Shown piece after piece: positions 1 through 64,000 of a DNA stretch of 64,000 bases. The stretch spans positions 62,001 through 126,000 of the forward strand of contig QBXO01000001.1 in NCBI GenBank assembly GCA_003284565.1, in the 5' to 3' direction. Under the pieces are notes generated by a model. The model ran no database searches and had not been told where the DNA came from. It saw nothing but the letters and a program-made list of their open reading frames with translations. Made by a program: the position numbers and the translations under genes. Source of the DNA: SAR116 cluster bacterium AG-321-K23. GTDB taxonomy: Bacteria; Pseudomonadota; Alphaproteobacteria; Puniceispirillales; Marisalimonadaceae. Numbering within the stretch: position 1 is the first letter of the stretch; every line of letters begins with the position of its first letter.

Positions 1-1
1 C

Positions 2-316
2 ACACCAACTGCAGCATTGATTTATGATGCATTGCCTTTTACTTCAACGGTGAAAAAATGGGGAGAAGAAATTTATTTTGAAACACCTGTTGATGTCGAA
101 TTAGAAAATAATGCAAGGGCAGTTGTAGAATTTGGTGAAATAGCTTTTTGGAATGGTGGGTCAGCTATTGCCATAGGTTATGGGAAAACTCCAGTTTCTA
201 AGAATAATGAAATTAGATTAATCTCACCTTGTAATATTTGGGCAGACAGTAGTTTCGATAAAAGTTATATTGAACAAATTAAAGAAAACGAGACTGTTAA
301 AATAGAAAAGTTCTAA
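2..316 (+). CDS. Cyclophilin-like fold protein (TM1367/PF04126 type), 5' truncated by the window
   Basis: The reading frame is open from base 2, and the residues before the first possible start ([13 protein letters not shown]) already match the family, so the true start lies upstream. The visible part aligns well by memory with Thermotoga TM1367: a [10 protein letters not shown] strand, the central [22 protein letters not shown] block and the NIWA segment near the end. Members are small, single-domain beta-barrels with a cyclophilin-like fold and no established catalytic role. The stop overlaps by four bases the 3' end of the convergent thioesterase gene. Family call is good; function is unknown. 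Confidence 0.75.
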
Positions 317-777
317 CTATTTAGGTTTACATAAATAGTATCTAATTTCTTTTTAAATTCATAATCTAAGCTTATTGGGTTATTTGTTTTTCTATCAACA
401 TAAACATGAACGAAAAAACCATCTGCAGATGCCAAATCATCTTTTTGTTTAAAAAGACCCACTTCATATCTTACCGAACTATTCCCAATTTTTGTCACTC
501 TTATTCCAGCTTCTATATCATCAGGATATTTAAAAGAAGAAAAATAATTACATCCCGATTGAACTATAAGACCTATAATATTACCATTTTCAATTTCTAT
601 TAAATTATTAATTATTAACCATTTATTAACTGCTGTATCGAATAACTCATAATAAATTACATTATTTAAGTGACCATATATGTCATTATCATTCCATCTT
701 GTACTAAGTTTAGTGAAATAATTGTAGTCACTTCGATTTGAAGGGTTTTGTCGCAATTTAATTCTTTCTATTTGCAA
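313..777 (-). CDS. Hotdog-fold acyl-CoA thioesterase (YbgC/4-hydroxybenzoyl-CoA thioesterase type)
   Basis: A 154-residue single-domain protein with the thioesterase signature [23 protein letters not shown] near residues 27-50, which carries the Asp and the GHxNN motif that bind and hydrolyse the acyl-CoA thioester. Length is normal for the family. There is no ATG before the motif. The longest start is a TTG at 777, which overlaps the end of the upstream aminotransferase gene by 20 bases; a second TTG at 756 is also possible. The overlap suggests co-translation with the aminotransferase. The acyl substrate cannot be read from sequence. Confidence 0.82.
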
Positions 778-1975
778 ATTCTTTTAATGAACAAATTTTA
801 GATGCAATAAAATCAATCTTATTTTCAGGCAAAGAAGCTATATTTATACGCCCGTCTGGCATTAAGTATATTCCATTTTTTTTTCTTAAAGTCATTATCC
901 CTTCTTCAGAGATAGGCAATAGTGAAAACATTCCATTTTGAACATTTAAAAAACTGAAATAATCTGTTTGTAGTTTGTTTTGAAGAATTTTTGAAAATTT
1001 GTCTCTAAGAGAAACTATTCTTTTCTGCATGTTACTGATTTCTGTAAGCCATTCATTTTTTAAAATTTTATCACCCAGTAAAATATTTATTATTTCAGCA
1101 GCATGGTCTGGTGGATGAAAATAAAGCTCACGCGCAATTTCACTTAACATTGTCTGCAAAGAGTAACTTTTTACTTTATTTGAGTCGGTAATTACTGCAA
1201 TTAATCCACAACGATCTCTGTAAACACCAAAAGTCTTGCTAGATGAAATAGTTATTATTACTTCAGGAACAATTTTGACTAATTTTCTTATTCCTATTAC
1301 ATCTTCATCAATACCTTTACCCAACCCTTGATAAACTAGATCAACAAAAGGAATAATTCCTTTTTTTTTACAGATTTTTGCAACTTTTTCCCATTGATCT
1401 ATATTCAAATCAGAACCAGTTGGATTATGACAACAACCATGTAATAATAATGCGTCACCTGACTTTAGTTTGTTTAAATCTAAAATCATTTCATCAAAGT
1501 TTAATAGATTATTTACATTATCGTAATAGGTATGTTTTAAGATTTTTAGTCCAGATTTTTGAAACATAAATGTTTGCTGTCCCCAAGTTGGATTAGGAAT
1601 AGAAATCAAGTTATTTTTCAATTTATTTTTGATAAGTTCACCAGCTATCCTTAAACCAGAGCCTGCTCCAGGTATTTGTATTGCTCCAATTTTATTGCTT
1701 CTCTCATTTATAATATCTTTACCTAAAACCAATTCTAAGATATTATTGCAATATTCATAGTTCCCAGCAGGTGTTTTATAAGATTTAGAAACTTCCGTTT
1801 CTAGCAATATAGCTTCAGCTTTTTTTACTGCTTTGAAAACCGGTGCCTCACCTTTTTCGTCTCTATAAATACCTATTCCCAAGTCAATTTTTGAAGTTCT
1901 GTTGTCACTTTCCAATTCTTTGAACATAAGTCTGGTTGAATCAAGCGTTGGTTTTTGAATATCAAAATATCTCAT
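758..1975 (-). CDS. Class I aromatic/aspartate aminotransferase (TyrB/AspC type)
   Basis: A PLP-dependent transaminase of fold type I, 405 residues, the usual length. Visible marks are the N-terminal DLGIGIYRDEKG segment, GAGSGLRIAG, PNPTWGQQ, the HNPTG turn near 183-187, the PFVDLVYQG segment carrying the cofactor-binding Asp/Tyr, and SSSKTFGVYRDR with the Schiff-base lysine at K247. These place it in the aspartate/aromatic subgroup (AspC/TyrB) that interconverts aspartate, tyrosine or phenylalanine with their keto acids. It starts at ATG 1975 and is divergent from the formylglutamate amidohydrolase gene across 89 bp. Substrate preference is not settled. Confidence 0.88.
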   Translation of the reverse strand: MRYFDIQKPTLDSTRLMFKELESDNRTSKIDLGIGIYRDEKGEAPVFKAVKKAEAILLETEVSKSYKTPAGNYEYCNNILELVLGKDIINERSNKIGAIQIPGAGSGLRIAGELIKNKLKNNLISIPNPTWGQQTFMFQKSGLKILKHTYYDNVNNLLNFDEMILDLNKLKSGDALLLHGCCHNPTGSDLNIDQWEKVAKICKKKGIIPFVDLVYQGLGKGIDEDVIGIRKLVKIVPEVIITISSSKTFGVYRDRCGLIAVITDSNKVKSYSLQTMLSEIARELYFHPPDHAAEIINILLGDKILKNEWLTEISNMQKRIVSLRDKFSKILQNKLQTDYFSFLNVQNGMFSLLPISEEGIMTLRKKNGIYLMPDGRINIASLPENKIDFIASKICSLKEFANRKN

Positions 1976-2064
1976 AGAAAACTTTCAAATAAAAACGTTT
2001 AATATATATGTCGTAAAACATTTTTGAGTTTGAACTAATTAAAGAAATAAACTATAGAAAATGC

Positions 2065-2892
2065 ATGTTAGAATATATTATTAGAAAGAACCCAAAAAAT
2101 CCAGTTTTAATAACTGTGCCACACTCAGGAAGTTATTATCCAGAACTTTTCAAAAAACATATAAAGTTAGACCTAGATATAATAAGAAAAATTGAAGATT
2201 ATCAATCAGATAAAATTTTAAAACTCGTAAAAAAAGAAAGTGTAGATATTTTAATCGCCAAATGCTCTAGAGCTGTGGTTGATTTAAACAGATCTAGTAA
2301 ATCGATTGATAATAATATGTTTAATGAAGTTGTGTTATTTGATCACCCTGAAGAAAAAAAAATGATTTCATATGGTTTGGGTGTATTTCCTAAAATTATT
2401 TCTAATAAATCTATTTTTAAAACAAAATTACCAATTTCATACTCTAGGAAAATGCTTGAAAAGTATTATGATCCATTTCATAGATTGTTATCAAAGCAAT
2501 TAGAATATTTATTAAAAAAATTTGGATTTTGTTATCATTTTGATCTTCATACCATGCCTTCAAGAGCTTTGAAAAATTTTAAAGTTAAACCTGATATCGT
2601 TTTAGGAAATAATTTTGGTAAAAGCTCCTCTGAAAATTTAATAAGTTATATAAAAAATAGTTTTGAAAAATTTGGTCTCAAAGTAGAAATTAATAACCCA
2701 TATGCAGGTGGTTTCATAACTAGAAAATATGGTAATCCATTAACAGGTATTGAGACAGTTCAAATAGAAATTAATAGATCACTATATATGGATGAAACTA
2801 GTCATAGATTAAATGACATTCATTATTTGCAAAAAATATTTTCAGAAATATTTAACAATTTTGAATACTCTTTTAAATTAGCCGCTGAATAA
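2065..2892 (+). CDS. N-formylglutamate amidohydrolase family protein (HutG type)
   Basis: Zinc-dependent amidohydrolase family PF05013, 275 residues. Motifs seen: PVLITVPHSGSYYP near the N terminus (first metal His), CYHFDLHTMPS near 158-168 (second metal ligands), and VQIEINRSLYMDE near 231-243, a standard block of this family. The family hydrolyses N-formyl-L-glutamate in histidine breakdown, but many members sit outside hut operons and act on other N-acyl amino acids. No hut genes are nearby, so the physiological substrate is open. It ends one base before the convergent mnmC gene. Confidence 0.85.
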   Translation: MLEYIIRKNPKNPVLITVPHSGSYYPELFKKHIKLDLDIIRKIEDYQSDKILKLVKKESVDILIAKCSRAVVDLNRSSKSIDNNMFNEVVLFDHPEEKKMISYGLGVFPKIISNKSIFKTKLPISYSRKMLEKYYDPFHRLLSKQLEYLLKKFGFCYHFDLHTMPSRALKNFKVKPDIVLGNNFGKSSSENLISYIKNSFEKFGLKVEINNPYAGGFITRKYGNPLTGIETVQIEINRSLYMDETSHRLNDIHYLQKIFSEIFNNFEYSFKLAAE

Positions 2893-2893
2893 G

Positions 2894-4702
2894 TCATAAA
2901 AGTCTATTAACTCCCAATAGATGTTCTAAATTAGAATTAATTACAACAGGCTCATTTAAGAGACTTTTAACTAAAAATTCAGCATATAAAGGAGCGTATA
3001 CAAAACCCCAGGATCCCATACCACCTAGAAGATATTCGTTTTTTGTATTTTTATTTATTACAGAATTCAGGCTACAGAAAAATGGCATTCTATCTTTTGT
3101 ACTTGCTCTTACACCTACTCTGTATTTTCTTTCAATTTTAAATTCTGTAATTATTTTTTTTAAAAAATGAGGAATAGATTTTAAATTATTAATTTCATCA
3201 ATTTCTTTATAATTTTTATCATCATTTCTATTAAATGATGATCCTATTTGATGATATCCTCTAAATGCCTGCGTGAAATGATGACCATAACTAAAATTCA
3301 ATTTTAAATCATTTACAAGTTGATTTTGTTTTAAATAAGTTACCTGCCCAGAAACAGAGTTAATTGGAATATGTTTACTAAGATTTTTCATCTCATAACC
3401 ATTCGCCCAAATTACAGTTTTGGCTTTTAATTTATTACCTTTATGATCTATCAATATCTTGAATTCATTCTTAGTATTAACAATATTTTTAACATCAAAT
3501 TTGGGTATAAATTTAACATTTTTAATTAAATTCCTAATAAATTTGTTGTTGTCTAATATTCCTGAAGATTTCATGTAGACATAATTGATATTTCTAAGAA
3601 AATTGTCGTTTTCTATTTTATTGGTAATCAAATCAACGGGCCAATTATTTTGTAGAAGTTTTGAATATTTAACTTTATCTCTTTCCTTAGAAGGTAAAAC
3701 AATAAGCCCTTTAGAAGGAGGTATTGAATTAAGTTCTTTAGCAAGTTTTCTGGAATAACTAAAAGCCTCTAAAGAAAGTAATCCATATGAAGAATTATCC
3801 AATGTGAGTTTAGGCATTTGAATTGCCAACTTATTACCACTGGCTCCACTTGCATATTTTGAGGATTTATCTACTAAAAAACATTCTATATTTCTTTTTC
3901 TTAATGAATAAGCTAAGGATGCACCTGAAATACCAGATCCTATTATAGCTACTGGTCCAATATAATTTTTAAAAGTTGATATTTTATTAGAATTGCTGAA
4001 TATAGGCTTTTTTATTCCAATTATACTTTCTTTTTTTTTACCAAAACCAACTACTTTTGATACAGAAAATCCAGAATTAGATAATCCTCTTCTAACGTGC
4101 CCTGCAGAAGTAAATGTACTAAAAGTTCCTCTAGAATTTGTAAATAAATAAATTTGTTCAAAGAGTTTTGAATTCCAAGCAGTAATATTTTTTGCTGGAG
4201 CAAAACCATCTAAAAACCAAGCATCTGCTTTAAAATTTAAATTTTTAAGAATATTAAAATCGTCATATATTAAAATTAATTCAACGTTTTCTAACTCAAA
4301 AAATATTCTATGTGTAGATTGATATAATATAGGCAATTTTTTTATTAATTGATTAGATAATGTTTTAACTCCCTTTATTTTTTTATATACGTTTTTCAAC
4401 TCCAATTTTGTCAATGGAGCACTTTCAAAACTTATATAAATTAATTTAGCATTTGGTTTTTTATTTTCTTTCCAAAGTTTTAAGGTAAGTAAAAAACTCA
4501 AACCTGTGCCAAATCCCAACTCAGAGATTGTGAATTTATCAGACCTTTTAAAACGTGATGCTAAATTATTTGCTCTAATAAAGTTATGTTGGGTTTCTTT
4601 TATGCCATTATGTTTATCAAAATAAATATCTTTATATAGGTTTGAATAAATGCCGAATTTAGAAGAGATTAAAAGATCTGATTTTTTTAAAATATTTTTC
4701 AT
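2894..4702 (-). CDS. mnmC: Bifunctional tRNA 5-methylaminomethyl-2-thiouridine synthase MnmC
   Basis: A 602-residue fusion that completes the mnm5s2U modification at the wobble base of tRNAs. The N-terminal SAM methyltransferase (about 1-235) shows ELGFGTGLSF at 61-70 and LDGFAPAKN near 164-172. The C-terminal FAD oxidoreductase (about 250-602) begins with IIGSGISGASLA (GxGxxG at 255-260) and ends with GGMGSWGFVYAPLYAE, typical of the DAO-like domain. The C-terminal half removes the carboxymethyl group and the N-terminal half methylates the product. Start ATG 4702; divergent from the YcgN-like gene over 54 bp. Both halves look intact. Confidence 0.9.
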   Translation of the reverse strand: MKNILKKSDLLISSKFGIYSNLYKDIYFDKHNGIKETQHNFIRANNLASRFKRSDKFTISELGFGTGLSFLLTLKLWKENKKPNAKLIYISFESAPLTKLELKNVYKKIKGVKTLSNQLIKKLPILYQSTHRIFFELENVELILIYDDFNILKNLNFKADAWFLDGFAPAKNITAWNSKLFEQIYLFTNSRGTFSTFTSAGHVRRGLSNSGFSVSKVVGFGKKKESIIGIKKPIFSNSNKISTFKNYIGPVAIIGSGISGASLAYSLRKRNIECFLVDKSSKYASGASGNKLAIQMPKLTLDNSSYGLLSLEAFSYSRKLAKELNSIPPSKGLIVLPSKERDKVKYSKLLQNNWPVDLITNKIENDNFLRNINYVYMKSSGILDNNKFIRNLIKNVKFIPKFDVKNIVNTKNEFKILIDHKGNKLKAKTVIWANGYEMKNLSKHIPINSVSGQVTYLKQNQLVNDLKLNFSYGHHFTQAFRGYHQIGSSFNRNDDKNYKEIDEINNLKSIPHFLKKIITEFKIERKYRVGVRASTKDRMPFFCSLNSVINKNTKNEYLLGGMGSWGFVYAPLYAEFLVKSLLNEPVVINSNLEHLLGVNRLL

Positions 4703-4756
4703 TTTATATCTTTAACAATTAACAGAAATTCTTTATTTATAGAAATTACAATATAA

Positions 4757-5200
4757 ATGAAATTTTTAATAATGTTTTGGAAAACTAAGTCATTAAAAAG
4801 TATGAGTCCTAGTGAATGGGAATCATTATGTGATAGATGCGGCAAATGTTGTGTAATAAAACTTGAGGATTATGATACACAAGAAATTTATTACACAAAT
4901 GTATCTTGCAAGCTTTTATGTGAGAAGACTGCTCAGTGTAATGATTATGCTAATAGAAAGGCTTTAGTTCCTGACTGTAAAATTTTATCTCCGAGTAACT
5001 TGAAAAATCTTAAATGGATGCCGGAAACTTGTGCTTATAAAATTATAGATCAAGGCGGTCAATTACCTGAATGGCACCCATTGGTATGTGGTAATAACGA
5101 AGAAATTGTAAAAAGTGGTAATAGTGTAAAAAATAGAGTAAAAAGTGAACTCAAAGTTAAAACAAAAAACCTACCAAATCATATCTATAACTGGTCATAA
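4757..5200 (+). CDS. YcgN-family cysteine-cluster protein (UPF0260)
   Basis: A 147-residue protein that follows E. coli YcgN closely: FWKTKSLKSMSPSEWESLCDRCGKCC near the start, then IYYTNVSCKLL, CNDYANR, the PDCKILSP turn and WMPETCAYK. The conserved cysteines (CxxCGKCC and four later ones) form a metal or Fe-S cluster site of the YkgJ/YcgN superfamily; no function has been firmly assigned. An internal ATG at 4772 (before FWKTKSL) could be the true start because homologues begin near there. Followed after 14 bp by a small membrane protein gene. Confidence 0.85.
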   Translation: MKFLIMFWKTKSLKSMSPSEWESLCDRCGKCCVIKLEDYDTQEIYYTNVSCKLLCEKTAQCNDYANRKALVPDCKILSPSNLKNLKWMPETCAYKIIDQGGQLPEWHPLVCGNNEEIVKSGNSVKNRVKSELKVKTKNLPNHIYNWS

Positions 5201-5214
5201 TATGAGGAAAAAAA

Positions 5215-5400
5215 ATGTCTAGAAACATGTGGATTTTAGCAGTATTAATTTCAGTATTAGTAATTGCATCAATTTATAGAGAACAGTCAGGTATGAAAAT
5301 GCCAGATCATTTAAATTGCAAAGAATCAATGTTTGAACAAATGTTTACGGATAAGTGCACTCCAAGAACTGGATTAAAGAAATTACAACAAAACAAATAA
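5215..5400 (+). CDS. Small single-pass membrane protein, 61 aa, unknown function
   Basis: I do not recognise a family. A hydrophobic N-terminal helix (about residues 5-21, ILAVLISVLVIASIY) is followed by a polar tail of about 40 residues with two cysteines (in NCKES and DKCTP). A good ribosome binding site (GAGGA, eight bases ahead of the ATG) supports translation. It lies 14 bp after the YcgN-like gene and 16 bp before the FAD oxidoreductase gene on the same strand, so it probably shares their transcript. The two cysteines outside the membrane could form a disulfide if the tail is periplasmic. Confidence 0.65.
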   Translation: MSRNMWILAVLISVLVIASIYREQSGMKMPDHLNCKESMFEQMFTDKCTPRTGLKKLQQNK

Positions 5401-5416
5401 TATAGAGCCCTATAAA

Positions 5417-6676
5417 ATGAAAATTGCAATAATTGGTTCTGGAATATCAGGACTTTCAGCTGCCTTATTATTATCTCCAAAACACCAAATAACATTATTT
5501 GAAAAAGATAATAGATTTGGAGGTCACGCTAACACGGTTGAAATTAAAAATAATAACAAACCTATAATGGTAGATACAGGTTTCATTGTTTTCAATAAAT
5601 TAAATTATCCAAATCTAATGGGATTTTTTGAACACTTAAACATAAAAACCGTAAAATCAGATATGTCTTTTGCTGTTTCTGCAAGAGACGGAGAGTTAGA
5701 ATATTCAGGTTCGCTAGGAGGAATGTTTGCTCAAAAAAAGAATTATTTTAATTTAAAATTTTATAAAATGTTGAGAGATATTATAAGATTTTTTATTTTT
5801 GGTCATAAATATGCTTTCAATGTAAAAGATAGTGAGAGCTTAAAAGATTACCTAAAAAGATGTAAATTTAGCGATGAATTTGCAAATGATCATATTATAC
5901 CAATGTCATCTGCAATTTGGTCCTGCCCAGAAAATGAAATATTATCATTTCCTGCAAAAAACTTACTTGCTTTTTTTAAAAATCATCAATTAATTAATTT
6001 TTTTATAAGACCAAAATGGAGAACTGTTAAAGGTGGTTCCAGACATTATGTAAACAAAGTTATAAAAATACTTAAACAAGATAATAATAATAAACTCTTA
6101 TTAAACAGTAAAATAACTTCTATAACTTCAAAAAATAATAAAATAAAAATTGAATATAATAAAAAAAATGAAAATTTTGATAAAGTAATTATGGCAACTC
6201 ATCCAAATGAAACTCTAAATATGATAAAAAATTTAGACAAAAAAATAACTAAAATTTTAGGTAAATTTAGGTATCAAAAAAATACTGTGTTTTTACATTC
6301 AGACCCATTAATTATGCCTAAGATTAAAAAAACATGGTCAAGTTGGAATTATATATCAAATAAAAGTGGGAACTCTTCAACTACATATTGGATGAATCAA
6401 CTACAAGATTTAAACACTTCATTAAATGTATTTGTTACCTTAAATCCTTTTAAAAAACCTAAGAAATCACTAACACATAAAAAAATTATATATGAACATC
6501 CTATATTTAATAATAAAACTAATGAAGCTCAAATCCAGATAAAAGATATTCAAGGTAAAAATAATATTTTTTACGTTGGTGCTTGGTTAGGTTACGGCTT
6601 TCATGAGGATGGAATATCATCAGCTGTAAAAATCGCAGAATCTTTTGATATTAAAATTCCATGGCAAATAAAATAA
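5417..6676 (+). CDS. FAD-dependent amine-oxidase-like oxidoreductase (COG2907) of a fatty-acid modification locus
   Basis: A 419-residue flavoprotein. IIGSGISGLSAALLL (GxGxxG at 7-12) and FEKDNRFGGHANT form the FAD-binding Rossmann segment; VDTGFIVFNKLNYPNL and the C-terminal YVGAWLGYGFHEDGISSA match the COG2907 subgroup that travels with DUF1365 and CFA-synthase-like genes. In Rhodobacter sphaeroides proteins of this type take part in furan fatty acid formation (the Ufa proteins); elsewhere they are annotated only as cyclopropane-lipid associated. First of three tightly spaced genes (15 bp to DUF1365, 29 bp to the methyltransferase). The exact reaction is inferred from context only. Confidence 0.82.
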   Translation: MKIAIIGSGISGLSAALLLSPKHQITLFEKDNRFGGHANTVEIKNNNKPIMVDTGFIVFNKLNYPNLMGFFEHLNIKTVKSDMSFAVSARDGELEYSGSLGGMFAQKKNYFNLKFYKMLRDIIRFFIFGHKYAFNVKDSESLKDYLKRCKFSDEFANDHIIPMSSAIWSCPENEILSFPAKNLLAFFKNHQLINFFIRPKWRTVKGGSRHYVNKVIKILKQDNNNKLLLNSKITSITSKNNKIKIEYNKKNENFDKVIMATHPNETLNMIKNLDKKITKILGKFRYQKNTVFLHSDPLIMPKIKKTWSSWNYISNKSGNSSTTYWMNQLQDLNTSLNVFVTLNPFKKPKKSLTHKKIIYEHPIFNNKTNEAQIQIKDIQGKNNIFYVGAWLGYGFHEDGISSAVKIAESFDIKIPWQIK

Positions 6677-6691
6677 TCAGAGACTAATTTA

Positions 6692-7498
6692 ATGAAAAAC
6701 CCTACATGTGATATAAAATTTTTTGAGGCAAATATATACCATCAGAGATTTGGTAAAAAAAAGCATTTCTTTAATAATAAAACAAATGCAATACTTGTCG
6801 ATTTAAAAGAAAATTACAAAAAAATGTTAAAATACCCTACTTTTTTTTCAATCGATAAAATCAACCTTATAAGTTGGGTACCTTCCAAACACGGCAACCA
6901 ATCAAAATCTTCAACAATTAATGATCTTTATGAATTTATTAAATATTTATGTAAAAATAAAAAAACTGAAAAAGAAGAAATTTATAATATAAAATTGATA
7001 ACTTTCCCTAGAGTTTTAAATTTCGGCTTTAATCCTCTTTCAGTTTATTTTTGTTATAATAATAAAGGTTCATTAATTCACTCTATCTTTGAAGTTAGAA
7101 ACACTTTTGGAGATATGCATCATTATGTTTTACGAAACATTGATCTAAAAAGAATTACTCAAAAAACTTCAAAAAAACTATTTGTATCTCCATTCTATCC
7201 CAATAAAGGAAGTTATAAGTTATATGCTAACTATGTTAAAGATATGATAACTATTTCTGTAGAATATTCACTGAAAAATAAAAAAGTTTTTACAGCAAAT
7301 ATGAAATTAAAAGAAGTAAAGTTTAACAATTTAAATATTTTAAAAGCTTTTGTAAAATTTTCTATATATCCAGGTAAAATTTGGATAAATATTCATTTAC
7401 AAGCATTAATTCTGTGGTTTAAAAAGATTACTCTTTTTAAAATCCCTCCTAGTGAAAAAGTTAAACATTCATTTGGAATTGAAGTATCGAAAGATTAA
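6692..7498 (+). CDS. DUF1365 family protein
   Basis: A 268-residue protein with the DUF1365 hallmarks: a start segment IYHQRFGKKKHFF, the LITFPRVLNFGFNPLSVYFCYN block near residues 105-126, and VRNTFGDMHHYVL just after. The family has no settled biochemical role, but it is almost always found between a COG2907 flavoprotein and a CFA-synthase-like methyltransferase, as here, and proteins of this locus type are needed for furan fatty acid production in Rhodobacter. Lysine-rich with several hydrophobic stretches toward the C terminus, so membrane association is plausible. Translated from ATG 6692, 15 bp after the flavoprotein gene. Confidence 0.85.
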   Translation: MKNPTCDIKFFEANIYHQRFGKKKHFFNNKTNAILVDLKENYKKMLKYPTFFSIDKINLISWVPSKHGNQSKSSTINDLYEFIKYLCKNKKTEKEEIYNIKLITFPRVLNFGFNPLSVYFCYNNKGSLIHSIFEVRNTFGDMHHYVLRNIDLKRITQKTSKKLFVSPFYPNKGSYKLYANYVKDMITISVEYSLKNKKVFTANMKLKEVKFNNLNILKAFVKFSIYPGKIWINIHLQALILWFKKITLFKIPPSEKVKHSFGIEVSKD

Positions 7499-7527
7499 TT
7501 ATTATTAAAATAGGTTAAAAGAATTAA

Positions 7528-8700
7528 ATGAATTTTTGGGAAAAATTATTTTTAGGTGGTATAAAAAAATTTCCGTATGGGTCGATAGAAATAGAATGGC
7601 CAAATGGAAAGATTGAAGTAATATCTGCATTAAAAGATGGCCCCAAAGCAAATTTAAAAATCTCTGATAATGATGTAGTTAAGGAGATAATTAATGGTGG
7701 TTCAGTTAAATTTGCAGAATTATATATGAATAAAAGACTTTCATCTGCGAATTTAACAACTTTAATGTATTATTTTGCTCTCAATAATGATGAAGCAGAA
7801 GGTACTTTCAAAGTTTCGACGTTCAAATATTTATACAATAAATTTGCTCATTTCAGGAATAAAAATAGTAAAAATCAAGCTAAAAAAAATATTTCTTACC
7901 ATTACGATTTAGGTAATAAATTTTATAGTTATTGGTTAGACAAATCCATGACTTATTCTTCTGCAATTTTTTCAAAACAAAATGATGATTTGGAGATTGC
8001 TCAGACAAATAAATACAAATCATTAGCAAATTTAGTTTCAGTAAAAGATGGTGACAATTTATTAGAAATTGGTTGTGGTTGGGGTGGATTTTCAGAATTT
8101 TTAGCTAAAAATTATGAATGTAATATTACTGCAATCACTATCTCAAAAGAACAATATGATTTTGCAAAAAAAAGAATTAAAAAAGCCAATCTTGAAAAAA
8201 AGGTTGATATACAATATTGTGATTATCGAAACATTCAAGGTAAATTTGATAAGATTTTGTCAATAGAAATGTTCGAAGCTGTAGGCAAAGATTATTGGAA
8301 TGAATTTTTTAAAAAAATAAGAAGTGTGTTAAATCCAAATGGTAATGTTGGTCTTCAATTAATTACAATTGATGATCAAATTTATCAAGTTTACAAAAAT
8401 AACCCAGACTTTATACAAAAATATATTTTCCCTGGTGGCATGCTGCCCTCATTTAATATGCTCACAAATATTGTTGATAAAAATTATTTTAATATTGACA
8501 CAGTAAATAGTTATTCAAATGACTATGCAAAGACACTAAATATTTGGAATACGAAATTTAATGATAATTGGGAAAAAATCAAAAAACTTGGGTTTGATGA
8601 AAAATTCAAGTTAATGTGGAATTATTATTTGTCTTATTGTGAAGGTGGCTTTTTATCTAAAAACATTGATTTAAAACAGATAAAATTAAATCTTAATTAA
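7528..8700 (+). CDS. CFA-synthase-like SAM methyltransferase acting on phospholipid acyl chains (UfaM-like candidate)
   Basis: 390 residues, the usual length of cyclopropane fatty acyl phospholipid synthases. Seen: YHYDLGNKFYSYWLD near 124-138, the SAM motif LEIGCGWGGF near 179-188, IEMFEAVG at 247-253, and IFPGGMLPS near 300-308. Compared from memory with E. coli Cfa, the bicarbonate-site residues Cys139 and His266 correspond to Ser145 and Gln277, while Glu239 is kept as Glu250. Bicarbonate is thought to take the proton that closes the cyclopropane ring, so these changes fit a methylase that leaves an olefin, as described for furan fatty acid synthesis. Ends three bases into the convergent SnoaL-like gene. 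Ring-forming activity is not excluded. Confidence 0.85.
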   Translation: MNFWEKLFLGGIKKFPYGSIEIEWPNGKIEVISALKDGPKANLKISDNDVVKEIINGGSVKFAELYMNKRLSSANLTTLMYYFALNNDEAEGTFKVSTFKYLYNKFAHFRNKNSKNQAKKNISYHYDLGNKFYSYWLDKSMTYSSAIFSKQNDDLEIAQTNKYKSLANLVSVKDGDNLLEIGCGWGGFSEFLAKNYECNITAITISKEQYDFAKKRIKKANLEKKVDIQYCDYRNIQGKFDKILSIEMFEAVGKDYWNEFFKKIRSVLNPNGNVGLQLITIDDQIYQVYKNNPDFIQKYIFPGGMLPSFNMLTNIVDKNYFNIDTVNSYSNDYAKTLNIWNTKFNDNWEKIKKLGFDEKFKLMWNYYLSYCEGGFLSKNIDLKQIKLNLN

Positions 8701-9122
8701 GTTTTTGTTTTAAACATAAGTAAACTTATTTTATAAAAATAACCAATAAATGGAATTTTAATGAATATTCCATTTAATGAGTCCCAATAATCTATATGTG
8801 TATGTACTTTTCCATCGTCATTCAGTAATAACTCACTCATACCTTCTATAATCTGTAAGGACTTAAATGCAAAGAAAGTCATTTTCCATTTCAAAAATAC
8901 TCTTTGCTTGTTTATAGAATAATCAAGAATTAAAAACTTTGGGTCTTTTACATTTTCAAACATATGATAAAAAATCTTTTTAAAAGCATTTATTCCTTTA
9001 ATTTTATTAAATGGATCGATGAAAACTATATCTTTAGAGATTAGATCGTCAAATTCATTAATATTTTCAGATGAAAGGTTATTAAATAGATTGACATAAT
9101 TTTTAACTAAATTTTTTCCCAT
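8697..9122 (-). CDS. SnoaL/NTF2-like protein of the fatty-acid modification locus
   Basis: A 141-residue protein with the NTF2-like cone fold pattern: YVNLFNNLSSENINEFDDLISKDIVFIDPFNKIKG at the N terminus, a central helix and paired strands (FLKWKMTFFAF, ELLLNDDGKVHTHIDYWD). Similar SnoaL-like genes occur with COG2907/DUF1365/CFA genes in many proteobacteria, so it probably belongs to the same process, though no activity is known. It ends in a four-base overlap with the convergent methyltransferase gene and is followed upstream by the SDR gene (9 bp gap), suggesting a two-gene unit on this strand. Confidence 0.72.
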   Translation of the reverse strand: MGKNLVKNYVNLFNNLSSENINEFDDLISKDIVFIDPFNKIKGINAFKKIFYHMFENVKDPKFLILDYSINKQRVFLKWKMTFFAFKSLQIIEGMSELLLNDDGKVHTHIDYWDSLNGIFIKIPFIGYFYKISLLMFKTKT

Positions 9123-9131
9123 TTGAAAATT

Positions 9132-9890
9132 TCATATAATAAATTTTTTAACTAAATAAGAAGATAATTTATCAGGTAGATAGCTAAAAATCTTCATAAA
9201 AATAGAAAAAGAGGTTGGAAATGAAAATTCAAATTTATTTGAATTCATATACTTGTAAATTAAATTAGCAGCTTCTTCAACATTCATCAAACCTGGCATG
9301 TAAAAATCATTTATTGATGTGGCTTGGGTATCAACAAACCCTGGACTGCATAATTGGACTTTTATACCTTTAGGATTTAAATCATAACGAATTGACTGCG
9401 CAAATGACCTTAAAGCTGCTTTTGTAGGTCCATATGCAGCAGCTTTAGGCAACCCAATCCAACCAGAAACACTAGACATAATAATTATGTGACTATTTTG
9501 TTTGCTTAATAGACCAGGTAAAAAAGTCTCATAACAGTTTAAGACGCCTAGGTAATTAATATTTATGTGATTTTTATAAACATTTAAATTGATTTCAGAT
9601 GCATTTACAGGTGAGTAAATGCCAGCATTCAAAAAAAGTAAGTCAGGTGTATCAATTTGTTTTGCAATGGATTTCAATTTTTTAAAATCTTGAACATCAC
9701 ATGAAAAATATTTAAATGACTTTTTATTTGATGGAAAACTTTGACTCAATACTTTTAATTTACTAGAACTACGACTAATTCCCACAACTTTCCAACCATT
9801 TTTTATTAATAATTTGGCAAAAGCAGCGCCTATACCCTCGCTTGCACCAGTAATAATAGCAGTTTGTTGTTTATTTTTAGAAGTTTTCAA
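9132..9890 (-). CDS. Short-chain dehydrogenase/reductase beside the fatty-acid modification locus
   Basis: A classical SDR of 252 residues. The cofactor motif TGASEGIGAAFA sits near residues 15-26, NAGIYSP near 90-96, the catalytic Ser in IMSSVSG, and YxxxK as YGPTKAALRSFA near 155-166; LCSPGFVDT follows. The oxidoreductase substrate is unknown, but an SDR is a usual partner of COG2907-DUF1365-CFA clusters. There is no ATG: the longest frame opens with TTG at 9890, after an in-frame stop, so TTG initiation is likely. It lies 9 bp ahead of the SnoaL-like gene on the same strand. Confidence 0.82.
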   Translation of the reverse strand: MKTSKNKQQTAIITGASEGIGAAFAKLLIKNGWKVVGISRSSSKLKVLSQSFPSNKKSFKYFSCDVQDFKKLKSIAKQIDTPDLLFLNAGIYSPVNASEINLNVYKNHININYLGVLNCYETFLPGLLSKQNSHIIIMSSVSGWIGLPKAAAYGPTKAALRSFAQSIRYDLNPKGIKVQLCSPGFVDTQATSINDFYMPGLMNVEEAANLIYKYMNSNKFEFSFPTSFSIFMKIFSYLPDKLSSYLVKKFII

Positions 9891-9911
9891 ATTGTCTACA
9901 TAGCTAATATT

Positions 9912-10670
9912 TTAAATCTTACAATTTTGATATTGAACTATAACTGCCCCTCTTACTTTTGATTTTAAAATTTTTATTTTAACTGAAAATTTACCAGCCA
10001 TAATATTTTTTTCTATTGGAAGATTACCCTCTATTATGTCATTATTTCCTAAATAGATAAATATTACTCTAACTTTTTTTGATGGGTCAAAATAAGGATT
10101 ATCAACGCCTGGATCATAAATGTTACCTTCAACTTTTACTTTTAAGCCGCCCGAAAGTAATAATAAAGTATTTTCAGGAGGTATAAAAGATTGAGTTGAA
10201 ACAGCTAATTCTTTATAGTCAAAACTACCACAAGTTTTGTTATAGCCTAGTAATCTTAATGCATCTATCATATCTCTTTCTGACACACCCATAGCTAAAT
10301 TAGAAGCAAGAATATTTTTTGCATCCCTACCAAAATCAGTGTTTGGATTTCTAATATTTTGAGTGTTAAGAGCTAAATTAGCTTCTTTAAGTTTTAATCT
10401 TATATCAGTTAATTTTCTTTCTAATTCAATTTTTTGATCATTAAAATCGTTAATTATTTTTTCATTTTCTTGTATTAAAACTAATTTATCACGGTTACCA
10501 AGCCACCATCCAATAAATAAAGCAATAATTATCATAAACAGTTTAAAAAAATAATTTAATATTGATCTAAACTGTTTTTGCCTATACTTATTTTGTGCTT
10601 GATAAAAATCCAAATTTAAACCTTGAATAATTTTTTTTTTCTCTTTTATATTTAATGAATAATAAATCAA
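9912..10670 (-). CDS. Single-pass membrane protein with coiled coil, unknown function
   Basis: I do not recognise a family. The 252-residue product has a basic N terminus (about 1-40), one transmembrane helix near 44-61 (LFMIIIALFIGWWLG), a charged coiled-coil segment near 68-100 (heptad-like run ending KLKEANLALN), then a globular domain with GVSERDMIDALRLLGYNKTCG and several predicted beta strands. With a single helix after a basic N terminus, the C-terminal domain would face the periplasm. No ATG opens the frame; TTG 10670 is the longest start and lies only 14 bp from the divergent HD-domain gene, so the true start may be slightly downstream. Confidence 0.6.
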   Translation of the reverse strand: MIYYSLNIKEKKKIIQGLNLDFYQAQNKYRQKQFRSILNYFFKLFMIIIALFIGWWLGNRDKLVLIQENEKIINDFNDQKIELERKLTDIRLKLKEANLALNTQNIRNPNTDFGRDAKNILASNLAMGVSERDMIDALRLLGYNKTCGSFDYKELAVSTQSFIPPENTLLLLSGGLKVKVEGNIYDPGVDNPYFDPSKKVRVIFIYLGNNDIIEGNLPIEKNIMAGKFSVKIKILKSKVRGAVIVQYQNCKI

Positions 10671-10684
10671 TATATTTTTTCTGA

Positions 10685-11305
10685 ATGGTAAATAAAATTA
10701 ACAAACCTATAAAGAAAATAAATCAAAGAGCCTGGCAAAGAATGTTGTCAGGAAGAAAGCTTGATATTTTATCACCTTCTCCATTTGATATAGAAATTGA
10801 AGATATAGCTTTAGGTCTTTCAAGAGTTACAAGATGGAACGGCCAAACTACAGGGGAACATCCATATTCAGTTGCTCAACATTCTGTTTTGGTGGAAGAG
10901 TTTTTTAATAATGAATATCCATACTTAAATAAAAAGTGGAATTTAGCGGCCCTACTTCATGATGCACCTGAATATGTCATAGGAGATTTAATTACACCAT
11001 TTAAATATGCACTTAATAATAGTTATCGGTATGTTGAAGATAATTTGATGAAAGCCATATTTCTTAGGTTTGGATTACCAGCTAATCTTCCAAGACACAT
11101 TGAAGCTAAAATAAGAAGAATTGATAAAGCTTTAGCTTGGTTTGAAGCTGTTGATTTAGCCGGTTATAAAGAAAAAGAAGCATCACAAATTATAAAAAAG
11201 CCAAATTTGAATTTCGAACGTAAAATTATAATTGCACTTTCAGCGAAAGACGTTGAAAAAAAATTTTTGAAAAAATTTTATACAATAATTTCTGAATTAT
11301 CTTAA
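10685..11305 (+). CDS. HD-domain phosphohydrolase (YfbR-like)
   Basis: A 206-residue HD-superfamily hydrolase. The segment RVTRWNGQTTGEHPYSVAQHSVLVEEF supplies the first metal His (in QHS), LAALLHDAPEYVIGD supplies the HD pair, and a later RIDKALAWFEAVDLAGY carries the last Asp. This arrangement resembles YfbR-type 5'-deoxynucleotidases and other nucleotide phosphohydrolases that act on dNMPs. A substrate cannot be fixed from sequence. It overlaps by four bases the 3' end of the convergent alpha-hydroxy-acid oxidase gene. Confidence 0.8.
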   Translation: MVNKINKPIKKINQRAWQRMLSGRKLDILSPSPFDIEIEDIALGLSRVTRWNGQTTGEHPYSVAQHSVLVEEFFNNEYPYLNKKWNLAALLHDAPEYVIGDLITPFKYALNNSYRYVEDNLMKAIFLRFGLPANLPRHIEAKIRRIDKALAWFEAVDLAGYKEKEASQIIKKPNLNFERKIIIALSAKDVEKKFLKKFYTIISELS

Positions 11306-12402
11306 TATCCTTCATCAATTAAAGGAAAAGCACTCAATACATTTTTTGAATCAAATGCATAATCTTTGCTTAAATAAGTTTGATCTAGTTCTGATAATGA
11401 GTTCAATCCAAGTAATCTTAATCCAGTTAAAATTTCTATTTCTAATAATTCTAGCATTCTTAAAATAGCTTTTGATCCTCCAGCAGCAGCTGCAAATCCT
11501 TGAAGCCTTCCAATACCAACACAATCTGCTCCTAATGCAATGGCTTTTAAAACATCCGTACCTCTCATTATACCTCCATCAAAAATAATCTTTGCTTTAT
11601 TCTCTACAACCTCAATTATTTCTGGCAAAACATTCAAACCACCAACCCCGAAATCCAATTGCCTTCCACCATGGTTAGAGACATAAATTACTTCAACACC
11701 ATGTTCTAGAGCTAACAGAGCATCTTCTTTTGTAGCTATCCCCTTAATTATAATTGGTAAATCACAATAAGACTTTATCCTATCGATATCTTTCCAAGAA
11801 AATCTCATTTGATACTCAAAACCACTCGCACTTTGTCTTGATGTTGTTCTATACCTCTTGGCAAGATCTCTTTCTCTTCTTCCGTAAGCATCTAAATCAA
11901 CTGTTAAACATATTCCTGCATAACTATGATCAATTGCATTTTTTATCTGTTCATCAACCCAATTTTCGTCACCTCTCACATATAATTGAAATAGTTTTGG
12001 ATAATTAACGCTTTTAGCAACTTGTTCTAGTCCTGGCATACAAGTAGAGCTTATCATGTGCAATATACCAAATTCAGATGCTGCAATTGTTGGAGCAATC
12101 CCAGCCCCTTCAACAAAATCTTGCATTGAACCTATAGGTGCAAGAATAACTGGCATCCTTAATACATGTCCGAGTAAATTAGTTGATATATCAACATTTT
12201 CGACGTCTCTTAATACCCTTGGTCTAAATGCTAAACTGTCAAGAGCAAATCTGTTTCTTTTAAAAGTTGTCTCAGTTTCAGCAGCTCCAATTAAATAATC
12301 CCAAGTTTCTTTAGAAAGTTTTGCTTTAGCCTTTTTTGCAAACTCGTGAAGAACTAAATATTCTTCACCTTCAATTTTACTGCTTAATTTATTTTCAACC
12401 AT
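11302..12402 (-). CDS. FMN-dependent alpha-hydroxy-acid oxidase/dehydrogenase (LldD/glycolate oxidase family)
   Basis: A TIM-barrel flavoenzyme that oxidises L-2-hydroxy acids such as lactate or glycolate. Seen: FAKKAKAKLSKETWDYLIGAAE at the N terminus, LAPIGS, FQLYVRGD, LTVDLDAYGRR, VIYVSNHGGRQLDFG with the catalytic His and substrate Arg, and IIFDGGIMRGTDVLKAIALGAD for the FMN phosphate. The frame opens at ATG 12414, but a GGAGA ribosome site lies just inside it, eight bases before ATG 12402, so I chose 12402. Which acid it uses is open. Transcribed divergently from tRNA-Leu. Confidence 0.87.
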   Translation of the reverse strand: MVENKLSSKIEGEEYLVLHEFAKKAKAKLSKETWDYLIGAAETETTFKRNRFALDSLAFRPRVLRDVENVDISTNLLGHVLRMPVILAPIGSMQDFVEGAGIAPTIAASEFGILHMISSTCMPGLEQVAKSVNYPKLFQLYVRGDENWVDEQIKNAIDHSYAGICLTVDLDAYGRRERDLAKRYRTTSRQSASGFEYQMRFSWKDIDRIKSYCDLPIIIKGIATKEDALLALEHGVEVIYVSNHGGRQLDFGVGGLNVLPEIIEVVENKAKIIFDGGIMRGTDVLKAIALGADCVGIGRLQGFAAAAGGSKAILRMLELLEIEILTGLRLLGLNSLSELDQTYLSKDYAFDSKNVLSAFPLIDEGY

Positions 12403-12508
12403 TTTATTCTCCATATCAATAATTCAGACTATATAAAAATTAATATTTAAAGCTATAAAAAACTTGCCTTAGCCAAAAAGCTAAGTTACACAACAAATAT
12501 ATGGTTTT

Positions 12509-12595
12509 GCGAGCGTGGCGGAATGGTAGACGCACTGGACTTAAAATCCAGAGTCCGATAAGGACGTGGGGGTTCAAGTCCCCCCGCTCGTACCA
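12509..12595 (+). tRNA. tRNA-Leu (anticodon UAA)
   Basis: An 87-nt tRNA. The acceptor stem GCGAGCG at 12509-12515 pairs with CGCTCGT at 12585-12591 (last pair G-U), followed by discriminator A and an encoded CCA at 12593-12595. The anticodon stem CTGGA/TCCAG encloses loop CTTAAAA with anticodon TAA at 12542-12544. A long variable arm (GAGTCCGATAAGGAC region) and a T arm with GGTTCAAGTCC confirm a class II tRNA. It reads UUA, a very frequent leucine codon in this AT-rich genome. Confidence 0.97.
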
Positions 12596-12640
12596 TATAG
12601 TTTGTTTTTAAATATAAAAAACATTTAGGTTATTATATAA

Positions 12641-13483
12641 ATGGTTATTACTCGTACAAGAGAAGAACTATATAAAATCCTCGAAGAATTTTCTAAGAAT
12701 CCAGGCAAATTAGCATTAATACCTACTATGGGTAATTTACATGATGGTCATTTATCCTTGATAAAATTAGCTAAACTAAAAGCATCAAAAATCATTACAA
12801 CAATATTTGTTAATCCCCTTCAGTTTGGCAAAAATGAAGACTTTAAAAAATATCCTAGAACTGAAAAATTAGATATAGAAAAATTAAAAAAAGAAGATTG
12901 TGATATTTTATTTGTTCCCAGAAATGATGAAGAAGTATTTTCAAAACTTGATAAAATTAAAACTTTAGATTCTGGTAATCTTGGATCTGAACTTTGTGGA
13001 AAGATTAGACCTGGTCATTTTGATGGGGTATTGACGGTAGTTAATAGATTATTTGAATTAATTAATCCGGATGTAGCTATATTTGGTGCAAAAGATTATC
13101 AACAACAAATTTTGATTAAAAAAATGGCTAAATCATTACATCCAAAAATATCTCTCCTAAAAGCTCCTATAGTAAGATCAAAAAATGGTGTTGCCCTATC
13201 TTCAAGGAACAATTACTTGTCTGAAAAAGAATTCGATATCGCTGCTAATTTATTCAAATGTCTTCAAAATAGTGTATATTCTTACCAGAAAAAAGAAAAA
13301 CTTCATGAAATATTAAATAACGCTAATTCTTTTTTAGTATCTAAAAATCTTAAACCTGATTATTTTGAATTGAGAGATAGCGAACTTAATCTAATCTCAA
13401 AAAATAATTTTGAGGGAAATAAAGTTTTTCTTGGATCTGTTACAATAAACAATACTAGATTAATAGATAATATTGAATTTTAA
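12641..13483 (+). CDS. panC: Pantothenate synthetase
   Basis: Condenses pantoate and beta-alanine with ATP to form pantothenate, a coenzyme A precursor. The 280-residue product shows the nucleotidyltransferase signature PTMGNLHDGHLSL (HxGH at about 34-37), FVNPLQFGKNEDFKKYPR, GKIRPGHFDGVLTVV, FGAKDYQQ and the late ATP-site segment VALSSRNNYLS. All key blocks are present and the length is normal. Starts at ATG 12641, 45 bp after tRNA-Leu, and the rhomboid gene begins directly after its stop. panB and panD are not in the window. Confidence 0.95.
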   Translation: MVITRTREELYKILEEFSKNPGKLALIPTMGNLHDGHLSLIKLAKLKASKIITTIFVNPLQFGKNEDFKKYPRTEKLDIEKLKKEDCDILFVPRNDEEVFSKLDKIKTLDSGNLGSELCGKIRPGHFDGVLTVVNRLFELINPDVAIFGAKDYQQQILIKKMAKSLHPKISLLKAPIVRSKNGVALSSRNNYLSEKEFDIAANLFKCLQNSVYSYQKKEKLHEILNNANSFLVSKNLKPDYFELRDSELNLISKNNFEGNKVFLGSVTINNTRLIDNIEF

Positions 13484-14203
13484 ATGTTTTTTTTTCCGTT
13501 TGCAGATGAAAACCCTACAAATAAAAAACCAATTATTTCCTGGTTAATAATATTTGTTTGTTTATCTATTTTTCTTAACCAAATTTTTGATCCTACATAT
13601 ATCACGGAACAGAATTTTTTAAGCTTTGGCATGATACCAGCTGTTTTATACGGACATTCTGAGTTATCTGGACATCTTAAAATTATACCCCCTTTTTTAT
13701 CAATTTTTACTTCTATGTTCTTACATGGTGGTTGGATGCATATAATTGGAAATATGACTTATCTCTACATTTTTGGAGATAATATTGAAGAAAGATTAGG
13801 TAAATTTAAATTTATAATTTTTTATTCAGTTACTGGAAGTGTTGCAGCATTTTCTCAGGCCACAATAGATCCAACTTCAACAATACCAATGATTGGTGCA
13901 TCAGGAGCCATTGCTGGTGTGCTTGGAGGATATTTAGTTTTATACCCTAAAGCTAATATAAAAGTTTTATTCTGGTTTATAATTTTTGTAAAAGTAATCA
14001 GAATAAGAGCTTTTATCGTTCTTGGGGGATGGATAATTATACAATTTATTAGTTTTAATGGTACAGACTTAAATTCAGGTGGTGTTGCGTATGCAGCTCA
14101 CATTGGTGGATTTATATCTGGAGCACTTTTGATAAATATAATGAAAAATAAAATTACTCAAAAAAATCAAATCTTGACTGGTTCTGTCCCTAATTCAAAA
14201 TAA
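13484..14203 (+). CDS. Rhomboid-family intramembrane serine protease
   Basis: A 239-residue polytopic membrane protein, about six hydrophobic helices, of the rhomboid family. The catalytic serine is in GASGAIAG (S140) and the catalytic histidine in YAAHIGGFISG (H206); HGGWMHIIGNMTYLYIFG near 81-98 is the conserved helix-2 His/Asn block, and the NIEERLGK loop follows. Such proteases cut transmembrane substrates inside the bilayer. The ATG follows the panC stop with no gap, so co-transcription is likely, although no functional link to pantothenate is known. Confidence 0.9.
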   Translation: MFFFPFADENPTNKKPIISWLIIFVCLSIFLNQIFDPTYITEQNFLSFGMIPAVLYGHSELSGHLKIIPPFLSIFTSMFLHGGWMHIIGNMTYLYIFGDNIEERLGKFKFIIFYSVTGSVAAFSQATIDPTSTIPMIGASGAIAGVLGGYLVLYPKANIKVLFWFIIFVKVIRIRAFIVLGGWIIIQFISFNGTDLNSGGVAYAAHIGGFISGALLINIMKNKITQKNQILTGSVPNSK

Positions 14204-14977
14204 TTATAAAGATCTTTCGTCAATCTCATTACTATCGAAAATTTTGCCTTTTCCACCTAATTTTAATACAATTTCTAAGATTGCTTTAGCGGCCTTTTCC
14301 AGAGATATTTCATCTTCTGATCTTAATACAATAGATGTTCCAAAACTACCTGGTTTAAAATATGGATATGAACCGATTTTCACGTTTAAAAATTCATTTT
14401 CTATTTTTTCTAAGTCCTTGGCTATAAGACCCTCTCCAATGTTACTTGACACAGTTTTTGATTTAAGTTTCTTACCACCTGTCAACTCACTCAAAATTGA
14501 GTTAAACATTCCCTGCATTATTTTTGGAACACCTGCAAAAACAAAAAGATTTTCTATCCTATAACCAGGTGCAGCTGAGACAGGGTTATCTATTAACTCA
14601 GAATTTTTTGGTACAATTGCCATTTTCTGACGAGCTTCGTTGAACTCAATATTTGTGCCCTCATAATGTATTTTTAATCTTCTCATCGCTTCAGTATTTT
14701 TATATAGTTTTTGATTGAAAGCCTTCGAAACACATTCTGTAGTTATATCGTCGTGCGTTGGACCAATGCCACCACAAGAAAAAACATACGTATATTTATT
14801 TGTAAAATCCTGAATTGTTTTAATAATAGTGCTTGAATTATCCGGAATAATTCTTGCTTCCTTTAATCTTACACCAATGTTGTCTAATTCACATGCAATC
14901 CAATTAATATTGGAATCTTTTGTTCTTCCCGACAAAATTTCATCTCCAATAATTATTATACCTGCTGAGGCCACCAT
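14204..14977 (-). CDS. CinA-like molybdopterin-binding domain protein
   Basis: A 257-residue protein consisting of the CinA N-terminal (MoaB/Mog-like) domain: GIIIIGDEILSGRTKDSN at the start, then YVFSCGGIGPTHDDITTECVSKAF near 63-86, and PVSAAPGYRIEN. The separate C-terminal nicotinamide-nucleotide amidase domain of full-length CinA is absent, as in many alphaproteobacteria where the two halves are separate genes. The domain can act as an ADP-ribose pyrophosphatase in some CinA proteins, but this is not shown for stand-alone forms. A clear AAGGA ribosome site precedes ATG 14977. Abuts the convergent rhomboid gene. Confidence 0.82.
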   Translation of the reverse strand: MVASAGIIIIGDEILSGRTKDSNINWIACELDNIGVRLKEARIIPDNSSTIIKTIQDFTNKYTYVFSCGGIGPTHDDITTECVSKAFNQKLYKNTEAMRRLKIHYEGTNIEFNEARQKMAIVPKNSELIDNPVSAAPGYRIENLFVFAGVPKIMQGMFNSILSELTGGKKLKSKTVSSNIGEGLIAKDLEKIENEFLNVKIGSYPYFKPGSFGTSIVLRSEDEISLEKAAKAILEIVLKLGGKGKIFDSNEIDERSL

Positions 14978-15072
14978 AAAAAAAGTCCTTAATAAAAATT
15001 AACATTGTACGTAAATATTTATAATCATATATTACAAATTATAATAATTATATAAAACAAATATTAGAAAAA

Positions 15073-15861
15073 ATGAAAAAAGATATAGATTTATATGACA
15101 AAGACGCGTTTTTAAAAATGCATGCTGCAGGCAAATTGGCAGCTGATGTTTTAGACTACATTACAATGTATGTTAAAAGTGGTGTTTCAACTGGATATCT
15201 AAATGATTTATGTCATGATTTTATTTTAAAAAATGACGCTATACCAGCTCCATTGAATTATAGAGGCTTTCCTAAATCCACATGTATTTCTGTTAATCAC
15301 GTTGTTTGTCATGGCATACCTGGAGACAAAGTACTTGATGAAGGAGACATTTTAAACATAGATGTTACTGTAATCCTTGATGGATGGTATGGTGATACAA
15401 GCAGAATGTATTTTGTAGGAGAGCCATCTAGGAAAGCAAAGTTTTTGACTAGAATAACTTATGAATGTCTTTGTTTAGGAATTGAAACGGTTAAGCCTGG
15501 AAGCACTACAGGTGATATTGGCCATGCAATTCAAACTCATGCTGAAAAAAATGGGTTTTCAGTTGTAAGAGATTTTACAGGCCATGGTCTTGGAAGGGTT
15601 TTTCACGCGCCACCAACAATTTTACATTACGGTGAACCAAATACTGGAGATATTCTTGAAGAAGGCATGATTTTTACCATTGAACCTATGATCAATTCAG
15701 GGAAATATGATGTCAAAATTCTATCTGATGGATGGACTGCAGTAACTCGTGATAAGAGTTTATCTGCACAATTTGAACACAGTATAGGTGTAACATCAAA
15801 TGGATACGAAGTTTTCACAAATTCTCCCAAAGGTTATACTCAACCAGACTACACAATTTAA
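15073..15861 (+). CDS. map: Methionine aminopeptidase, type I
   Basis: Removes the initiator methionine from new proteins. The 262-residue product keeps the five metal ligands of type I enzymes: Asp in NIDVTVILDGWYGDTSRMYF (two Asp), His in TGHGLGRVFHAPP, Glu in FTIEPMI and Glu in QFEHSIGVT. STCISVNHVVCHGIPG supplies the substrate-pocket His. Length fits an E. coli-type enzyme without an N-terminal zinc extension. Divergent from the cinA-like gene over 95 bp of AT-rich DNA. Confidence 0.95.
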   Translation: MKKDIDLYDKDAFLKMHAAGKLAADVLDYITMYVKSGVSTGYLNDLCHDFILKNDAIPAPLNYRGFPKSTCISVNHVVCHGIPGDKVLDEGDILNIDVTVILDGWYGDTSRMYFVGEPSRKAKFLTRITYECLCLGIETVKPGSTTGDIGHAIQTHAEKNGFSVVRDFTGHGLGRVFHAPPTILHYGEPNTGDILEEGMIFTIEPMINSGKYDVKILSDGWTAVTRDKSLSAQFEHSIGVTSNGYEVFTNSPKGYTQPDYTI

Positions 15862-15876
15862 TAATTAATTTTTTAA

Positions 15877-16047
15877 TTACTTCTTTAAATTATTTTTGAT
15901 AGTGTTTTTCAGAGATTTTGAAGTTTCTTTTATTATTGGTTTAGCTTTTTGATAACCTTTAAAAGCCAAATCTCCTGCTTTTTTTCTTGCTGCTGGATTA
16001 GTTGCTAAAATTTTTATAGCATTTTTTAAAAGTGTGCCAATAATCAT
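15877..16047 (-). CDS. Small basic protein, 56 aa, conserved-looking, unknown function
   Basis: A short frame in the 300-bp gap between map and purB. Read on the minus strand from ATG 16047 it encodes a lysine-rich, amphipathic, probably all-helical peptide: LLKNAIKILATNPAARKK, then AGDLAFKGYQKAKPIIKE and a basic tail ending NNLKK. The composition is protein-like rather than a random AT-rich frame, and it resembles short 'NPxxRxKAxxLAxKAYxxAKP' proteins I have seen in alphaproteobacteria, a recollection rather than a search. A weak GAGAA sequence precedes the start. Function unknown. Confidence 0.55.
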   Translation of the reverse strand: MIIGTLLKNAIKILATNPAARKKAGDLAFKGYQKAKPIIKETSKSLKNTIKNNLKK

Positions 16048-16161
16048 TTTATTCTCGTATTAGAACTAAAAACAAAATATATATATATAAGTTTATTTGT
16101 CCAGTGTTAGAAAAAGTTAAAAAAATTATAAATATTTCTTTAAAAATATTAAGGTTTTGAA

Positions 16162-17469
16162 ATGATTGAAAGATATTCTAGAAAAGAGATGGTTAAAAAT
16201 TGGTCGCAAGAGGAGAAATTTAAAATATGGTTTCAACTTGAAGCTCATGCTTGCGATGCTCAAGCAAAATTAGGAGTAATTCCAAAAAAATCTGCAGAGG
16301 TAATCTGGAAAAAAGGAAAATTTGATATAAATAAAATTGATGAAATTGAAAAAACCACTAAACATGATGTTATTGCTTTTTTAACAAACCTTGCAGAGTA
16401 TATTGGAGAAGATGCAAGATTTATTCATCAGGGCATGACATCTTCTGATATTCTAGATACTACTCTTTCCATACAACTACGAAATGCGTCTGAAATTTTA
16501 TTGAATGATATTGATAAATTGCTTGAAACATTAAAAAAACGTTCTTTCGAACATAAACATACTGTTACAATTGGAAGGTCACATGGTATTCATGCAGAAC
16601 CAATTACATTTGGTTTGAAACTTGCTGGTTACTATGCTGAGTTCAAGCGTAATAAAAAAAGATTACTTGAAGCAAAAAAAGAAATTAGTACATGTGCTAT
16701 ATCAGGAGCAGTTGGAACTTTTGCTCATATTGATCCATTTGTAGAAAATTATGTATCTAAAAAAATGGATTTAATTCCTGAAGATTTTTCAACACAAATT
16801 ATTCCAAGAGATAGACATGCTATGTTTTTTTCAACCCTTGCAATAATCGCATCCAGTGTTGAACGCTTAGCAACGGAAATCAGACATCTGCAAAGAACTG
16901 AGGTAAGGGAAGCAGAAGAATATTTCTCACAAGGTCAAAAAGGCTCAAGTGCAATGCCGCATAAAAGGAACCCTGTGCTTACAGAAAATCTAACTGGACT
17001 AGCTAGGTTAGTCAGATCTTCGGTTATACCAGCTTTAGAAAATGTTACATTATGGCATGAGCGAGATATTTCTCATTCATCCGTAGAGAGAATGATTGCT
17101 CCAGATGCCACAATAACTCTAGACTTTGCATTGCAAAGACTAAACAATGTAATTGAAAATTTACTTATTTATCCTGATACAATGTTAACAAACCTGGAAA
17201 AGCTTGGTGGTCTTGTTCATTCACAACAAGTATTACTTGCGCTAACCCAAAAAGGAGCTAGTAGAGAAGATGCCTATGATATGGTTCAAGAAAATGCTAT
17301 GAAAGTTTGGGAAACTCCAGAACATAAAAGAAGGAATGTTTACAAAAACTTTTTAAAAAATGATGAAAAAGTTATTAAATACCTCAGCGAGGCCGAAATA
17401 GATAAATTATTTAATTTAGATCAACATTTTCTTCATGTTGATTATATATTTAATAGAGTTTTTAACTAA
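16162..17469 (+). CDS. purB: Adenylosuccinate lyase
   Basis: Catalyses two steps of purine synthesis: SAICAR to AICAR and adenylosuccinate to AMP, releasing fumarate each time. The 435-residue protein shows the fumarase/aspartase-superfamily blocks QGMTSSDILDT near 93-103, GRSHGIHAEPITFG with the catalytic His, and the signature GSSAMPHKRNPVLTE near 262-276 that carries the flexible loop Ser. All are intact. First gene of a seven-gene plus-strand run (purB-purC-purS-purQ-purL-bolA-grxD) with gaps of 4-15 bp. Confidence 0.95.
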   Translation: MIERYSRKEMVKNWSQEEKFKIWFQLEAHACDAQAKLGVIPKKSAEVIWKKGKFDINKIDEIEKTTKHDVIAFLTNLAEYIGEDARFIHQGMTSSDILDTTLSIQLRNASEILLNDIDKLLETLKKRSFEHKHTVTIGRSHGIHAEPITFGLKLAGYYAEFKRNKKRLLEAKKEISTCAISGAVGTFAHIDPFVENYVSKKMDLIPEDFSTQIIPRDRHAMFFSTLAIIASSVERLATEIRHLQRTEVREAEEYFSQGQKGSSAMPHKRNPVLTENLTGLARLVRSSVIPALENVTLWHERDISHSSVERMIAPDATITLDFALQRLNNVIENLLIYPDTMLTNLEKLGGLVHSQQVLLALTQKGASREDAYDMVQENAMKVWETPEHKRRNVYKNFLKNDEKVIKYLSEAEIDKLFNLDQHFLHVDYIFNRVFN

Positions 17470-17483
17470 AGGATAATTAATCT

Positions 17484-18251
17484 ATGTCTAAAAAGAAAAT
17501 ATTATACGATGGGAAAGCTAAAATAATCTTCGAAGGCCCTACTCCTTATACAGTAATACAATATTTTAAAGATGATGCTACCGCTAATAATGCTGAAAAA
17601 CATTCCATAATTAATGGTAAAGGAGTTTTAAATAATTCTATTTCTGACTACTTGATGAAAAAAATAAATGCGATTGGTATTCCAACACATTATATAAAAA
17701 AATTAAATATGAGAGAACAACTTGTACGAAAAGTTGAAATCTTACCTGTAGAATTTGTTGTTAGAAACATTGCTGCCGGCTCAATTGTAAAAAGACTTGG
17801 ATTAAAAGAAGGTAGTGTTTTTTCAAGACCCTTAATCGAACATTATTTAAAAAATGATAAGTTGGGTGATCCACTTGTAAACGAAGATCATATAATTAAT
17901 TTTCAGTGGGGGACTAGAGATGAATTAGATGAAATGCAAGAGTACGGTCTTAGGATTAACGATTTTTTAAGAGGTCTATTTTTTGGAATAGGTCTTAAAC
18001 TTGTAGATTTCAAAATTGAATTTGGTAGATTTTTCTCTGAAGATGGTAACCCAATTTTACTTTTAGCTGACGAAATAAGCCCCGACAATTGCAGATTATG
18101 GGATATTAACACTAATAAAAAAATGGATAAAGATTTGTTCAGACAAGAATTAGGTGGCTTAAAAGAGGCATATCAAGAAGTTGCAAATAGATTAGGTATT
18201 CTGCCTGAGAAAAAAAAATACTCTAGCCCCAAACCCGAAATAGTAAAATAA
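17484..18251 (+). CDS. purC: SAICAR synthetase
   Basis: Phosphoribosylaminoimidazole-succinocarboxamide synthase joins CAIR and aspartate using ATP. 255 residues with the family blocks LYDGKAKIIFEG at the N terminus, FKDDATANN, VEFVVRNIAAGS near 91-102, LVNEDHI and the LVDFKIEFGRF segment, followed by LADEISPDNCRLWD, which binds the substrate. Short C-terminal lysine-rich tail. It lies 14 bp after purB and 13 bp before purS. Confidence 0.95.
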   Translation: MSKKKILYDGKAKIIFEGPTPYTVIQYFKDDATANNAEKHSIINGKGVLNNSISDYLMKKINAIGIPTHYIKKLNMREQLVRKVEILPVEFVVRNIAAGSIVKRLGLKEGSVFSRPLIEHYLKNDKLGDPLVNEDHIINFQWGTRDELDEMQEYGLRINDFLRGLFFGIGLKLVDFKIEFGRFFSEDGNPILLLADEISPDNCRLWDINTNKKMDKDLFRQELGGLKEAYQEVANRLGILPEKKKYSSPKPEIVK

Positions 18252-18264
18252 AAAGAGATTTATT

Positions 18265-18510
18265 ATGAAAGTTATTGTAAATGTATCTCTTAAAGAAGGT
18301 GTTTTAGATCCAGAAGGACAAGCTATAAGGTCTTCTTTAAATAACCTTGGTTTTGAACATTGTAGTGATGTAAAAACTGGCAAACAAATTATTTTAAATT
18401 TTAATCAAAATAGTGAAGCTGAAGTTCTTACACAAGCTAAGAGAATGTGTGAAGAGTTGTTAGTAAACACTGTTATTGAAAATTATGAAATCAGTATTTT
18501 AAAGGATTAA
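18265..18510 (+). CDS. purS: Phosphoribosylformylglycinamidine synthase subunit PurS
   Basis: The 81-residue small subunit of the three-part FGAM synthase (PurS-PurQ-PurL), which bridges the glutaminase and synthetase subunits. Recognised by the opening VIVNVSLKEGVLDPEGQAI, the LGFEHCSDVKTGKQI turn and the CEELLVNTVIENYEI ending. Length is typical. The stop at 18508-18510 sits only four bases ahead of the proposed purQ start, and the AAGGA within its last codons is the likely purQ ribosome binding site. Confidence 0.93.
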   Translation: MKVIVNVSLKEGVLDPEGQAIRSSLNNLGFEHCSDVKTGKQIILNFNQNSEAEVLTQAKRMCEELLVNTVIENYEISILKD

Positions 18511-18514
18511 ATAA

Positions 18515-19210
18515 ATTTTACGTTCAGGTGTTGTAATATTTCCAGGCTCTAATTGTGATAGAGATATGATTGTTGCGCTTAAGAAAATCACAGGTAAAGC
18601 TCCAATCAAAATTTGGCATAAAGAAAATGATATTCCTAATTTAGATTTAATTGTTATCCCAGGTGGATTTAGCTTTGGAGATTACCTAAGATGTGGTGCC
18701 CTAGCTGCAAGATCTCCAGTAATAAATGTAATTAAAAATCATATAAGTCGTGGTGGCACTGTATTAGGTGTATGTAATGGTTTTCAAATTTTAATTGAAG
18801 CTAAGATACTCCCTGGATCTCTTATGAGAAATAAGAAACTCCTATTTACTTGCAAAGAAACAACATTAGAAGTGCAAAGTTGTATAAAAAACCCTTTTCT
18901 TTCTAGTTTTAAAATAGGTGAATGTTTAAAAATTCCAGTTGCGCATAATGAAGGTAATTATTTTGCTCCTAATGATTTATTAAAAGAACTAAAAGAAGAA
19001 GGAAGAATTGCTTTAAAATATAGTAAACAAAAGGATAATGAAAAAAATTATAATCCTAATGGATCAACAGAAGACATAGCTGGTATTCTATCAAACAATG
19101 GAAGAGTTTTAGGAATGATGCCACACCCAGAAAGAGCCATAAACTATCTACACGGTGGAACGGATGGTTTAAAACTTATTAAAAATTGCGTTGAACAAAT
19201 AATTGGTTAA
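18515..19210 (+). CDS. purQ: FGAM synthase glutaminase subunit PurQ, apparent ATT start
   Basis: The class I glutamine amidotransferase subunit that supplies ammonia to PurL. Seen: SGVVIFPGSNCDRDM at the N terminus, PGGFSFGDYLRCG, the nucleophile in VLGVCNGFQIL, and PHPERA with the catalytic His/Glu at the end. The N-terminal block lies upstream of the first ATG (18566). Between the in-frame stop at 18512 and that block the frame has no ATG, GTG or TTG; only ATT at 18515 (then TTA) is available, placed eight bases after AAGGA. Initiation at ATT gives 231 residues, the normal size. A base error at the third position is the alternative. Confidence 0.9.
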   Translation: MLRSGVVIFPGSNCDRDMIVALKKITGKAPIKIWHKENDIPNLDLIVIPGGFSFGDYLRCGALAARSPVINVIKNHISRGGTVLGVCNGFQILIEAKILPGSLMRNKKLLFTCKETTLEVQSCIKNPFLSSFKIGECLKIPVAHNEGNYFAPNDLLKELKEEGRIALKYSKQKDNEKNYNPNGSTEDIAGILSNNGRVLGMMPHPERAINYLHGGTDGLKLIKNCVEQIIG

Positions 19211-19216
19211 ACAAAA

Positions 19217-21514
19217 ATGGATACACAATCACAACTATTAAAAATTAATAAAAATGAGTATCTAGCTCAACAAAAAAGCAAACTTGAAGATGCTTTAGAA
19301 ATGGGATTAACAAAAGATGAGTATAATTTAATTTGTAAAAAAATTAATAAAACTCCAAATATGACAGAATTAGGTATTTTTTCTGCCATGTTTTCAGAAC
19401 ATTGCTCTTATAAAAGTTCAAAAAAATGGTTAAAAACTTTACCAACTGCGGCTAGCCATGTGATTCAAGGGCCTGGAGAAAATGCCGGTGTAATTGATAT
19501 AGGTGACAATCTAGCTGCTGTTTTTAAAATAGAGTCACACAACCACCCCTCATTTTTAGAACCATATCAAGGATCAGCTACTGGTGTGGGCGGAATTTTA
19601 AGAGATGTTTTCACAATGGGCGCTAGACCTATAGCTCTTATGAATGCATTGAGATTTGGAGCACCTGACCAACCTTTAACAAAACATCTTGTTTCAGGTG
19701 TAGTAAAAGGAATCGGCGGATACGGTAATTGTATAGGAATTCCGACAGTTGGTGGTGAAACAAATTTTGATAAATCGTATGATGGTAACATTCTAGTCAA
19801 TGCTATGGCTGTTGGCCTTGCAAAAAAAGATAGAATATTCTATTCAGCAGCAACAGGTGCTGGCAACCCAGTTATATATGTAGGTGCAAAAACCGGCAGA
19901 GATGGAATACATGGAGCTACAATGGCTTCTGCTGAATTTACAGAGAACAGTACTCAAAAAAGACCAACTGTTCAAGTTGGTGATCCATTTACTGGAAAAT
20001 TACTATTAGAGGCATGTCTTGAATTAATGAACACAGATGCTGTCTTATCTATTCAAGACATGGGGGCTGCTGGTTTAACAAGCTCTAGCGTTGAGATGGC
20101 TTCTAAGGGATCATTAGGCATGAAGTTAAATTTAGATTTAGTGCCTACTAGAGAAGATAAGATGACTAGCTACGAAATCATGCTTTCAGAAAGTCAAGAA
20201 AGAATGCTAATGATTTTAAAACCAGGATCAGAGGAAAAAGCAAAATCAATTTTTGATAAATGGGATTTAGATTTTTCTATAATAGGAGAAGTAACTAATA
20301 CAAGAAGATTAGTTCTTACTAAAGACGGCTTTGATGCATGCGATATACCTCTTGCACCTCTTGTGGATGACGCTCCTGAATATAATAAACCTTACGAAAT
20401 AAAAACTAATAAAAAAGTATTAAAGCCTTCTGACCTTAAAACTAACCTTACAATAGCTGATATATTAAATATAATTTTTAAAAATCCTAATATAGCTAGC
20501 AAGAAATGGATTTGGGAACAATATGATAGCTCAGTAATGGGCGACACAATTTTTGCAAATGGTGATAGTGACGCTTCTGTAGTAAAAATCCATGGAACAG
20601 AAAAAAAAGAATCTTACGGAAAAGGTCTTGCTATTACAACTGATTGCACGCCACGTTATGTTAAATCAGACCCTATAATTGGAGGAATGCAAGCAGTATG
20701 TGAAGCAGCACGAAATATAGCTTCTTCAGGCGCAAAACCACTAGCAATAACAAATAATTTAAATTTTGGAAATCCTGACAAGATAAATGTTATGGGAGAA
20801 ATTGTAGGGTCTATAACAGGAATTTCAAAAGCTGCTTCTTTTTTAGGCACTCCAATTGTATCAGGAAATGTTTCTCTTTATAACGAAACTAATGGTAAGA
20901 GTATTCTTCCTACTCCAGTCATTGGTATGATAGGAGCAATGGAAGAGGTTGAAAATGCCCTGGAAATAAGTGCAAAACTTGATAATGTGTTAATTATTCT
21001 TGGACAAAATGACAATTTTGAATCAGGTTGGGTTGGTTGTAGTATCTATCAAGAAATTATTAATAAAAAATATGACGGAGCGCCTCCGTCAATAAATTTA
21101 GAAGATGAAAAAAAAGTTATTGAAATATTATTAAAATTAAACAAACAAAAGCTTTTGACAGCTGCTCATGATATTTCTGATGGTGGATTACTGACAACAG
21201 TTTGTGAAATGTTGTTTAAAAATAATTTAGGATTGGATATTAATTTACCTAGTAACCTGACTAATTGTGATAGTTATAACCCGTTACTTCAATCATGGTG
21301 TTTTGGAGAAGATCAAGCAAGAATAATTATTGCCACAAAAGATATTAAAAAAGTACAATTAACCTTAAATAAGAATAACGTTGACTTTTTCGTTCTAGGA
21401 AAAACTAATTCAACCAGCAACTTGAATTTAAAAAATATTTCTACTATATCATTAAATGAATTAAGAAACTCAAATGAAAAAACTATACCCACTATGATGG
21501 GTAATAAACAATAA
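19217..21514 (+). CDS. purL: FGAM synthase subunit PurL (small type)
   Basis: The 765-residue ATP-dependent synthetase subunit that makes FGAM from FGAR; it depends on PurS and PurQ, both encoded just upstream. Blocks seen: [12 protein letters not shown] near 56-67, [23 protein letters not shown] near 104-126, [12 protein letters not shown], and in the second half [25 protein letters not shown] and [10 protein letters not shown]. This is the stand-alone form, not the 1,300-residue fused PurL of gammaproteobacteria. Six bases separate it from purQ. Confidence 0.95.
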
Positions 21515-21528
21515 GGTTAAGTTTACAA

Positions 21529-21765
21529 ATGGCTATGACAGCATCAGAGATCGAAGACTTAATTATTAAAGCTTTTCCAAATGCAAAAGTTATTATTGAT
21601 GATTTACGTGGTGATGGAGATCATTATGCAGCGCAAATAATTGCTGAAGAATTTAGAGGTAAAACTCGTGTGCAACAACATCAAATGGTTTACAATGCTA
21701 TGGGTGGTAGAATGGGAAATGAATTACATGCGTTAGCCTTGAACACATCTGCCCCTGAGAAATAA
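21529..21765 (+). CDS. BolA-family protein
   Basis: A 78-residue BolA/YrbA-fold protein. Seen: IEDLIIKAFPNAKVIIDDLRGDGDHYAAQIIAEEFRGKT and the helix-turn RVQQHQMVYNAMGG containing the conserved His that shares an Fe-S cluster with monothiol glutaredoxins. The next gene encodes exactly such a glutaredoxin, so a BolA-Grx complex acting in iron-sulfur cluster trafficking is a sound inference. Starts 14 bp after purL in the same direction. Confidence 0.9.
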   Translation: MAMTASEIEDLIIKAFPNAKVIIDDLRGDGDHYAAQIIAEEFRGKTRVQQHQMVYNAMGGRMGNELHALALNTSAPEK

Positions 21766-21776
21766 AGGAGAATTGA

Positions 21777-22103
21777 ATGGAACAAAGTACAAAAGATAAA
21801 ATTCAGGATATTATTAATGAAAATGACGTTTTATTATTCATGAAAGGTACTCCAGTTATGCCTCAATGCGGATTTTCTGCTGCAGTCGTTGGAGTTTTAA
21901 GTCATATGGGAATTGAGTACAATAGTGTAAACGTTCTTGAAGATCCTGAAATAAGAGAGGGTATTAAAGAATTTTCAGATTGGCCTACAATACCACAATT
22001 ATACGTTAAAAAAGAATTTGTTGGTGGTTGTGATATTATTAGAGAAATGCATGAAAGTGGAGAACTAACTCAGTATTTTAACGATGCAGGTATCTCAACC
22101 TAA
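21777..22103 (+). CDS. grxD: Monothiol glutaredoxin, Grx4/GrxD family
   Basis: A 108-residue CGFS-type glutaredoxin. [20 protein letters not shown] near 20-39 holds the active cysteine; [29 protein letters not shown] provides the cis-proline and glutathione-binding residues. These proteins bind a [2Fe-2S] cluster with glutathione and pass it on, often with BolA, whose gene lies 11 bp upstream. An AAAGGAG ribosome site precedes ATG 21777. Convergent with rpsD after 31 bp. Confidence 0.93.
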
Positions 22104-22134
22104 TAATTTTATAGTTTAAGTTTAAGAAATCTTA

Positions 22135-22761
22135 TTAACGCGAATAAAATTCGATAACTAAATTAGTTTCCATTTGCACTGGATAAGGTACGTCATCCGG
22201 CATAGGAATTCTTATTAAAGTTCCAGTAAACTTAGAGTGATCAACTTCAACATATTCAGGGACATCTCTCTCAGGAAGAGTTGTTGCTTCTATTACTGCT
22301 GGAATATTTTTAGCTTTATCCTTTAGAGAAATAACTTCTCCTACATTAATCATTCTAGATGGTATATTACATCTGCTACCATTTACCATAACATGACCAT
22401 GATTAATCAATTGCCTACACGCAAAAACAGTTGGTGCTAGCTTCATTCTGTAAAGTATAGCATCTAGTCTACATTCTAATATACCAATCAAATTTGCACC
22501 AGTATCACCTTTTTTACGAACAGCAGCTGTATAGTATTTTTTAAATTGTTTTTCACCAATATTACCGTAATAGCCTTTTAATTTTTGCTTGGCCATTAAT
22601 TGAACACCATAATCAGTAGGTTTTTTTCTTCTTTGACCGTGCTGACCAGGTGCATATTCTCTGTCATTTAAGGGTGATTTAGGTCTTCCCCATAAATTAA
22701 CCCCTAATCTTCTATCAATTTTATGTTTTGAACTTGTTCGTTTGTGATCTGACTTAGGCAT
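22135..22761 (-). CDS. rpsD: 30S ribosomal protein S4
   Basis: Primary 16S rRNA-binding protein, 208 residues. The N-terminal [29 protein letters not shown] segment is typical of S4 in proteobacteria; the S4 RNA-binding domain runs near 97-160, with [34 protein letters not shown]. No zinc-type cysteines at the N terminus. The gene stands apart from the alpha ribosomal operon, as usual in alphaproteobacteria. Its 132-bp upstream gap contains a promoter-like pair and two hairpins (listed separately). AAAGG lies eight bases ahead of ATG 22761. Confidence 0.96.
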
Positions 22762-22778
22762 ATTTAAACCTTTATGTA

Positions 22779-22820
22779 ACTACTAAAAGTAGTAATTAAT
22801 CCAACCAGAAGCTCAGCTTC
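22779..22820 (-). promoter_or_regulatory. Two hairpins in the rpsD 5' leader
   Basis: Two perfect short inverted repeats lie between the promoter candidate and the rpsD start: GAAGCT-c-AGCTTC at 22808-22820 and ACTACT-aaa-AGTAGT at 22779-22793, the second ending 17 bases before the ATG. An extra AGTAG further upstream (around 22840) could pair with the ACTACT arm instead, giving an alternative fold. S4 represses its own synthesis through leader RNA in several bacteria; whether this leader does so here is inference. Confidence 0.35.
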
Positions 22821-22869
22821 GGGATATATAACACCATGCTACTATCCTCTTTATCGGAAATAAGACTGC

Positions 22870-22897
22870 AAAATACTATCATTATGTAAAAAGTCAA
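22870..22897 (-). promoter_or_regulatory. Candidate sigma70 promoter for rpsD
   Basis: On the minus strand, TTGACT (22897-22892) and TATTTT (22875-22870) are separated by 16 bases, close to the sigma70 consensus. The -35 hexamer overlaps the stop codon of trmJ, which would let rpsD be transcribed separately from trmJ with a leader of about 100 nt. AT-rich DNA makes chance matches common. Confidence 0.4.
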
Positions 22898-23655
22898 GTA
22901 CGATTTGAAGTTCCTGATAATGATCTAATAATGCCATGAAGTGTTCTTAGATCTTGGTGAGTTAATGAGGCTCTATTAAAAAGACTTCTGATATTTCTTT
23001 TAACAACAGGTGCCATTTCAGAAGAATAAAAGAAACCTGATTTACTTAAAAGTTCGTCTAATTGTTTATAAAAATATTCTCTGTCACCGATATTGGAAAG
23101 TTCAGTACTTTTTTTTAATTTCTTATTAATTTTAACCAAATTCTTATCTTCATTTAAAAATGACATTTTGATTTTGTTCCATTCCCAACACATCAATAAA
23201 ACTGCTTGAGATATATTTAAAGATGAAAATTCTTTATTAATTGGAATTGAAACTGTGTAATCCGCTTGTACAACATCATCATTAGATAGTCCTGATTGTT
23301 CAGGACCAAATAAAAATCCAACGTTGCCACCATTAACAACATGTTCAAATGATTTCTCTATTGCTTTGAAGATGCTTAAAGATTTTGTACCAACAACACG
23401 CTTTCTAGCAGTTGTTGCGAATAACAAAGAAATTGTTTTTGTAGCTTCACTTATTGAGTCATATAATTTTGCTTGATTTAAAACATCATCTGCGCCCGCT
23501 GCAGGAGCAAAAGCAGAATTATTAGGCCAACCGTCTCTAGGTTGGACTAGAAGAAGATTTTTTATACCAAAGTTTTTCATAGCACGTGCAGTAGAGCCGA
23601 TATTTTCACCAAGTTGTGGTTTTGATAAAATTATAAATGGATTAAGTTCAATCAT
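22894..23655 (-). CDS. TrmJ-family tRNA/rRNA 2'-O-methyltransferase (SPOUT)
   Basis: A 253-residue SPOUT-fold methyltransferase. FIILSKPQLGENIGSTARAMKNFG near 8-31 and VGFLFGPEQSGLSNDDVVQAD plus PINKEFSSLNISQAVLLMCWEW are the three SpoU/TrmJ motifs that form the knotted SAM site. The C-terminal extension fits TrmJ, which 2'-O-methylates position 32 of tRNAs. It lies four bases after cysS in the same direction, so it is probably co-transcribed with it. Confidence 0.88.
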   Translation of the reverse strand: MIELNPFIILSKPQLGENIGSTARAMKNFGIKNLLLVQPRDGWPNNSAFAPAAGADDVLNQAKLYDSISEATKTISLLFATTARKRVVGTKSLSIFKAIEKSFEHVVNGGNVGFLFGPEQSGLSNDDVVQADYTVSIPINKEFSSLNISQAVLLMCWEWNKIKMSFLNEDKNLVKINKKLKKSTELSNIGDREYFYKQLDELLSKSGFFYSSEMAPVVKRNIRSLFNRASLTHQDLRTLHGIIRSLSGTSNRT

Positions 23656-23659
23656 AGAT

Positions 23660-25042
23660 TCATCTGATTTTAAGTCTTCTCCAGACTGTTTTATCTGGTT
23701 TATCTTCTAATTGTATATTCTTTCTTAATAATTTTTCTCTAATTTGATCTGCTTTTTCATATTCTTTGTTCTCTTTTGCAATTTTTCGTTTTATTATGAG
23801 TTCATCGATTTCTTTTTCTGTGATAGTAGAGTTTTCAATTGTTTCGTTTGAATTTACTTCTCCAAATTTAAACCATTCCTCAGATGAGTTACATAAAATA
23901 CCCAAAATGTTAGAGGAATTTTTTAATTTTTGAGCACATTCTTTACTTCCTTTATTAGCTTCATCAGCAAGATAATGAAGTCTGGCAAGAGCTTTTGGTG
24001 AATTTAAATCATCACAAAGATTTTCTATTATCTGAGTATCTTGCCCATCATTTACTTCAAAGTCTTCAGTAGCTCTATAAAGTCTAGATAATGATTTAGT
24101 AGCTTCATCTAGAGATTTCTTGCTAAAACTTAAAGGAGCTCTGTACTGAGCTTGCATTAATGCATATCTAATTGCTTCACCTCTAAAATTTAATAACAAA
24201 CTATTTATAGTAGCAAAATTACCTAGTGATTTTGACATTTTCTCACCGTCAGAAGTAACGTAACCATTATGCAACCAGTAATTGGCCATTATATCAGAAT
24301 TATTGGCACAACAGGACTGCGCGATTTCATTTTCGTGATGTGGAAAAATCAAATCTAATCCACCAGCATGGATATCAAATTTTGTCCCTAAATACTTTTT
24401 ACTCATAGCTGAACATTCTATATGCCAACCTGGGCGTCCCCTACCCCATGGACTATCCCATCCAGGGAGATTTTCAGAAGAAGGTTTCCATAGAACAAAA
24501 TCTCCAGGATTTTCTTTATATTCAGCCACTTCAATCCTTGATCCAGATATCATCTCATCAAGTGATCTCCCAGACAGAGCACCATAATTTTTATATTTTT
24601 TAACAGCAAATAGTACATTACCTGACGAAACATAAGCAAAACCATTTGAAATTAATGTTTCTATCATTTCTATCATTTCAGATATATGGTCAGTCGCTTT
24701 TGGTTCAAAATCAGGTTTCAAATTACCTAACGCATGAGCATCCTTATGAAAATTTTTTATTGTTTCATTAGTCAATTCTAAAATATTTATTTTTTTTTCA
24801 ATTGCCCTTTTATTAATTTTGTCATCAATATCAGTTATGTTTCTTACATATGTAACTTTAGGATATATTTTTCTAAGTAACCTAACTAATACATCAAAAA
24901 CAACTAAAGGTCTTGCATTACCAATATGTATAAAATCATAAACAGTAGGGCCACATGCATATATCCTTACATTTTTTGTATCGATAGGCTGGAAAACAGA
25001 CAAACGCTTTTCAAGTGTATTGTATAAATTTAATTTTTTCAT
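23660..25042 (-). CDS. cysS: Cysteinyl-tRNA synthetase
   Basis: Class I aminoacyl-tRNA synthetase of 460 residues. ACGPTVYDFIHIGNARP near 29-45 contains the first zinc Cys and the HIGN signature; HIECSAMSKKYLG and GGLDLIFPHHENEIAQS give the other zinc ligands; GEKMSKSLGNF is the KMSKS loop. The C-terminal anticodon-binding domain is complete, ending near VWRRLKIR. Transcribed with trmJ downstream; 25 bp separate it from gltX upstream. Confidence 0.96.
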   Translation of the reverse strand: MKKLNLYNTLEKRLSVFQPIDTKNVRIYACGPTVYDFIHIGNARPLVVFDVLVRLLRKIYPKVTYVRNITDIDDKINKRAIEKKINILELTNETIKNFHKDAHALGNLKPDFEPKATDHISEMIEMIETLISNGFAYVSSGNVLFAVKKYKNYGALSGRSLDEMISGSRIEVAEYKENPGDFVLWKPSSENLPGWDSPWGRGRPGWHIECSAMSKKYLGTKFDIHAGGLDLIFPHHENEIAQSCCANNSDIMANYWLHNGYVTSDGEKMSKSLGNFATINSLLLNFRGEAIRYALMQAQYRAPLSFSKKSLDEATKSLSRLYRATEDFEVNDGQDTQIIENLCDDLNSPKALARLHYLADEANKGSKECAQKLKNSSNILGILCNSSEEWFKFGEVNSNETIENSTITEKEIDELIIKRKIAKENKEYEKADQIREKLLRKNIQLEDKPDKTVWRRLKIR

Positions 25043-25067
25043 TCTGAGATTTATTTAATTTTAAAAC

Positions 25068-26399
25068 TTAATTGTTATTATTTAATCTTTCTATAATTTT
25101 ATCTTTCCCCATCACTAAGACTAAATTTGCCATTTCTGGACCATTATTCTTACCTGTAAGGCATAATCTTAGTGGCTTGAAAAGTTCTTTACCTTTTTTA
25201 CCACTTTGTTTCATAAGAGAATTAGTCCAATCCGACCAAGTGTTTTTATCAAATCTATCTTTAGGAAGTGTTTGTAATGCTAAATTTTTAAAATCTTGAT
25301 CAAATTGAACAACTCTAATATCTCCATAAACAACGTTCCACCAAAATTTTACGTCATCTAAAGTATCTATATTCCCTCTGATTAGATTCCAAAATTCATT
25401 GGTAATATTAAGATTTAATACATTTAATTGTTGATTTATATCTGAATAATCTACCAATTGAAAAAACTTGGAATTTAGAGCAGACAATTCTTCTTCATCA
25501 AATTTTGGCTTTGAATTTCCATATTTACTAATATCAAAACTTTTAACAATTTGTTTCATATCTTTAAAAATATCAATTGAATCTGAAGTTCCAATTTTAG
25601 ACAATAAAGAAGAAATTGCCATTGGTTGAAACCCTTGGCTTCTTAGTTTTCGAAGCGACAAACTGCCAAGTCTTTTTGAAAGTCCTGAACCAGTATTATC
25701 AGTCAATAGTGATAAATGACCCATTTTTGGTGGCAATGATCCTAATGCTTCAAATAACTGTATTTGAGCAGCTGAATTAGTCATGTGATCTTCGCCTCTT
25801 AAAATATCCGTTACTTCAAATTGGATATCATCAACAACCGAAGCTAAAGTATAAATAACTCTACCATCTTCTCTTAATATGACTGGGTCTGATAAATTAG
25901 ACATATTGTATTTGCTCTCACCTTTTACGAGATCATTCCAATTAACATCTTCATGATTAAGTAAAAATCTATAATGAGGTTTTTTTCCTTTGGACTTCAA
26001 ATCAGCAATATCTGAGTCTGATAATTTCAATGCAGATCTATCATAAATAGGTGGTTTTCCTGAAGATAATTGGCTTTTCCTTTTTAAGGATAATTCTTCC
26101 GCTGACTCAAAACATGGATATGCACGTTTTTTTTCTAATAAATTTTCTAAAGCTTCTTCATAAGATAAAAGTCTAGACGATTGTTTTTCTACGCTATCCC
26201 AATCTATATTCATCCAAGTTAAATCTTCTTTAATAGCATCTTCATATTCTTTAGATGATCTTTCATTGTCAGTATCATCAATTCTAAGCATAAAGTGACC
26301 ATTTTTACTTTTAGCGAATAAGAAGTTAACTAATGCAGTTCTAAAATTTCCAATATGTAAATATCCAGTTGGGCTTGGCGCAAATCGAACTTTAATCAT
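25068..26399 (-). CDS. gltX: Glutamyl-tRNA synthetase
   Basis: Class I synthetase, 443 residues. VRFAPSPTGYLHIGNFRTALVNFL at the N terminus carries the HIGH-type motif, RIDDTDNERS binds glutamate and ATP, and LSKRLGSLSLRKLR is the KMSKS-type loop. Alphaproteobacteria commonly have two GluRS copies, one of which loads tRNA-Gln before amidation; the loop SKRLGSLSL and slightly short length resemble the second copy (GltX2-like), an impression, not a phylogeny. Thirty-eight bases separate it from nadE upstream. Confidence 0.93.
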   Translation of the reverse strand: MIKVRFAPSPTGYLHIGNFRTALVNFLFAKSKNGHFMLRIDDTDNERSSKEYEDAIKEDLTWMNIDWDSVEKQSSRLLSYEEALENLLEKKRAYPCFESAEELSLKRKSQLSSGKPPIYDRSALKLSDSDIADLKSKGKKPHYRFLLNHEDVNWNDLVKGESKYNMSNLSDPVILREDGRVIYTLASVVDDIQFEVTDILRGEDHMTNSAAQIQLFEALGSLPPKMGHLSLLTDNTGSGLSKRLGSLSLRKLRSQGFQPMAISSLLSKIGTSDSIDIFKDMKQIVKSFDISKYGNSKPKFDEEELSALNSKFFQLVDYSDINQQLNVLNLNITNEFWNLIRGNIDTLDDVKFWWNVVYGDIRVVQFDQDFKNLALQTLPKDRFDKNTWSDWTNSLMKQSGKKGKELFKPLRLCLTGKNNGPEMANLVLVMGKDKIIERLNNNN

Positions 26400-26437
26400 T
26401 ATTTTTCCTAATTTGTAATTTCATAAAATAGGTAATT

Positions 26438-28084
26438 TTAATTCCAATTCCTAAAACCACTAGTGAGTGGATACCTTCTATCCCTGCCAAAAGCTTTTTC
26501 AGTAACTTTTGGCCCTGGTGCTGACTGAAATCTTTTATACTCTGATCTAGATAACAACATTGAAATTTTTTTTACATCATTTAAATCAAAGCCTTCATTG
26601 ACTATTTCATCTAATGACAGATCATCTTCAACTAATTTTTTTAAAATAACATCCAAAATATCATATTCTGGCAAGCTATCTGTATCTTTTTGGTCTTCTC
26701 TTAATTCTGCACTAGGTGGTTTAGTAATTATTCTATTCGGTATTACAGTTCCACTAGGCCCTAAAAGTTCTGGTGGTTTGTTTGAATTTCTCCATTTACA
26801 TAATTTGAAAACATCACTTTTCCAGACATCTTTTATAACCGCAAATCCTCCGCACATATCTCCATACAATGTTGCGTATCCAACTGCATATTCTGACTTA
26901 TTTCCTGTTGCTAATACCATTGATCCATATTTATTTGATATAGCCATTAAAAGTAACCCTCTAATTCTAGATTGAATATTTTCTTCAGTTATGCCAGGTG
27001 GTGTTATTGGACCATTAAAATTTAATAAAATTTGATCTATAGTATCCATACCTTCTTTGATATCAAGAAATGAGTAATCAATTCCAAGATTAGAAGAGGC
27101 CATTTCAGCATCTTCAAGACTTTCTTTACTGGTGTATGGACTAGGCATCATTACTGCTTTTACTAAATTTGGTCCTAAGGCATCAGTTGCTATCGCAGCT
27201 ACTAGCGCTGAATCAATACCACCAGACATTCCTAATACAACACCCGGAAAACCATTGTGATGAACATAATCCCTTACGCTTACAACTAGAGATTTATATA
27301 ATGCCTCAATATTAGTGGATATATTTTTAATGTTTTTTTCAAAATCCCATTTATTATTATTTTTGTATAAATCTATATTTAAAATTTCTTCTTTGAAGTC
27401 ATTTAATTGAACTTTCAATTCTCCGCTGGGACTTAAACAAAAAGATGATCCGTCAAAAACTAATTCGTCTTGCCCTCCTACTCTGTTTAAATAAATTAAA
27501 GGTAATTTACTTTCAAATACTCTTGAAACTGCAACAGACATCCTTTGATCAATTTTTTTTGTCGTGTATGGAGATGCATTAATTGAAATGATTATCTCCG
27601 CACCTGTTTCCGACAAACACTCTATCACTGTTTCATTCCAAATATCTTCACATATTGGTAATCCAATTAATGTTTCTCTGATTTTAACTGGGCCTGACAA
27701 AGAACCAGGTACAAAAATTCGTTGTTCATCAAAAACTCCAGTATTCGGAAGATTATATTTATCCCTAAATGACAGAATTTTACCTTGATCCAGAACAAAA
27801 ACAGAATTTTTAATTTTATCATCATCTTTTCTTGGTGATCCAAGAATTATAGCAGCTTTCCCATCATTAGTTAACTTAGCTAAATTGTTAATTTCTTTCT
27901 CTACAAGCTCTAGGAAATCGTCTCTTAGGACTAAATCATCAATTGGATATCCAGTAACATACAATTCTGGAACAACAACAATATCTATATCCTTACACAA
28001 ATCATTTCTGATAGAAATTAGCTTAGAAATATTTCCTTTAACATCTCCTACAATAGGATTTAGTTGGGCAAGTGCTATTTTCAT
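26438..28084 (-). CDS. nadE: Glutamine-dependent NAD+ synthetase
   Basis: Makes NAD+ from deamido-NAD, ATP and glutamine. The N-terminal nitrilase-type glutaminase domain shows the Glu in VVPELYVTGYP, Lys in FRDKYNLPN and Cys in GLPICEDIWNE; the C-terminal synthetase has the P-loop GMSGGIDSALVAAIA and LATGNKSEYAVGYATLYGD. The frame could open at TTG 28096, but ATG 28084 gives the family's usual MKIALAQLNP beginning and is preferred (548 residues). The nicotinate phosphoribosyltransferase gene lies just upstream, so two NAD-pathway genes are adjacent. Confidence 0.95.
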   Translation of the reverse strand: MKIALAQLNPIVGDVKGNISKLISIRNDLCKDIDIVVVPELYVTGYPIDDLVLRDDFLELVEKEINNLAKLTNDGKAAIILGSPRKDDDKIKNSVFVLDQGKILSFRDKYNLPNTGVFDEQRIFVPGSLSGPVKIRETLIGLPICEDIWNETVIECLSETGAEIIISINASPYTTKKIDQRMSVAVSRVFESKLPLIYLNRVGGQDELVFDGSSFCLSPSGELKVQLNDFKEEILNIDLYKNNNKWDFEKNIKNISTNIEALYKSLVVSVRDYVHHNGFPGVVLGMSGGIDSALVAAIATDALGPNLVKAVMMPSPYTSKESLEDAEMASSNLGIDYSFLDIKEGMDTIDQILLNFNGPITPPGITEENIQSRIRGLLLMAISNKYGSMVLATGNKSEYAVGYATLYGDMCGGFAVIKDVWKSDVFKLCKWRNSNKPPELLGPSGTVIPNRIITKPPSAELREDQKDTDSLPEYDILDVILKKLVEDDLSLDEIVNEGFDLNDVKKISMLLSRSEYKRFQSAPGPKVTEKAFGRDRRYPLTSGFRNWN

Positions 28085-28120
28085 TTTATTTTTCAATAAT
28101 CAACTCATTTATTAGAATAA

Positions 28121-29302
28121 TTACCGCTTCAGTAAAAACTCTCTTCCAAGTTTAACTTGTGACTTACCGCCATAAGAAATTATATCAGCTGTTGCATAAG
28201 TTTCTGACCAACGACTAGGAAGATATGAACCTGTACCAACAACATTAACAGGCACTTTTGCGAGTGCAAAAACCTTACATTTTTCTGGGCCAAATCCACT
28301 TGAAGCAACAATTTTAACTTTTTCAAAACCAGCGTTATCTAGTATTTCTCTCAAATGCCAGACAGCAGCAGCTGACACTCCTGTACCAATTAAATAACGA
28401 AGCTCCTGTTCAGTTCTATATCCACGAATAGCTTGTGGAGCATTTCTTTCTAAAACTGCGTATGAACCAGCAACATCAAGTCCTTCAATATATCTTCCAC
28501 CATGAGTATCTATTCTAAGTGACAATGATTGTTCATCTGCCAATTTTTTAAATGTTCTACAAACCATTAAACCATCAGTAATTTCTTTACCAAAATAATC
28601 TATTAGAACAGTTAGAGGTTCGTCTGGCCAGGTGGAATTAAACATTTCTGCTGCTTTTAGTGTTGATCCCGCATAACCAATCAATGCATGTGGCATTGTA
28701 CCCAATCCCTTTGTGTTTTCAAACAAATGTGCAGTTTTGTCTGTTGCACATCCAATAAACCCAATTGCGTCAGTTTCTGATTTAACCCTTTGAGAACCAA
28801 CATAAGCACCATATGCCATTAAGTCTGCCATATCAGCACCAGCACAATGTCTTGCATCCATGGCAAGAAACGAAGTTTTTGGTAAACTTTCAACCATAGA
28901 TTTTGCATTATAAGCTGCAACGCATGTAGCTCCAATTTTTTGAAGTAACGCGGTTTCTAAATCAACTAATAATAAAAATGAACCTGATACATACAGCAAA
29001 GGTTCTCCAGCCCCAACATCAGAACCTTCATCAAAGCATCGTTTTATATTAACGCTACCTTTTCTATCTTTTATAATATGGTTAAGCCAATCTATTGCTG
29101 GATTTAAAGCAGCTATTACTGGCCTTCTCATAAAAATTGCATACGTAACCTCAGTATCACCATATGAAGACACAATATTCTTTGTTCTTAAAAAATAAGT
29201 GTCTGTAACTGTTGCTAATTGACTTGGGTTAGGTCTTAAATCAGCTGGCCAAGTATCTTTTTGTACAATATTTAGATTATGATTTTTTTTATTATTAACC
29301 AA
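28121..29302 (-). CDS. Nicotinate phosphoribosyltransferase family protein
   Basis: A 393-residue enzyme of the NAPRTase family, which loads phosphoribose onto nicotinate in NAD salvage. Seen: LATVTDTYFLRTKNI near the N terminus, MRRPVIAALN, LDARHCAGADMADLMAYGAY-type middle block, ALIGYAGSTL and the LRIDTHGGRYIEGLD phosphate-binding segment, and VKIVASSGFG near the end. It is shorter and more compact than E. coli PncB and resembles the archaeal/Thermotoga-like branch. Starts at TTG 29302 with AAGG eight bases upstream. Neighbour of nadE downstream, which supports an NAD role. Confidence 0.85.
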   Translation of the reverse strand: MVNNKKNHNLNIVQKDTWPADLRPNPSQLATVTDTYFLRTKNIVSSYGDTEVTYAIFMRRPVIAALNPAIDWLNHIIKDRKGSVNIKRCFDEGSDVGAGEPLLYVSGSFLLLVDLETALLQKIGATCVAAYNAKSMVESLPKTSFLAMDARHCAGADMADLMAYGAYVGSQRVKSETDAIGFIGCATDKTAHLFENTKGLGTMPHALIGYAGSTLKAAEMFNSTWPDEPLTVLIDYFGKEITDGLMVCRTFKKLADEQSLSLRIDTHGGRYIEGLDVAGSYAVLERNAPQAIRGYRTEQELRYLIGTGVSAAAVWHLREILDNAGFEKVKIVASSGFGPEKCKVFALAKVPVNVVGTGSYLPSRWSETYATADIISYGGKSQVKLGREFLLKR

Positions 29303-29311
29303 TTTTATACC

Positions 29312-30697
29312 TTACGAAACAGCTACTATTTGCTTTTTTACATTATTTCTATTTTCTGTTAACAAATCAGCAACTAAGAATGCTAATTCTAGTGATTGAG
29401 TTGCATTAAGCCTAGGATCACAATGAGTGTGATATCGATCGGCTAAATTTGATTCATTAACTTCATACACACCACCAACACACTCTGTTACATTTTGTCC
29501 TGTCATCTCAAAGTGAACTCCACCTGGAATTGTATTCATTTCATTATGAACCTCAAAAAAACCTTTAACCTCCATCATAATATCATCCATTTTTCTGGTT
29601 TTAAATCCTGATGATGCTTTGACTGTATTTCCATGCATTGGATCACTACACCAACCAACAATCAATCCAGATCTTTTAACTGATGAAATTAATGGTTTTA
29701 ATTTTTTATGTATTTCTGAATAGCCCATCCTCGCTATCAAAGTTAATCGACCTGCTTGATTAAGTGGATTAAGTTTTTCAATTAATCTAAGTAGATCATC
29801 AGGATCTGTTGATGGTCCACATTTTAGTCCTATTGGATTAGCTATACCTCTCATATATTCTACATGAGCTTCATCAATATCTCTGGTTCTATCTCCAATC
29901 CATAACATGTGAGCAGATGTAGCAAACCATCCCTTCTCTTCTGTAATAGTGTCCTTTCTGGTTAGGGCTTCTTCATAATTAAGTAACAACCCCTCGTGAG
30001 ATGTATAAAATTCTGTTTCACGAAGTTGCGCAGTATTTTCAGGTGTCATACCACAAGCATTCATAAATTCAAGAGAGGAAGTTATCTGCGCTGCTAATTC
30101 TATATATTTTTCTGCCTCCGCAGTACCTCTAACAAACTCAAGGTTCCATTCGTGCAACTTTGTTAAGTCAGCCATACCACCACTTGCAAACGCTCTTAAT
30201 AAGTTCAAAGTTGAAGCAGATTTGTCATAAACCTGTAGAAGACGTTCTGGATCAGGCTCCCTTGCTTTTTTATCAAATGCCATGTCATTTACCATATCGC
30301 CTCTGTAACTAGGTAAAGAGACATTGTTTATTTCTTCAAACGAAGACGATCTAGGCTTTGAGTATTGACCAGCCAACCTTCCTATTTTAACAACAGGTAA
30401 GGCTGATCCAAAAGTTAACACGACTGCCATTTGTAATAGGACTCTAAAACTATCTCTTATATTATTAGCATTATGCTCGGCAAAAGACTCCGCGCAATCA
30501 CCACCTTGTAACAAAAAGGCTTTTCCTTCAGCTACATCTGCCATCCTTTTTCTTAATCTTCTAGCTTCTTCAGCAAAAACTAAAGGTGGCCTTATAGATA
30601 ATTCCTTTTCCACACTAGTTAATCTAGTAAGATCACTATATTCGGGCACTTGTTTAATAGGAAGTTTTCTCCAACTATCTATTTTCCAATCAATCAT
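29312..30697 (-). CDS. 3-deoxy-7-phosphoheptulonate synthase, class II
   Basis: First enzyme of the shikimate pathway (phosphoenolpyruvate plus erythrose-4-phosphate to DAHP). The 461-residue protein is of the plant-like class II type: [36 protein letters not shown] near the N terminus, [34 protein letters not shown] and a metal-binding C-terminal segment with [16 protein letters not shown]. Class II enzymes are usually regulated by aromatic amino acids; no attenuator is visible. AAAGGA lies seven bases before ATG 30697. Only nine bases from the downstream phosphoribosyltransferase gene. Confidence 0.94.
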
Positions 30698-30795
30698 GAC
30701 TTATCCTTTTAAAAACAAAATCAATACGAAACTATAATTAATAATTTGAAATAACAGAATTTCACTTTTTCTTCAAATAATGAGTTAATTTATCA

Positions 30796-32154
30796 CTAAG
30801 TTCTCATAGTAACAAACTCTTCAGCAGACGAGGGATGAATACCTATAGTGCTGTCAAAATCAGATTTCAAAGCTCCAGCTTTTATTGCTATTGCAATTCC
30901 TTGAATTATTTCTGCAGAATCTGGACCAATCATATGTGCTCCAATAACTTTTTGTGTTGTTTCGTTTACAGTAAGTTTCATAAGAGTTCTCTCAGGGTTC
31001 CCGGTTATTGTGTTTTTTAAAGCTCTGAATTCACTTTTATATTCTCTTGCATTTATGCCTTTTTTTATGGCTTCATCAAAACTTAAGCCTACAACTGCAA
31101 TAGACGGTTGGCTAAAGACAGCACTAGGAACGTTTTCGTAAGAAATAAACCTTTTTAATCCTCCAAATTCTCTATCTGCAAAACTATGACCCTCTGCAAT
31201 CGCCACTGGTGTCAATGTGATTTTATCTGTTACATCTCCAATTGCAAATACCGATTTAATATTAGTCTGGTTATGCTTATTTACAATTATCTCGCCACGA
31301 CTACCTGTTTTAATACCAACTTCTTTTAACCCAAGATTTAACACATTTGGTATTCTTCCAGTTGCCCCCATAATAGTTTCAACGTCAATTTTCTTTTTAT
31401 TTGACAATTCAACAGTATAATATCTATTATTCTTTTCAATTTTTGAAATTGTAACTTCGTTATGTATTGTTATTCCCTTTTGCTTCATAGAAGTCGTCAA
31501 AAACTTCCTTATATCTTTATCAAAACCTCTTAAAGCCATATCAGCTCTAAAAACAAGATGAGTATCAACTCCAAAACCGTTAAATATACCTGCAAACTCA
31601 ACAGCTATATAACCAGAACCATATATAACGATTGTTTCAGGAAGAGTAGTTAAATCTAGAGCTTTATCAGAATTAATCATATAATGATTACCATCAAATG
31701 TAGGAAAAGAAGATTTACCTCCTACAGCTATCATTATTTTTTTTGATGAAACCTCGATAATTTCATTATTACTTTTTGTAATTGAAACTGTGTTAGGTCC
31801 AATAATTTTACCCCAACCAGAAATCAGTTCACAGCCAGCATTTTTAATTAATTTTACATAAATTTCGTGAAGCCTATCTAATTCTTTATTTTTTTTTATG
31901 ATTAAATCATTCCAATTACTTTGAAAGTTATCAATTTGCCAACCAAAACCTTCTGCATCTGATACTTGTTCTGAAAATTGAGATGCGTATACTAATAATT
32001 TTTTTGGAACACATCCTCTTAAAACACAGGTGCCACCAGCTCTATCTCCTTCAATGACAAGAGTTTTTGCTCCATAAGATGCTGAAATTCTAGCAGTCCT
32101 CGTCCCACCTGAACCAGCACCAATTACAATAAGGTCATAATTAAAATCTGACAT
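30796..32154 (-). CDS. gor: Glutathione-disulfide reductase
   Basis: A 452-residue pyridine-nucleotide disulfide oxidoreductase. GAGSGGTRTARISASYGAKTLVIEG binds FAD; the redox pair is in GGTCVLRGCVPKKLL (CxxxxC); GSGYIAVEFAGIF is the NADPH-binding Rossmann motif; the C-terminal GIHPSSAEEFVTMRT supplies the dimer-interface catalytic His/Glu. This matches plant-type and alphaproteobacterial glutathione reductases. Separated from DAHP synthase by 98 bp without a clear terminator. Fits a cell that uses glutathione, as the Grx4 and GST genes also suggest. Confidence 0.93.
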   Translation of the reverse strand: MSDFNYDLIVIGAGSGGTRTARISASYGAKTLVIEGDRAGGTCVLRGCVPKKLLVYASQFSEQVSDAEGFGWQIDNFQSNWNDLIIKKNKELDRLHEIYVKLIKNAGCELISGWGKIIGPNTVSITKSNNEIIEVSSKKIMIAVGGKSSFPTFDGNHYMINSDKALDLTTLPETIVIYGSGYIAVEFAGIFNGFGVDTHLVFRADMALRGFDKDIRKFLTTSMKQKGITIHNEVTISKIEKNNRYYTVELSNKKKIDVETIMGATGRIPNVLNLGLKEVGIKTGSRGEIIVNKHNQTNIKSVFAIGDVTDKITLTPVAIAEGHSFADREFGGLKRFISYENVPSAVFSQPSIAVVGLSFDEAIKKGINAREYKSEFRALKNTITGNPERTLMKLTVNETTQKVIGAHMIGPDSAEIIQGIAIAIKAGALKSDFDSTIGIHPSSAEEFVTMRT

Positions 32155-32178
32155 AAGATCTCCAGAATAAAAAATTAT

Positions 32179-33027
32179 TTAAAATTTTGCCTCACCCTTC
32201 ATTGTCATACCTGCATCTTTTGTGCTCGTAAAGCAATTCAGATTACCATTTTCACTATTTTTAATATTGATAAATAAATTGTCATTTGCATATACAGGTG
32301 CAACGCCTCTATGCGAAAAAAAATGCGCTTTTACTTTTTTATATTTTTCTGCAGCTCTTAACATAAGAGTTGCTTGAAGTGGACCATGAAATACTAAATC
32401 TTTATACCCTTCTTCTTCAGTAGAATAAGGGTAATCATAGTGAATTCTATGACCATTAAATGTAATTGCTGAATATCTGAACAACATTGTTGGATGTGTA
32501 AAAATTTTTTCTTCATAATCAGACTTTTCAAATGGTAAATCATTTTTAATGATCTCATTGTTTTTTGTTTTTTCTATATCTCTATAAACAAGATCATGCT
32601 CTTCTTCGATCATTAGCTTATCTTTTACAAAAAACTGATATTTTGCTGTTACAAAACATAACATACCTGACTTACCATTTTTTAAATTTATATCTATCAC
32701 CTTAGATATTTTTTTTACTTCATCCCCTATTTTCAATGAATGAAAAAAATGTGTTCGACATCCAGCCCACATTCTTCTAGGAAGAGGGACAGGAGGTAAA
32801 AAATCTCCTTTTTTTGGATGTGAGTCTTTTCCAAGCAGAGAGGACCTAACAACAGCTGGTCCTAACGCCCAATGAAGGCCTGATGAAGCTATATCACCAT
32901 TTTTAGGGTCATCTGGATCAATATCTAGCGTTGCTCTAAACCTAGATTCCAATGATTTTGTTACTTCATCAAATGTAGTCTCTTCATTACCAATCCAAGA
33001 TTTTAGTTCCTTTAAATTAACATTCAT
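32179..33027 (-). CDS. MaoC-like double-hotdog hydratase (mesaconyl-C4-CoA hydratase/HTD2 type)
   Basis: A 282-residue protein with an N-terminal FAS1-like dehydratase half (WIGNEETTFDEVT, LGPAVVRSSLLGKDSHPKKGDFLPPVPLPRRMWAG) and a C-terminal MaoC hotdog half, where ITFNGHRIHYDYPYST near 205-220 carries the catalytic Asp/His pattern and VFHGPLQATLMLR the dehydratase turn. This two-part layout is that of mesaconyl-C4-CoA hydratase (3-methylfumaryl-CoA hydratase) and yeast Htd2. The substrate here is open: the frameshifted CoA-transferase at 40 kb is a conceivable partner, but distance makes that speculative. Confidence 0.78.
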   Translation of the reverse strand: MNVNLKELKSWIGNEETTFDEVTKSLESRFRATLDIDPDDPKNGDIASSGLHWALGPAVVRSSLLGKDSHPKKGDFLPPVPLPRRMWAGCRTHFFHSLKIGDEVKKISKVIDINLKNGKSGMLCFVTAKYQFFVKDKLMIEEEHDLVYRDIEKTKNNEIIKNDLPFEKSDYEEKIFTHPTMLFRYSAITFNGHRIHYDYPYSTEEEGYKDLVFHGPLQATLMLRAAEKYKKVKAHFFSHRGVAPVYANDNLFINIKNSENGNLNCFTSTKDAGMTMKGEAKF

Positions 33028-33123
33028 AATGATTTCTTTTTGTGATTTTAAATAAATTTTATTTAATATATTGAAAATTATAATCTAAAACAAGTTAACT
33101 ATAGCAAATAATTGAGGATAAAT

Positions 33124-33969
33124 ATGAAGGAAATTCTTAAATTAAACATTGGAATTGCAGGATGTGGAACTATGGGACTACCTATGTTGGAAGTTCTGTT
33201 AAAAAATAAAATCAAGGCTATTGGATATGATATAAGATCAAAAGAAAATTTTCCTACTTTAAAAGATAAATTCATCTCATCAAAAACAGAGTTTTTCGAA
33301 AAATCAGACATTATTTTAAGTGTAGTTAGAGATATAGATCAGACATTAGAGCTTTGTGAAGGCAATCATGGACTTTTTAAATTAAATTCTTCTAAAACGT
33401 TGATTATATGTTCAACATTATCTCCTGCCTTTTTAAAAAAATTTTTTCTAAAATCACCTGATAATATTACAATGATAGAAGCGCCAATGTCAGGAGCCCC
33501 AATGAAAGCAAAAGATGCATCACTAACTTTTATGGTTGGATCTAAGGTAAATGAGTTTGAAAAGATATTACCTATTTTAAATATTTTAGGTGATAAAATC
33601 TATCATATCGGTGAATTTGGTTCTGGGATGTCTGTTAAAGTTTTAAATAATTTTGTAGCTTCTTGTTCAGTTGTGGCTGTAAGACATGTCCTATCTGAGG
33701 CTAAAAATTTAAACATCACAACTAATCAATTACTAAAAATTTTAAATAGTTCATCTGGTCAAACTTGGTTCAGTGAAAATTTAGAAAATATAGATTGGGC
33801 TAAAGAAAGTTATAAGACAGATAATACAATTGCAATTTTAGAAAAAGATGTAAGAAGTTTTTTGGATGGATTAGCTGAATCAAATTCTAGTTCTAATGAT
33901 GCAATGGTTAATTTTCAAAATGCTCTTTTAAATGGATTAAAAAACATTCCAACATTTCCAAATAATTAA
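33124..33969 (+). CDS. 3-hydroxyisobutyrate dehydrogenase-family NAD(P) oxidoreductase
   Basis: A beta-hydroxyacid dehydrogenase of 281 residues. LNIGIAGCGTMGLPMLEVLL is the Rossmann start, MIEAPMSGAPMKAKDASLTFMVG near 115-137 the substrate Ser/Gly block, and GSGMSVKVLNNF near 165-176 contains the catalytic lysine. It could reduce tartronate semialdehyde or oxidise 3-hydroxyisobutyrate; the family does not reveal which. A TTG at 33112 opens the longest frame, but GAGGA six bases before ATG 33124 makes that the better start. Overlaps the convergent flavodoxin gene by four bases. Confidence 0.84.
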   Translation: MKEILKLNIGIAGCGTMGLPMLEVLLKNKIKAIGYDIRSKENFPTLKDKFISSKTEFFEKSDIILSVVRDIDQTLELCEGNHGLFKLNSSKTLIICSTLSPAFLKKFFLKSPDNITMIEAPMSGAPMKAKDASLTFMVGSKVNEFEKILPILNILGDKIYHIGEFGSGMSVKVLNNFVASCSVVAVRHVLSEAKNLNITTNQLLKILNSSSGQTWFSENLENIDWAKESYKTDNTIAILEKDVRSFLDGLAESNSSSNDAMVNFQNALLNGLKNIPTFPNN

Positions 33970-34430
33970 TATATTCCTAATTCGATACCACTGGCAAAAG
34001 TTAAAGCAAATTTTTCTAATTGTTTCATGTAACCTTTTTGCCAAGAACCTTTGAGTATTAAAGGAGGTAAAACCTGCCTCCATCGCAAACCTGTTAAAAT
34101 TTTATTTAAAGCAACTTTGCAACCTTCCCCATCTAATCCTGCTCGAATATAATAAATGATCGGAAGACCTTCTGTCTTGTCTTTTAAATCATTATAACAT
34201 CTATCAAAAAAATCTTTTGTTAAACCTGACATGTATCCAAAATTTTCAGTTGTTCCAATTATTAGACCATCTATTTCTATAAAAGAGGATGTATTTGCCT
34301 CAATCAAATTTAGTATTGTTAAATTTACATTTGGCGTTACATTTGTAATCTTTTTTTCTACAAGTTTAGATAATTTTTTGGTATTTTCTGATGGAGAATG
34401 ATGAATAAATAAAATGTTTTTTTTCTTCAT
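33966..34430 (-). CDS. Flavodoxin-like protein/NAD(P)H-dependent FMN reductase
   Basis: A flavodoxin-fold protein of about 154 residues. NILFIHHSPSENTKKLSKLVEKK binds the FMN phosphate, DGLIIGTTENFGYMSGLTKDFFDRCYNDL is the second flavin-contact region, and PIIYYIRAGLDGEGC the third. The longest frame begins at 34463 inside the dsbA-like gene, but homologues begin near MKKKNILF, so I placed the start at ATG 34430, 13 bp after the upstream stop. Probably a small electron carrier or quinone/flavin reductase, co-transcribed with the DsbA-like gene. Confidence 0.75.
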   Translation of the reverse strand: MKKKNILFIHHSPSENTKKLSKLVEKKITNVTPNVNLTILNLIEANTSSFIEIDGLIIGTTENFGYMSGLTKDFFDRCYNDLKDKTEGLPIIYYIRAGLDGEGCKVALNKILTGLRWRQVLPPLILKGSWQKGYMKQLEKFALTFASGIELGIY

Positions 34431-34443
34431 ATTCAATTCATAT

Positions 34444-35058
34444 TTATAATTTGGGAATACCAAAATGATTTAAAAATTCAACAAGATTTTCAATCGGTTG
34501 CGCCCCAACAACACTATGATTATTATATACATAAGTAGGAACTCCAGTTACACCATAAGTTCTGGATTTTTTCCAGTCTTTGTCAACTGAACTTTTAAAT
34601 GTTCGATTTTTTATTATATCATTAGCCTCATTCTCATCTAATCCTGATTTTGCTACAATTTCCAATATTACGCTTTCCAAACCAATATTTAATCCCTTAA
34701 CAAAATATGCTTCAAAGAAATTATCATGAATTGATGTTTCATTATCTAAAGATTGAGCCCAAGAGCCTATTTCTTGCGCTAGTCTACTATTAAAAGTATG
34801 AGTTCTATTGCTATAAGGAAGATCTTCATTGAACATCAAATTTTTCATATTTTGATTTTTATTATCAATATCTTCTTGATTGGTACCAAACAGATCTAAT
34901 AAAGTTTTACCTTCTTTTGGGGTATCAGGATGTAATGGAAAGTGAATTATTTCTGTATCTATATTAAATATTTTTTTTAATTTTTTAACTCTTGAATCAC
35001 CAAGATAGCACCAAGGACATACATAATCAGTAAACACTTCTAATTTATAAGAACTCAC
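34444..35058 (-). CDS. DsbA-family oxidoreductase (FrnE/2-hydroxychromene-2-carboxylate isomerase-like)
   Basis: A 204-residue thioredoxin-fold protein with a CPWC active site in VFTDYVCPWCYLGDSRV near 8-24, a helical insert, and the cis-proline region TYGVTGVPTYVYNNHSVVGAQP near 167-188. No signal peptide, so it is likely cytoplasmic, as is FrnE. FrnE-like proteins act as cytoplasmic disulfide isomerases under oxidative stress in Deinococcus. Starts at GTG 35058 with AGGT upstream. The flavodoxin gene follows closely. Confidence 0.85.
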   Translation of the reverse strand: MSSYKLEVFTDYVCPWCYLGDSRVKKLKKIFNIDTEIIHFPLHPDTPKEGKTLLDLFGTNQEDIDNKNQNMKNLMFNEDLPYSNRTHTFNSRLAQEIGSWAQSLDNETSIHDNFFEAYFVKGLNIGLESVILEIVAKSGLDENEANDIIKNRTFKSSVDKDWKKSRTYGVTGVPTYVYNNHSVVGAQPIENLVEFLNHFGIPKL

Positions 35059-35255
35059 AATATACCTAAAATTTGAATAACTAAAATTACACTAGATAGA
35101 AATTTTTAAATTGTAAATTTAATAACAATTTAAATAATTATTATAATTTATTTTGAAAAATAAATTAAGATTTCAAAATTTATCAAAATATATAAACTTA
35201 TGGATATAATATTAACAAATAAAATTTAAAAATATATTTATGAAAAGGAAATAAA

Positions 35256-36059
35256 TTGAAACATTTAACAGGCAAAAACGCAATAGTTACTGGAGGATCA
35301 AGAGGTATTGGGAAGAGTGTTTGTATTACTTTGGCAAATGCTGGAGCAAATGTCTATGTCCTAGATATCGATAAACATGAAGGTTTAAAAACCGTAAAAG
35401 AAATTTCTAAATTAGGTGTTGAAACAAATTTTTATCAAATAAATGTTGCTAATGAAGCTGAATGGATTGATTTTTCTAATTTTTTAAAAAATAAAAAAAT
35501 CTTATTAGATATATTAGTAAATAATGCAGGTATTTGGATTGGTAAAGATATTGATAATGTATCAATGGAAGAATACCAAAAACTAATATCAATCAATTTA
35601 ACTGGAGTTTTTCTTGGCATTAAACATTTAGTGCCCTTATTGAAAGATGCAGGAAAAAAAACAAAGTTTGGAAGTACTATAATTAATTTAAGCTCTGTGG
35701 CTGGTCTTGTTGGCTCTCAACTTGACCCATTATATTCAATGACAAAAGGCGGCATTACTACTTTCACAAAATCAATGGCTATATATTTTGGGAAAAAAAA
35801 ATATCCTATTAGAATTAATCAAGTACATCCTGGTATAATTGAAACTGAAATGGGAAAACAAGTTGCTAATGCAAGGATTAATCAAAATCCGGGAATGACA
35901 GCAGAAGAATCTTATTCTGCAGGTGTCAATCAAACACCTATTGGTCGTCTTGGGACAGTAGATGAAGTCGCTAAAACAATTTTATTTTTATCCTCTGACG
36001 CTTCAAGTTTTATGACAGGCTCTAGTCTTGTTGTTGATGGGGGCTTAACAGCACAGTAA
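35256..36059 (+). CDS. Short-chain dehydrogenase/reductase (FabG/cyclohexanol-dehydrogenase type)
   Basis: A classical SDR, 267 residues: TGGSRGIGKSVCITLANAG near 12-30, NAGIWIG, the catalytic Ser in INLSSVAGLVGS, YSMTKGGITTFTKSMA (YxxxK), HPGIIETEMG, and the C-terminal LSSDASSFMTGSSLVVDGGLTAQ that marks complex or classical quinone-independent members of the FabG group. Starts at TTG 35256 with AAAAGGA eight bases upstream. The substrate is unknown; a second SDR gene follows after 34 bp. Confidence 0.84.
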   Translation: MKHLTGKNAIVTGGSRGIGKSVCITLANAGANVYVLDIDKHEGLKTVKEISKLGVETNFYQINVANEAEWIDFSNFLKNKKILLDILVNNAGIWIGKDIDNVSMEEYQKLISINLTGVFLGIKHLVPLLKDAGKKTKFGSTIINLSSVAGLVGSQLDPLYSMTKGGITTFTKSMAIYFGKKKYPIRINQVHPGIIETEMGKQVANARINQNPGMTAEESYSAGVNQTPIGRLGTVDEVAKTILFLSSDASSFMTGSSLVVDGGLTAQ

Positions 36060-36093
36060 ATCTAATTACATATAATATTTGAAGGCAAAATAA

Positions 36094-36852
36094 ATGATAA
36101 GAAATTTAGAGAATAAAGTAGCATGGATAACAGGTGCTGGATCAGGTATTGGACAAGATGCAGCTATAAAATTATCTAAACTTGGTATGAAAGTGATTTT
36201 ATCAGGCAGAAACATACAAACCCTTCAAGATACAGCCGATAATTGTAATAAAAATACTATCATAAAATCTGTCGACATCTCTAATAAACAATCTGTAAAG
36301 AATATTATATATGAACTAAAAAATGAAATTGAGTGTATAGATGTTCTAGTAAATTGTGCTGGAATTAATATAGAAAAGAGAGATTGGGATAATATTGATG
36401 AAAATGAATGGGATCAAGTAATACAAACCAACATTAATGGTCTATTTTACTGCTGTAAAGCAGTTATACCTTTTATGAAAGAGAAAAAAGATGGATTAAT
36501 TATTAATGTATCTTCATGGTCAGGCAACCATGTAAGTTTATTATCAGGTGTGTCATATACTTCTTCAAAACACGCACTTAATGCAATGACAGAAACTATT
36601 AATATGAAATATTGTAATCTCGGCATTAGAGCTACTGCATTATGCCCTGGAGAAGTTGCTACAGCTATATTAGACAAACGACCCAAAAAAATTTCTATTA
36701 AACAAAAAAGCAAAATGCTTCAGCCAGATGATTTAGGTCAAACTATTGCATTCTTATGTCAGATGCCAAGGCATGTATGTATAAACGAGTTAACTATCAG
36801 TCCAACATGGCATAGAAGATATATTGCAGATCTAGGAATTGAAGAATTATAA
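36094..36852 (+). CDS. Short-chain dehydrogenase/reductase (second of the pair)
   Basis: A 252-residue SDR: WITGAGSGIGQDAAIKLSKLG near 10-30, VNCAGIN, the active Ser in INVSSWSGNHVS, and YTSSKHALNAMTE (YxxxK). It lacks the usual VDGG C terminus and ends LTISPTWHRRYIADLGIEEL, so it belongs to a different subgroup from its neighbour (closer to YdfG/serine dehydrogenase-like SDRs, tentatively). Starts at ATG 36094, with GAAGGC near the right distance. Convergent with the GST gene after six bases. Confidence 0.83.
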   Translation: MIRNLENKVAWITGAGSGIGQDAAIKLSKLGMKVILSGRNIQTLQDTADNCNKNTIIKSVDISNKQSVKNIIYELKNEIECIDVLVNCAGINIEKRDWDNIDENEWDQVIQTNINGLFYCCKAVIPFMKEKKDGLIINVSSWSGNHVSLLSGVSYTSSKHALNAMTETINMKYCNLGIRATALCPGEVATAILDKRPKKISIKQKSKMLQPDDLGQTIAFLCQMPRHVCINELTISPTWHRRYIADLGIEEL

Positions 36853-36858
36853 ACTTCA

Positions 36859-37731
36859 TTATAATTTTTCTAATTTATCTTGGGTTTTATGAATAAAGTC
36901 AGATGAGCTATGTCTTTCATGAAGCTGAGATGATGGATTGCCTTTGATTTTATTTACCATGATCCCTCTTTTGACAGCCTGTCTTTCATTAATTTCTTTT
37001 GCCCATCGCAAAACATTTTTGTATATTTTTACATCCAAAAATTCTCCTGCATCATATAACCTACCCAATACCAAAGCTCCATACCATGACCAAATTGCTA
37101 TATCAGCAATAGTATATTCTTCACAACAAATAAATTTTTTATCAGATAGTAATTTATCTAAAACATCTAATTGTCTTTTAACTTCCATGGCAAATCGATC
37201 AATTGGATATTCATATTTTTCTGGAGCATAAGAATAAAAATGACCAAAGCCTCCACCTAAATAAGGTGCACTTGCCATTTGCCAAAATAACCAGTTGAGA
37301 CATTCTGTTCTATCCTCAAATTTTTGAGGAATAAATTTATTAAATTTATCAGCTAAATATAGTAAGATCGAACCAGATTCGAAAATTCTTACAGTCTGAT
37401 TTTCAGATTTATCTAACAAACTTGGTATTTTTGAATTTGGATTAATGTCTACAAAACCAGAACCAAATTGATCCCCTTTACCAATTCTTACTAACCAAGC
37501 ATCATATTCTGCTTCTTTAATACCCAAATCGAGTAATTCTTCAAGCATAATTGTAACTTTAACACCGTTTGGTGTTCCTTGGGAATATAGTTGAAATGGA
37601 TGTTTACCAACTTGAAGATCTTTTAAATGAGTGCTACCCGAGATAGGCCTATTAATATTTGCAAATTTTCCACCATTTTCTTTGTCCCAAATCCATTTTT
37701 GTGGAGGTGCATATTTTTCTGATTTTTTCAA
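36859..37731 (-). CDS. yghU: Glutathione S-transferase YghU-type (GSH-dependent disulfide-bond oxidoreductase)
   Basis: 290 residues that follow E. coli YghU nearly end to end: WIWDKENGGKFANINRPISG at the start, LYSQGTPNGVKVTIMLEELLDLG near 47-69, GDQFGSGFVDINPNSKIPSLLD, FESGSILLYLADKFNKFIP, WQMASAPYLGGGFGHFYSYAPEKYEYPIDRF and LHERHSSSDF near the end. YghU binds two glutathiones and reduces disulfides rather than conjugating. Starts at TTG 37731 with GAGGA a good distance upstream. Sits next to the GMC oxidoreductase gene on the same strand. Confidence 0.9.
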   Translation of the reverse strand: MKKSEKYAPPQKWIWDKENGGKFANINRPISGSTHLKDLQVGKHPFQLYSQGTPNGVKVTIMLEELLDLGIKEAEYDAWLVRIGKGDQFGSGFVDINPNSKIPSLLDKSENQTVRIFESGSILLYLADKFNKFIPQKFEDRTECLNWLFWQMASAPYLGGGFGHFYSYAPEKYEYPIDRFAMEVKRQLDVLDKLLSDKKFICCEEYTIADIAIWSWYGALVLGRLYDAGEFLDVKIYKNVLRWAKEINERQAVKRGIMVNKIKGNPSSQLHERHSSSDFIHKTQDKLEKL

Positions 37732-37754
37732 TTTTTCCTCTTATAAAATTTATA

Positions 37755-39395
37755 TTAATAATTTAAAGTAGCCGGTTCAATTGGGTTATTACCAAGTACT
37801 AAATCAGAGCCTTTTTCTCCAATTAATGTAGCGCCAGAATGTAAATTAGCAGACAGCATAGTTGGCATTATAGATGCATCTATAACTCTAATATTTTTTA
37901 AACCGTAAACATTAAGGTTATTATCAACAACTGCAGTAGGATCAGATTGTGGACCCATTCTACAGGTTCCCATCTGATGATAAGTTGTTGTTCCTCTTTC
38001 TCTTGCAACTTGAAGTAATTCTTCATCACTTTGTTTTTCTATTCCAGGATAAACTTCATAGTCAAAATAATGGGATAGGGCTTTAGAATACATAAGCCTT
38101 CTAGATAATTTTAATCCTGCTACTACAACTCTTTTGTCCTCTTCCGCATCTAAATAATTGGGCTGTATCAACGGTGCATCAAATGGATCACTAGTTTTAG
38201 ATTTTACCCAACCAAGTGACTCTGGTCTTTGCTGCCAAGCGGTTACAGTAAACCCAGGTTCAGTATCTAAAGTTGATTGAACACCCTCTTTGTATGACGC
38301 TGGAGTGAAAGTCATTTGAAGATCATGGTTTCTAATTTCTTCATTAGAATGCCAAAAACAATATACTAATGTTGGACTTAAATTTACTATGGATTGTTTT
38401 CCAATAAGATACTTTCCAATCTCTTTCAGAAGTTTTAACCCCCTAGATTTTTCATTAATAGTCTCAACATTTTTTGCTCTAGCAGTGAGTCTTGGTGCAA
38501 AATGATCTCTTAGATTCATTCCTACACCTTTAAGATCATGAATGACATCTATTCCTATTTTTTTAAGTTCGTCAGCAGGACCAACACCTGACATGTGGAG
38601 AATATGTGGTGATTTTATAACACCTGATGACAAAATTACTTCTTTATTAGCTGTAAGATTAACTTTATTTCCTCTCCTTCCTCCTCTTAAATACTCGACA
38701 CCTATTGCTGTTTTATTTGCAAAATTAATTTTTGTAACAAATGCATTGGTAATAACTTGCAGATTTTGTCTAGATTTAGCTGGATTCAGAAACGCTTTTG
38801 CAGCACTTACTCTAAATCTCCCTCGAGTAGTACGTTGTACATAAGAAACACCTTCTTGCAATTCACCATTATAGTCTTTGTTTAAAGGAATTCCTTGTTC
38901 TATAGCACTTTTTATAAACGCTTCGCATAAAGGATCTCTGTATTCAAGGTCAGTAATAGGTAATTCGCCTTGAGTTCCACGATAAAAGTCATCAAATTCA
39001 CCAAATCTTTTTTCATATTTTTTGAAATAAGGTAGTAAATCAGAATAACTCCAACCTTTATTTCCTTTTTGGGCCCAAACATCAAAATCTAGATTTTGTC
39101 CTCTATTGAAAACCATACCATTTATTGAACTGGATCCACCTAATGTTTTACCTCTTGGAATATCTATAACTCTTCCATCAGTGCCCCAACTTGGCTCAGA
39201 TTTGAACAACCAATTTACATTTGGATTAACTAGTGTTTTCATAAAACCTGCAGGTATATGTATAAATGGATTCCAGTCAGGTGGGCCTGCTTCCAATACG
39301 CATACAGAATATTTATTATTGGCGCTTAGTCTATTTGCTAGCACGCAACCAGCTGAGCCTGCACCAACTATGATATAATCAAAATTATCTGCCAT
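37755..39395 (-). CDS. GMC-family FAD oxidoreductase (choline/alcohol dehydrogenase type)
   Basis: A 546-residue flavoenzyme. DYIIVGAGSAGCVLANRLS binds FAD; PRGKTLGGSSSINGMVFNRGQ is GMC signature 1; SSGVIKSPHILHMSGVGP is signature 2; the active-site His and His/Asn are in TTYHQMGTCRMGP and SANLHSGATLIGEKGSDLVLG. Homologues include BetA and polyethylene-glycol or other alcohol dehydrogenases, so choline is only one possible substrate and no bet genes are nearby. TTG 39416 opens a longer frame, but ATG 39395 gives the standard N terminus and is preferred. Confidence 0.88.
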   Translation of the reverse strand: MADNFDYIIVGAGSAGCVLANRLSANNKYSVCVLEAGPPDWNPFIHIPAGFMKTLVNPNVNWLFKSEPSWGTDGRVIDIPRGKTLGGSSSINGMVFNRGQNLDFDVWAQKGNKGWSYSDLLPYFKKYEKRFGEFDDFYRGTQGELPITDLEYRDPLCEAFIKSAIEQGIPLNKDYNGELQEGVSYVQRTTRGRFRVSAAKAFLNPAKSRQNLQVITNAFVTKINFANKTAIGVEYLRGGRRGNKVNLTANKEVILSSGVIKSPHILHMSGVGPADELKKIGIDVIHDLKGVGMNLRDHFAPRLTARAKNVETINEKSRGLKLLKEIGKYLIGKQSIVNLSPTLVYCFWHSNEEIRNHDLQMTFTPASYKEGVQSTLDTEPGFTVTAWQQRPESLGWVKSKTSDPFDAPLIQPNYLDAEEDKRVVVAGLKLSRRLMYSKALSHYFDYEVYPGIEKQSDEELLQVARERGTTTYHQMGTCRMGPQSDPTAVVDNNLNVYGLKNIRVIDASIMPTMLSANLHSGATLIGEKGSDLVLGNNPIEPATLNY

Positions 39396-39484
39396 TAAAG
39401 ATACCCAAGTAAACAAATAAAGTTGTGTTAATTAATTGATAATAGTTAAAGCAAAATTTTATACAATTAGAAAAGTAATCTTAA

Positions 39485-39607
39485 CTACAAAGATTGAAGC
39501 CAATTTACCAAATAATCTCTTAATCCAGTAGAGACCATTATTTCCTGAATTTCATTTGAAAAGAAAAAAACTAAAGCAGCAATTATTATTCCAAATATGA
39601 AAGTCAT
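39485..39607 (-). CDS. Small membrane protein, 40 aa, unknown
   Basis: A short minus-strand frame starting at ATG 39607 and ending TAG at 39485. The product has an N-terminal hydrophobic helix (TFIFGIIIAALVFFF) and a polar amphipathic tail ending YLVNWLQSL. A strong ribosome site AGAGGA lies six bases before the ATG, which is the main support. It falls in a 396-bp gap between the GMC oxidoreductase and the CoA-transferase genes. No family recognised. Confidence 0.5.
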   Translation of the reverse strand: MTFIFGIIIAALVFFFSNEIQEIMVSTGLRDYLVNWLQSL

Positions 39608-39706
39608 TATAATCCTCTTGTTCTAAATTAGCTAATTATAAATTTAAAAATACTTGAATTCTATAAAAAAAAAAATAAAGTATTATAAAAAAAAGGGGAA
39701 AATATT

Positions 39707-39811
39707 ATGAGTAAAGACGAATATACATTCACTGAAAGTTTAAAGTCAGAAGCTATTCTAGCAGTATTACTTTTTATTCCGCTACTATTTACTATTACTG
39801 GGATAATATAG
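39707..39811 (+). CDS. Small membrane protein, 34 aa, unknown
   Basis: A plus-strand frame in the same gap. After an acidic N-terminal segment (SKDEYTFTESLKSE) comes one hydrophobic helix (AILAVLLFIPLLFTITGII) reaching the stop. AAGGGGA lies about nine bases before the ATG. It ends two bases before the end of the convergent CoA-transferase gene. It resembles other tiny one-helix proteins only in layout; no family recognised. Confidence 0.5.
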   Translation: MSKDEYTFTESLKSEAILAVLLFIPLLFTITGII

Positions 39812-39812
39812 A

Positions 39813-40986
39813 TTACTTTACAACTTCATTATTTATAAAATCCTCTAACTGGTTATCTGTATAACCTAGAGATTTTATTATTTCTTTTGTATGTTGCCCT
39901 AAAGATGGCGCTTTAGACAATATATCTTTATTCGTAAATTTGGTCATACCAGGTATGTTGGGAACAGGCCAAATCTCCCCAGTTGTTGGTTGCTTTAACC
40001 AAGAAATCAAATTTAATGCTTTTGTTTGTTTGCTTTCTATGAATTCTCTATAGTTTTGTACCTTTTCATTTTGAACTTCGTATTTATCAAGTAAATTTTT
40101 CCAATAGTCAGTTCTTTCATTAATAAATAAATTCTGAACTTCTCTTGAGAGAATTACTTCATGTTTTCTTCGTTCAGCATTATTAACAAAACGCTTGTCT
40201 TTGAGAAATTTTTTCCAACCTACGGCATTACAAAATTTGATAAATTCATGATTTTTTACAACTATAATTTGTATCCAACCATCTTTTGTTTTAAATGTTC
40301 CCGAAGGGGACGAAGCATGAGAATATGGCCCTTCCATATATCCACTCATAAGTCTTATAACTTGGATCGCTGCAGCTGCTTCCATTAAACTTATTTCTAT
40401 CTTTCTTCCAAGATTCTCATTAATCCTTGCATATAAAGATGTTGATATTAACTGAGTTGCATATAAGGCAGTGGCCATATCAAATATAATAACTGGAGTT
40501 CTATGAGGTATATCGTCAGGTCCTTTGTTTTCTGATATAAACCCTGTAAAAGCCTGAATGACGGGATCCATTGCTGGCTTATGATTCATTGGTCCATCTT
40601 GTCCAAACCCAGATATAGATAAATAAATTAATTTTGGGTTAATGTTTTTTAATCTATTATAATCATAACCAAGACGTTTAATTACTCCTGGTCGAAAACC
40701 TTCAATAAAAATATCGGATTGTTTGATAATTTTATCTAAAATTGGTTTGCTTCTTTTATTCTTCAAATCAACTATTATGCTTTTTTTTACCTAAGTTAGC
40801 TGCTACTGAAAAAGCAGAATGCTCACCATACTCTTGACCAAGATTTCTTGCCCAATCACCATCTTTAGGTTCTATCTTAATTACCTCTGCACCATGTTGA
40901 GCCAAAAGCATGCCGCAATACGGACCCGCTACACCTTGAGAAAAATCAATTACTTTTAGACCTTTATACGGTTTTTGATATGACAT
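39813..40986 (-). pseudogene. CaiB/BaiF-type (family III) CoA-transferase, frameshifted at an A8 run
   Basis: Two abutting frames together encode one family III CoA-transferase of about 390 residues. The first (from ATG 40986) gives GLKVIDFSQGVAGPYCGMLLAQHGAEVIKIEPKDGDWARNLG and then runs out as LGKKKHNS-stop. Moving one base at the run of eight A (plus-strand T8 at 40781-40788) restores LGKKSIIVDLKNKRSKP and continues to SDIFIEGFRPGVIKRLGYDY, ISGFGQDGP and FDMATALYATQLIS with the catalytic Asp. Only one base is in excess. It may be a sequencing or assembly error, a recent inactivation, or slippage-dependent expression. Confidence 0.8.
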
Positions 40987-41128
40987 TTTATTTCTCTTTA
41001 AACGAAATTTTGATTTTTATCTATTGATATAGAGTTAAAAAACACCAAATATAAGGACTATATTATGACCTTAATTAAATATATCAATAAGACAAATTAT
41101 TTTTAACAACTTTAAAAAGTAGATAATT

Positions 41129-42565
41129 ATGAATGCAAACGTTAGTTTATATTGGATAAGACAAGATTTAAGATTATGCGACAATCCAGCATTAACTGCA
41201 TCTGTTAAAAATGGTTCAATAATTCCACTATATATTCTTGATGACGTTAACTCTAAAGATCACAAAATCGGACAAGCAGGAAGAGTTTGGTTGCATCAAT
41301 CTTTGAAAGAGCTTGATAAAGATTTTGAGAATAAATTGATGATAGCAAAAGGTAATCCAGAAGAAATTTTAGTTAAAATATGTCAATTAGAATCAATAAA
41401 TAAAATATATTGGAATAGAGTTTATGAACCATGGGTTATTTCCAGAGATAAAAAAATAAAAACAAATCTAAAAAAATTAAAGATAGAAACACACTCCTTT
41501 AATAGCTCACTTCTGTGGGAACCATGGGATATACTTAAAGATGATAAAACAAATTACAAAGTTTTTACTCCTTATTTTAGAAGAGGTTGTTTAAACTCAA
41601 CAGACCCAAGAAGACCTCTTAAAAAACCAAAAGTAATTGATTATTTCGACGCAAAAAATTTTAAAAGCTTGAAAATTGATGAATTAAATTTATTACCAAA
41701 ACATAATTGGAAAAATAAAATAATGGAAAGTTGGCAAATTGGAGAAAAGGCTGCAACTATCAGATTAAATCAATTTATTGATAATGAATTAGATGGATAT
41801 AAGGAGGGTAGAAATTTTCCAAACAAGAAAAATGTATCTAGACTTTCTCCACATTTACATTGGGGTGAAATTTCTCCTAATACTGTGTGGCATACCGTTA
41901 AAGATCTAAATCAAATAGAAATTAAACACCATCAAGATACTGATGTTTTTTTATCTGAAATGGGATGGAGAGAATTTTCAAATTATTTATTGTATTTTTA
42001 CCCAGAATTACCAAAAAAGAATTTACAAACAAAATTTGACAATTTTCCTTGGATTGATAATTCAGATTATCTTTCAGCATGGAAAACTGGTCAAACTGGA
42101 TATCCTATAGTAGATGCAGGAATGAGAGAGCTGTGGTCTACAGGATATATGCATAACCGACTTAGGATGATAGTTGGATCGTTTTTAGTGAAAAATTTAC
42201 TAACACATTGGCACGAAGGAGAAAAATGGTTTTGGGATTGTCTGGTTGATGCTGATTTAGCAAGCAATAGTGCAAGTTGGCAGTGGGTAGCTGGATGTGG
42301 TGCTGATGCTGCACCATATTTCAGAATTTTTAATCCGATTACACAAGGTATTAAATTTGACGCAAACGGTGAATATACTAGAAAATATGTTCCAGAATTG
42401 AAATTAGTTCCAAACAAATATCTGTTTAATCCATGGGAAGCGCCCGATGGGGTTTTGGAAAAAGCAGGTGTTGAGCTAGGTAAAAATTATCCTAAACCTA
42501 TTGTGGATATTAAAAGTTCGAGACAAATTGCTTTAGACGCATTTGCAAAAACTAAACAACCTTAA
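41129..42565 (+). CDS. phrB: Deoxyribodipyrimidine photolyase, class I
   Basis: Repairs UV-induced cyclobutane pyrimidine dimers using light and FADH-. 478 residues: N-terminal antenna domain starting LYWIRQDLRLCDNPALTAS, then the FAD-binding helical domain with SRLSPHLHWGEISP, EMGWREFSNYLLYFYP, TGYPIVDAGMRELWSTGYMHNRLRMIVGSFL and DADLASNSASWQWVAGCGADAAPYFRIFNP, where the conserved Trp and Asn contact dimer and flavin. Complete. Divergent from the CoA-transferase gene over 142 bp. Consistent with life in sunlit water. Confidence 0.93.
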   Translation: MNANVSLYWIRQDLRLCDNPALTASVKNGSIIPLYILDDVNSKDHKIGQAGRVWLHQSLKELDKDFENKLMIAKGNPEEILVKICQLESINKIYWNRVYEPWVISRDKKIKTNLKKLKIETHSFNSSLLWEPWDILKDDKTNYKVFTPYFRRGCLNSTDPRRPLKKPKVIDYFDAKNFKSLKIDELNLLPKHNWKNKIMESWQIGEKAATIRLNQFIDNELDGYKEGRNFPNKKNVSRLSPHLHWGEISPNTVWHTVKDLNQIEIKHHQDTDVFLSEMGWREFSNYLLYFYPELPKKNLQTKFDNFPWIDNSDYLSAWKTGQTGYPIVDAGMRELWSTGYMHNRLRMIVGSFLVKNLLTHWHEGEKWFWDCLVDADLASNSASWQWVAGCGADAAPYFRIFNPITQGIKFDANGEYTRKYVPELKLVPNKYLFNPWEAPDGVLEKAGVELGKNYPKPIVDIKSSRQIALDAFAKTKQP

Positions 42566-42566
42566 C

Positions 42567-43622
42567 ATGAGTAAGATTATATATAGGCTTTCATTTTATA
42601 TTATTTTATTACTAGTCACTTATTTATTTTATATTTTTCCATTCGAAATACTTAATGAATTACTATTCAATCAAATACAGTCTTTTGAATATTCTCTAAT
42701 AAACACCCTTATTTTTTATATATTAATATTGTATTATTTAAGGTCACATAATACCTTCAAACCATTAAAAATTTTTGTTTATGAGGGTTTGGGAATTGGT
42801 TTTATCAGTTTTATAATAATATCCATATGTATTATTTTTAATTCTGTTTTACAAATCAACACATTCTTTATTGGAATTATTTCCCTAATACTAATAATTT
42901 TAATTTATTTGTTTGGTTCCTATAACGCCAGGACCGTAAACATCAAAGAAATAAAAATAAAATCATCCAATATTACCAAAAATCATCAAATATTGTTCAT
43001 AAGTGATGTTCATCTCGGAACAAATAATAAAAAACACCTAGTTAAAATCGTTAAAAAAATTAATAAAATTAATTTTGATTTTCTATTGATTGGAGGAGAT
43101 TTGATAGACTCTAGCTCTTTTAATTTCAAAGATCTAAATATTCTAAAGGATATTAATAAACCAATTTATTTTGTTTGTGGTAATCATGAGTATTACTTAA
43201 AAGATAATCAAAATAAAATCAGTCAACTTTCATCTTTTAACATTAAACATTTAAAAAATTCTAGAATAGAAATTGACGGCATTAATCTTGTTGGGATTGA
43301 TGATAACCAGACTGAAAGCTCAAAAATTAATTTTGCTAACAATCTTTGTGATAATAATTTATTTAATTTGTTTGTCTGTCATAAACCAGATATTTGGCAA
43401 AAATTAAATTGTAAAAATTATCTTATGTTATCTGGTCATACTCATAATGGACAAATATTTCCTTTTAACTTTATAGTAAAATTAAAATTCAAATTTATTT
43501 ATGGCTTATATAATAAGGGTTACACAAACCTATATGTAAGTTCGGGCGTAGCATGCTGGGGACCCAAAATAAGACTTGGCTCAAAAAATGAAATTGTACA
43601 TCTAAAATTAGGAAAAATATAA
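42567..43622 (+). CDS. Membrane-anchored metallophosphoesterase
   Basis: A 351-residue protein with about four transmembrane helices in the first 130 residues, then a calcineurin-like phosphoesterase domain: FISDVHLGTN, GGDLIDSS, CGNHEYY, and LSGHTHNGQIFPF with GVACWGPKIRLG at the end. This layout matches YkuE/YaeI-like enzymes (phospholipid-linked or UDP-diacylglucosamine-type substrates are possible). ATG 42567 lies one base after the photolyase stop, so the pair is probably translated together; an earlier in-frame start inside the photolyase gene is less likely. Confidence 0.85.
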   Translation: MSKIIYRLSFYIILLLVTYLFYIFPFEILNELLFNQIQSFEYSLINTLIFYILILYYLRSHNTFKPLKIFVYEGLGIGFISFIIISICIIFNSVLQINTFFIGIISLILIILIYLFGSYNARTVNIKEIKIKSSNITKNHQILFISDVHLGTNNKKHLVKIVKKINKINFDFLLIGGDLIDSSSFNFKDLNILKDINKPIYFVCGNHEYYLKDNQNKISQLSSFNIKHLKNSRIEIDGINLVGIDDNQTESSKINFANNLCDNNLFNLFVCHKPDIWQKLNCKNYLMLSGHTHNGQIFPFNFIVKLKFKFIYGLYNKGYTNLYVSSGVACWGPKIRLGSKNEIVHLKLGKI

Positions 43623-43623
43623 A

Positions 43624-44835
43624 TTAAATTATACCTTCTATGTTAACTGGCAAATCGTTTGTCTCAATTTCTTTTATGATTTTTTTAAGATGAGAGGCAT
43701 TCTGAGTTTCAATAGTTATATTTAATTTTGCTAAACTAGCTGACAAATCCATGGCAAACCTACTGTGCTCAACTTGTAAGACGTTTGCCCCATTAACCGC
43801 ACATATTTTGGAAATTATTTGCAATTGACCTGGTTTGTCAGGCATTGTAATACCCAAAGTTGTTACCTGACCGGACCTCACTAAATCTCTCATCAAAATT
43901 GAAGATAATACTTTAGAGTCAATATTACCCCCACATATGACAATCCCTACTTTTTTGTTTTTAAACTTAGATCCATGTTGTAATAAAGCTGCTAAACCTG
44001 TAGCACCTGCTCCTTCAACAACTATTTTTTCAAGCTCTGCAAGCATTGCAATTGCTCTTTCAATAGATTTATCGGAAACAGTTAAAACATCATCAACAAA
44101 ATCCTTTAATATTGAAAAAGGAATGTCACCTATTTCTGCTACTGCAATTCCTTCTGCTAAAGTTGATCCTTTACACCTTGATTTCTTATTAAACATTTTG
44201 TTAGACAATGACGGGTATAAATCAGATTCCACACCGACAACTTCAATATTTTTTTTCATAAATTTAGCTGCAAGTGAGCAACCAGCAATTAATCCCCCTC
44301 CACCAACTGGGACTAGTAAAACATCAATTTCATTGCAATCTGTAATCATCTCATATGAAATTGTTCCTTGTCCTGTAATTACATTAAGGTCATTATATGG
44401 ATGTACCTCTACGAAACCATTATTTGATATTAAGTCTTTTACGTGTTGATATGATTCATCTAAATTCTGACCTTTAATAATTACATTACCACCAAAATTT
44501 TGTGTCCTTCTTATTTTTGTAAATGGTGTACCTTCAGGCATAACAATATTTGAGTTAATATTCATTTTATTGGAAATATAAGCCAAACCCTGTGCATGAT
44601 TTCCAGCTGACATGGCAACTACACCAGCTTTTTTTTCTGCTGCTGACAAAGACAATAATTTTGAATAAGATCCTCGTATTTTAAAGGCGCCAGTGTGCTG
44701 TCTATTTTCTAATTTCAAAAAAGTATCTATACCTAATTTTTCTGAAATAGAAGATGTAAAACTAGTTTCAGTCCATTTCACATTATCTCTAATTTTTTTG
44801 TGAATGTTTTTTATATCATTAAATGTTAGATTCAT
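43624..44835 (-). CDS. ilvA: Threonine ammonia-lyase with ACT domain
   Basis: PLP enzyme that deaminates threonine to 2-oxobutyrate, the first step to isoleucine. The 403-residue product has the cofactor lysine K52 in ENRQHTGAFKIRGSYSKL, the phosphate-binding PVGGGGLIAG, and a C-terminal ACT domain starting TTLGITMPDKPGQLQ, a likely regulatory site for allosteric effectors. One ACT domain and this length match the shorter ilvA/tdcB-like form found in many alphaproteobacteria. It meets the phosphoesterase gene end to end and is divergent from the hydrolase gene. Confidence 0.92.
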   Translation of the reverse strand: MNLTFNDIKNIHKKIRDNVKWTETSFTSSISEKLGIDTFLKLENRQHTGAFKIRGSYSKLLSLSAAEKKAGVVAMSAGNHAQGLAYISNKMNINSNIVMPEGTPFTKIRRTQNFGGNVIIKGQNLDESYQHVKDLISNNGFVEVHPYNDLNVITGQGTISYEMITDCNEIDVLLVPVGGGGLIAGCSLAAKFMKKNIEVVGVESDLYPSLSNKMFNKKSRCKGSTLAEGIAVAEIGDIPFSILKDFVDDVLTVSDKSIERAIAMLAELEKIVVEGAGATGLAALLQHGSKFKNKKVGIVICGGNIDSKVLSSILMRDLVRSGQVTTLGITMPDKPGQLQIISKICAVNGANVLQVEHSRFAMDLSASLAKLNITIETQNASHLKKIIKEIETNDLPVNIEGII

Positions 44836-44934
44836 TAGTATCTCTTTAGTAAGTAAGATTATAATGGGGTATGTTTAAAATAGATTTTTGTCAATTGTAA
44901 TTATATTTTTAACCATGTTTTACAGAGATTATAA

Positions 44935-46140
44935 ATGATTAAATTAGATATTAATAAAATTATGGTAGGTAGTCCTCCGCCACTAGAATACCAAGTAACA
45001 TTAGATAACTGGCGAAGATATCCATATAATACTTGGTCATTTGTAAATGTCCGTAGTGTTATTCCTACGTCTCAAATTAAATCAGATCCTAAACAAAAAA
45101 TAGATTTTAATAAAAAGTTGATTGATCTTAATGAACTAAAAATCTCTCATAACAATTCTGAAAAAAAATTAAATCAAATTTTAATTAATTGTAACACTGA
45201 TAGCCTCCTTGTTATGCATAAAGGTATTCTAGTCTTCGAATACTTTAATAATTTTACGGCTTGTGACACCCCTCACATTATATTCTCAATTTCTAAATCA
45301 TTAACTTCTTTGTTAACCGGTATTTTAGTAGACAAAAATATTATAAATCTTAATAATCTCGTATCTGATGTTTTACCCGAAACAATTGGAACATCTTATG
45401 AAGACGCTACAATAAGAAATGTTCTAGATATGAATGTAGCATCTAATTTTATTGAAGATTATTCCGGCGAGGCTGAAATATTTAAAAAATATAGGTCCTC
45501 TACCGGCTGGGATGTTAGTTCTTCGAAAAATGAAAATACATTAACAGGATTACATGATTTCCTCTCAAATATGCCAAAATCTGACTATCCACACGGAAAA
45601 AAATATCATTATTGTTCTCCTAATAGTGATTTGCTTGGTTGGATAATTGAAAGGACATCTGGCGAAAAGTTCTCTACTATAATGTCTGAATTATTATTCA
45701 AACCGGCGGGGATAAATTATGAAGCAAATATTACTGTAGATAAGCTAGGTGCACCTCGTTCTGCAGGAGGGATTTCAATAACACCCTATGATTTACTTTT
45801 AATTTCAGAGTTAGTCCGTAAAAATGGCTATAATAAAAATGGTCAAATTATACCAGAAAATTGGATAAATGACTTAAAAGGATATCAAGATAACTCATGT
45901 TATTTAAATCAAGATGAATTAAAAAGATTTCCAAATGGAAATTATAGATCAAAATGGTATCAAACAGGTTTTGAAGATGATGAATTTTGTGGAATAGGTA
46001 TTCATGGACAGAATATCTGGATAAATCCTAAAAAAGAACTCAGTATAATAAGAATGTCATCAGCATCTGATCCGATTAATATAACAACAGAAGAGTTGAT
46101 GTTCTCTGTTTTTAAAGAAATTGGAAATGCTCTAGTATAA
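44935..46140 (+). CDS. Beta-lactamase-fold serine hydrolase (6-aminohexanoate-dimer hydrolase-like)
   Basis: A 401-residue hydrolase of the class C beta-lactamase/esterase family. The nucleophile is in FSISKSLTSLLTG (SxxK), a Tyr motif lies in YHYCSPNSDLLGWIIERTSG, and GIHGQNIWINPKKEL near the end is the third motif. YCSPNSD followed by LGW is typical of NylB-type (6-aminohexanoate-dimer) hydrolases, which here more likely act on natural amides or esters than on nylon. No signal peptide is visible, so the enzyme is probably cytoplasmic. Meets the aldo-keto reductase gene end to end. Confidence 0.82.
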   Translation: MIKLDINKIMVGSPPPLEYQVTLDNWRRYPYNTWSFVNVRSVIPTSQIKSDPKQKIDFNKKLIDLNELKISHNNSEKKLNQILINCNTDSLLVMHKGILVFEYFNNFTACDTPHIIFSISKSLTSLLTGILVDKNIINLNNLVSDVLPETIGTSYEDATIRNVLDMNVASNFIEDYSGEAEIFKKYRSSTGWDVSSSKNENTLTGLHDFLSNMPKSDYPHGKKYHYCSPNSDLLGWIIERTSGEKFSTIMSELLFKPAGINYEANITVDKLGAPRSAGGISITPYDLLLISELVRKNGYNKNGQIIPENWINDLKGYQDNSCYLNQDELKRFPNGNYRSKWYQTGFEDDEFCGIGIHGQNIWINPKKELSIIRMSSASDPINITTEELMFSVFKEIGNALV

Positions 46141-47187
46141 TCAGAAAGTGATGGGATATTTTTTATATAATTGATTAATTTCTAACATCATTTCTTCAGA
46201 AATTGTAACATCTACACCTTTTAAAATATTTTTAAATTGTGTATTGTCAGTTGCTCCAAAAATAACTGATCCCATAAAAGGTCTTTGATTACAAAAAGCA
46301 ATAGCCATATGCACTGGATCAATTTGATATTTTTTTGCTAAAGTTACGTATGCAGAAACTGCTAAAGAAGAATTTTCATTAATTCTTCCAAACAAACTAG
46401 GTACTCTAGATAATCTTGAATTTGTGGGTATATTTTCATTCATATACTTACCTGTCAAAAATCCGCCTGCGAGAGGTGAATATGCTAATAAGCTTATATT
46501 TTCATGGTGAGACATTTCAGCCATATCTAGGTCATATAATCTACACAACAAGCTATATTCATTTTGTGTAGAGACTAATTTGAGGTTTGGAAAATCTTTT
46601 AAAAAATTAATAAATTGTAATGTGCCCCAACAGGTTTCGTTTGATAGCCCAAGATATCTAATTTTTCCTTCTTTCTGAAGTTCAGATAAAGAATAAATAA
46701 CTCCTTGAAGATTTTCTTTAACTTCTTTGTTTATTTGTTTTGTTGGATCATAATTCCAGTTTTGTCTGAAATGATATGACCCCCTATTCGGCCAATGTAA
46801 TTGATAAAGATCTATATAATCGGTTTGGAGTTTTTTTAAACTTCCTTCGATTGCAATTTTAACTGATTTAGCATTTATACCTTCACCATTTCTTACTGCT
46901 TTATAGCCTTTGCCTGAAACTTTTGTTGCTAGAACTATCGAAGATCTTTTAGATTGATTTTTTTTTATCCAATTTCCAACTATAATTTCAGTATCACCTG
47001 TTGTTTCAGGTCTTAAGGGACAAGTCGGATACATTTCTGCTGTATCAATAAAGTTAATCCCAGAAGCCACGGATTCATCTAATTGATAATGACCATCTTC
47101 TTCTGAAGTAGTTTCACCAAATGTCATAGTTCCAAGACAGTAAGTGGAAACCTTTAATTCAGAGTTTCCTAAAAACTTATATTTCAA
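46141..47187 (-). CDS. Aldo-keto reductase (Tas type)
   Basis: A 348-residue TIM-barrel NADPH reductase. Catalytic residues: Asp/Tyr in INFIDTAEMYP near 44-54, Lys in VLATKVSG near 85-92, His in LYQLHWPNRG. The TCPLRPETTGDTE insertion after the catalytic Tyr and the STQNEYSLLCR segment match E. coli Tas, which is described as an NADP(H)-dependent aldo-keto reductase. Starts at TTG 47187 with AGGA eight bases upstream. The substrate is not known. Confidence 0.86.
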   Translation of the reverse strand: MKYKFLGNSELKVSTYCLGTMTFGETTSEEDGHYQLDESVASGINFIDTAEMYPTCPLRPETTGDTEIIVGNWIKKNQSKRSSIVLATKVSGKGYKAVRNGEGINAKSVKIAIEGSLKKLQTDYIDLYQLHWPNRGSYHFRQNWNYDPTKQINKEVKENLQGVIYSLSELQKEGKIRYLGLSNETCWGTLQFINFLKDFPNLKLVSTQNEYSLLCRLYDLDMAEMSHHENISLLAYSPLAGGFLTGKYMNENIPTNSRLSRVPSLFGRINENSSLAVSAYVTLAKKYQIDPVHMAIAFCNQRPFMGSVIFGATDNTQFKNILKGVDVTISEEMMLEINQLYKKYPITF

Positions 47188-47324
47188 TTAAATTCCTAAC
47201 TTTTAAAAAAATATATTAACTTTATTGAATAATAAAAAAATGAATAAATAACAAGTAATTCTCTTACAAAAACTTATTCAATTTTATAATTCACCATAAT
47301 TAATTTATGTGATAATTAATAAAA

Positions 47325-48296
47325 ATGCTTATAGATGGTTTACAATATTGTAATTGGTCTGAAAAAATTTTCCGTGAATTGAGAGATTCAGATGTTACTG
47401 CCATACATGTGACAATTTCTTATCATGAACAATTCAGAGAGACAGTTTCAAATTTTGAACAATGGAATAAATGGTTTGAAAAATATCCTTCACTAATAAT
47501 GCCTGCTTATTTTGCAGAGGATGTTGAGCAAGCAAAAAAATTAAATAAAACTGCAATAATCTTTGGGTTTCAAAATCCTTCTCCAATTGAAGATGATATT
47601 GGTTTAGTGGAAATTCTTTACAGACTTGGAGGAAGATTTATGCAACTTTCATATAATAATCAATCTTTATTAGCTACTGGTTGTTATGAAGCAAATGATC
47701 CAGGTATTACTAGAATGGGTAAAGAAGTAATAAAAGAAATGAATAGAGTTGGAATGGTTGTTGATATGTCTCATTCCTCTGAAATTTCAACTCTAGAAGC
47801 TATTGAGTTATCCGAAAGACCAATTGTTATAAGTCACGCCAATCCGTCTTTTTGGCATTCTGCCAAAAGAAATAAATCTAATAATGTTTTATCCAAACTA
47901 GCTGAAAGTAATGGAATTTTGGGATTTTCACTTTATCCGCATCATCTAAATAATAGTAGTAATTGTTTGTTAGAAGATTTCTGTTCAATGATAGCTAGAA
48001 CTGTTGATATAATGGGAATAGATCATGTAGGTTTTGGATCAGATTTATGCCAGGATCAACCTGACAGTATTGTAGAATGGATGAGAGTAGGTAAATGGAC
48101 CAAAAATATTGACTATGGTGAAGGTTCTGCGTCTAATCCAGGTTTTCCGAATATGCCAATCTGGTTCAGGGATAATAGAGACTGGCATAATATAATGATG
48201 GGGTTAAAAGATATTGGTTTTAATGAAGAAGAAGTTGATAAAATAAAAGGTAAGAATTGGTTAAATTTTTTTAGAAACTCATTTAGGTCACTTTAA
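47325..48296 (+). CDS. Membrane dipeptidase family M19 (renal dipeptidase-like)
   Basis: A zinc metallopeptidase of 323 residues. The fold's landmarks are AIIFGFQNPSPIEDD with the metal Glu-equivalent region, MVVDMSHSSEISTLEAIELSERPIVISHANPSF carrying two metal His, and DHVGFGSDLCQD near 232-243 with the late Asp. M19 enzymes cleave dipeptides and related amides. First gene of a tight three-gene unit: the next gene starts three bases after its stop and the third two bases after that. This context suggests a catabolic or modification role beyond general peptide turnover. Confidence 0.84.
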   Translation: MLIDGLQYCNWSEKIFRELRDSDVTAIHVTISYHEQFRETVSNFEQWNKWFEKYPSLIMPAYFAEDVEQAKKLNKTAIIFGFQNPSPIEDDIGLVEILYRLGGRFMQLSYNNQSLLATGCYEANDPGITRMGKEVIKEMNRVGMVVDMSHSSEISTLEAIELSERPIVISHANPSFWHSAKRNKSNNVLSKLAESNGILGFSLYPHHLNNSSNCLLEDFCSMIARTVDIMGIDHVGFGSDLCQDQPDSIVEWMRVGKWTKNIDYGEGSASNPGFPNMPIWFRDNRDWHNIMMGLKDIGFNEEEVDKIKGKNWLNFFRNSFRSL

Positions 48297-48299
48297 ATT

Positions 48300-50003
48300 A
48301 TGGATTTTCAAACATCTCAAAATAAATTTGATTATAATCATCCTTTGAGACCTCCCTCAGTTGTAATGAAGCTTGATAGATTGGGAAGCTTTCACCAAAC
48401 ACGACTGTCTTTTGCAAGACGTCTCATAGATGATCTTAAATTTCAAAATTGCAAGATAGATATTCACAAATGGAATATTGATTATAATGGAATTGGAAGT
48501 GCTATTATTAAAATAGCTTTAAAAAATGAAACGTTGTCACTTGTAATCTTCTGCCATTCAATAAGTGATGAAGAAAGAACTGATAGAGTCATAGCTGAGA
48601 AATGGGATATGACTTTTTCGCTTTTTAGAGGTATCCCTAATAAAAACGAATTAAATCAATTATCAAAAAATTTGAAGATACAAGAATCAGGAAGACATAA
48701 TTCAAAACAGTTGACTTTAAGTAGAGCTAATAAATCTCAAAGAATATTTGAAAAAGTATTAAATGATTTATCGATTGGGAAACAGCCATCTAAAAAACTT
48801 ATCAATGAAGTAGGTTACCTTATCAGAACTACTGCAGTGTACGGCAATGGCAAATTTGGAATAGGAGATTTTTCAAACAACGATGGATCTAATTTTTTAG
48901 AAAAACCGTTTCAAGCAGAAATGTTGACTGTGTATCTAGTTAGATATTTTTCTATAAAATTAATTAATTTTTTAGCTAAAAAAAAAGGAGGGGAAAAATC
49001 TGTAACTCTTTCCAAACATCTCACAAAACATTTAGGAGTTGGCAATGCAACTGGTTTAGGAATGGCTCCATTTTTGGTAAACCATCAAGAGTTGATACAT
49101 CAATGGATCTACAATAGAGAAAAAGCTTTATCAAGAGTATTTTCAATTAAACGACTAGATAAAAAAACACAAAATAAAATTATTGATTATATCCATCAAG
49201 CATTCAAATACAGCTCGCAATGGAAAGTTGATGATAAATTACAGTCAAAAAAAATTGAAGAACTAAATTTAGACCTAAAAAAAATTCTTCAAAATGAAAA
49301 TCTTACTAAGCTTTTGAATTTTAGTTACCCTATTAAGAAGTTTTTTGATTTCTTTAAAGATGATATCACTTTAGAAACACAAGAAATACTAAACTCTATA
49401 TTTATTGAACCTTTTCCTGAGTTATTAGAAGATTTAGTAAATAATATGGGAGTAGAAGAAAAAAAATCTGTTTTAATAGGTTACACAGTCAATGATGTTT
49501 TAGAGATTATTAAAAATAATTTTAATTGGGCTCTTAAAATAGATACTAACAAACCTGAAGAAAATTATTGCTTCTGGTATACTTCTCAAACAAAATTAGA
49601 ACCACGTCTTGGTATTACAAAAAAAGATACTGGAATAGAGAAACAGTTACCTTTTGATATTGCTCATCAGATAAAACAAGCAGTAAATATATTAAATAAA
49701 TTACCTTCTAATATGACTGCCGCTGAAGTGATGATAAATCAACCAGAATTAAGGAATATAATCAAGAGAATTATCATCAATAAATCAATGCCATACAGCG
49801 AAATACAAAATAATTTAATTGGTAAGAATATGAAGCCAATTGATATTTTAAGGTGTAAATTAAGTTTTTTTGGAGCCTCCAAGTTTGATCCTAAATCTAA
49901 TTTATGGACAAGAATAACTCTATTTCAAGGAGCCCCATTGCCTAATGAATTATGGAAAACAAACGTAAATGATTGGCTGTTTCCAAATTTATCAAATGTG
50001 TAA
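48300..50003 (+). CDS. Unrecognised 567-residue protein between M19 dipeptidase and DUF3726 genes
   Basis: I do not recognise this family. It is soluble (no long hydrophobic helix), rich in Lys/Asn, and has several stretches that look conserved rather than random: HPLRPPSVVMKLDRLGSFHQ near 14-33, LIRTTAVYGNGKFGIGDF near 174-191, LGVGNATGLGMAPFLVNHQE near 245-264, and CFWYTSQTKLEPRLG near 424-438. The glycine-rich loop GVGNATGLGM could bind a ligand. Its start is three bases after the dipeptidase stop and the DUF3726 gene begins two bases after its stop, so the three proteins are very likely made together. No function is proposed. Confidence 0.8.
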   Translation: MDFQTSQNKFDYNHPLRPPSVVMKLDRLGSFHQTRLSFARRLIDDLKFQNCKIDIHKWNIDYNGIGSAIIKIALKNETLSLVIFCHSISDEERTDRVIAEKWDMTFSLFRGIPNKNELNQLSKNLKIQESGRHNSKQLTLSRANKSQRIFEKVLNDLSIGKQPSKKLINEVGYLIRTTAVYGNGKFGIGDFSNNDGSNFLEKPFQAEMLTVYLVRYFSIKLINFLAKKKGGEKSVTLSKHLTKHLGVGNATGLGMAPFLVNHQELIHQWIYNREKALSRVFSIKRLDKKTQNKIIDYIHQAFKYSSQWKVDDKLQSKKIEELNLDLKKILQNENLTKLLNFSYPIKKFFDFFKDDITLETQEILNSIFIEPFPELLEDLVNNMGVEEKKSVLIGYTVNDVLEIIKNNFNWALKIDTNKPEENYCFWYTSQTKLEPRLGITKKDTGIEKQLPFDIAHQIKQAVNILNKLPSNMTAAEVMINQPELRNIIKRIIINKSMPYSEIQNNLIGKNMKPIDILRCKLSFFGASKFDPKSNLWTRITLFQGAPLPNELWKTNVNDWLFPNLSNV

Positions 50004-50005
50004 TT

Positions 50006-50626
50006 ATGATCAGTGTTTCTTTAAATGAAATATACTCAGAAACTTATAAAGCACTACGAAGTGTTAATATTGAATGGAGTTTAGCTAAAGACTGTGCAAA
50101 CAAAGCAAAATGGTTGGCACAACACGGTGAAAATTTTCTTGGTTCAATTTTGAAAACAGCAGATCTTTATCAAAAACAAGACATAACTATTTCAATAAAT
50201 GAAAATACAAATGAAAAACCATTAGCTTCAGCTTTGGTAGCACTCCTTCTAGTAGAATATATTTCTGCAAATAGAATAACTTGGGAGGGTTATATTGACA
50301 ATACAAAATTTTTAATTGCTGCTATGGGGATAGTCGCAGAAGAACAACAAATTTATTTAATATTAGAAGACGAAAAAAAAAATATTGTAGCATTTACAAA
50401 AGATAAAACCATTCACGTTAAATCAAATTTAGATACTAACATTCCAAGTTATTGTTTCTTAAGAGAATATGATTTTATAGATAGAAAAAATATTAAATAT
50501 AAAAATCTAAAAAAAAATAAAGATGTTATAAAACTAAATGACAAATGTTGGGATAGATTGCAATCAATGGCATTTGAAACTTATGTGCCAGAAAGTGAAG
50601 CTTCAAAATCTGGAGCTGGATATTAA
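50006..50626 (+). CDS. DUF3726 family protein
   Basis: A 206-residue protein recognised as DUF3726 by its opening SLNEIYSETYKALRSVNIEWSLAKDCANKAKWLAQHG and by its ending FETYVPESEASKSGAGY. No activity is known. The N-terminal helix pattern is faintly like the first helices of YlbC/Ldh2-type dehydrogenases; this may be chance. The longest frame starts inside the upstream gene (49973); ATG 50006, two bases after the upstream stop, gives the family's usual N terminus and is preferred. It ends one base before the convergent enolase-family gene. Confidence 0.78.
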   Translation: MISVSLNEIYSETYKALRSVNIEWSLAKDCANKAKWLAQHGENFLGSILKTADLYQKQDITISINENTNEKPLASALVALLLVEYISANRITWEGYIDNTKFLIAAMGIVAEEQQIYLILEDEKKNIVAFTKDKTIHVKSNLDTNIPSYCFLREYDFIDRKNIKYKNLKKNKDVIKLNDKCWDRLQSMAFETYVPESEASKSGAGY

Positions 50627-50627
50627 T

Positions 50628-51725
50628 CTATTTTACTATGTAATCTTTTAAAACATTTGCATCAGGTTCATATCCTAAACCTATATTACCATTAATTTTA
50701 AAATAACCATCTTTCGGATTAAAAATTTCTACAGGATAAAGGTAAGCCTCAAGATCAATAAAAAATCTCTCTAAAAGCCCCGGATTAGGCATTGATTGAG
50801 CAAGATGCAATGTTGCTAAGAATCCTGGTCCAAAATATGGAGAATGTGGCATTACTTGTACTCCATAACTTTGAGAAATTGAAACAACTTTATTAAATTC
50901 AGTAATACCACCAACTTTTGTCACACTTGGTTGAGCATAATCAACAGCTTCAGCTTCAAACATTTTTTTAAATTCAAATGATGTACAGGCATTTTCCCCT
51001 GCTGCCAGTGGGATGAATGAATCAGACCTAAGATTTGATAAGCTTTCAAAATCTTCTGGTGGATTGATGGGTTCCTCTACCCAATATAAATTAAATTCTT
51101 CCCAATCATTAAGCATTTGTCTTGCTTCATCTCTTGTCCATGGACAATTAGTGTCAACCATAATTGGTATTTTATCACCAAGTACTTCCCTAGCTGCTCT
51201 AACTTCTGGAGTAAAAACTTCATGTAATTTTATATAATTATAACCTAAACTTTTAGCATGTGAACATCTATCTTGTACTGCTTCAGTATTTTCATAACGC
51301 CATAAGCTTGCATATGCAGGGATTTTCTTATTACCATCTGAGCCTAAAATATTGCACAATGGAAGATTGCTATATTTAGCTACAATATCCCATAAAGCAA
51401 TATCAACTCCACTTATAGCAAACATTGTAATTCCATAACGTCCAAAAAGATGAAGTTTTTTTTGTAATTCAAAATTTATATTCTGAACATTTAGTGGATT
51501 CTTTCCAATTAAGTGTGGTTTAACCATATTTAATATAACTTCTGAAACTGCTCTTCTACAATTAAATGAAAATGCATCTCCCCAACCAATAATACCATTA
51601 TCTGTTTCAATTTTAATAACACAAAAATCCATACCATCTTGTTTCAAAAAGTCAGCCGATGATGATTTAACACCGATAGAAAATGGTACTTTTAATTCGT
51701 AAACCTCTAAATTTGTTATTTTCAT
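50628..51725 (-). CDS. Mandelate racemase/muconate lactonizing enzyme-family protein (sugar-acid dehydratase-like)
   Basis: An enolase-superfamily enzyme of 365 residues. Metal ligands are D191 (MVDTNCPW), E217 (WVEEPI) and E244 (AAGENA). The second-strand base motif is K166-L-H168 instead of KxK, and H294 (VMPHSPY) is the expected general base on the last strands. The Asp that normally pairs with that His (QPDvt..GG) reads Ser267 in QPSVTKVGGITE. The family mostly dehydrates or epimerises acid sugars or amino-acid derivatives; the reaction here is unknown. Followed by the DUF2842 gene upstream and the DUF3726 gene convergently. Confidence 0.85.
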   Translation of the reverse strand: MKITNLEVYELKVPFSIGVKSSSADFLKQDGMDFCVIKIETDNGIIGWGDAFSFNCRRAVSEVILNMVKPHLIGKNPLNVQNINFELQKKLHLFGRYGITMFAISGVDIALWDIVAKYSNLPLCNILGSDGNKKIPAYASLWRYENTEAVQDRCSHAKSLGYNYIKLHEVFTPEVRAAREVLGDKIPIMVDTNCPWTRDEARQMLNDWEEFNLYWVEEPINPPEDFESLSNLRSDSFIPLAAGENACTSFEFKKMFEAEAVDYAQPSVTKVGGITEFNKVVSISQSYGVQVMPHSPYFGPGFLATLHLAQSMPNPGLLERFFIDLEAYLYPVEIFNPKDGYFKINGNIGLGYEPDANVLKDYIVK

Positions 51726-51742
51726 ATTAAACCTATATCAAT

Positions 51743-51946
51743 TCAATGGGCTTCGTTATCTGCCAACCATTTTATAACTTTAGTGGCTGGGTATAACCAC
51801 AGTAAACCTGCTAATATGTATATCAACCAGTCAATTGACCAATGATAACCGGTTATGTAATCAAAAATATACATAAAAATTGCCACGTAAATAATTAATG
51901 CAGGTATTATTCCAATTACAACTATCAAATGACGCCATCTTTTCAA
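51743..51946 (-). CDS. DUF2842 small membrane protein
   Basis: 67 residues with two transmembrane helices (LIVVIGIIPALIIYVAIFMY and WLIYILAGLLWLYPATKVI) and the ending KWLADNEAH. The WLYPATKVIKW motif is the mark of DUF2842, a family restricted to alphaproteobacteria in my recollection, which supports the taxonomic placement. Function unknown. Starts at TTG 51946 with AGGA upstream at a workable distance. Lies between the enolase-family and SDR genes on the same strand. Confidence 0.75.
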   Translation of the reverse strand: MKRWRHLIVVIGIIPALIIYVAIFMYIFDYITGYHWSIDWLIYILAGLLWLYPATKVIKWLADNEAH

Positions 51947-51972
51947 ATTTAAAATCCTAACTTTATCTTAAA

Positions 51973-52755
51973 TTAACTTGGTATTAATCCACCATCTATA
52001 TTATATGATTGACCGGAAATATTTCTAGCACCTTCAGAGGACAAAAATACTACCATTGATGCAATATCTTCTGGATTATTTGGTCTTTTGAGAGGAATAT
52101 CTCTTACATAATGTTTCATTATTTCTTCTTCAGTTTTATTTTGTTCTAAAGCTCTTTTTTTGACTATATTTGATAGTATATTCGTGTATGTAATACCTGG
52201 ACAAATTGAATTTACAGTTATTTCGTATTTTGCTAGTTCTTGAGCTGCTGTTTTTGTCAAACTAATTACAGCTCCTTTGCTAGCTGCATAAATTGCATTA
52301 GAAACATCGACAAAACCTTTTCCACCTACAGAAGCCATGTTAATAATTCTACCACCTTGCTTCTGCTTTATCATTTGATACGCTGCTAACTGCAAACAAA
52401 AAAATGTTCCTTTTGAATTTACATTATGTATCCAGTCCCAATCTCTTTCGGTTAAATCCATAATATTCGATGTTCTAGTTACACCAGCATTATTAACTAA
52501 AATATCAATCGTACCAAATTGATTAACAGTTTGTGTAATCATATTTTCTATATCATTTATTTTTGTAACATCAGTTTCAATTGAAATTCCAGATCCTTTA
52601 TTATTTAATATTATTTCTAAAGTTTGGTTAGCTTGTTTTAAATCTATATCAGCACAAGTAATGTTATATCCTTCATTGCTCATTGCAATTGCAATAGCTC
52701 TACCAATGCCACTTCCAGCACCAGTAATACAAACATTTTTAAAAATCCTACTCAT
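51973..52755 (-). CDS. Short-chain dehydrogenase/reductase
   Basis: A 260-residue classical SDR: CITGAGSGIGRAIAIAMSNEG near 9-29, VNNAGVTRTS, Ser in INMASVGGKG, YAASKGAVISLTK (YxxxK), ICPGITYTNILS, and the FabG-like C terminus FLSSEGARNISGQSYNIDGGLIPS. The close homologues are broad-range sugar or hydroxyacid dehydrogenases. It lies 17 bp from the VOC-family gene on the same strand, and the pair may serve the same catabolic route as the enolase-family enzyme; that is inference from context. Confidence 0.84.
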   Translation of the reverse strand: MSRIFKNVCITGAGSGIGRAIAIAMSNEGYNITCADIDLKQANQTLEIILNNKGSGISIETDVTKINDIENMITQTVNQFGTIDILVNNAGVTRTSNIMDLTERDWDWIHNVNSKGTFFCLQLAAYQMIKQKQGGRIINMASVGGKGFVDVSNAIYAASKGAVISLTKTAAQELAKYEITVNSICPGITYTNILSNIVKKRALEQNKTEEEIMKHYVRDIPLKRPNNPEDIASMVVFLSSEGARNISGQSYNIDGGLIPS

Positions 52756-52772
52756 ATTTTGTTCAATTTAAA

Positions 52773-53606
52773 CTAAACTTCTTGATTAATTTCTAACATG
52801 TTAGCATTAATATCATATAGATAAATCTGATGAAATCCTGGCATTGCGTATACTTTGGCATCAGAGTATAATATTTTTTCTTTATCAAGTTTAGCTGTCA
52901 AATTCGATAAATTTTTAATTGTGAATGCTGGATGCCCCGCAATTGATGGATTATGTGCAAAATTATTTCTATAACCAAACCCATCGTCAGGCTTTATAAC
53001 ATGTAATCCTCTATTATTATTAGATAATGGTAATATTGCTAATTCAGATGGATCAATACTGAAATTACCCCTGTTAATTGGAGCATCCCATTGACCTTCC
53101 TTCATACCCAATAAATCACAAAAAAAGCTCATAGATTCTCTAACATCTAAAGATTCCAAATTCATGTGATGAATTCCCCAATCCAAACCCATCGACCACC
53201 CGTTCATATGATCTTCAAAACCGGAAGTGTTTTCAACTAAATGTATTAAATTTAATGAAGGCTCTTGAACGTATAAACTCTTAAATAATTCATTATCTGA
53301 TTTTTTATAAATAAACTTTATATCATTGAGTTCTAATTTTTCTCTAATATTTTCAAGATTATCTACCAATAGTGTAATATAACTTCTTCTGCTCTGTATG
53401 TGATTTGAAATTGATAAATCTGGTAATGGTTTAAACAATCTTAATCCAAAACCTTTATTACCAAAAAAAACACTTTCTTCATTTTTAAATAAAGTTTGAT
53501 AAAGTGTTTCTTGGTTATCATTATAACCAATAAGCATATCATAAAATTGTTTTGATTTTTGTAAATCATAAACAGGAATAGAGACATTCAAAATTGTCCA
53601 ATTCAT
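52773..53606 (-). CDS. VOC-family protein with two glyoxalase-like domains
   Basis: A 277-residue protein made of two vicinal-oxygen-chelate modules, the first from about 1-130 (LNVSIPVYDLQKSKQFYDMLIGY), the second from about 145-277 (WGIHHMNLESLDVRESMSFFCDLLGMKEGQW and HPAFTIKNLSNLTAKLDKEK). The C-terminal module keeps the metal His in IHHM, a His in AGHPAF and the Glu near NMLEI, as in extradiol dioxygenases and glyoxalases. The substrate is unknown. Between an SDR gene and the divergent TauD-type gene. Confidence 0.75.
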   Translation of the reverse strand: MNWTILNVSIPVYDLQKSKQFYDMLIGYNDNQETLYQTLFKNEESVFFGNKGFGLRLFKPLPDLSISNHIQSRRSYITLLVDNLENIREKLELNDIKFIYKKSDNELFKSLYVQEPSLNLIHLVENTSGFEDHMNGWSMGLDWGIHHMNLESLDVRESMSFFCDLLGMKEGQWDAPINRGNFSIDPSELAILPLSNNNRGLHVIKPDDGFGYRNNFAHNPSIAGHPAFTIKNLSNLTAKLDKEKILYSDAKVYAMPGFHQIYLYDINANMLEINQEV

Positions 53607-53733
53607 CTATAAACCCTCTATTTTTATGTAATAGTTTATATCTTGTTTTAAAATTATAAATTTAACAAATATTTACAAAAAGAACAATTTCAATAAAATT
53701 AAATAATAAGTTTTTGTACTGGGAAAATTTACT

Positions 53734-54648
53734 ATGGATTTTATAAATTTAACTAAAGATTTTGGAGTGGAAATAAGAAATTTTGATTGCTCAAAAAAAA
53801 TTGAGTGTGATGAATTGAATTTACTAAAAAAAACTATTCAAGATAGACATTTCATCTGTTTCAAAAATCAAAAATTAGATGGAAATACACTTGCTACTTT
53901 TACAAAAAACTTTGGTAAACTAGAAGCTTATCCAGAAAAAGATAAAACCAAAGGTAAAATAGAAATCTTTAACGTTTCTAATGTTTCTGAAGATGGTGCG
54001 CATTTAGATCCAGATGACCAAAGAGTTGTTCTTCAAAAAAATAATTCAAGGTGGCACACAGATAGCTCTTATAGATATTTACCGTCTGTTTTTTCTATTC
54101 TTTATGGTCAAGAAACTTTGCCCACTGAAGTAGAAGGAGGACAAACTCAGTTTTCAAACATGTTAGTTGCTTATGATCATCTCCCTGAAGATAAAAAAAA
54201 TCTATTACAACCACTCCATCAAGTACATTCTTACAACGATATAAGAAGATTAGAACCTAGTCTTCCGGAACTTACTTATGAAGAAAAATGTAACTTTCCA
54301 CCTGTAACTCATCCAATCGTTAGAGTTCATGCCGACAGAAATTTTAGGAAATCTCTTTATTTTACTTCTAATACGAGTTTAGAAATTGGTGGAATGAGCC
54401 TAAAACAAGGTAAGGAGTTACATAAATGGCTTGTTGATTATATTAGCCAACCTAAATTTTGCTATACTCATAATTGGCAGAAAAATGATCTAATAATGTG
54501 GGATAACAGAGTATTGTTACATAGAGTAATTCCTTATGATTACGCCAAATATAGAAGAGCGATGATTAGAGGAACTGTCGAAGGAAAAGATCCCGTACTT
54601 GGTCCATTTTCTAATGAAGTAAGATTTAGAACTGACAATAAAGTTTAA
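53734..54648 (+). CDS. TauD/TfdA-family Fe(II)/2-oxoglutarate dioxygenase
   Basis: A 304-residue dioxygenase. The iron-binding HxD is H108-T-D110 in SRWHTDSSYRYLP; the distal His is in MWDNRVLLHRVIPYDYAKYRRAMIRGT, which also holds the 2-oxoglutarate-binding Arg. SILYGQETLPTEVEGGQTQFSNM is the usual TfdA-type core. Such enzymes hydroxylate taurine, alkyl sulfonates, aryloxyacids or other small acids; the substrate is open. Divergent from the VOC/SDR genes over 127 bp. Confidence 0.86.
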   Translation: MDFINLTKDFGVEIRNFDCSKKIECDELNLLKKTIQDRHFICFKNQKLDGNTLATFTKNFGKLEAYPEKDKTKGKIEIFNVSNVSEDGAHLDPDDQRVVLQKNNSRWHTDSSYRYLPSVFSILYGQETLPTEVEGGQTQFSNMLVAYDHLPEDKKNLLQPLHQVHSYNDIRRLEPSLPELTYEEKCNFPPVTHPIVRVHADRNFRKSLYFTSNTSLEIGGMSLKQGKELHKWLVDYISQPKFCYTHNWQKNDLIMWDNRVLLHRVIPYDYAKYRRAMIRGTVEGKDPVLGPFSNEVRFRTDNKV

Positions 54649-54756
54649 ATAAAAAAAATTCATCTGGGTTAAATATAATTTTTATTGATAATAAATTATA
54701 TAGAGGTCCCAATCATAGTAGAGAAGGAATAGCAATTGGTGATTAGTTAAGCATAA

Positions 54757-56607
54757 TTAGTCAATGCTGCCTAAATGTTTTAATTTTTCAATAAAAGTTT
54801 CTGCCTTACTGACACCAATTTGACGAACTAATAATTTCTTAGTTAAGCCTTTCTTAATAGCTTTTAACAATATATTTTTTGCTTCTTTTTTATTGTTTTT
54901 GTCAAATGATACGTAAGCATATATTCCTAACATGGATGCTTCAATATCTTTTAAGTTAACCTTCGGTGATACTAATCTGTCAATTTCTTCAAACTTATTA
55001 GCTAAATAATATGAAGATACCAGATTTTTTGTTATAAAAAATCCATTATCATTAGGTGCTAAATTAAGAGCATTTTTGTAATTCTTAATACTTTTTTCAT
55101 ACTCATTACATAATCTATAAATGGTTCCAGCTATAGTGTAAGTATCGACAGTTCCACCTAATTCTATAGCCTTATTAATAAATACTAATGATTTATCACA
55201 ATCCTTTGAAATAAACCTTTGTTCAACCATAGCTCTCAAAGCATATGCAGCAGGATTTTTATATTCTAAAACATCTAGATCTGCATATTTCAACATTTCT
55301 TTTACGTCTTCTTCTTTATTTTGAGATAAACCTAATAAAATTTTCTGATAAATTCCCCATGCTTTGACATTGTATAAAGCTGGATTATCTTTACCCAAGT
55401 TATTTTCTATTTGATTTGTATACTCCCAAAATTTTTTGTAACCATCGATAGTAAACTTTCTCCATTCATCTCTTGAATTCATAGTTAAAGTAAGGTTTTC
55501 AATATTCTTAAATTTTTTAGCAAACATACTTCCTGTTGACCCAGTTACACCCTTTATTTGCAGGTGTTTAAGGATTTTGTTGCCAATATCATCTTGAACT
55601 TTAAAAATTTCTTTTAAGTCAAACTCCTCTTTGTCAGACCAAACTACTTTATTCTCCTTTAAATCAACTAATTGAAGATTTATACGAGATTGATTTACAA
55701 TAGTCTGAATAGATCCTTTGATTACATAATCTGCGTTATATTCACTTCTAAATTGTTTTACTGAATAATTATTATTTTTTGCATGTTTACTAGTAGTTCC
55801 AGATAAAACTCTTATGCCAATATATTTAGAAAGGCTTGAGATCATGCTTTCTGTTAAGGCAGGACTAATACCTTTAGCATTTTCTATGTTTGATAAATCT
55901 TCGAATGGATAAACTAAAATAGTAGGAATAGATAAGGATGAAACAGCATTATCTTTATCTATTACTTTTTCTTTATCCAAGACCCCAGAGAAGAACAAAC
56001 CTACAAAGACAGCAGCTATGGCACCACCTATCATGGCTAGTATCTTGGTATTCGATGATTGTGTCTTTAGCTTTCTCTTTTGTGATGGGTTTAATAACAA
56101 ATCATAAGCATGAAACTGGTTTTGCTTTACCTTTTGTAGGCCTAAATCATTAAACTCATACTTTGTTTTGTTAGCAACAAGATCATAAACATTCTTAGAT
56201 ATTGTTATTCCACCTGGCTGAGCTAATGCTTCTAATCTGGCAGCAATGTTTACACCGTCACCTAATAAATTATCACCCTCTTTAACAACATCACCCATAT
56301 TGATGCCTATACGATATTCTAGCTTAACATCTGTTGTGTCCTTTTCATTACGGGCTTTAATCTGTTTCTGAAACTCTACAGCTGTATCAACAGCAGCAAC
56401 TGCACTTGGAAACTCAGCAAATACAGAATCCCCACCTGTGTTGAATATACGGCCTTTTTGTTTTTTAATAAGAGGTTCAATGATCTTGTTACATTCACGA
56501 AGTCCTCGTAATGTAGCATTTTCATCTTTTTCCATGTGCATACTATAGCCAACTAAATCTGTGGCAAATATTACTGCTATCTTACGGTTAATTTCTTCGT
56601 TTGACAT
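54757..56607 (-). CDS. Class III adenylate/guanylate cyclase-like protein with TolB-like and TPR domains
   Basis: A 616-residue signalling protein. The cyclase homology domain (about 1-170) has metal Asp17 (FATDLVGYS) and Asp60 (NTGGDSVFAEF) and the transition-state pair N120/R124 (GVNIAARLEAL); the purine-recognition Lys often found before GGD is Asn56 here. One transmembrane helix follows at about 189-210. The C-terminal part begins with a TolB/FlgO-like domain (ILVYPFEDLSN... YVIKGSIQ) and TPR-like helices. Cyclase plus TolB-like plus TPR is common in alphaproteobacteria. Nucleotide specificity is unclear. Confidence 0.85.
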   Translation of the reverse strand: MSNEEINRKIAVIFATDLVGYSMHMEKDENATLRGLRECNKIIEPLIKKQKGRIFNTGGDSVFAEFPSAVAAVDTAVEFQKQIKARNEKDTTDVKLEYRIGINMGDVVKEGDNLLGDGVNIAARLEALAQPGGITISKNVYDLVANKTKYEFNDLGLQKVKQNQFHAYDLLLNPSQKRKLKTQSSNTKILAMIGGAIAAVFVGLFFSGVLDKEKVIDKDNAVSSLSIPTILVYPFEDLSNIENAKGISPALTESMISSLSKYIGIRVLSGTTSKHAKNNNYSVKQFRSEYNADYVIKGSIQTIVNQSRINLQLVDLKENKVVWSDKEEFDLKEIFKVQDDIGNKILKHLQIKGVTGSTGSMFAKKFKNIENLTLTMNSRDEWRKFTIDGYKKFWEYTNQIENNLGKDNPALYNVKAWGIYQKILLGLSQNKEEDVKEMLKYADLDVLEYKNPAAYALRAMVEQRFISKDCDKSLVFINKAIELGGTVDTYTIAGTIYRLCNEYEKSIKNYKNALNLAPNDNGFFITKNLVSSYYLANKFEEIDRLVSPKVNLKDIEASMLGIYAYVSFDKNNKKEAKNILLKAIKKGLTKKLLVRQIGVSKAETFIEKLKHLGSID

Positions 56608-56702
56608 TATTAGGGGACCCCAATTATTCTAATAGTATATTCTAAATATATGAATATAATTACATTTATATTTATAAAATACAAAGCTTTAAGGTTAATC
56701 AA

Positions 56703-58298
56703 ATGAAAAATTTTTATAAAATTTTTGGTACTTTTAAATTTTCATTCGTTCCACCTTTAATGATTTATCTAGCTGCAGGTGTGTCAGGCATTACAAATAT
56801 AGTTGGTCTGTTTTTTGTGAAAGAGTATTTGGATCTATCTGCAGTTTTTCTTGCTGGATTAGGTTTTTGGGCTGGTCTTCCGTGGGTATTAAAAATGCCT
56901 TTGGGACACTTAGTTGATATACTTTGGAAGTTTAAGTCTATTCTTGTGATACTAGGAGCACTAGTAATGGCAACTAGTAGCTTAATTATGTTTTTTCTTA
57001 TTCAATATAAATCTGAAATGATCGCTATTTTTAATGCAGAAACATGGTTTGTCATTTCAACTTTATTAGCTCCTATTGGATTTGTTCTACAAGACGTTGT
57101 TGCTGATGCAATGACAGTTGAAGCTGTACCTAAAACTGATGATCAAGGAAATGAAATAAGTTTTAATGAGTTAAAATCTATGAATGTTTCAATGCAACTT
57201 CTTGGAAGAGTATCTATCATTTTTGGTACATTGCTTGTATCAATGATTAATTTATTCGTTTTTTCAAACTCTTCAGAAATGACCGAATTAGAAAAAGTCA
57301 CGGCATATGGAAATATTTACTTATACTCTTTAATAGTTCCCATTATATCAGTTTCAGGTATATTTTTGTCATATTTTAATCAGCAAAAAAGATATAAATT
57401 ACTTATTAGTAATGGTCTCAATCCTGTAAAAGCTGCAAATATTATATTTAATATTCCAGAACTAACTAAGCCCAATTTATTAATCATAATAGGCTCTATA
57501 TTTTTTGTAATATTTACTCTACTTGTTGGAACTTCTAAAATGGCTCTTTCACAAGAAATCGTGTTCGTTGGTTCATTTATGATAATTTTGTTTTTACTAT
57601 TTAAGTTATCAAATGAATTAGATGCCAATGCAAAAAAAATGTTAATTGGAACTGCTATAATTATATTTGTGTTCAGAGCAATGCCAGGTGTCGGTCAAGG
57701 AGGAAGTTGGTTTGAAATAGATGTTTTAGGTTTTGATCAAGAGTTTTTATCTTTACTTGGATTAATAGCATCTTTCCTTACTATTTTAGGTATATTTGTT
57801 TTAAGACCGTTAATGGAAAAGTCTTCAATGACTAGATTAATAGTCATACTTTCAATTGCTGGCTCTTTTTTTATTTTACCATCAATTGCAATGTTTTATG
57901 GGTTACATGAGTTCACATCGAAGCTTACAAATGGACTAGTAGATGCTCGATTTATCGCTATTTTTAATACAGCATTAGAGAGTCCGTTAGGTCAAGTATC
58001 AATGATACCTATTCTTGCTTGGATAGCTCAGTCAGCACCTAATCATTTAAAAGCCACATTCTTTGCTGTTTTAGCAAGCTTTACTAATTTAGCTCTCTCA
58101 GCAAGTAATTTAGGTACTAAATATTTAAATCAACTATATGTAATAACCAGAGAAGTGAAAAATGACTTGGGAATAATAAAAACACCAGCAGATTATTCAG
58201 AACTAGGCATTTTATTAATTATTGTTTGTGCATTAACTTTAACTATTCCAATTTTAGTAACATACATTGTCAAAAAATTGAAATTGCTGTCATATTAA
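56703..58298 (+). CDS. Polytopic transporter, folate-biopterin (BT1) type
   Basis: A 531-residue protein with about 12 hydrophobic helices, charged loops between them and no signal peptide. The N-terminal VKEYLDLSAVFLAGLGFWAGLPWVLKMPLGHLVDI segment and QDVVADAMTVEAVPK match the BT1 family of the major facilitator superfamily, whose known members carry folate and biopterin in trypanosomes and cyanobacteria. The substrate in bacteria such as this is unknown. Divergent from the cyclase gene by 95 bp. Confidence 0.75.
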   Translation: MKNFYKIFGTFKFSFVPPLMIYLAAGVSGITNIVGLFFVKEYLDLSAVFLAGLGFWAGLPWVLKMPLGHLVDILWKFKSILVILGALVMATSSLIMFFLIQYKSEMIAIFNAETWFVISTLLAPIGFVLQDVVADAMTVEAVPKTDDQGNEISFNELKSMNVSMQLLGRVSIIFGTLLVSMINLFVFSNSSEMTELEKVTAYGNIYLYSLIVPIISVSGIFLSYFNQQKRYKLLISNGLNPVKAANIIFNIPELTKPNLLIIIGSIFFVIFTLLVGTSKMALSQEIVFVGSFMIILFLLFKLSNELDANAKKMLIGTAIIIFVFRAMPGVGQGGSWFEIDVLGFDQEFLSLLGLIASFLTILGIFVLRPLMEKSSMTRLIVILSIAGSFFILPSIAMFYGLHEFTSKLTNGLVDARFIAIFNTALESPLGQVSMIPILAWIAQSAPNHLKATFFAVLASFTNLALSASNLGTKYLNQLYVITREVKNDLGIIKTPADYSELGILLIIVCALTLTIPILVTYIVKKLKLLSY

Positions 58299-58318
58299 AT
58301 TTTTTAGTTAGACTGTTT

Positions 58319-59350
58319 TTAGGAAAGATAAACAACACTTACCACTCCAACACTTGCTGATGCTATGAATCCAATAATCAATGGTTTAAAACCAAGTCTA
58401 AACATACTTTTTAGATTTGTTTGTAATCCAAGAGCTACCATGGAAAACAAAATGCAAGAAATTGAGATTTGTTTGAAAAAAACTAATGAATGTTTCCAGT
58501 AAATGAACATATTATTATCAAGAAACAAATGATCTCCTAGTGTCCTTACAAAACTTAATATTATAAATCCTAAAACAAAAAAGGGAAAAAAATCTTTTAG
58601 CGAACTTTTCACATCAACTTTTTTTTCTTTGTTGTAAAGATAAGTAATCAAAGGAATTAAAATTATTAAAAATGAATTCCTTAAGAGTTTTGTTGTCATA
58701 GCAGAATTGAGAGCTTCTTCACTATTATACATATCTGAATAAATTACACTTGCAGCACTTACTTGAGCGGTATCATGGATTGCTGTACCAAGGAAAATCC
58801 CTGCTAGATCTGGTGACAAATGAAAATAATAGTTTGCTATGTATGGATAAAAAAACACAGCAATAATTCCAAATAATGTAACAACACCTACTGCGTAACT
58901 TGTTTGATCTTTGTCAGTTTTTATTATTGTAGAAGTTGCAATAACTGCAGTTACACCACAAATGCAAGTTCCCATAGTGATTAAGTAACCTAAAACATTT
59001 GGAATTTTAAATAAATTACATAAATATTTTATAATCATAAACGCTATTATAATATTTATAATAATTAAAAAAATAGCTGTGGAACCATAATTAAATAGCT
59101 CAGACAAGCTGAGACTTAAACCAAGAAAAGCTATCCCAATTCTTAATAGTTTTTTTAAACAAAAATTTGCAAATGTTTCAATCTTTTTAAAAGAATAAAT
59201 GTTTCCTAGAACCAATCCAAGAAAAATGCACATAAAGGCAGATGAAATTAATATATTTTTAGAGGATAGAAATTGACTTATAAAAATAGAAAGCAAAACT
59301 AAGCTAGAAATGGTGATAGCGCCAATTATATTTTTCCTAATAAAAGTCAT
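58319..59350 (-). CDS. YeiH-family putative sulfate exporter (UPF0324)
   Basis: A 343-residue protein with about ten transmembrane helices. The family pattern is seen in LRIGIAFLGLSLSLSEL, MGTCICGVTAVIATSTIIK, TLFGIIAVFFYPYI and IFLGTAIHDTAQVSAA, which carries the family's HDTxQV segment. Members (YeiH, PF03601) are annotated as putative sulfate exporters; transport direction and substrate are not shown for this clade. No sulfite- or taurine-specific gene sits directly beside it, although the TauD-type gene is 4 kb away. Confidence 0.86.
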   Translation of the reverse strand: MTFIRKNIIGAITISSLVLLSIFISQFLSSKNILISSAFMCIFLGLVLGNIYSFKKIETFANFCLKKLLRIGIAFLGLSLSLSELFNYGSTAIFLIIINIIIAFMIIKYLCNLFKIPNVLGYLITMGTCICGVTAVIATSTIIKTDKDQTSYAVGVVTLFGIIAVFFYPYIANYYFHLSPDLAGIFLGTAIHDTAQVSAASVIYSDMYNSEEALNSAMTTKLLRNSFLIILIPLITYLYNKEKKVDVKSSLKDFFPFFVLGFIILSFVRTLGDHLFLDNNMFIYWKHSLVFFKQISISCILFSMVALGLQTNLKSMFRLGFKPLIIGFIASASVGVVSVVYLS

Positions 59351-59398
59351 AATAGAATATCTAACATAAAAGATAATCTAAAACAGAAAATTTAATGT

Positions 59399-59629
59399 TT
59401 ATTTTAGAAAGTATTTTAAATTTTCTTCTTCTTTAAGTTTATTTAAAGCTCTATCAATTATCACACTTGACATAATTTTGGTAATAGCTGATCGTTTACA
59501 ATTTAAATTTTTTTGAGCTTGTTCAACTTCTTCCTTCTTATCCCAAACATGAACAACTCCATCATTCATATCTCTTAATAAATACCAGTCATTGTCTTTT
59601 TCAGATGACCAAACTTTTATACCATACAT
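59399..59629 (-). CDS. Small hypothetical protein, 76 aa
   Basis: No family recognised. A short soluble protein: YGIKVWSSEKDNDWYLLRDMNDGVVHVWDKKEEVEQAQKNL reads as alternating strand and helix, the rest as an amphipathic helix rich in Glu and Lys. WYLLRDMND plus the EEVEQAQ helix recall short proteins with a single strand-strand-helix unit, but I cannot place it. Starts at ATG 59629, 61 bp ahead of pdeM in the upstream direction, and not obviously co-transcribed with it. Confidence 0.6.
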   Translation of the reverse strand: MYGIKVWSSEKDNDWYLLRDMNDGVVHVWDKKEEVEQAQKNLNCKRSAITKIMSSVIIDRALNKLKEEENLKYFLK

Positions 59630-59690
59630 TTTAAATCTCCATAAAATAAGTAAATATGAAGATGCAAGAATGATACCAAAAAACTAAAAA

Positions 59691-60356
59691 TTAAATTTCA
59701 ACTTCTTTACTGGTAAATTTATAAATAGATTTTTTTGCAAGCATGTAAATGTAAGATTGATGGTTCACAAACGGTTTCAAAGCTTGATCATTTATATTCA
59801 AGCCTCCAGTATATGTGCCAAATGATGGCAAGATAATGTGATTGTTTGTATGTAACAAACATTTTAATGTAATTTTTTTAATACTTGATTTTATCGTAGC
59901 AACTGGGTGGAAATGACCAGATATTTGAAATATACTCTTTTGCAAGGCTTGATGAATAAAATGTATATCATCAATGACATATTCATTTAAAAAATTTATA
60001 TTATCAATTTTTAACTTATCCTCATGATTTCCAAGAATAAAAATAACTTCGTATTTTTTTATAAGTGATTTAAGAAGAAAAAATGCTTTTTCAGACATCC
60101 TATTAAACGCATTTTTATCATGAAAAGTATCTCCGAGAAGAATAACTTTTTTTATATTATGATTTTTAATTCCTTCAGAAAGTTTTTTTAGTGTCTCTTC
60201 GCTATCATAAGGTGGTAAAAATTGTCCAGAATGGCCATAACTACTTCCTTTTTCAAGGTGTAGATCCGAAATAATTGCAATTTGTTTATCAAACCAAAAT
60301 AAGATGCCCTCGTTACTAATTTGAAATTTGTGTTTATTGAAAATTATAGTCTTCAA
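59691..60356 (-). CDS. pdeM: Ligase-associated DNA damage response endonuclease PdeM
   Basis: A 221-residue calcineurin-like metallophosphoesterase. Seen: AIISDLHLEKGSSYGHSGQFLPPYDS, ILLGDTFHDKNAF, LGNHEDK, and FQISGHFHPVATI, the four metal-binding blocks, in the spacing of PdeM, the nuclease of the ligase-associated repair set. TTG 60356 overlaps the helicase stop as TTGA, so the two are translationally coupled. Together with the helicase, the exonuclease and the ligase it forms a set usually found together in alphaproteobacteria and some other phyla. Confidence 0.9.
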   Translation of the reverse strand: MKTIIFNKHKFQISNEGILFWFDKQIAIISDLHLEKGSSYGHSGQFLPPYDSEETLKKLSEGIKNHNIKKVILLGDTFHDKNAFNRMSEKAFFLLKSLIKKYEVIFILGNHEDKLKIDNINFLNEYVIDDIHFIHQALQKSIFQISGHFHPVATIKSSIKKITLKCLLHTNNHIILPSFGTYTGGLNINDQALKPFVNHQSYIYMLAKKSIYKFTSKEVEI

Positions 60357-62776
60357 CTCAAACCAACTTCACTTAACGTTTCATTTTCAAGTTCTTCAAG
60401 TAAATATTCTTCCATTTCGGATTTATCAATAGTTTGTCTATTGATTTCTAATATTAGAGGTACTGCCAGTGGCGAAATTCTATCAAGTTTTTCATGAGTA
60501 ATATTTTTTTCAATTCTTTTCAAAAAATCACTCAATCTATCTAAATCTATTAACCCTCTATAAGAATCTTCTCTTGCTACTTCTAATAAAAGATGCTTTG
60601 GCTCATGTTTTTTAAGAACATTGAAAATTAAATCAGAGTTGAATAATACCTGTTTACCAGTTTTTTTCTGACCAGGTACTGAACGCTCAATTAAACCTGA
60701 AATAATAGCAGCATCTCTAAAATTTTTTTTCAATAATGGTGTCTCTTCTAACCATTCATATAAATCATCTAACATAAGATCATCATTTAGGATAATATTT
60801 ACATCTATGACCTCATTAATTGACCATATAGCTAAGGCATAATCTGTGGCAACAAAACTGATAGGTTTATATCCAATGCGTTGCATTTTTTTTGACATTA
60901 AAAAACCTAGTGTTTGATTGGCATTCCTTCCCTCAAAAGTGTAACAAATTAAAAAAAATCTTTTTTTACCTCTCATTAAACGAGGGAAAGTTTCAACTAA
61001 AAGCCCGTTTAAAGATGGTAAATTTGAAAATTGTGATTGTAGCTTTAACCATTCATTAATTTGATTTGGAAAATTTTTCCAAAATTGTTTTTTGCTCAAT
61101 AATTTTCTTACTTCAATTGAAAGTTCTGTGCTTAGAGGTAATCTACCTCCAGCGTAAGATGGTATTTTAGGTTGTGTATGACTTGTTGATCTAACAATAA
61201 CATTATTATTTGAAATACTTTGATATTCTAAAACTCTACCACTAAATAAAAAAGTGTCTCCTTCATTTAACCCTTCTATAAACCATTCTTCAACTTGACC
61301 TAAAGTTCTATTCCCTAATTTTACTTTAAGCATATAAGATTCAACAATAGTTCCTACATTTAATCTATATCTATTTCGTACACTTTTATTTTTAATTGCA
61401 TAAAATTTATTTTTATTAACGCCTATCTTAGAATATTGTTCATAATGTTTCAGTGAATATCCCCCATTCTTCACGAACTCTAAAACTTCAAAAAACTTTA
61501 TTTTTGTTAAATTTCTATATGGCCATGCATTTATTACTTGATTATACAACTCATCAACTTGAAATGGTTCACTACAAGCAACACCTAGAATATGCTGGGC
61601 AAGAACATCTAAACTCCCCTGTTTTTCTTTTGTTTCATCTAATAACTTATTTTTAATTGAATTTATTGCAGATAAACATTCTAAATATTCAAATCTATTA
61701 GATGGTACTAAAAGTGCATTTGAAGGTTCATCAAATCTATGATTACTTCTTCCTATGCGTTGTAAAAATCTTGAAATCCCCTTAGGTGATCCAATTTGAA
61801 CAACTAAATCAACATCTCCCCAATCAATTCCAAGATCTAAAGAACTTGTTGCTACTACACAGTCAATTTTTCCAGAAGACATTAAGCTTTCTACTTTTCT
61901 TCTTATTTCTTTTTCTAGACTTCCATGATGAATAGCGATTCTTAAATTATTTTCATTCTCTTGCCAAAGTTTATTAAAAACTAACTCTGCTTGTGCTCTT
62001 GTGTTAACGAAAACAATTGTCAAAGACGATTTCTTTATTTTTTGGTATATATCTCTAATTGCATAACTTGCCATATGACCAGACCAAGGAACTCTGTTAA
62101 TAGTTTCTAAAATATCTATTTTTGGGACAGATGTTTCTTCGACGTTTAAAGTTTTCGCCTTTTTTTTTGAAGTTAGAAATTTTAATACAGTATTTTTATT
62201 TTTTACAGTCGCAGATAAACCTATTTTTTTGCAATCTGGACTTATTGAATTAATTCTAGATAAATTAAGTGAAAGCAAATCACCTCTTTTCGTATTGACT
62301 AGAGTGTGTATTTCATCAATAACCAAATATTTTAGATCCTTAAAATAATCTTTTGATTCCTTGTTTGATAATAATAATGCCAAAGACTCAGGGGTAGTCA
62401 TTAGCATATGAGGGGGTAAAACCTTCTGCCTATTCTTTTTGTAGGCTGAGGTGTCACCTGTTCTTGTTTCAACTCTTATATTCAAGCCTTGATCTTCAAT
62501 AGGACTTGTTAAATTTCTATGAACATCGATAGTAAGAGCTTTAAGAGGAGAAATATATAGTGTATGCAACTTATTTTTTTTTGGTTTGTTATTTATTAAA
62601 TCATTTAGTGATGGTAAAAAACCAGCTAATGTCTTACCTCCTCCAGTAGGAGCAACCAGTAGAACATCATAACCATTCTCAGACAATTTCAAGGTTTCAA
62701 TTTGATGGTTATAAATGGCCCAATTATTTTTTTTTAGCCAATTATAAATGGGTTCAATCTTTAAAATATCTGACAT
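60353..62776 (-). CDS. Ligase-associated DNA damage response DEXH-box helicase (Lhr-like)
   Basis: An 807-residue superfamily 2 helicase. Walker A is APTGGGKT at 42-49, DEIH near 151-154, the SAT motif in GLSATVKN, and motif VI in QRIGRSNHRFDEPS near 342-355; ATSSLDLGIDWGDVDLVVQIG gives motif V. The C-terminal region matches the Lhr-type extension (DNA-binding and wHTH parts). Members unwind nucleic acid with 3'-to-5' polarity. Only 17 bp separate its ATG from that of the divergent exonuclease gene, and pdeM overlaps its stop. Confidence 0.92.
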   Translation of the reverse strand: MSDILKIEPIYNWLKKNNWAIYNHQIETLKLSENGYDVLLVAPTGGGKTLAGFLPSLNDLINNKPKKNKLHTLYISPLKALTIDVHRNLTSPIEDQGLNIRVETRTGDTSAYKKNRQKVLPPHMLMTTPESLALLLSNKESKDYFKDLKYLVIDEIHTLVNTKRGDLLSLNLSRINSISPDCKKIGLSATVKNKNTVLKFLTSKKKAKTLNVEETSVPKIDILETINRVPWSGHMASYAIRDIYQKIKKSSLTIVFVNTRAQAELVFNKLWQENENNLRIAIHHGSLEKEIRRKVESLMSSGKIDCVVATSSLDLGIDWGDVDLVVQIGSPKGISRFLQRIGRSNHRFDEPSNALLVPSNRFEYLECLSAINSIKNKLLDETKEKQGSLDVLAQHILGVACSEPFQVDELYNQVINAWPYRNLTKIKFFEVLEFVKNGGYSLKHYEQYSKIGVNKNKFYAIKNKSVRNRYRLNVGTIVESYMLKVKLGNRTLGQVEEWFIEGLNEGDTFLFSGRVLEYQSISNNNVIVRSTSHTQPKIPSYAGGRLPLSTELSIEVRKLLSKKQFWKNFPNQINEWLKLQSQFSNLPSLNGLLVETFPRLMRGKKRFFLICYTFEGRNANQTLGFLMSKKMQRIGYKPISFVATDYALAIWSINEVIDVNIILNDDLMLDDLYEWLEETPLLKKNFRDAAIISGLIERSVPGQKKTGKQVLFNSDLIFNVLKKHEPKHLLLEVAREDSYRGLIDLDRLSDFLKRIEKNITHEKLDRISPLAVPLILEINRQTIDKSEMEEYLLEELENETLSEVGLS

Positions 62777-62793
62777 TATTATATATTACTATA

Positions 62794-63783
62794 ATGAAAT
62801 GGATTAATGAAAATTTATATATATCTCCAATCAATACATATATTGATCCCTCTAAGCCAGTGGAAAATGCAATTATAACACATGGACATGCAGATCACGC
62901 CAAACCAGGTCATAAAAATGTCTTAGCAACAAAAGAAACAATAAATATTATGAAAATAAGGTATGGTGAAAATTGCGCAGAAAATTTTCAAGAGTTGCCA
63001 TTAAATAGAACCTTAAAAATTGACAACGTCAAAATCACCTTTTATCCCGCAGGACACATATTAGGAAGTGTTCAAGTATTAGCAGAGTACAGAGGAGAGA
63101 AAATAAATTTTACTGGAGATTATAAAACTAAAAAGGATAAAACTTGTGAGAATTTTGAGCCTGTAAGATGTCATACTTTAGTAACTGAAGCAACTTTTGG
63201 ACTTCCTGTTTTTCAACATCCAAATGAACAAAAGGAGATAAAAAAACTACTTAGATCTCTTCAATTATTTCCAGAAAGACCTCACCTAGTTGGAGTTTAT
63301 GCACTTGGGAAGGCACAAAGAATAATAGGTTTATTAAGACAACAAAGATATGATAAAGAAATTTTTATACACGGCGCATTAGAAAAATTATGTAACTATT
63401 ATATAAAAGAAAATGTTTTTTTAGGAAAACTTTCAAAAACAAATCTTAAAGATAAAAAAGAATATCAAGGTGAAATTATTCTTGCTCCACCATCTGCAAT
63501 AAAGAATGTTTGGTCTAGAAAATTCGAAGATCCAATAATTTGTCAAGCTTCTGGGTGGATGTCAATTAAACAAAGAGCTAAACAAAGTCTAGTTGAGCTT
63601 CCTCTCATTATTTCTGATCATGCAGATTGGAATGAGTTAACTGATTATATAAAATTAACACGTGCTGAAAATGTTTATGTGACACATGGTAGAGAAGAAG
63701 CAATAGTGCATTGGTGTAAAATGAATAAAATTAATGGATTAGCATTATCCTTATCTGGAAGAGAAGATGAGGAGGATTTGTGA
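62794..63783 (+). CDS. Ligase-associated DNA damage response exonuclease (MBL fold)
   Basis: A 329-residue metallo-beta-lactamase-fold nuclease of the SNM1/CPSF type. NAIITHGHADHAKPGHKNVLATKET is the metal-binding HxHxDH block; FYPAGHILGSVQVLAEYRGEKINFTGDYKT and LVTEATFGLP follow, and SDHADWNELTDYIKLT plus VYVTHGREEA complete the beta-CASP-like set. The stop overlaps the ligase start by four bases (GTGA). Together with PdeM, the helicase and the ligase it is a recognised repair neighbourhood; the chemistry of the whole is still partly inferred. Confidence 0.92.
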   Translation: MKWINENLYISPINTYIDPSKPVENAIITHGHADHAKPGHKNVLATKETINIMKIRYGENCAENFQELPLNRTLKIDNVKITFYPAGHILGSVQVLAEYRGEKINFTGDYKTKKDKTCENFEPVRCHTLVTEATFGLPVFQHPNEQKEIKKLLRSLQLFPERPHLVGVYALGKAQRIIGLLRQQRYDKEIFIHGALEKLCNYYIKENVFLGKLSKTNLKDKKEYQGEIILAPPSAIKNVWSRKFEDPIICQASGWMSIKQRAKQSLVELPLIISDHADWNELTDYIKLTRAENVYVTHGREEAIVHWCKMNKINGLALSLSGREDEEDL

Positions 63784-64000
63784 GAGGTTTTAGTGAATTA
63801 ATTGATAAATTGTTATTAACTTCTTCCAGAAATAGGAAAATTGATATTTTATGTGATTATTTTAAAAGCACTCCAGATCCAGATAGAGGTTTTGCGCTTG
63901 CTATTATAACTAATAGTCTAGAATTAAAAAATATTCCAATTTCAAAAATAAAGGAAATAGTAAGAGAAAACGTTGATGCAGAATTATTTGCATTATCATA
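63780..64000 (+). CDS. ATP-dependent DNA ligase, N-terminal part, cut by the window end
   Basis: A frame starting at GTG 63780, in four-base overlap with the exonuclease stop, and still open at 64000. The visible 73 residues include FSELIDKLLLTSSRNRKIDIL near the N terminus, the PDPDRGFALAIIT block and NVDAELFALS at the end, the N-terminal pattern of stand-alone ATP-dependent DNA ligases (LigC/LigB type with a DNA-binding helical domain). The catalytic KxDG lies beyond the window. GTG initiation is supported by the coupling overlap. Confidence 0.85.
   Translation, partial: MRGFSELIDKLLLTSSRNRKIDILCDYFKSTPDPDRGFALAIITNSLELKNIPISKIKEIVRENVDAELFALS

Follow-up and report, generated by a model that had tools for sequence, protein, structure and literature searches.

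In surface seawater, SAR116 and other small-genome bacteria like it are abundant, and osmolytes of the homarine type make up a labile pool of carbon and nitrogen. Among the known systems close to the locus described here is a homarine catabolism operon (homABCDE and homR, six genes including one regulator) reportedly presented by Ferrer-Gonzalez et al. 2026 (Nat Microbiol 11:1531). The six genes would match a LysR regulator together with the genes for an aldehyde dehydrogenase (ALDH), an M19 protein, the 567-aa protein called X567 here, a DUF3726 protein and an Ldh-type dehydrogenase. The pathway paper is cited in PMC13390433, according to which Mgd has a role in the catabolism of homarine and the gene tmaR, of AraC type, often adjoins mgd; PMC12817926 reports that Ruegeria pomeroyi draws homarine down rapidly. 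A list of the homarine genes was looked for in the accessible portions of the homarine literature (including PMC12817926, PMC9038784 and PMC9723723) and was not found there.

The conserved trio

The window, which is the whole stretch of 64,000 nucleotides analysed from SAR116 cluster bacterium AG-321-K23, carries at this place only the three middle genes of such an operon:

47325 to 48296, + strand: M19-like protein, 323 aa, membrane-dipeptidase family (PF01244, E 3.7e-73) with a non-canonical metal site
48300 to 50003, + strand: X567, 567 aa, uncharacterised family; ORF without a credible match in Pfam, in NCBIfam or among PDB sequences
50006 to 50626, + strand: DUF3726 protein, 206 aa (PF12525, 20.7 bits), apparently a shortened Ldh_2-like fold in an AF2 model

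The ORF calls place all three on one strand with intergenic gaps of three and two bases, as the original prediction had it, the DUF3726 start being taken as the ATG at 50006 (the program's ORF list gives a longer TTG form from 49973). An aldo/keto reductase gene lies upstream and an enolase-superfamily gene downstream, and inspection of the neighbours revealed no ALDH, Ldh_2 or LysR gene adjoining the trio. Among 25 named loci of relatives (L002-L026), the M19 and DUF3726 genes were each present in 23, L023 and L026 being cut by contig ends. Comparison with three or four close loci gave dN/dS values of 0.06-0.11 for M19, 0.12-0.17 for X567 and 0.22-0.36 for DUF3726, indicating purifying selection. 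Given this recurrence in relatives and the purifying selection, the trio is not a product of chance; it is a real conserved unit, kept together across many bacteria. As separate observations, L019 has no M19 gene despite 3.2 kb of upstream sequence, and the frames of DUF3726 in L002 and of X567 in L025 are broken.

Conservation beyond this genome, which had been proposed from the single sequence, is borne out by the wider sample. M19 genes were found near X567 at 48 of 56 loci and DUF3726 genes at 53 of 56, compared with 0/40 control regions for each, and 42 of the 45 loci with all three genes keep them collinear on the same strand. X567 occurs in 57 of 387 sampled alphaproteobacterial genomes; DUF3726, counted with a profile built on alignment A3, occurs in 52, every one of which also has X567, and in 0/330 genomes without it. 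The co-occurrence suggested for checking is therefore confirmed, with the exception of the eight X567 loci (8/56) that have no nearby M19 gene. In one Mesorhizobium, X567 and DUF3726 are fused as one protein, which points to a shared job of the two. The pairwise identities of X567 and M19 are correlated (Spearman 0.66, 2016 pairs), a value that cannot separate co-evolution from common descent; the corresponding correlations involving DUF3726 (0.79 and 0.39) were computed with a profile contaminated by out-of-frame ORFs.

Three proteins with altered or unfamiliar features

The M19-like protein belongs to its family by domain content, matching PF01244 with 246.9 bits (cut-off 26), although the match starts only at profile position 37. 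In the numbering of human renal dipeptidase, the metal-ligand positions H20, D22 and E125 are occupied by L, Y and Q in 61, 58 and 64 of 64 aligned relatives, and the H152 position by Y in 64/64, while H198, H219, R230 and D288 are retained in 64/64. The second-site ligands His198, His219 and Asp288 are thus present, and the HxD motif and bridging Glu of a binuclear zinc site are missing. M19 dipeptidases carry a DGHND motif; the loss of HxD is read from this motif and from a DGL start aligned with the structure 2i5g, and the change from E to Q is directly visible in an alignment with GliJ. Also an M19 'amidohydrolase', 2i5g is the closest solved structure (E 8.5e-55) and has the DGL start and an FQN motif change in common with the window protein; it is presumably PA5396 of P. 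aeruginosa, encoded beside dgcAB for dimethylglycine demethylation. According to PMC12093977, a hypothetical protein and a dipeptidase precede dgcAB in Vibrio natriegens and P. aeruginosa, and our literature search yielded nothing linking PA5396 to a dipeptidase.

As judged from these alignments, the M19-like protein retains the family fold but lacks residues that define M19 dipeptidases, and is probably no ordinary dipeptidase. For the same reason the 'amide hydrolase' label given to it earlier is doubtful. It is very improbable that the locus encodes an M19 dipeptidase with two accessory proteins for scavenging dipeptides, as the strong PF01244 match might suggest, since the altered ligand positions speak against it and the partners in operons of annotated plasmids are oxidoreductases and betaine or amino-acid-type transporters. 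In operons of this kind, a gene annotated as 'membrane dipeptidase' probably does not encode a dipeptidase.

X567, in which GVGNATGLGMAPF forms residues 246-258, had been called unrecognisable, and it is still so after profile searches. Its best Pfam match (E 0.006) is below that family's cut-off and is shared by only 1 of 39 aligned members, whose matches are scattered over 14 families with one member each; NCBIfam gave no credible match, nor did profile searches of PDB sequences (best E 0.033, none, and best E 1.1). By these searches, X567 would belong to no known family. The structure prediction that had been recommended for it was run with AF2 on an 18-row alignment, and the resulting model (pLDDT 53.5) and its matches (Foldseek best E 0.02, TM about 0.1) were unusable. 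Over two subfamilies, 42 residues are invariant across 42 sequences.

The window DUF3726 protein by itself falls short of the Pfam cut-off for PF12525 (20.7 against 22.1 bits), and all 35 aligned members, the window's included, match this profile at E<=0.1. Its AF2 model has a pLDDT of 74.8. In a structure comparison, the first 15 entries are of Ldh_2 type, as read from the entry names, with VIA Z of 8.4-11.5, rmsd of 3.7-4.6 and 149-174 aligned residues, and the next row has Z 5.0; Foldseek is weak (best E 8.5e-3, TM 0.39). The model shares its fold with the dehydrogenases YiaK (1nxu), ureidoglycolate dehydrogenase (4fjs) and piperideine-2-carboxylate reductase (1wtj), but the protein has 206 aa compared with 313-361 aa in those chains. 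An hhalign comparison with the operon Ldh_2 gave P 7.6e-4, and in Pfam the Ldh_2 cut-off was not reached, with 2 of 35 members matching at E<=0.1 (best E 0.0097). By fold, DUF3726 looks like a cut-down Ldh_2 dehydrogenase, a resemblance at odds with its earlier description as an orphan; our literature search found no paper on DUF3726 by name. DUF3726 thereby gains a proposed fold, and the trio context gives X567, a family lacking annotation, a candidate role that can be tested.

The Ldh_2-like model, together with the many operons in which DUF3726 immediately precedes a full Ldh_2 gene, could also be read as the mark of a non-enzymatic pair, with DUF3726 and X567 serving as chaperone or regulator of the Ldh_2 or M19 protein. 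We consider this improbable, since at 23 of the 45 trio loci the fetched stretch contains no Ldh_2 scoring >=250 bits and the 42 invariant residues of X567 are what is expected of an active site.

Operon forms and candidate substrates

In rhizobia, roseobacters and some SAR116 genomes, the trio is found within LysR/ALDH/M19/X567/DUF3726/Ldh operons with betaine transporters alongside, so that in part of the genomes an aldehyde dehydrogenase gene flanks it on one side and an Ldh_2 reductase gene on the other. Near X567, ALDH genes were found at 17/56 loci and Ldh genes at 22/56 (0/40 control regions for both), and betaine transporters at 14/56 (2/40 control regions); in G039, ProX-ProW-ProV lies upstream of the ALDH-trio. 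In Phaeobacter inhibens DSM 17395, the X567, DUF3726 and M19 genes are PGA1_RS19005-19015, on a plasmid with two places for X567. Linkage to an N-demethylase is weak (9/56 loci against 1/40 control regions, P 0.042). In Shinella, Aliiroseovarius and G094, sarcosine-oxidase-type genes and AraC/GlxA-type regulators lie near the operon; in Shinella, the SoxB nearby scores above the threshold of the sarcosine-oxidase model, and two of the regulators score best with the choline regulator GbdR, below its cut-off, so that these genes do not identify an Mgd. Nearby betaine transporters and, at a number of loci, genes of the sarcosine-oxidase type are features in common with the homarine system, in which Mgd takes part.

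Our preferred reading, to which we assign a probability of about 0.6, is that the trio lies at the centre of a module for the catabolism of small compounds that are N-methylated or of the betaine type, and that the ALDH-linked form is most likely the operon for homarine reported by Ferrer-Gonzalez et al. 2026. The claim of an undescribed pathway is, for the full operon, probably no longer true, since that paper most likely covers it. X567 would be the main catalytic subunit, DUF3726 a small subunit descended from Ldh_2 and the M19-like protein a partner with one metal or none, and together they would take a quaternary or ring nitrogen compound, once imported, to an amino-acid intermediate with an open chain. 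In full operons ALDH and Ldh_2 would then oxidise and reduce this intermediate, and the methyl group would be removed by a sarcosine-oxidase-type N-demethylase (Mgd, N-methylglutamate dehydrogenase, for homarine). A small nitrogen-containing osmolyte, perhaps homarine or a compound like it, is the probable target of breakdown by the trio; the window's trio would be a stand-alone version acting on homarine or on a related molecule. Because it lacks the full operon's dehydrogenases, the three-gene version gives a hint as to which genes are responsible for the central chemistry.

The window X567 falls in a clade of eight rows with 100/100 support, all ALDH-less and apart from four ALDH-bearing SAR116 genomes. 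In the window's genus, no ortholog of the operon ALDH was detected (best 32-33% identity in G000, G007, G014 and G022, G014 being 99% complete), and only distant Ldh_2 genes were seen, away from the trio (34-36% in G000, G007 and G022, and a 25% partial match in G014). X567 itself is patchy, being present in 13 of 25 genomes of the genus and absent from G009 at 90% completeness. One SoxA-family gene over the cut-off lies at G000:C6:20088-23003 and may belong to Mgd or to sarcosine oxidase; no SoxA-family match at E<=1e-50 was obtained in the genus members G014, which has X567, and G009, and a SoxBDAG-type cluster sharing a locus with the trio was looked for in the genus and not found. Because of the lack of a SoxA-family match in G009 and G014 and the patchiness of X567, we lowered our confidence in the preferred reading slightly and raised slightly that in a separate branch, according to which the window's trio acts on a different N-heterocycle or betaine and the module was recruited several times with different partners. 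We place this second reading a little short of an even chance. It draws on the distinct ALDH-less clade, on the lack of a SoxA-family match in the 99%-complete G014, and on the SAR116 relatives G025 and G034 of the same clade, where an Amdase/Asp-Glu-racemase-family gene adjoins DUF3726 and, in one of them, an isochorismatase-family gene is also present; both families are associated with nicotinate degradation. G170 and G250 each have one ALDH-linked and one ALDH-less copy of X567, so the clades may differ in substrate. However, ProX-ProW-ProV, with a PF04069 match for a betaine-type ABC transporter, is still directly upstream of M19 in G028 of the ALDH-less clade, and the key residues of M19 and X567 are the same in both clades. 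In the small genomes G214 and G289, X567 and SoxA are separated by about 6.6 and 7.6 kb, and the genes between them include some that look purE/purK-like by eye.

A divergent trio outside the main form also favours the separate branch. In S. meliloti pSymB, Bosea and Variovorax, an X567 relative, a small DUF3726-like protein and an M19 protein with the same changed metal site are encoded side by side, in the order X567, small protein, M19, with an IclR regulator and other transporters. That the Sinorhizobium, Bosea and Variovorax trio has other partners suggests that the enzyme module can be reused. Tentatively, and with the odds somewhat against it, one may go further and regard X567, the mini-Ldh DUF3726 and the metal-site-altered M19 as subunits of one new enzyme type that opens N-methylated or aromatic N-heterocycles and serves different substrates in at least two kinds of operon; the window's SAR116 copy would then stand alone and act on a marine compound outside the assigned pathways. 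Trigonelline was considered for the pSymB copy of Sinorhizobium and is unsupported as its substrate: according to PMC4207669, a strain lacking pSymA fails to grow on trigonelline, so that growth on trigonelline points to pSymA, whereas X567 is on pSymB. The S. meliloti trio is accompanied by genes for a class-III aminotransferase, SSADH and RidA.

Conservation and linkage of the trio

The original prediction described a tight one-strand unit of three genes, which the ORF listing of the window bears out: the genes lie on the + strand with intergenic gaps of 3 and 2 bases, and the trio is real, conserved and functionally linked. Its genes and its neighbours, the latter from a Pfam search, are as follows.

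47325-48296, + strand: M19-like (membrane-dipeptidase family) gene
48300-50003, + strand: X567, a 567-aa protein of an uncharacterised family
50006-50626, + strand: DUF3726 gene
5' neighbour of the trio, opposite strand: aldo/keto reductase
3' neighbour of the trio, convergent to it: enolase-superfamily gene

Past the trio, a block of enolase-superfamily (MR_MLE), SDR, two-domain VOC and TauD-family genes (50628-54648) is syntenic in all eight loci inspected from a set of 25 named loci (L002, L007, L008, L011, L013, L017, L020 and L022, the last without the VOC gene), and in the further SAR116 families inspected (L052-L060) it is not next to the trio.

Within the order, X567 was found in 25 of 41 genomes, the window's own included, in all nine genera, and in 14 of the 15 genomes with at least 90% completeness and at most 5% contamination. 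The window's genus has it in 13 of 25 genomes, many of the 25 being incomplete, and it is missing from G009, a genome of this genus that is 90% complete. M19 and DUF3726 are each present in 23 of the 25 named loci, of which L023 and L026 end at contig edges, and L019 has no M19 despite 3.2 kb of sequence upstream. Outside the named loci, a single-sequence search found no DUF3726 at L045 (genome G029). Broken frames, from either true decay or errors in sequencing, were seen in DUF3726 at L002:7674-8325 and in X567 at L025:5959-7663, the latter matched by G001, with a stop.

Across the class, 387 alphaproteobacterial genomes were sampled (that of the window among them), with X567 in 57 and DUF3726 in 52; when the lists were compared by hand, all 52 fell within the 57, and none of the 330 genomes without X567 had DUF3726. 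The five X567 genomes without DUF3726 (G086, G143, G323, G352 and G393) have partial and weak X567 matches, which represent the divergent form of the second operon kind treated further on, and at a laxer limit G143 and G352 show a DUF3726 match, that of G352 of only 24 bits. From 54 of the 57 genomes we fetched 56 X567 loci together with at most 8 kb on either side (two genomes have two copies; G000, G102 and G113 omitted), and compared them with 40 control regions, 17.6 kb long and placed by hand, in 38 of the X567 genomes. M19 lies near X567 in 48 of the 56 loci and DUF3726, by a clean profile, in 53, against none of the 40 controls in either case. An M19 of at least 200 bits is absent from eight of the fetched stretches, one of which (L094) has a partial M19 of 158 bits. 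Where all three genes occur, the order M19, X567, DUF3726 on one strand is kept in 42 of 45 loci, the exceptions being L099 and L103, with M19 divergent, and L134, with a different order. In Mesorhizobium sp. 131-2-1 a single 814-aa protein comprises X567 (residues 14-569) and DUF3726 (596-814).

Properties of the three proteins

Membership of the M19 family is certain from the Pfam search, and the closest solved structure to the window's protein is 2i5g, with which the trio M19 shares DGL and FQN. Renal dipeptidase has what we take to be metal-ligand positions at His20, Asp22 and the bridging Glu125; an alignment of 64 M19 proteins taken from X567 loci has L (61), Y (58) and Q (64) there, with His198, His219, Arg230 and Asp288 retained in all 64. 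The position that presumably corresponds to His152 is Tyr in 64 of 64, inside a conserved L-T/S-Y-N motif. Since the metal-ligand positions are altered, the trio M19 is, to judge from the alignment, probably a subgroup without the capacity for the usual binuclear site.

Searches of Pfam, NCBIfam and PDB sequences found nothing credible for X567, and its structure model was of too poor quality for use. Over 42 sequences from both subfamilies 42 residues are invariant, among them R93, R96, W102, D103, R142, N144, R148, Q162, Y173, R176, G246-x-G-N249, H262, E274, E370, W426, E434-P-R436, R490, R518 and R538.

Almost from end to end, the DUF3726 model (pLDDT 74.8) resembles malate/lactate, ureidoglycolate, sulfolactate, diketogulonate and piperideine-carboxylate enzymes; we take these as the Ldh_2 family (malate/L-lactate dehydrogenase type 2). 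The top 15 entries have Z 8.4-11.5, followed by Z 5.0, with YiaK (1nxu) at Z 11.5, rmsd 4.4 and 165 aligned residues; Foldseek alone was weak (best E 8.5e-3, TM 0.39). When its profile was aligned to that of the Ldh_2 in the operon, P was 7.6e-4 and the probability 25%, with 63 N-terminal columns covered; the X567 control gave P 0.22. Pfam Ldh_2 was touched weakly by 2 of 35 DUF3726 members, and PDB sequence searches with DUF3726 found no Ldh_2. We interpret DUF3726 as a truncated relative of Ldh_2 whose activity is putative.

The wider operon and homarine

On plasmids of Pararhizobium, Shinella, Aminobacter and Aliiroseovarius, a divergent LysR gene is followed by aldehyde dehydrogenase (ALDH), M19, X567, DUF3726 and Ldh_2, and then by a glycine-betaine ABC transporter in the first three and a BCCT transporter in Aliiroseovarius. 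Mesorhizobium has the same order but a branched-chain-type ABC transporter. Phaeobacter inhibens DSM 17395 and Sulfitobacter carry LysR, ALDH, M19, X567 and DUF3726 without an adjoining Ldh_2, Sulfitobacter with a BCCT gene within the operon, and Vibrio campbellii and Caballeronia carry the set LysR, ALDH, M19, BCCT, X567 and DUF3726. Family f4 includes four SAR116 genomes (G030, G033, G036 and G039) with ALDH-M19-X567-DUF3726, whose ALDH shares 64-65% identity with the Pararhizobium enzyme; a fifth, G027, has no such ALDH.

At limits of 500 bits for ALDH and 250 bits for Ldh_2, the 56 X567 loci include 17 with ALDH, 22 with Ldh_2 and 9 with LysR, each against 0 of 40 controls. Betaine transporters occur in 14 loci and 2 controls (P 0.012), N-demethylases of SoxA/SoxB or DMGDH-like type in 9 and 1 (P 0.042), and GbdR-like regulators in 3 and 1, which is not significant. 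ALDH and Ldh_2 are both present in 11 of the 45 trio loci and both absent from 17 at these limits, one of the 17 (L056) having an Ldh_2 of 219 bits. Betaine transporters, ALDH and an Ldh_2-type reductase surround the novel core, as do N-demethylases with less certainty; this setting suggests that the operon degrades an N-methylated quaternary or ring nitrogen compound.

Relative to the N-methylglutamate chain, homarine contains an extra carbon, so that a ring-opened, formyl- or carbonyl-bearing intermediate would presumably have to undergo cleavage, oxidation and reduction; ring opening and cleavage would then fall to the trio, and the redox steps to ALDH and Ldh_2. PMC13390433, which cites Ferrer-Gonzalez et al., reports a role for N-methylglutamate dehydrogenase (Mgd) in homarine catabolism and the AraC-type gene tmaR as a frequent neighbour of mgd. 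The operons of Shinella and Aliiroseovarius have sarcosine-oxidase-type genes and a regulator of AraC/GlxA type beside them; the Shinella SoxB passes the NCBIfam sarcosine-oxidase model, and for both regulators the highest-scoring model, though below cut-off, is that of the choline regulator GbdR. With these scores, the genes are at most candidates for Mgd and a relative of TmaR. The homarine operon of Ferrer-Gonzalez et al. is reportedly named homABCDER, with five structural genes and one regulator, a count that the LysR/ALDH/M19/X567/DUF3726/Ldh_2 operon fits. We infer, with a probability of roughly three in four, that the ALDH-linked form is the homarine operon. The trio had been proposed as an undescribed complex or pathway, which finds partial support: the trio is conserved and functionally linked, and an account of the full-form pathway probably appeared in 2026. 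What is added here is the stand-alone SAR116 form, the predicted Ldh_2-like fold of DUF3726, the apparently altered M19 site and a second kind of operon.

The stand-alone SAR116 form and a second operon kind

A tree built from 42 X567 proteins puts the window into an 8-row clade with 100/100 support, made up of the window itself, three family f2 genomes and four named close relatives, none with ALDH; the four ALDH-bearing SAR116 genomes and the Aliiroseovarius copy are in a separate clade of 13 rows (100/99). G170 and G250 each have one ALDH-linked and one ALDH-less copy. The window's genus has no close ALDH relative (best 32-33%, in G000, G007, G014 and G022), and its Ldh_2 is distant only and does not adjoin the trio, lying in G000, G007 and G022 among transporter genes ~3-4 kb from a SoxBDAG-type cluster. 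The stretch L187:6523-15787 (G000:C6) shows this cluster, the transporter genes and, ~3 kb beyond, Ldh_2, and G007 and G022 are similar. A SoxA-family match was found in 13 of 15 genomes queried, the two without being G014 (99% complete, with X567) and G009.

G028, which belongs to the window's clade, has a ProX-ProW-ProV transporter directly 5' of M19. Upstream of these genes and the trio is a DAO-type FAD oxidoreductase (L057:13879-15231), possibly an N-demethylase of the same operon. Two SAR116 relatives have these neighbours:

L052:6387-7193 (G025) and L060:6502-7323 (G034): Amdase/Asp-Glu-racemase-family gene, adjoining the trio, convergent to DUF3726
L052:10724-11341 (G025): isochorismatase-family gene, on the other side

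Two enzymes of nicotinate degradation, maleate isomerase and maleamate amidohydrolase, belong to these families. On these data the substrate of the window's trio is probably of the betaine or pyridine kind, with homarine at best an about even chance.

S. meliloti pSymB, Bosea and Variovorax have X567 relatives that share ~30% identity with the Pararhizobium protein; next to each come a small protein of 236-242 aa and then M19. The small protein has no PF12525 match; its end carries a SRRHAG...DETD pattern similar to DUF3726, and two of the three match Ldh_2 weakly (E 0.0054 and 0.11). The M19 of these operons is also without the HxD residues and has Q at the bridging Glu. The operons differ in regulators and transporters, and that of S. 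meliloti has added genes, so that the trio looks like a module used with different partners. The S. meliloti pSymB operon (L181:9944-20744) stands behind an IclR regulator and comprises the X567-like gene, the small protein, M19, an ABC transporter, a class-III aminotransferase, SSADH and two RidA genes.
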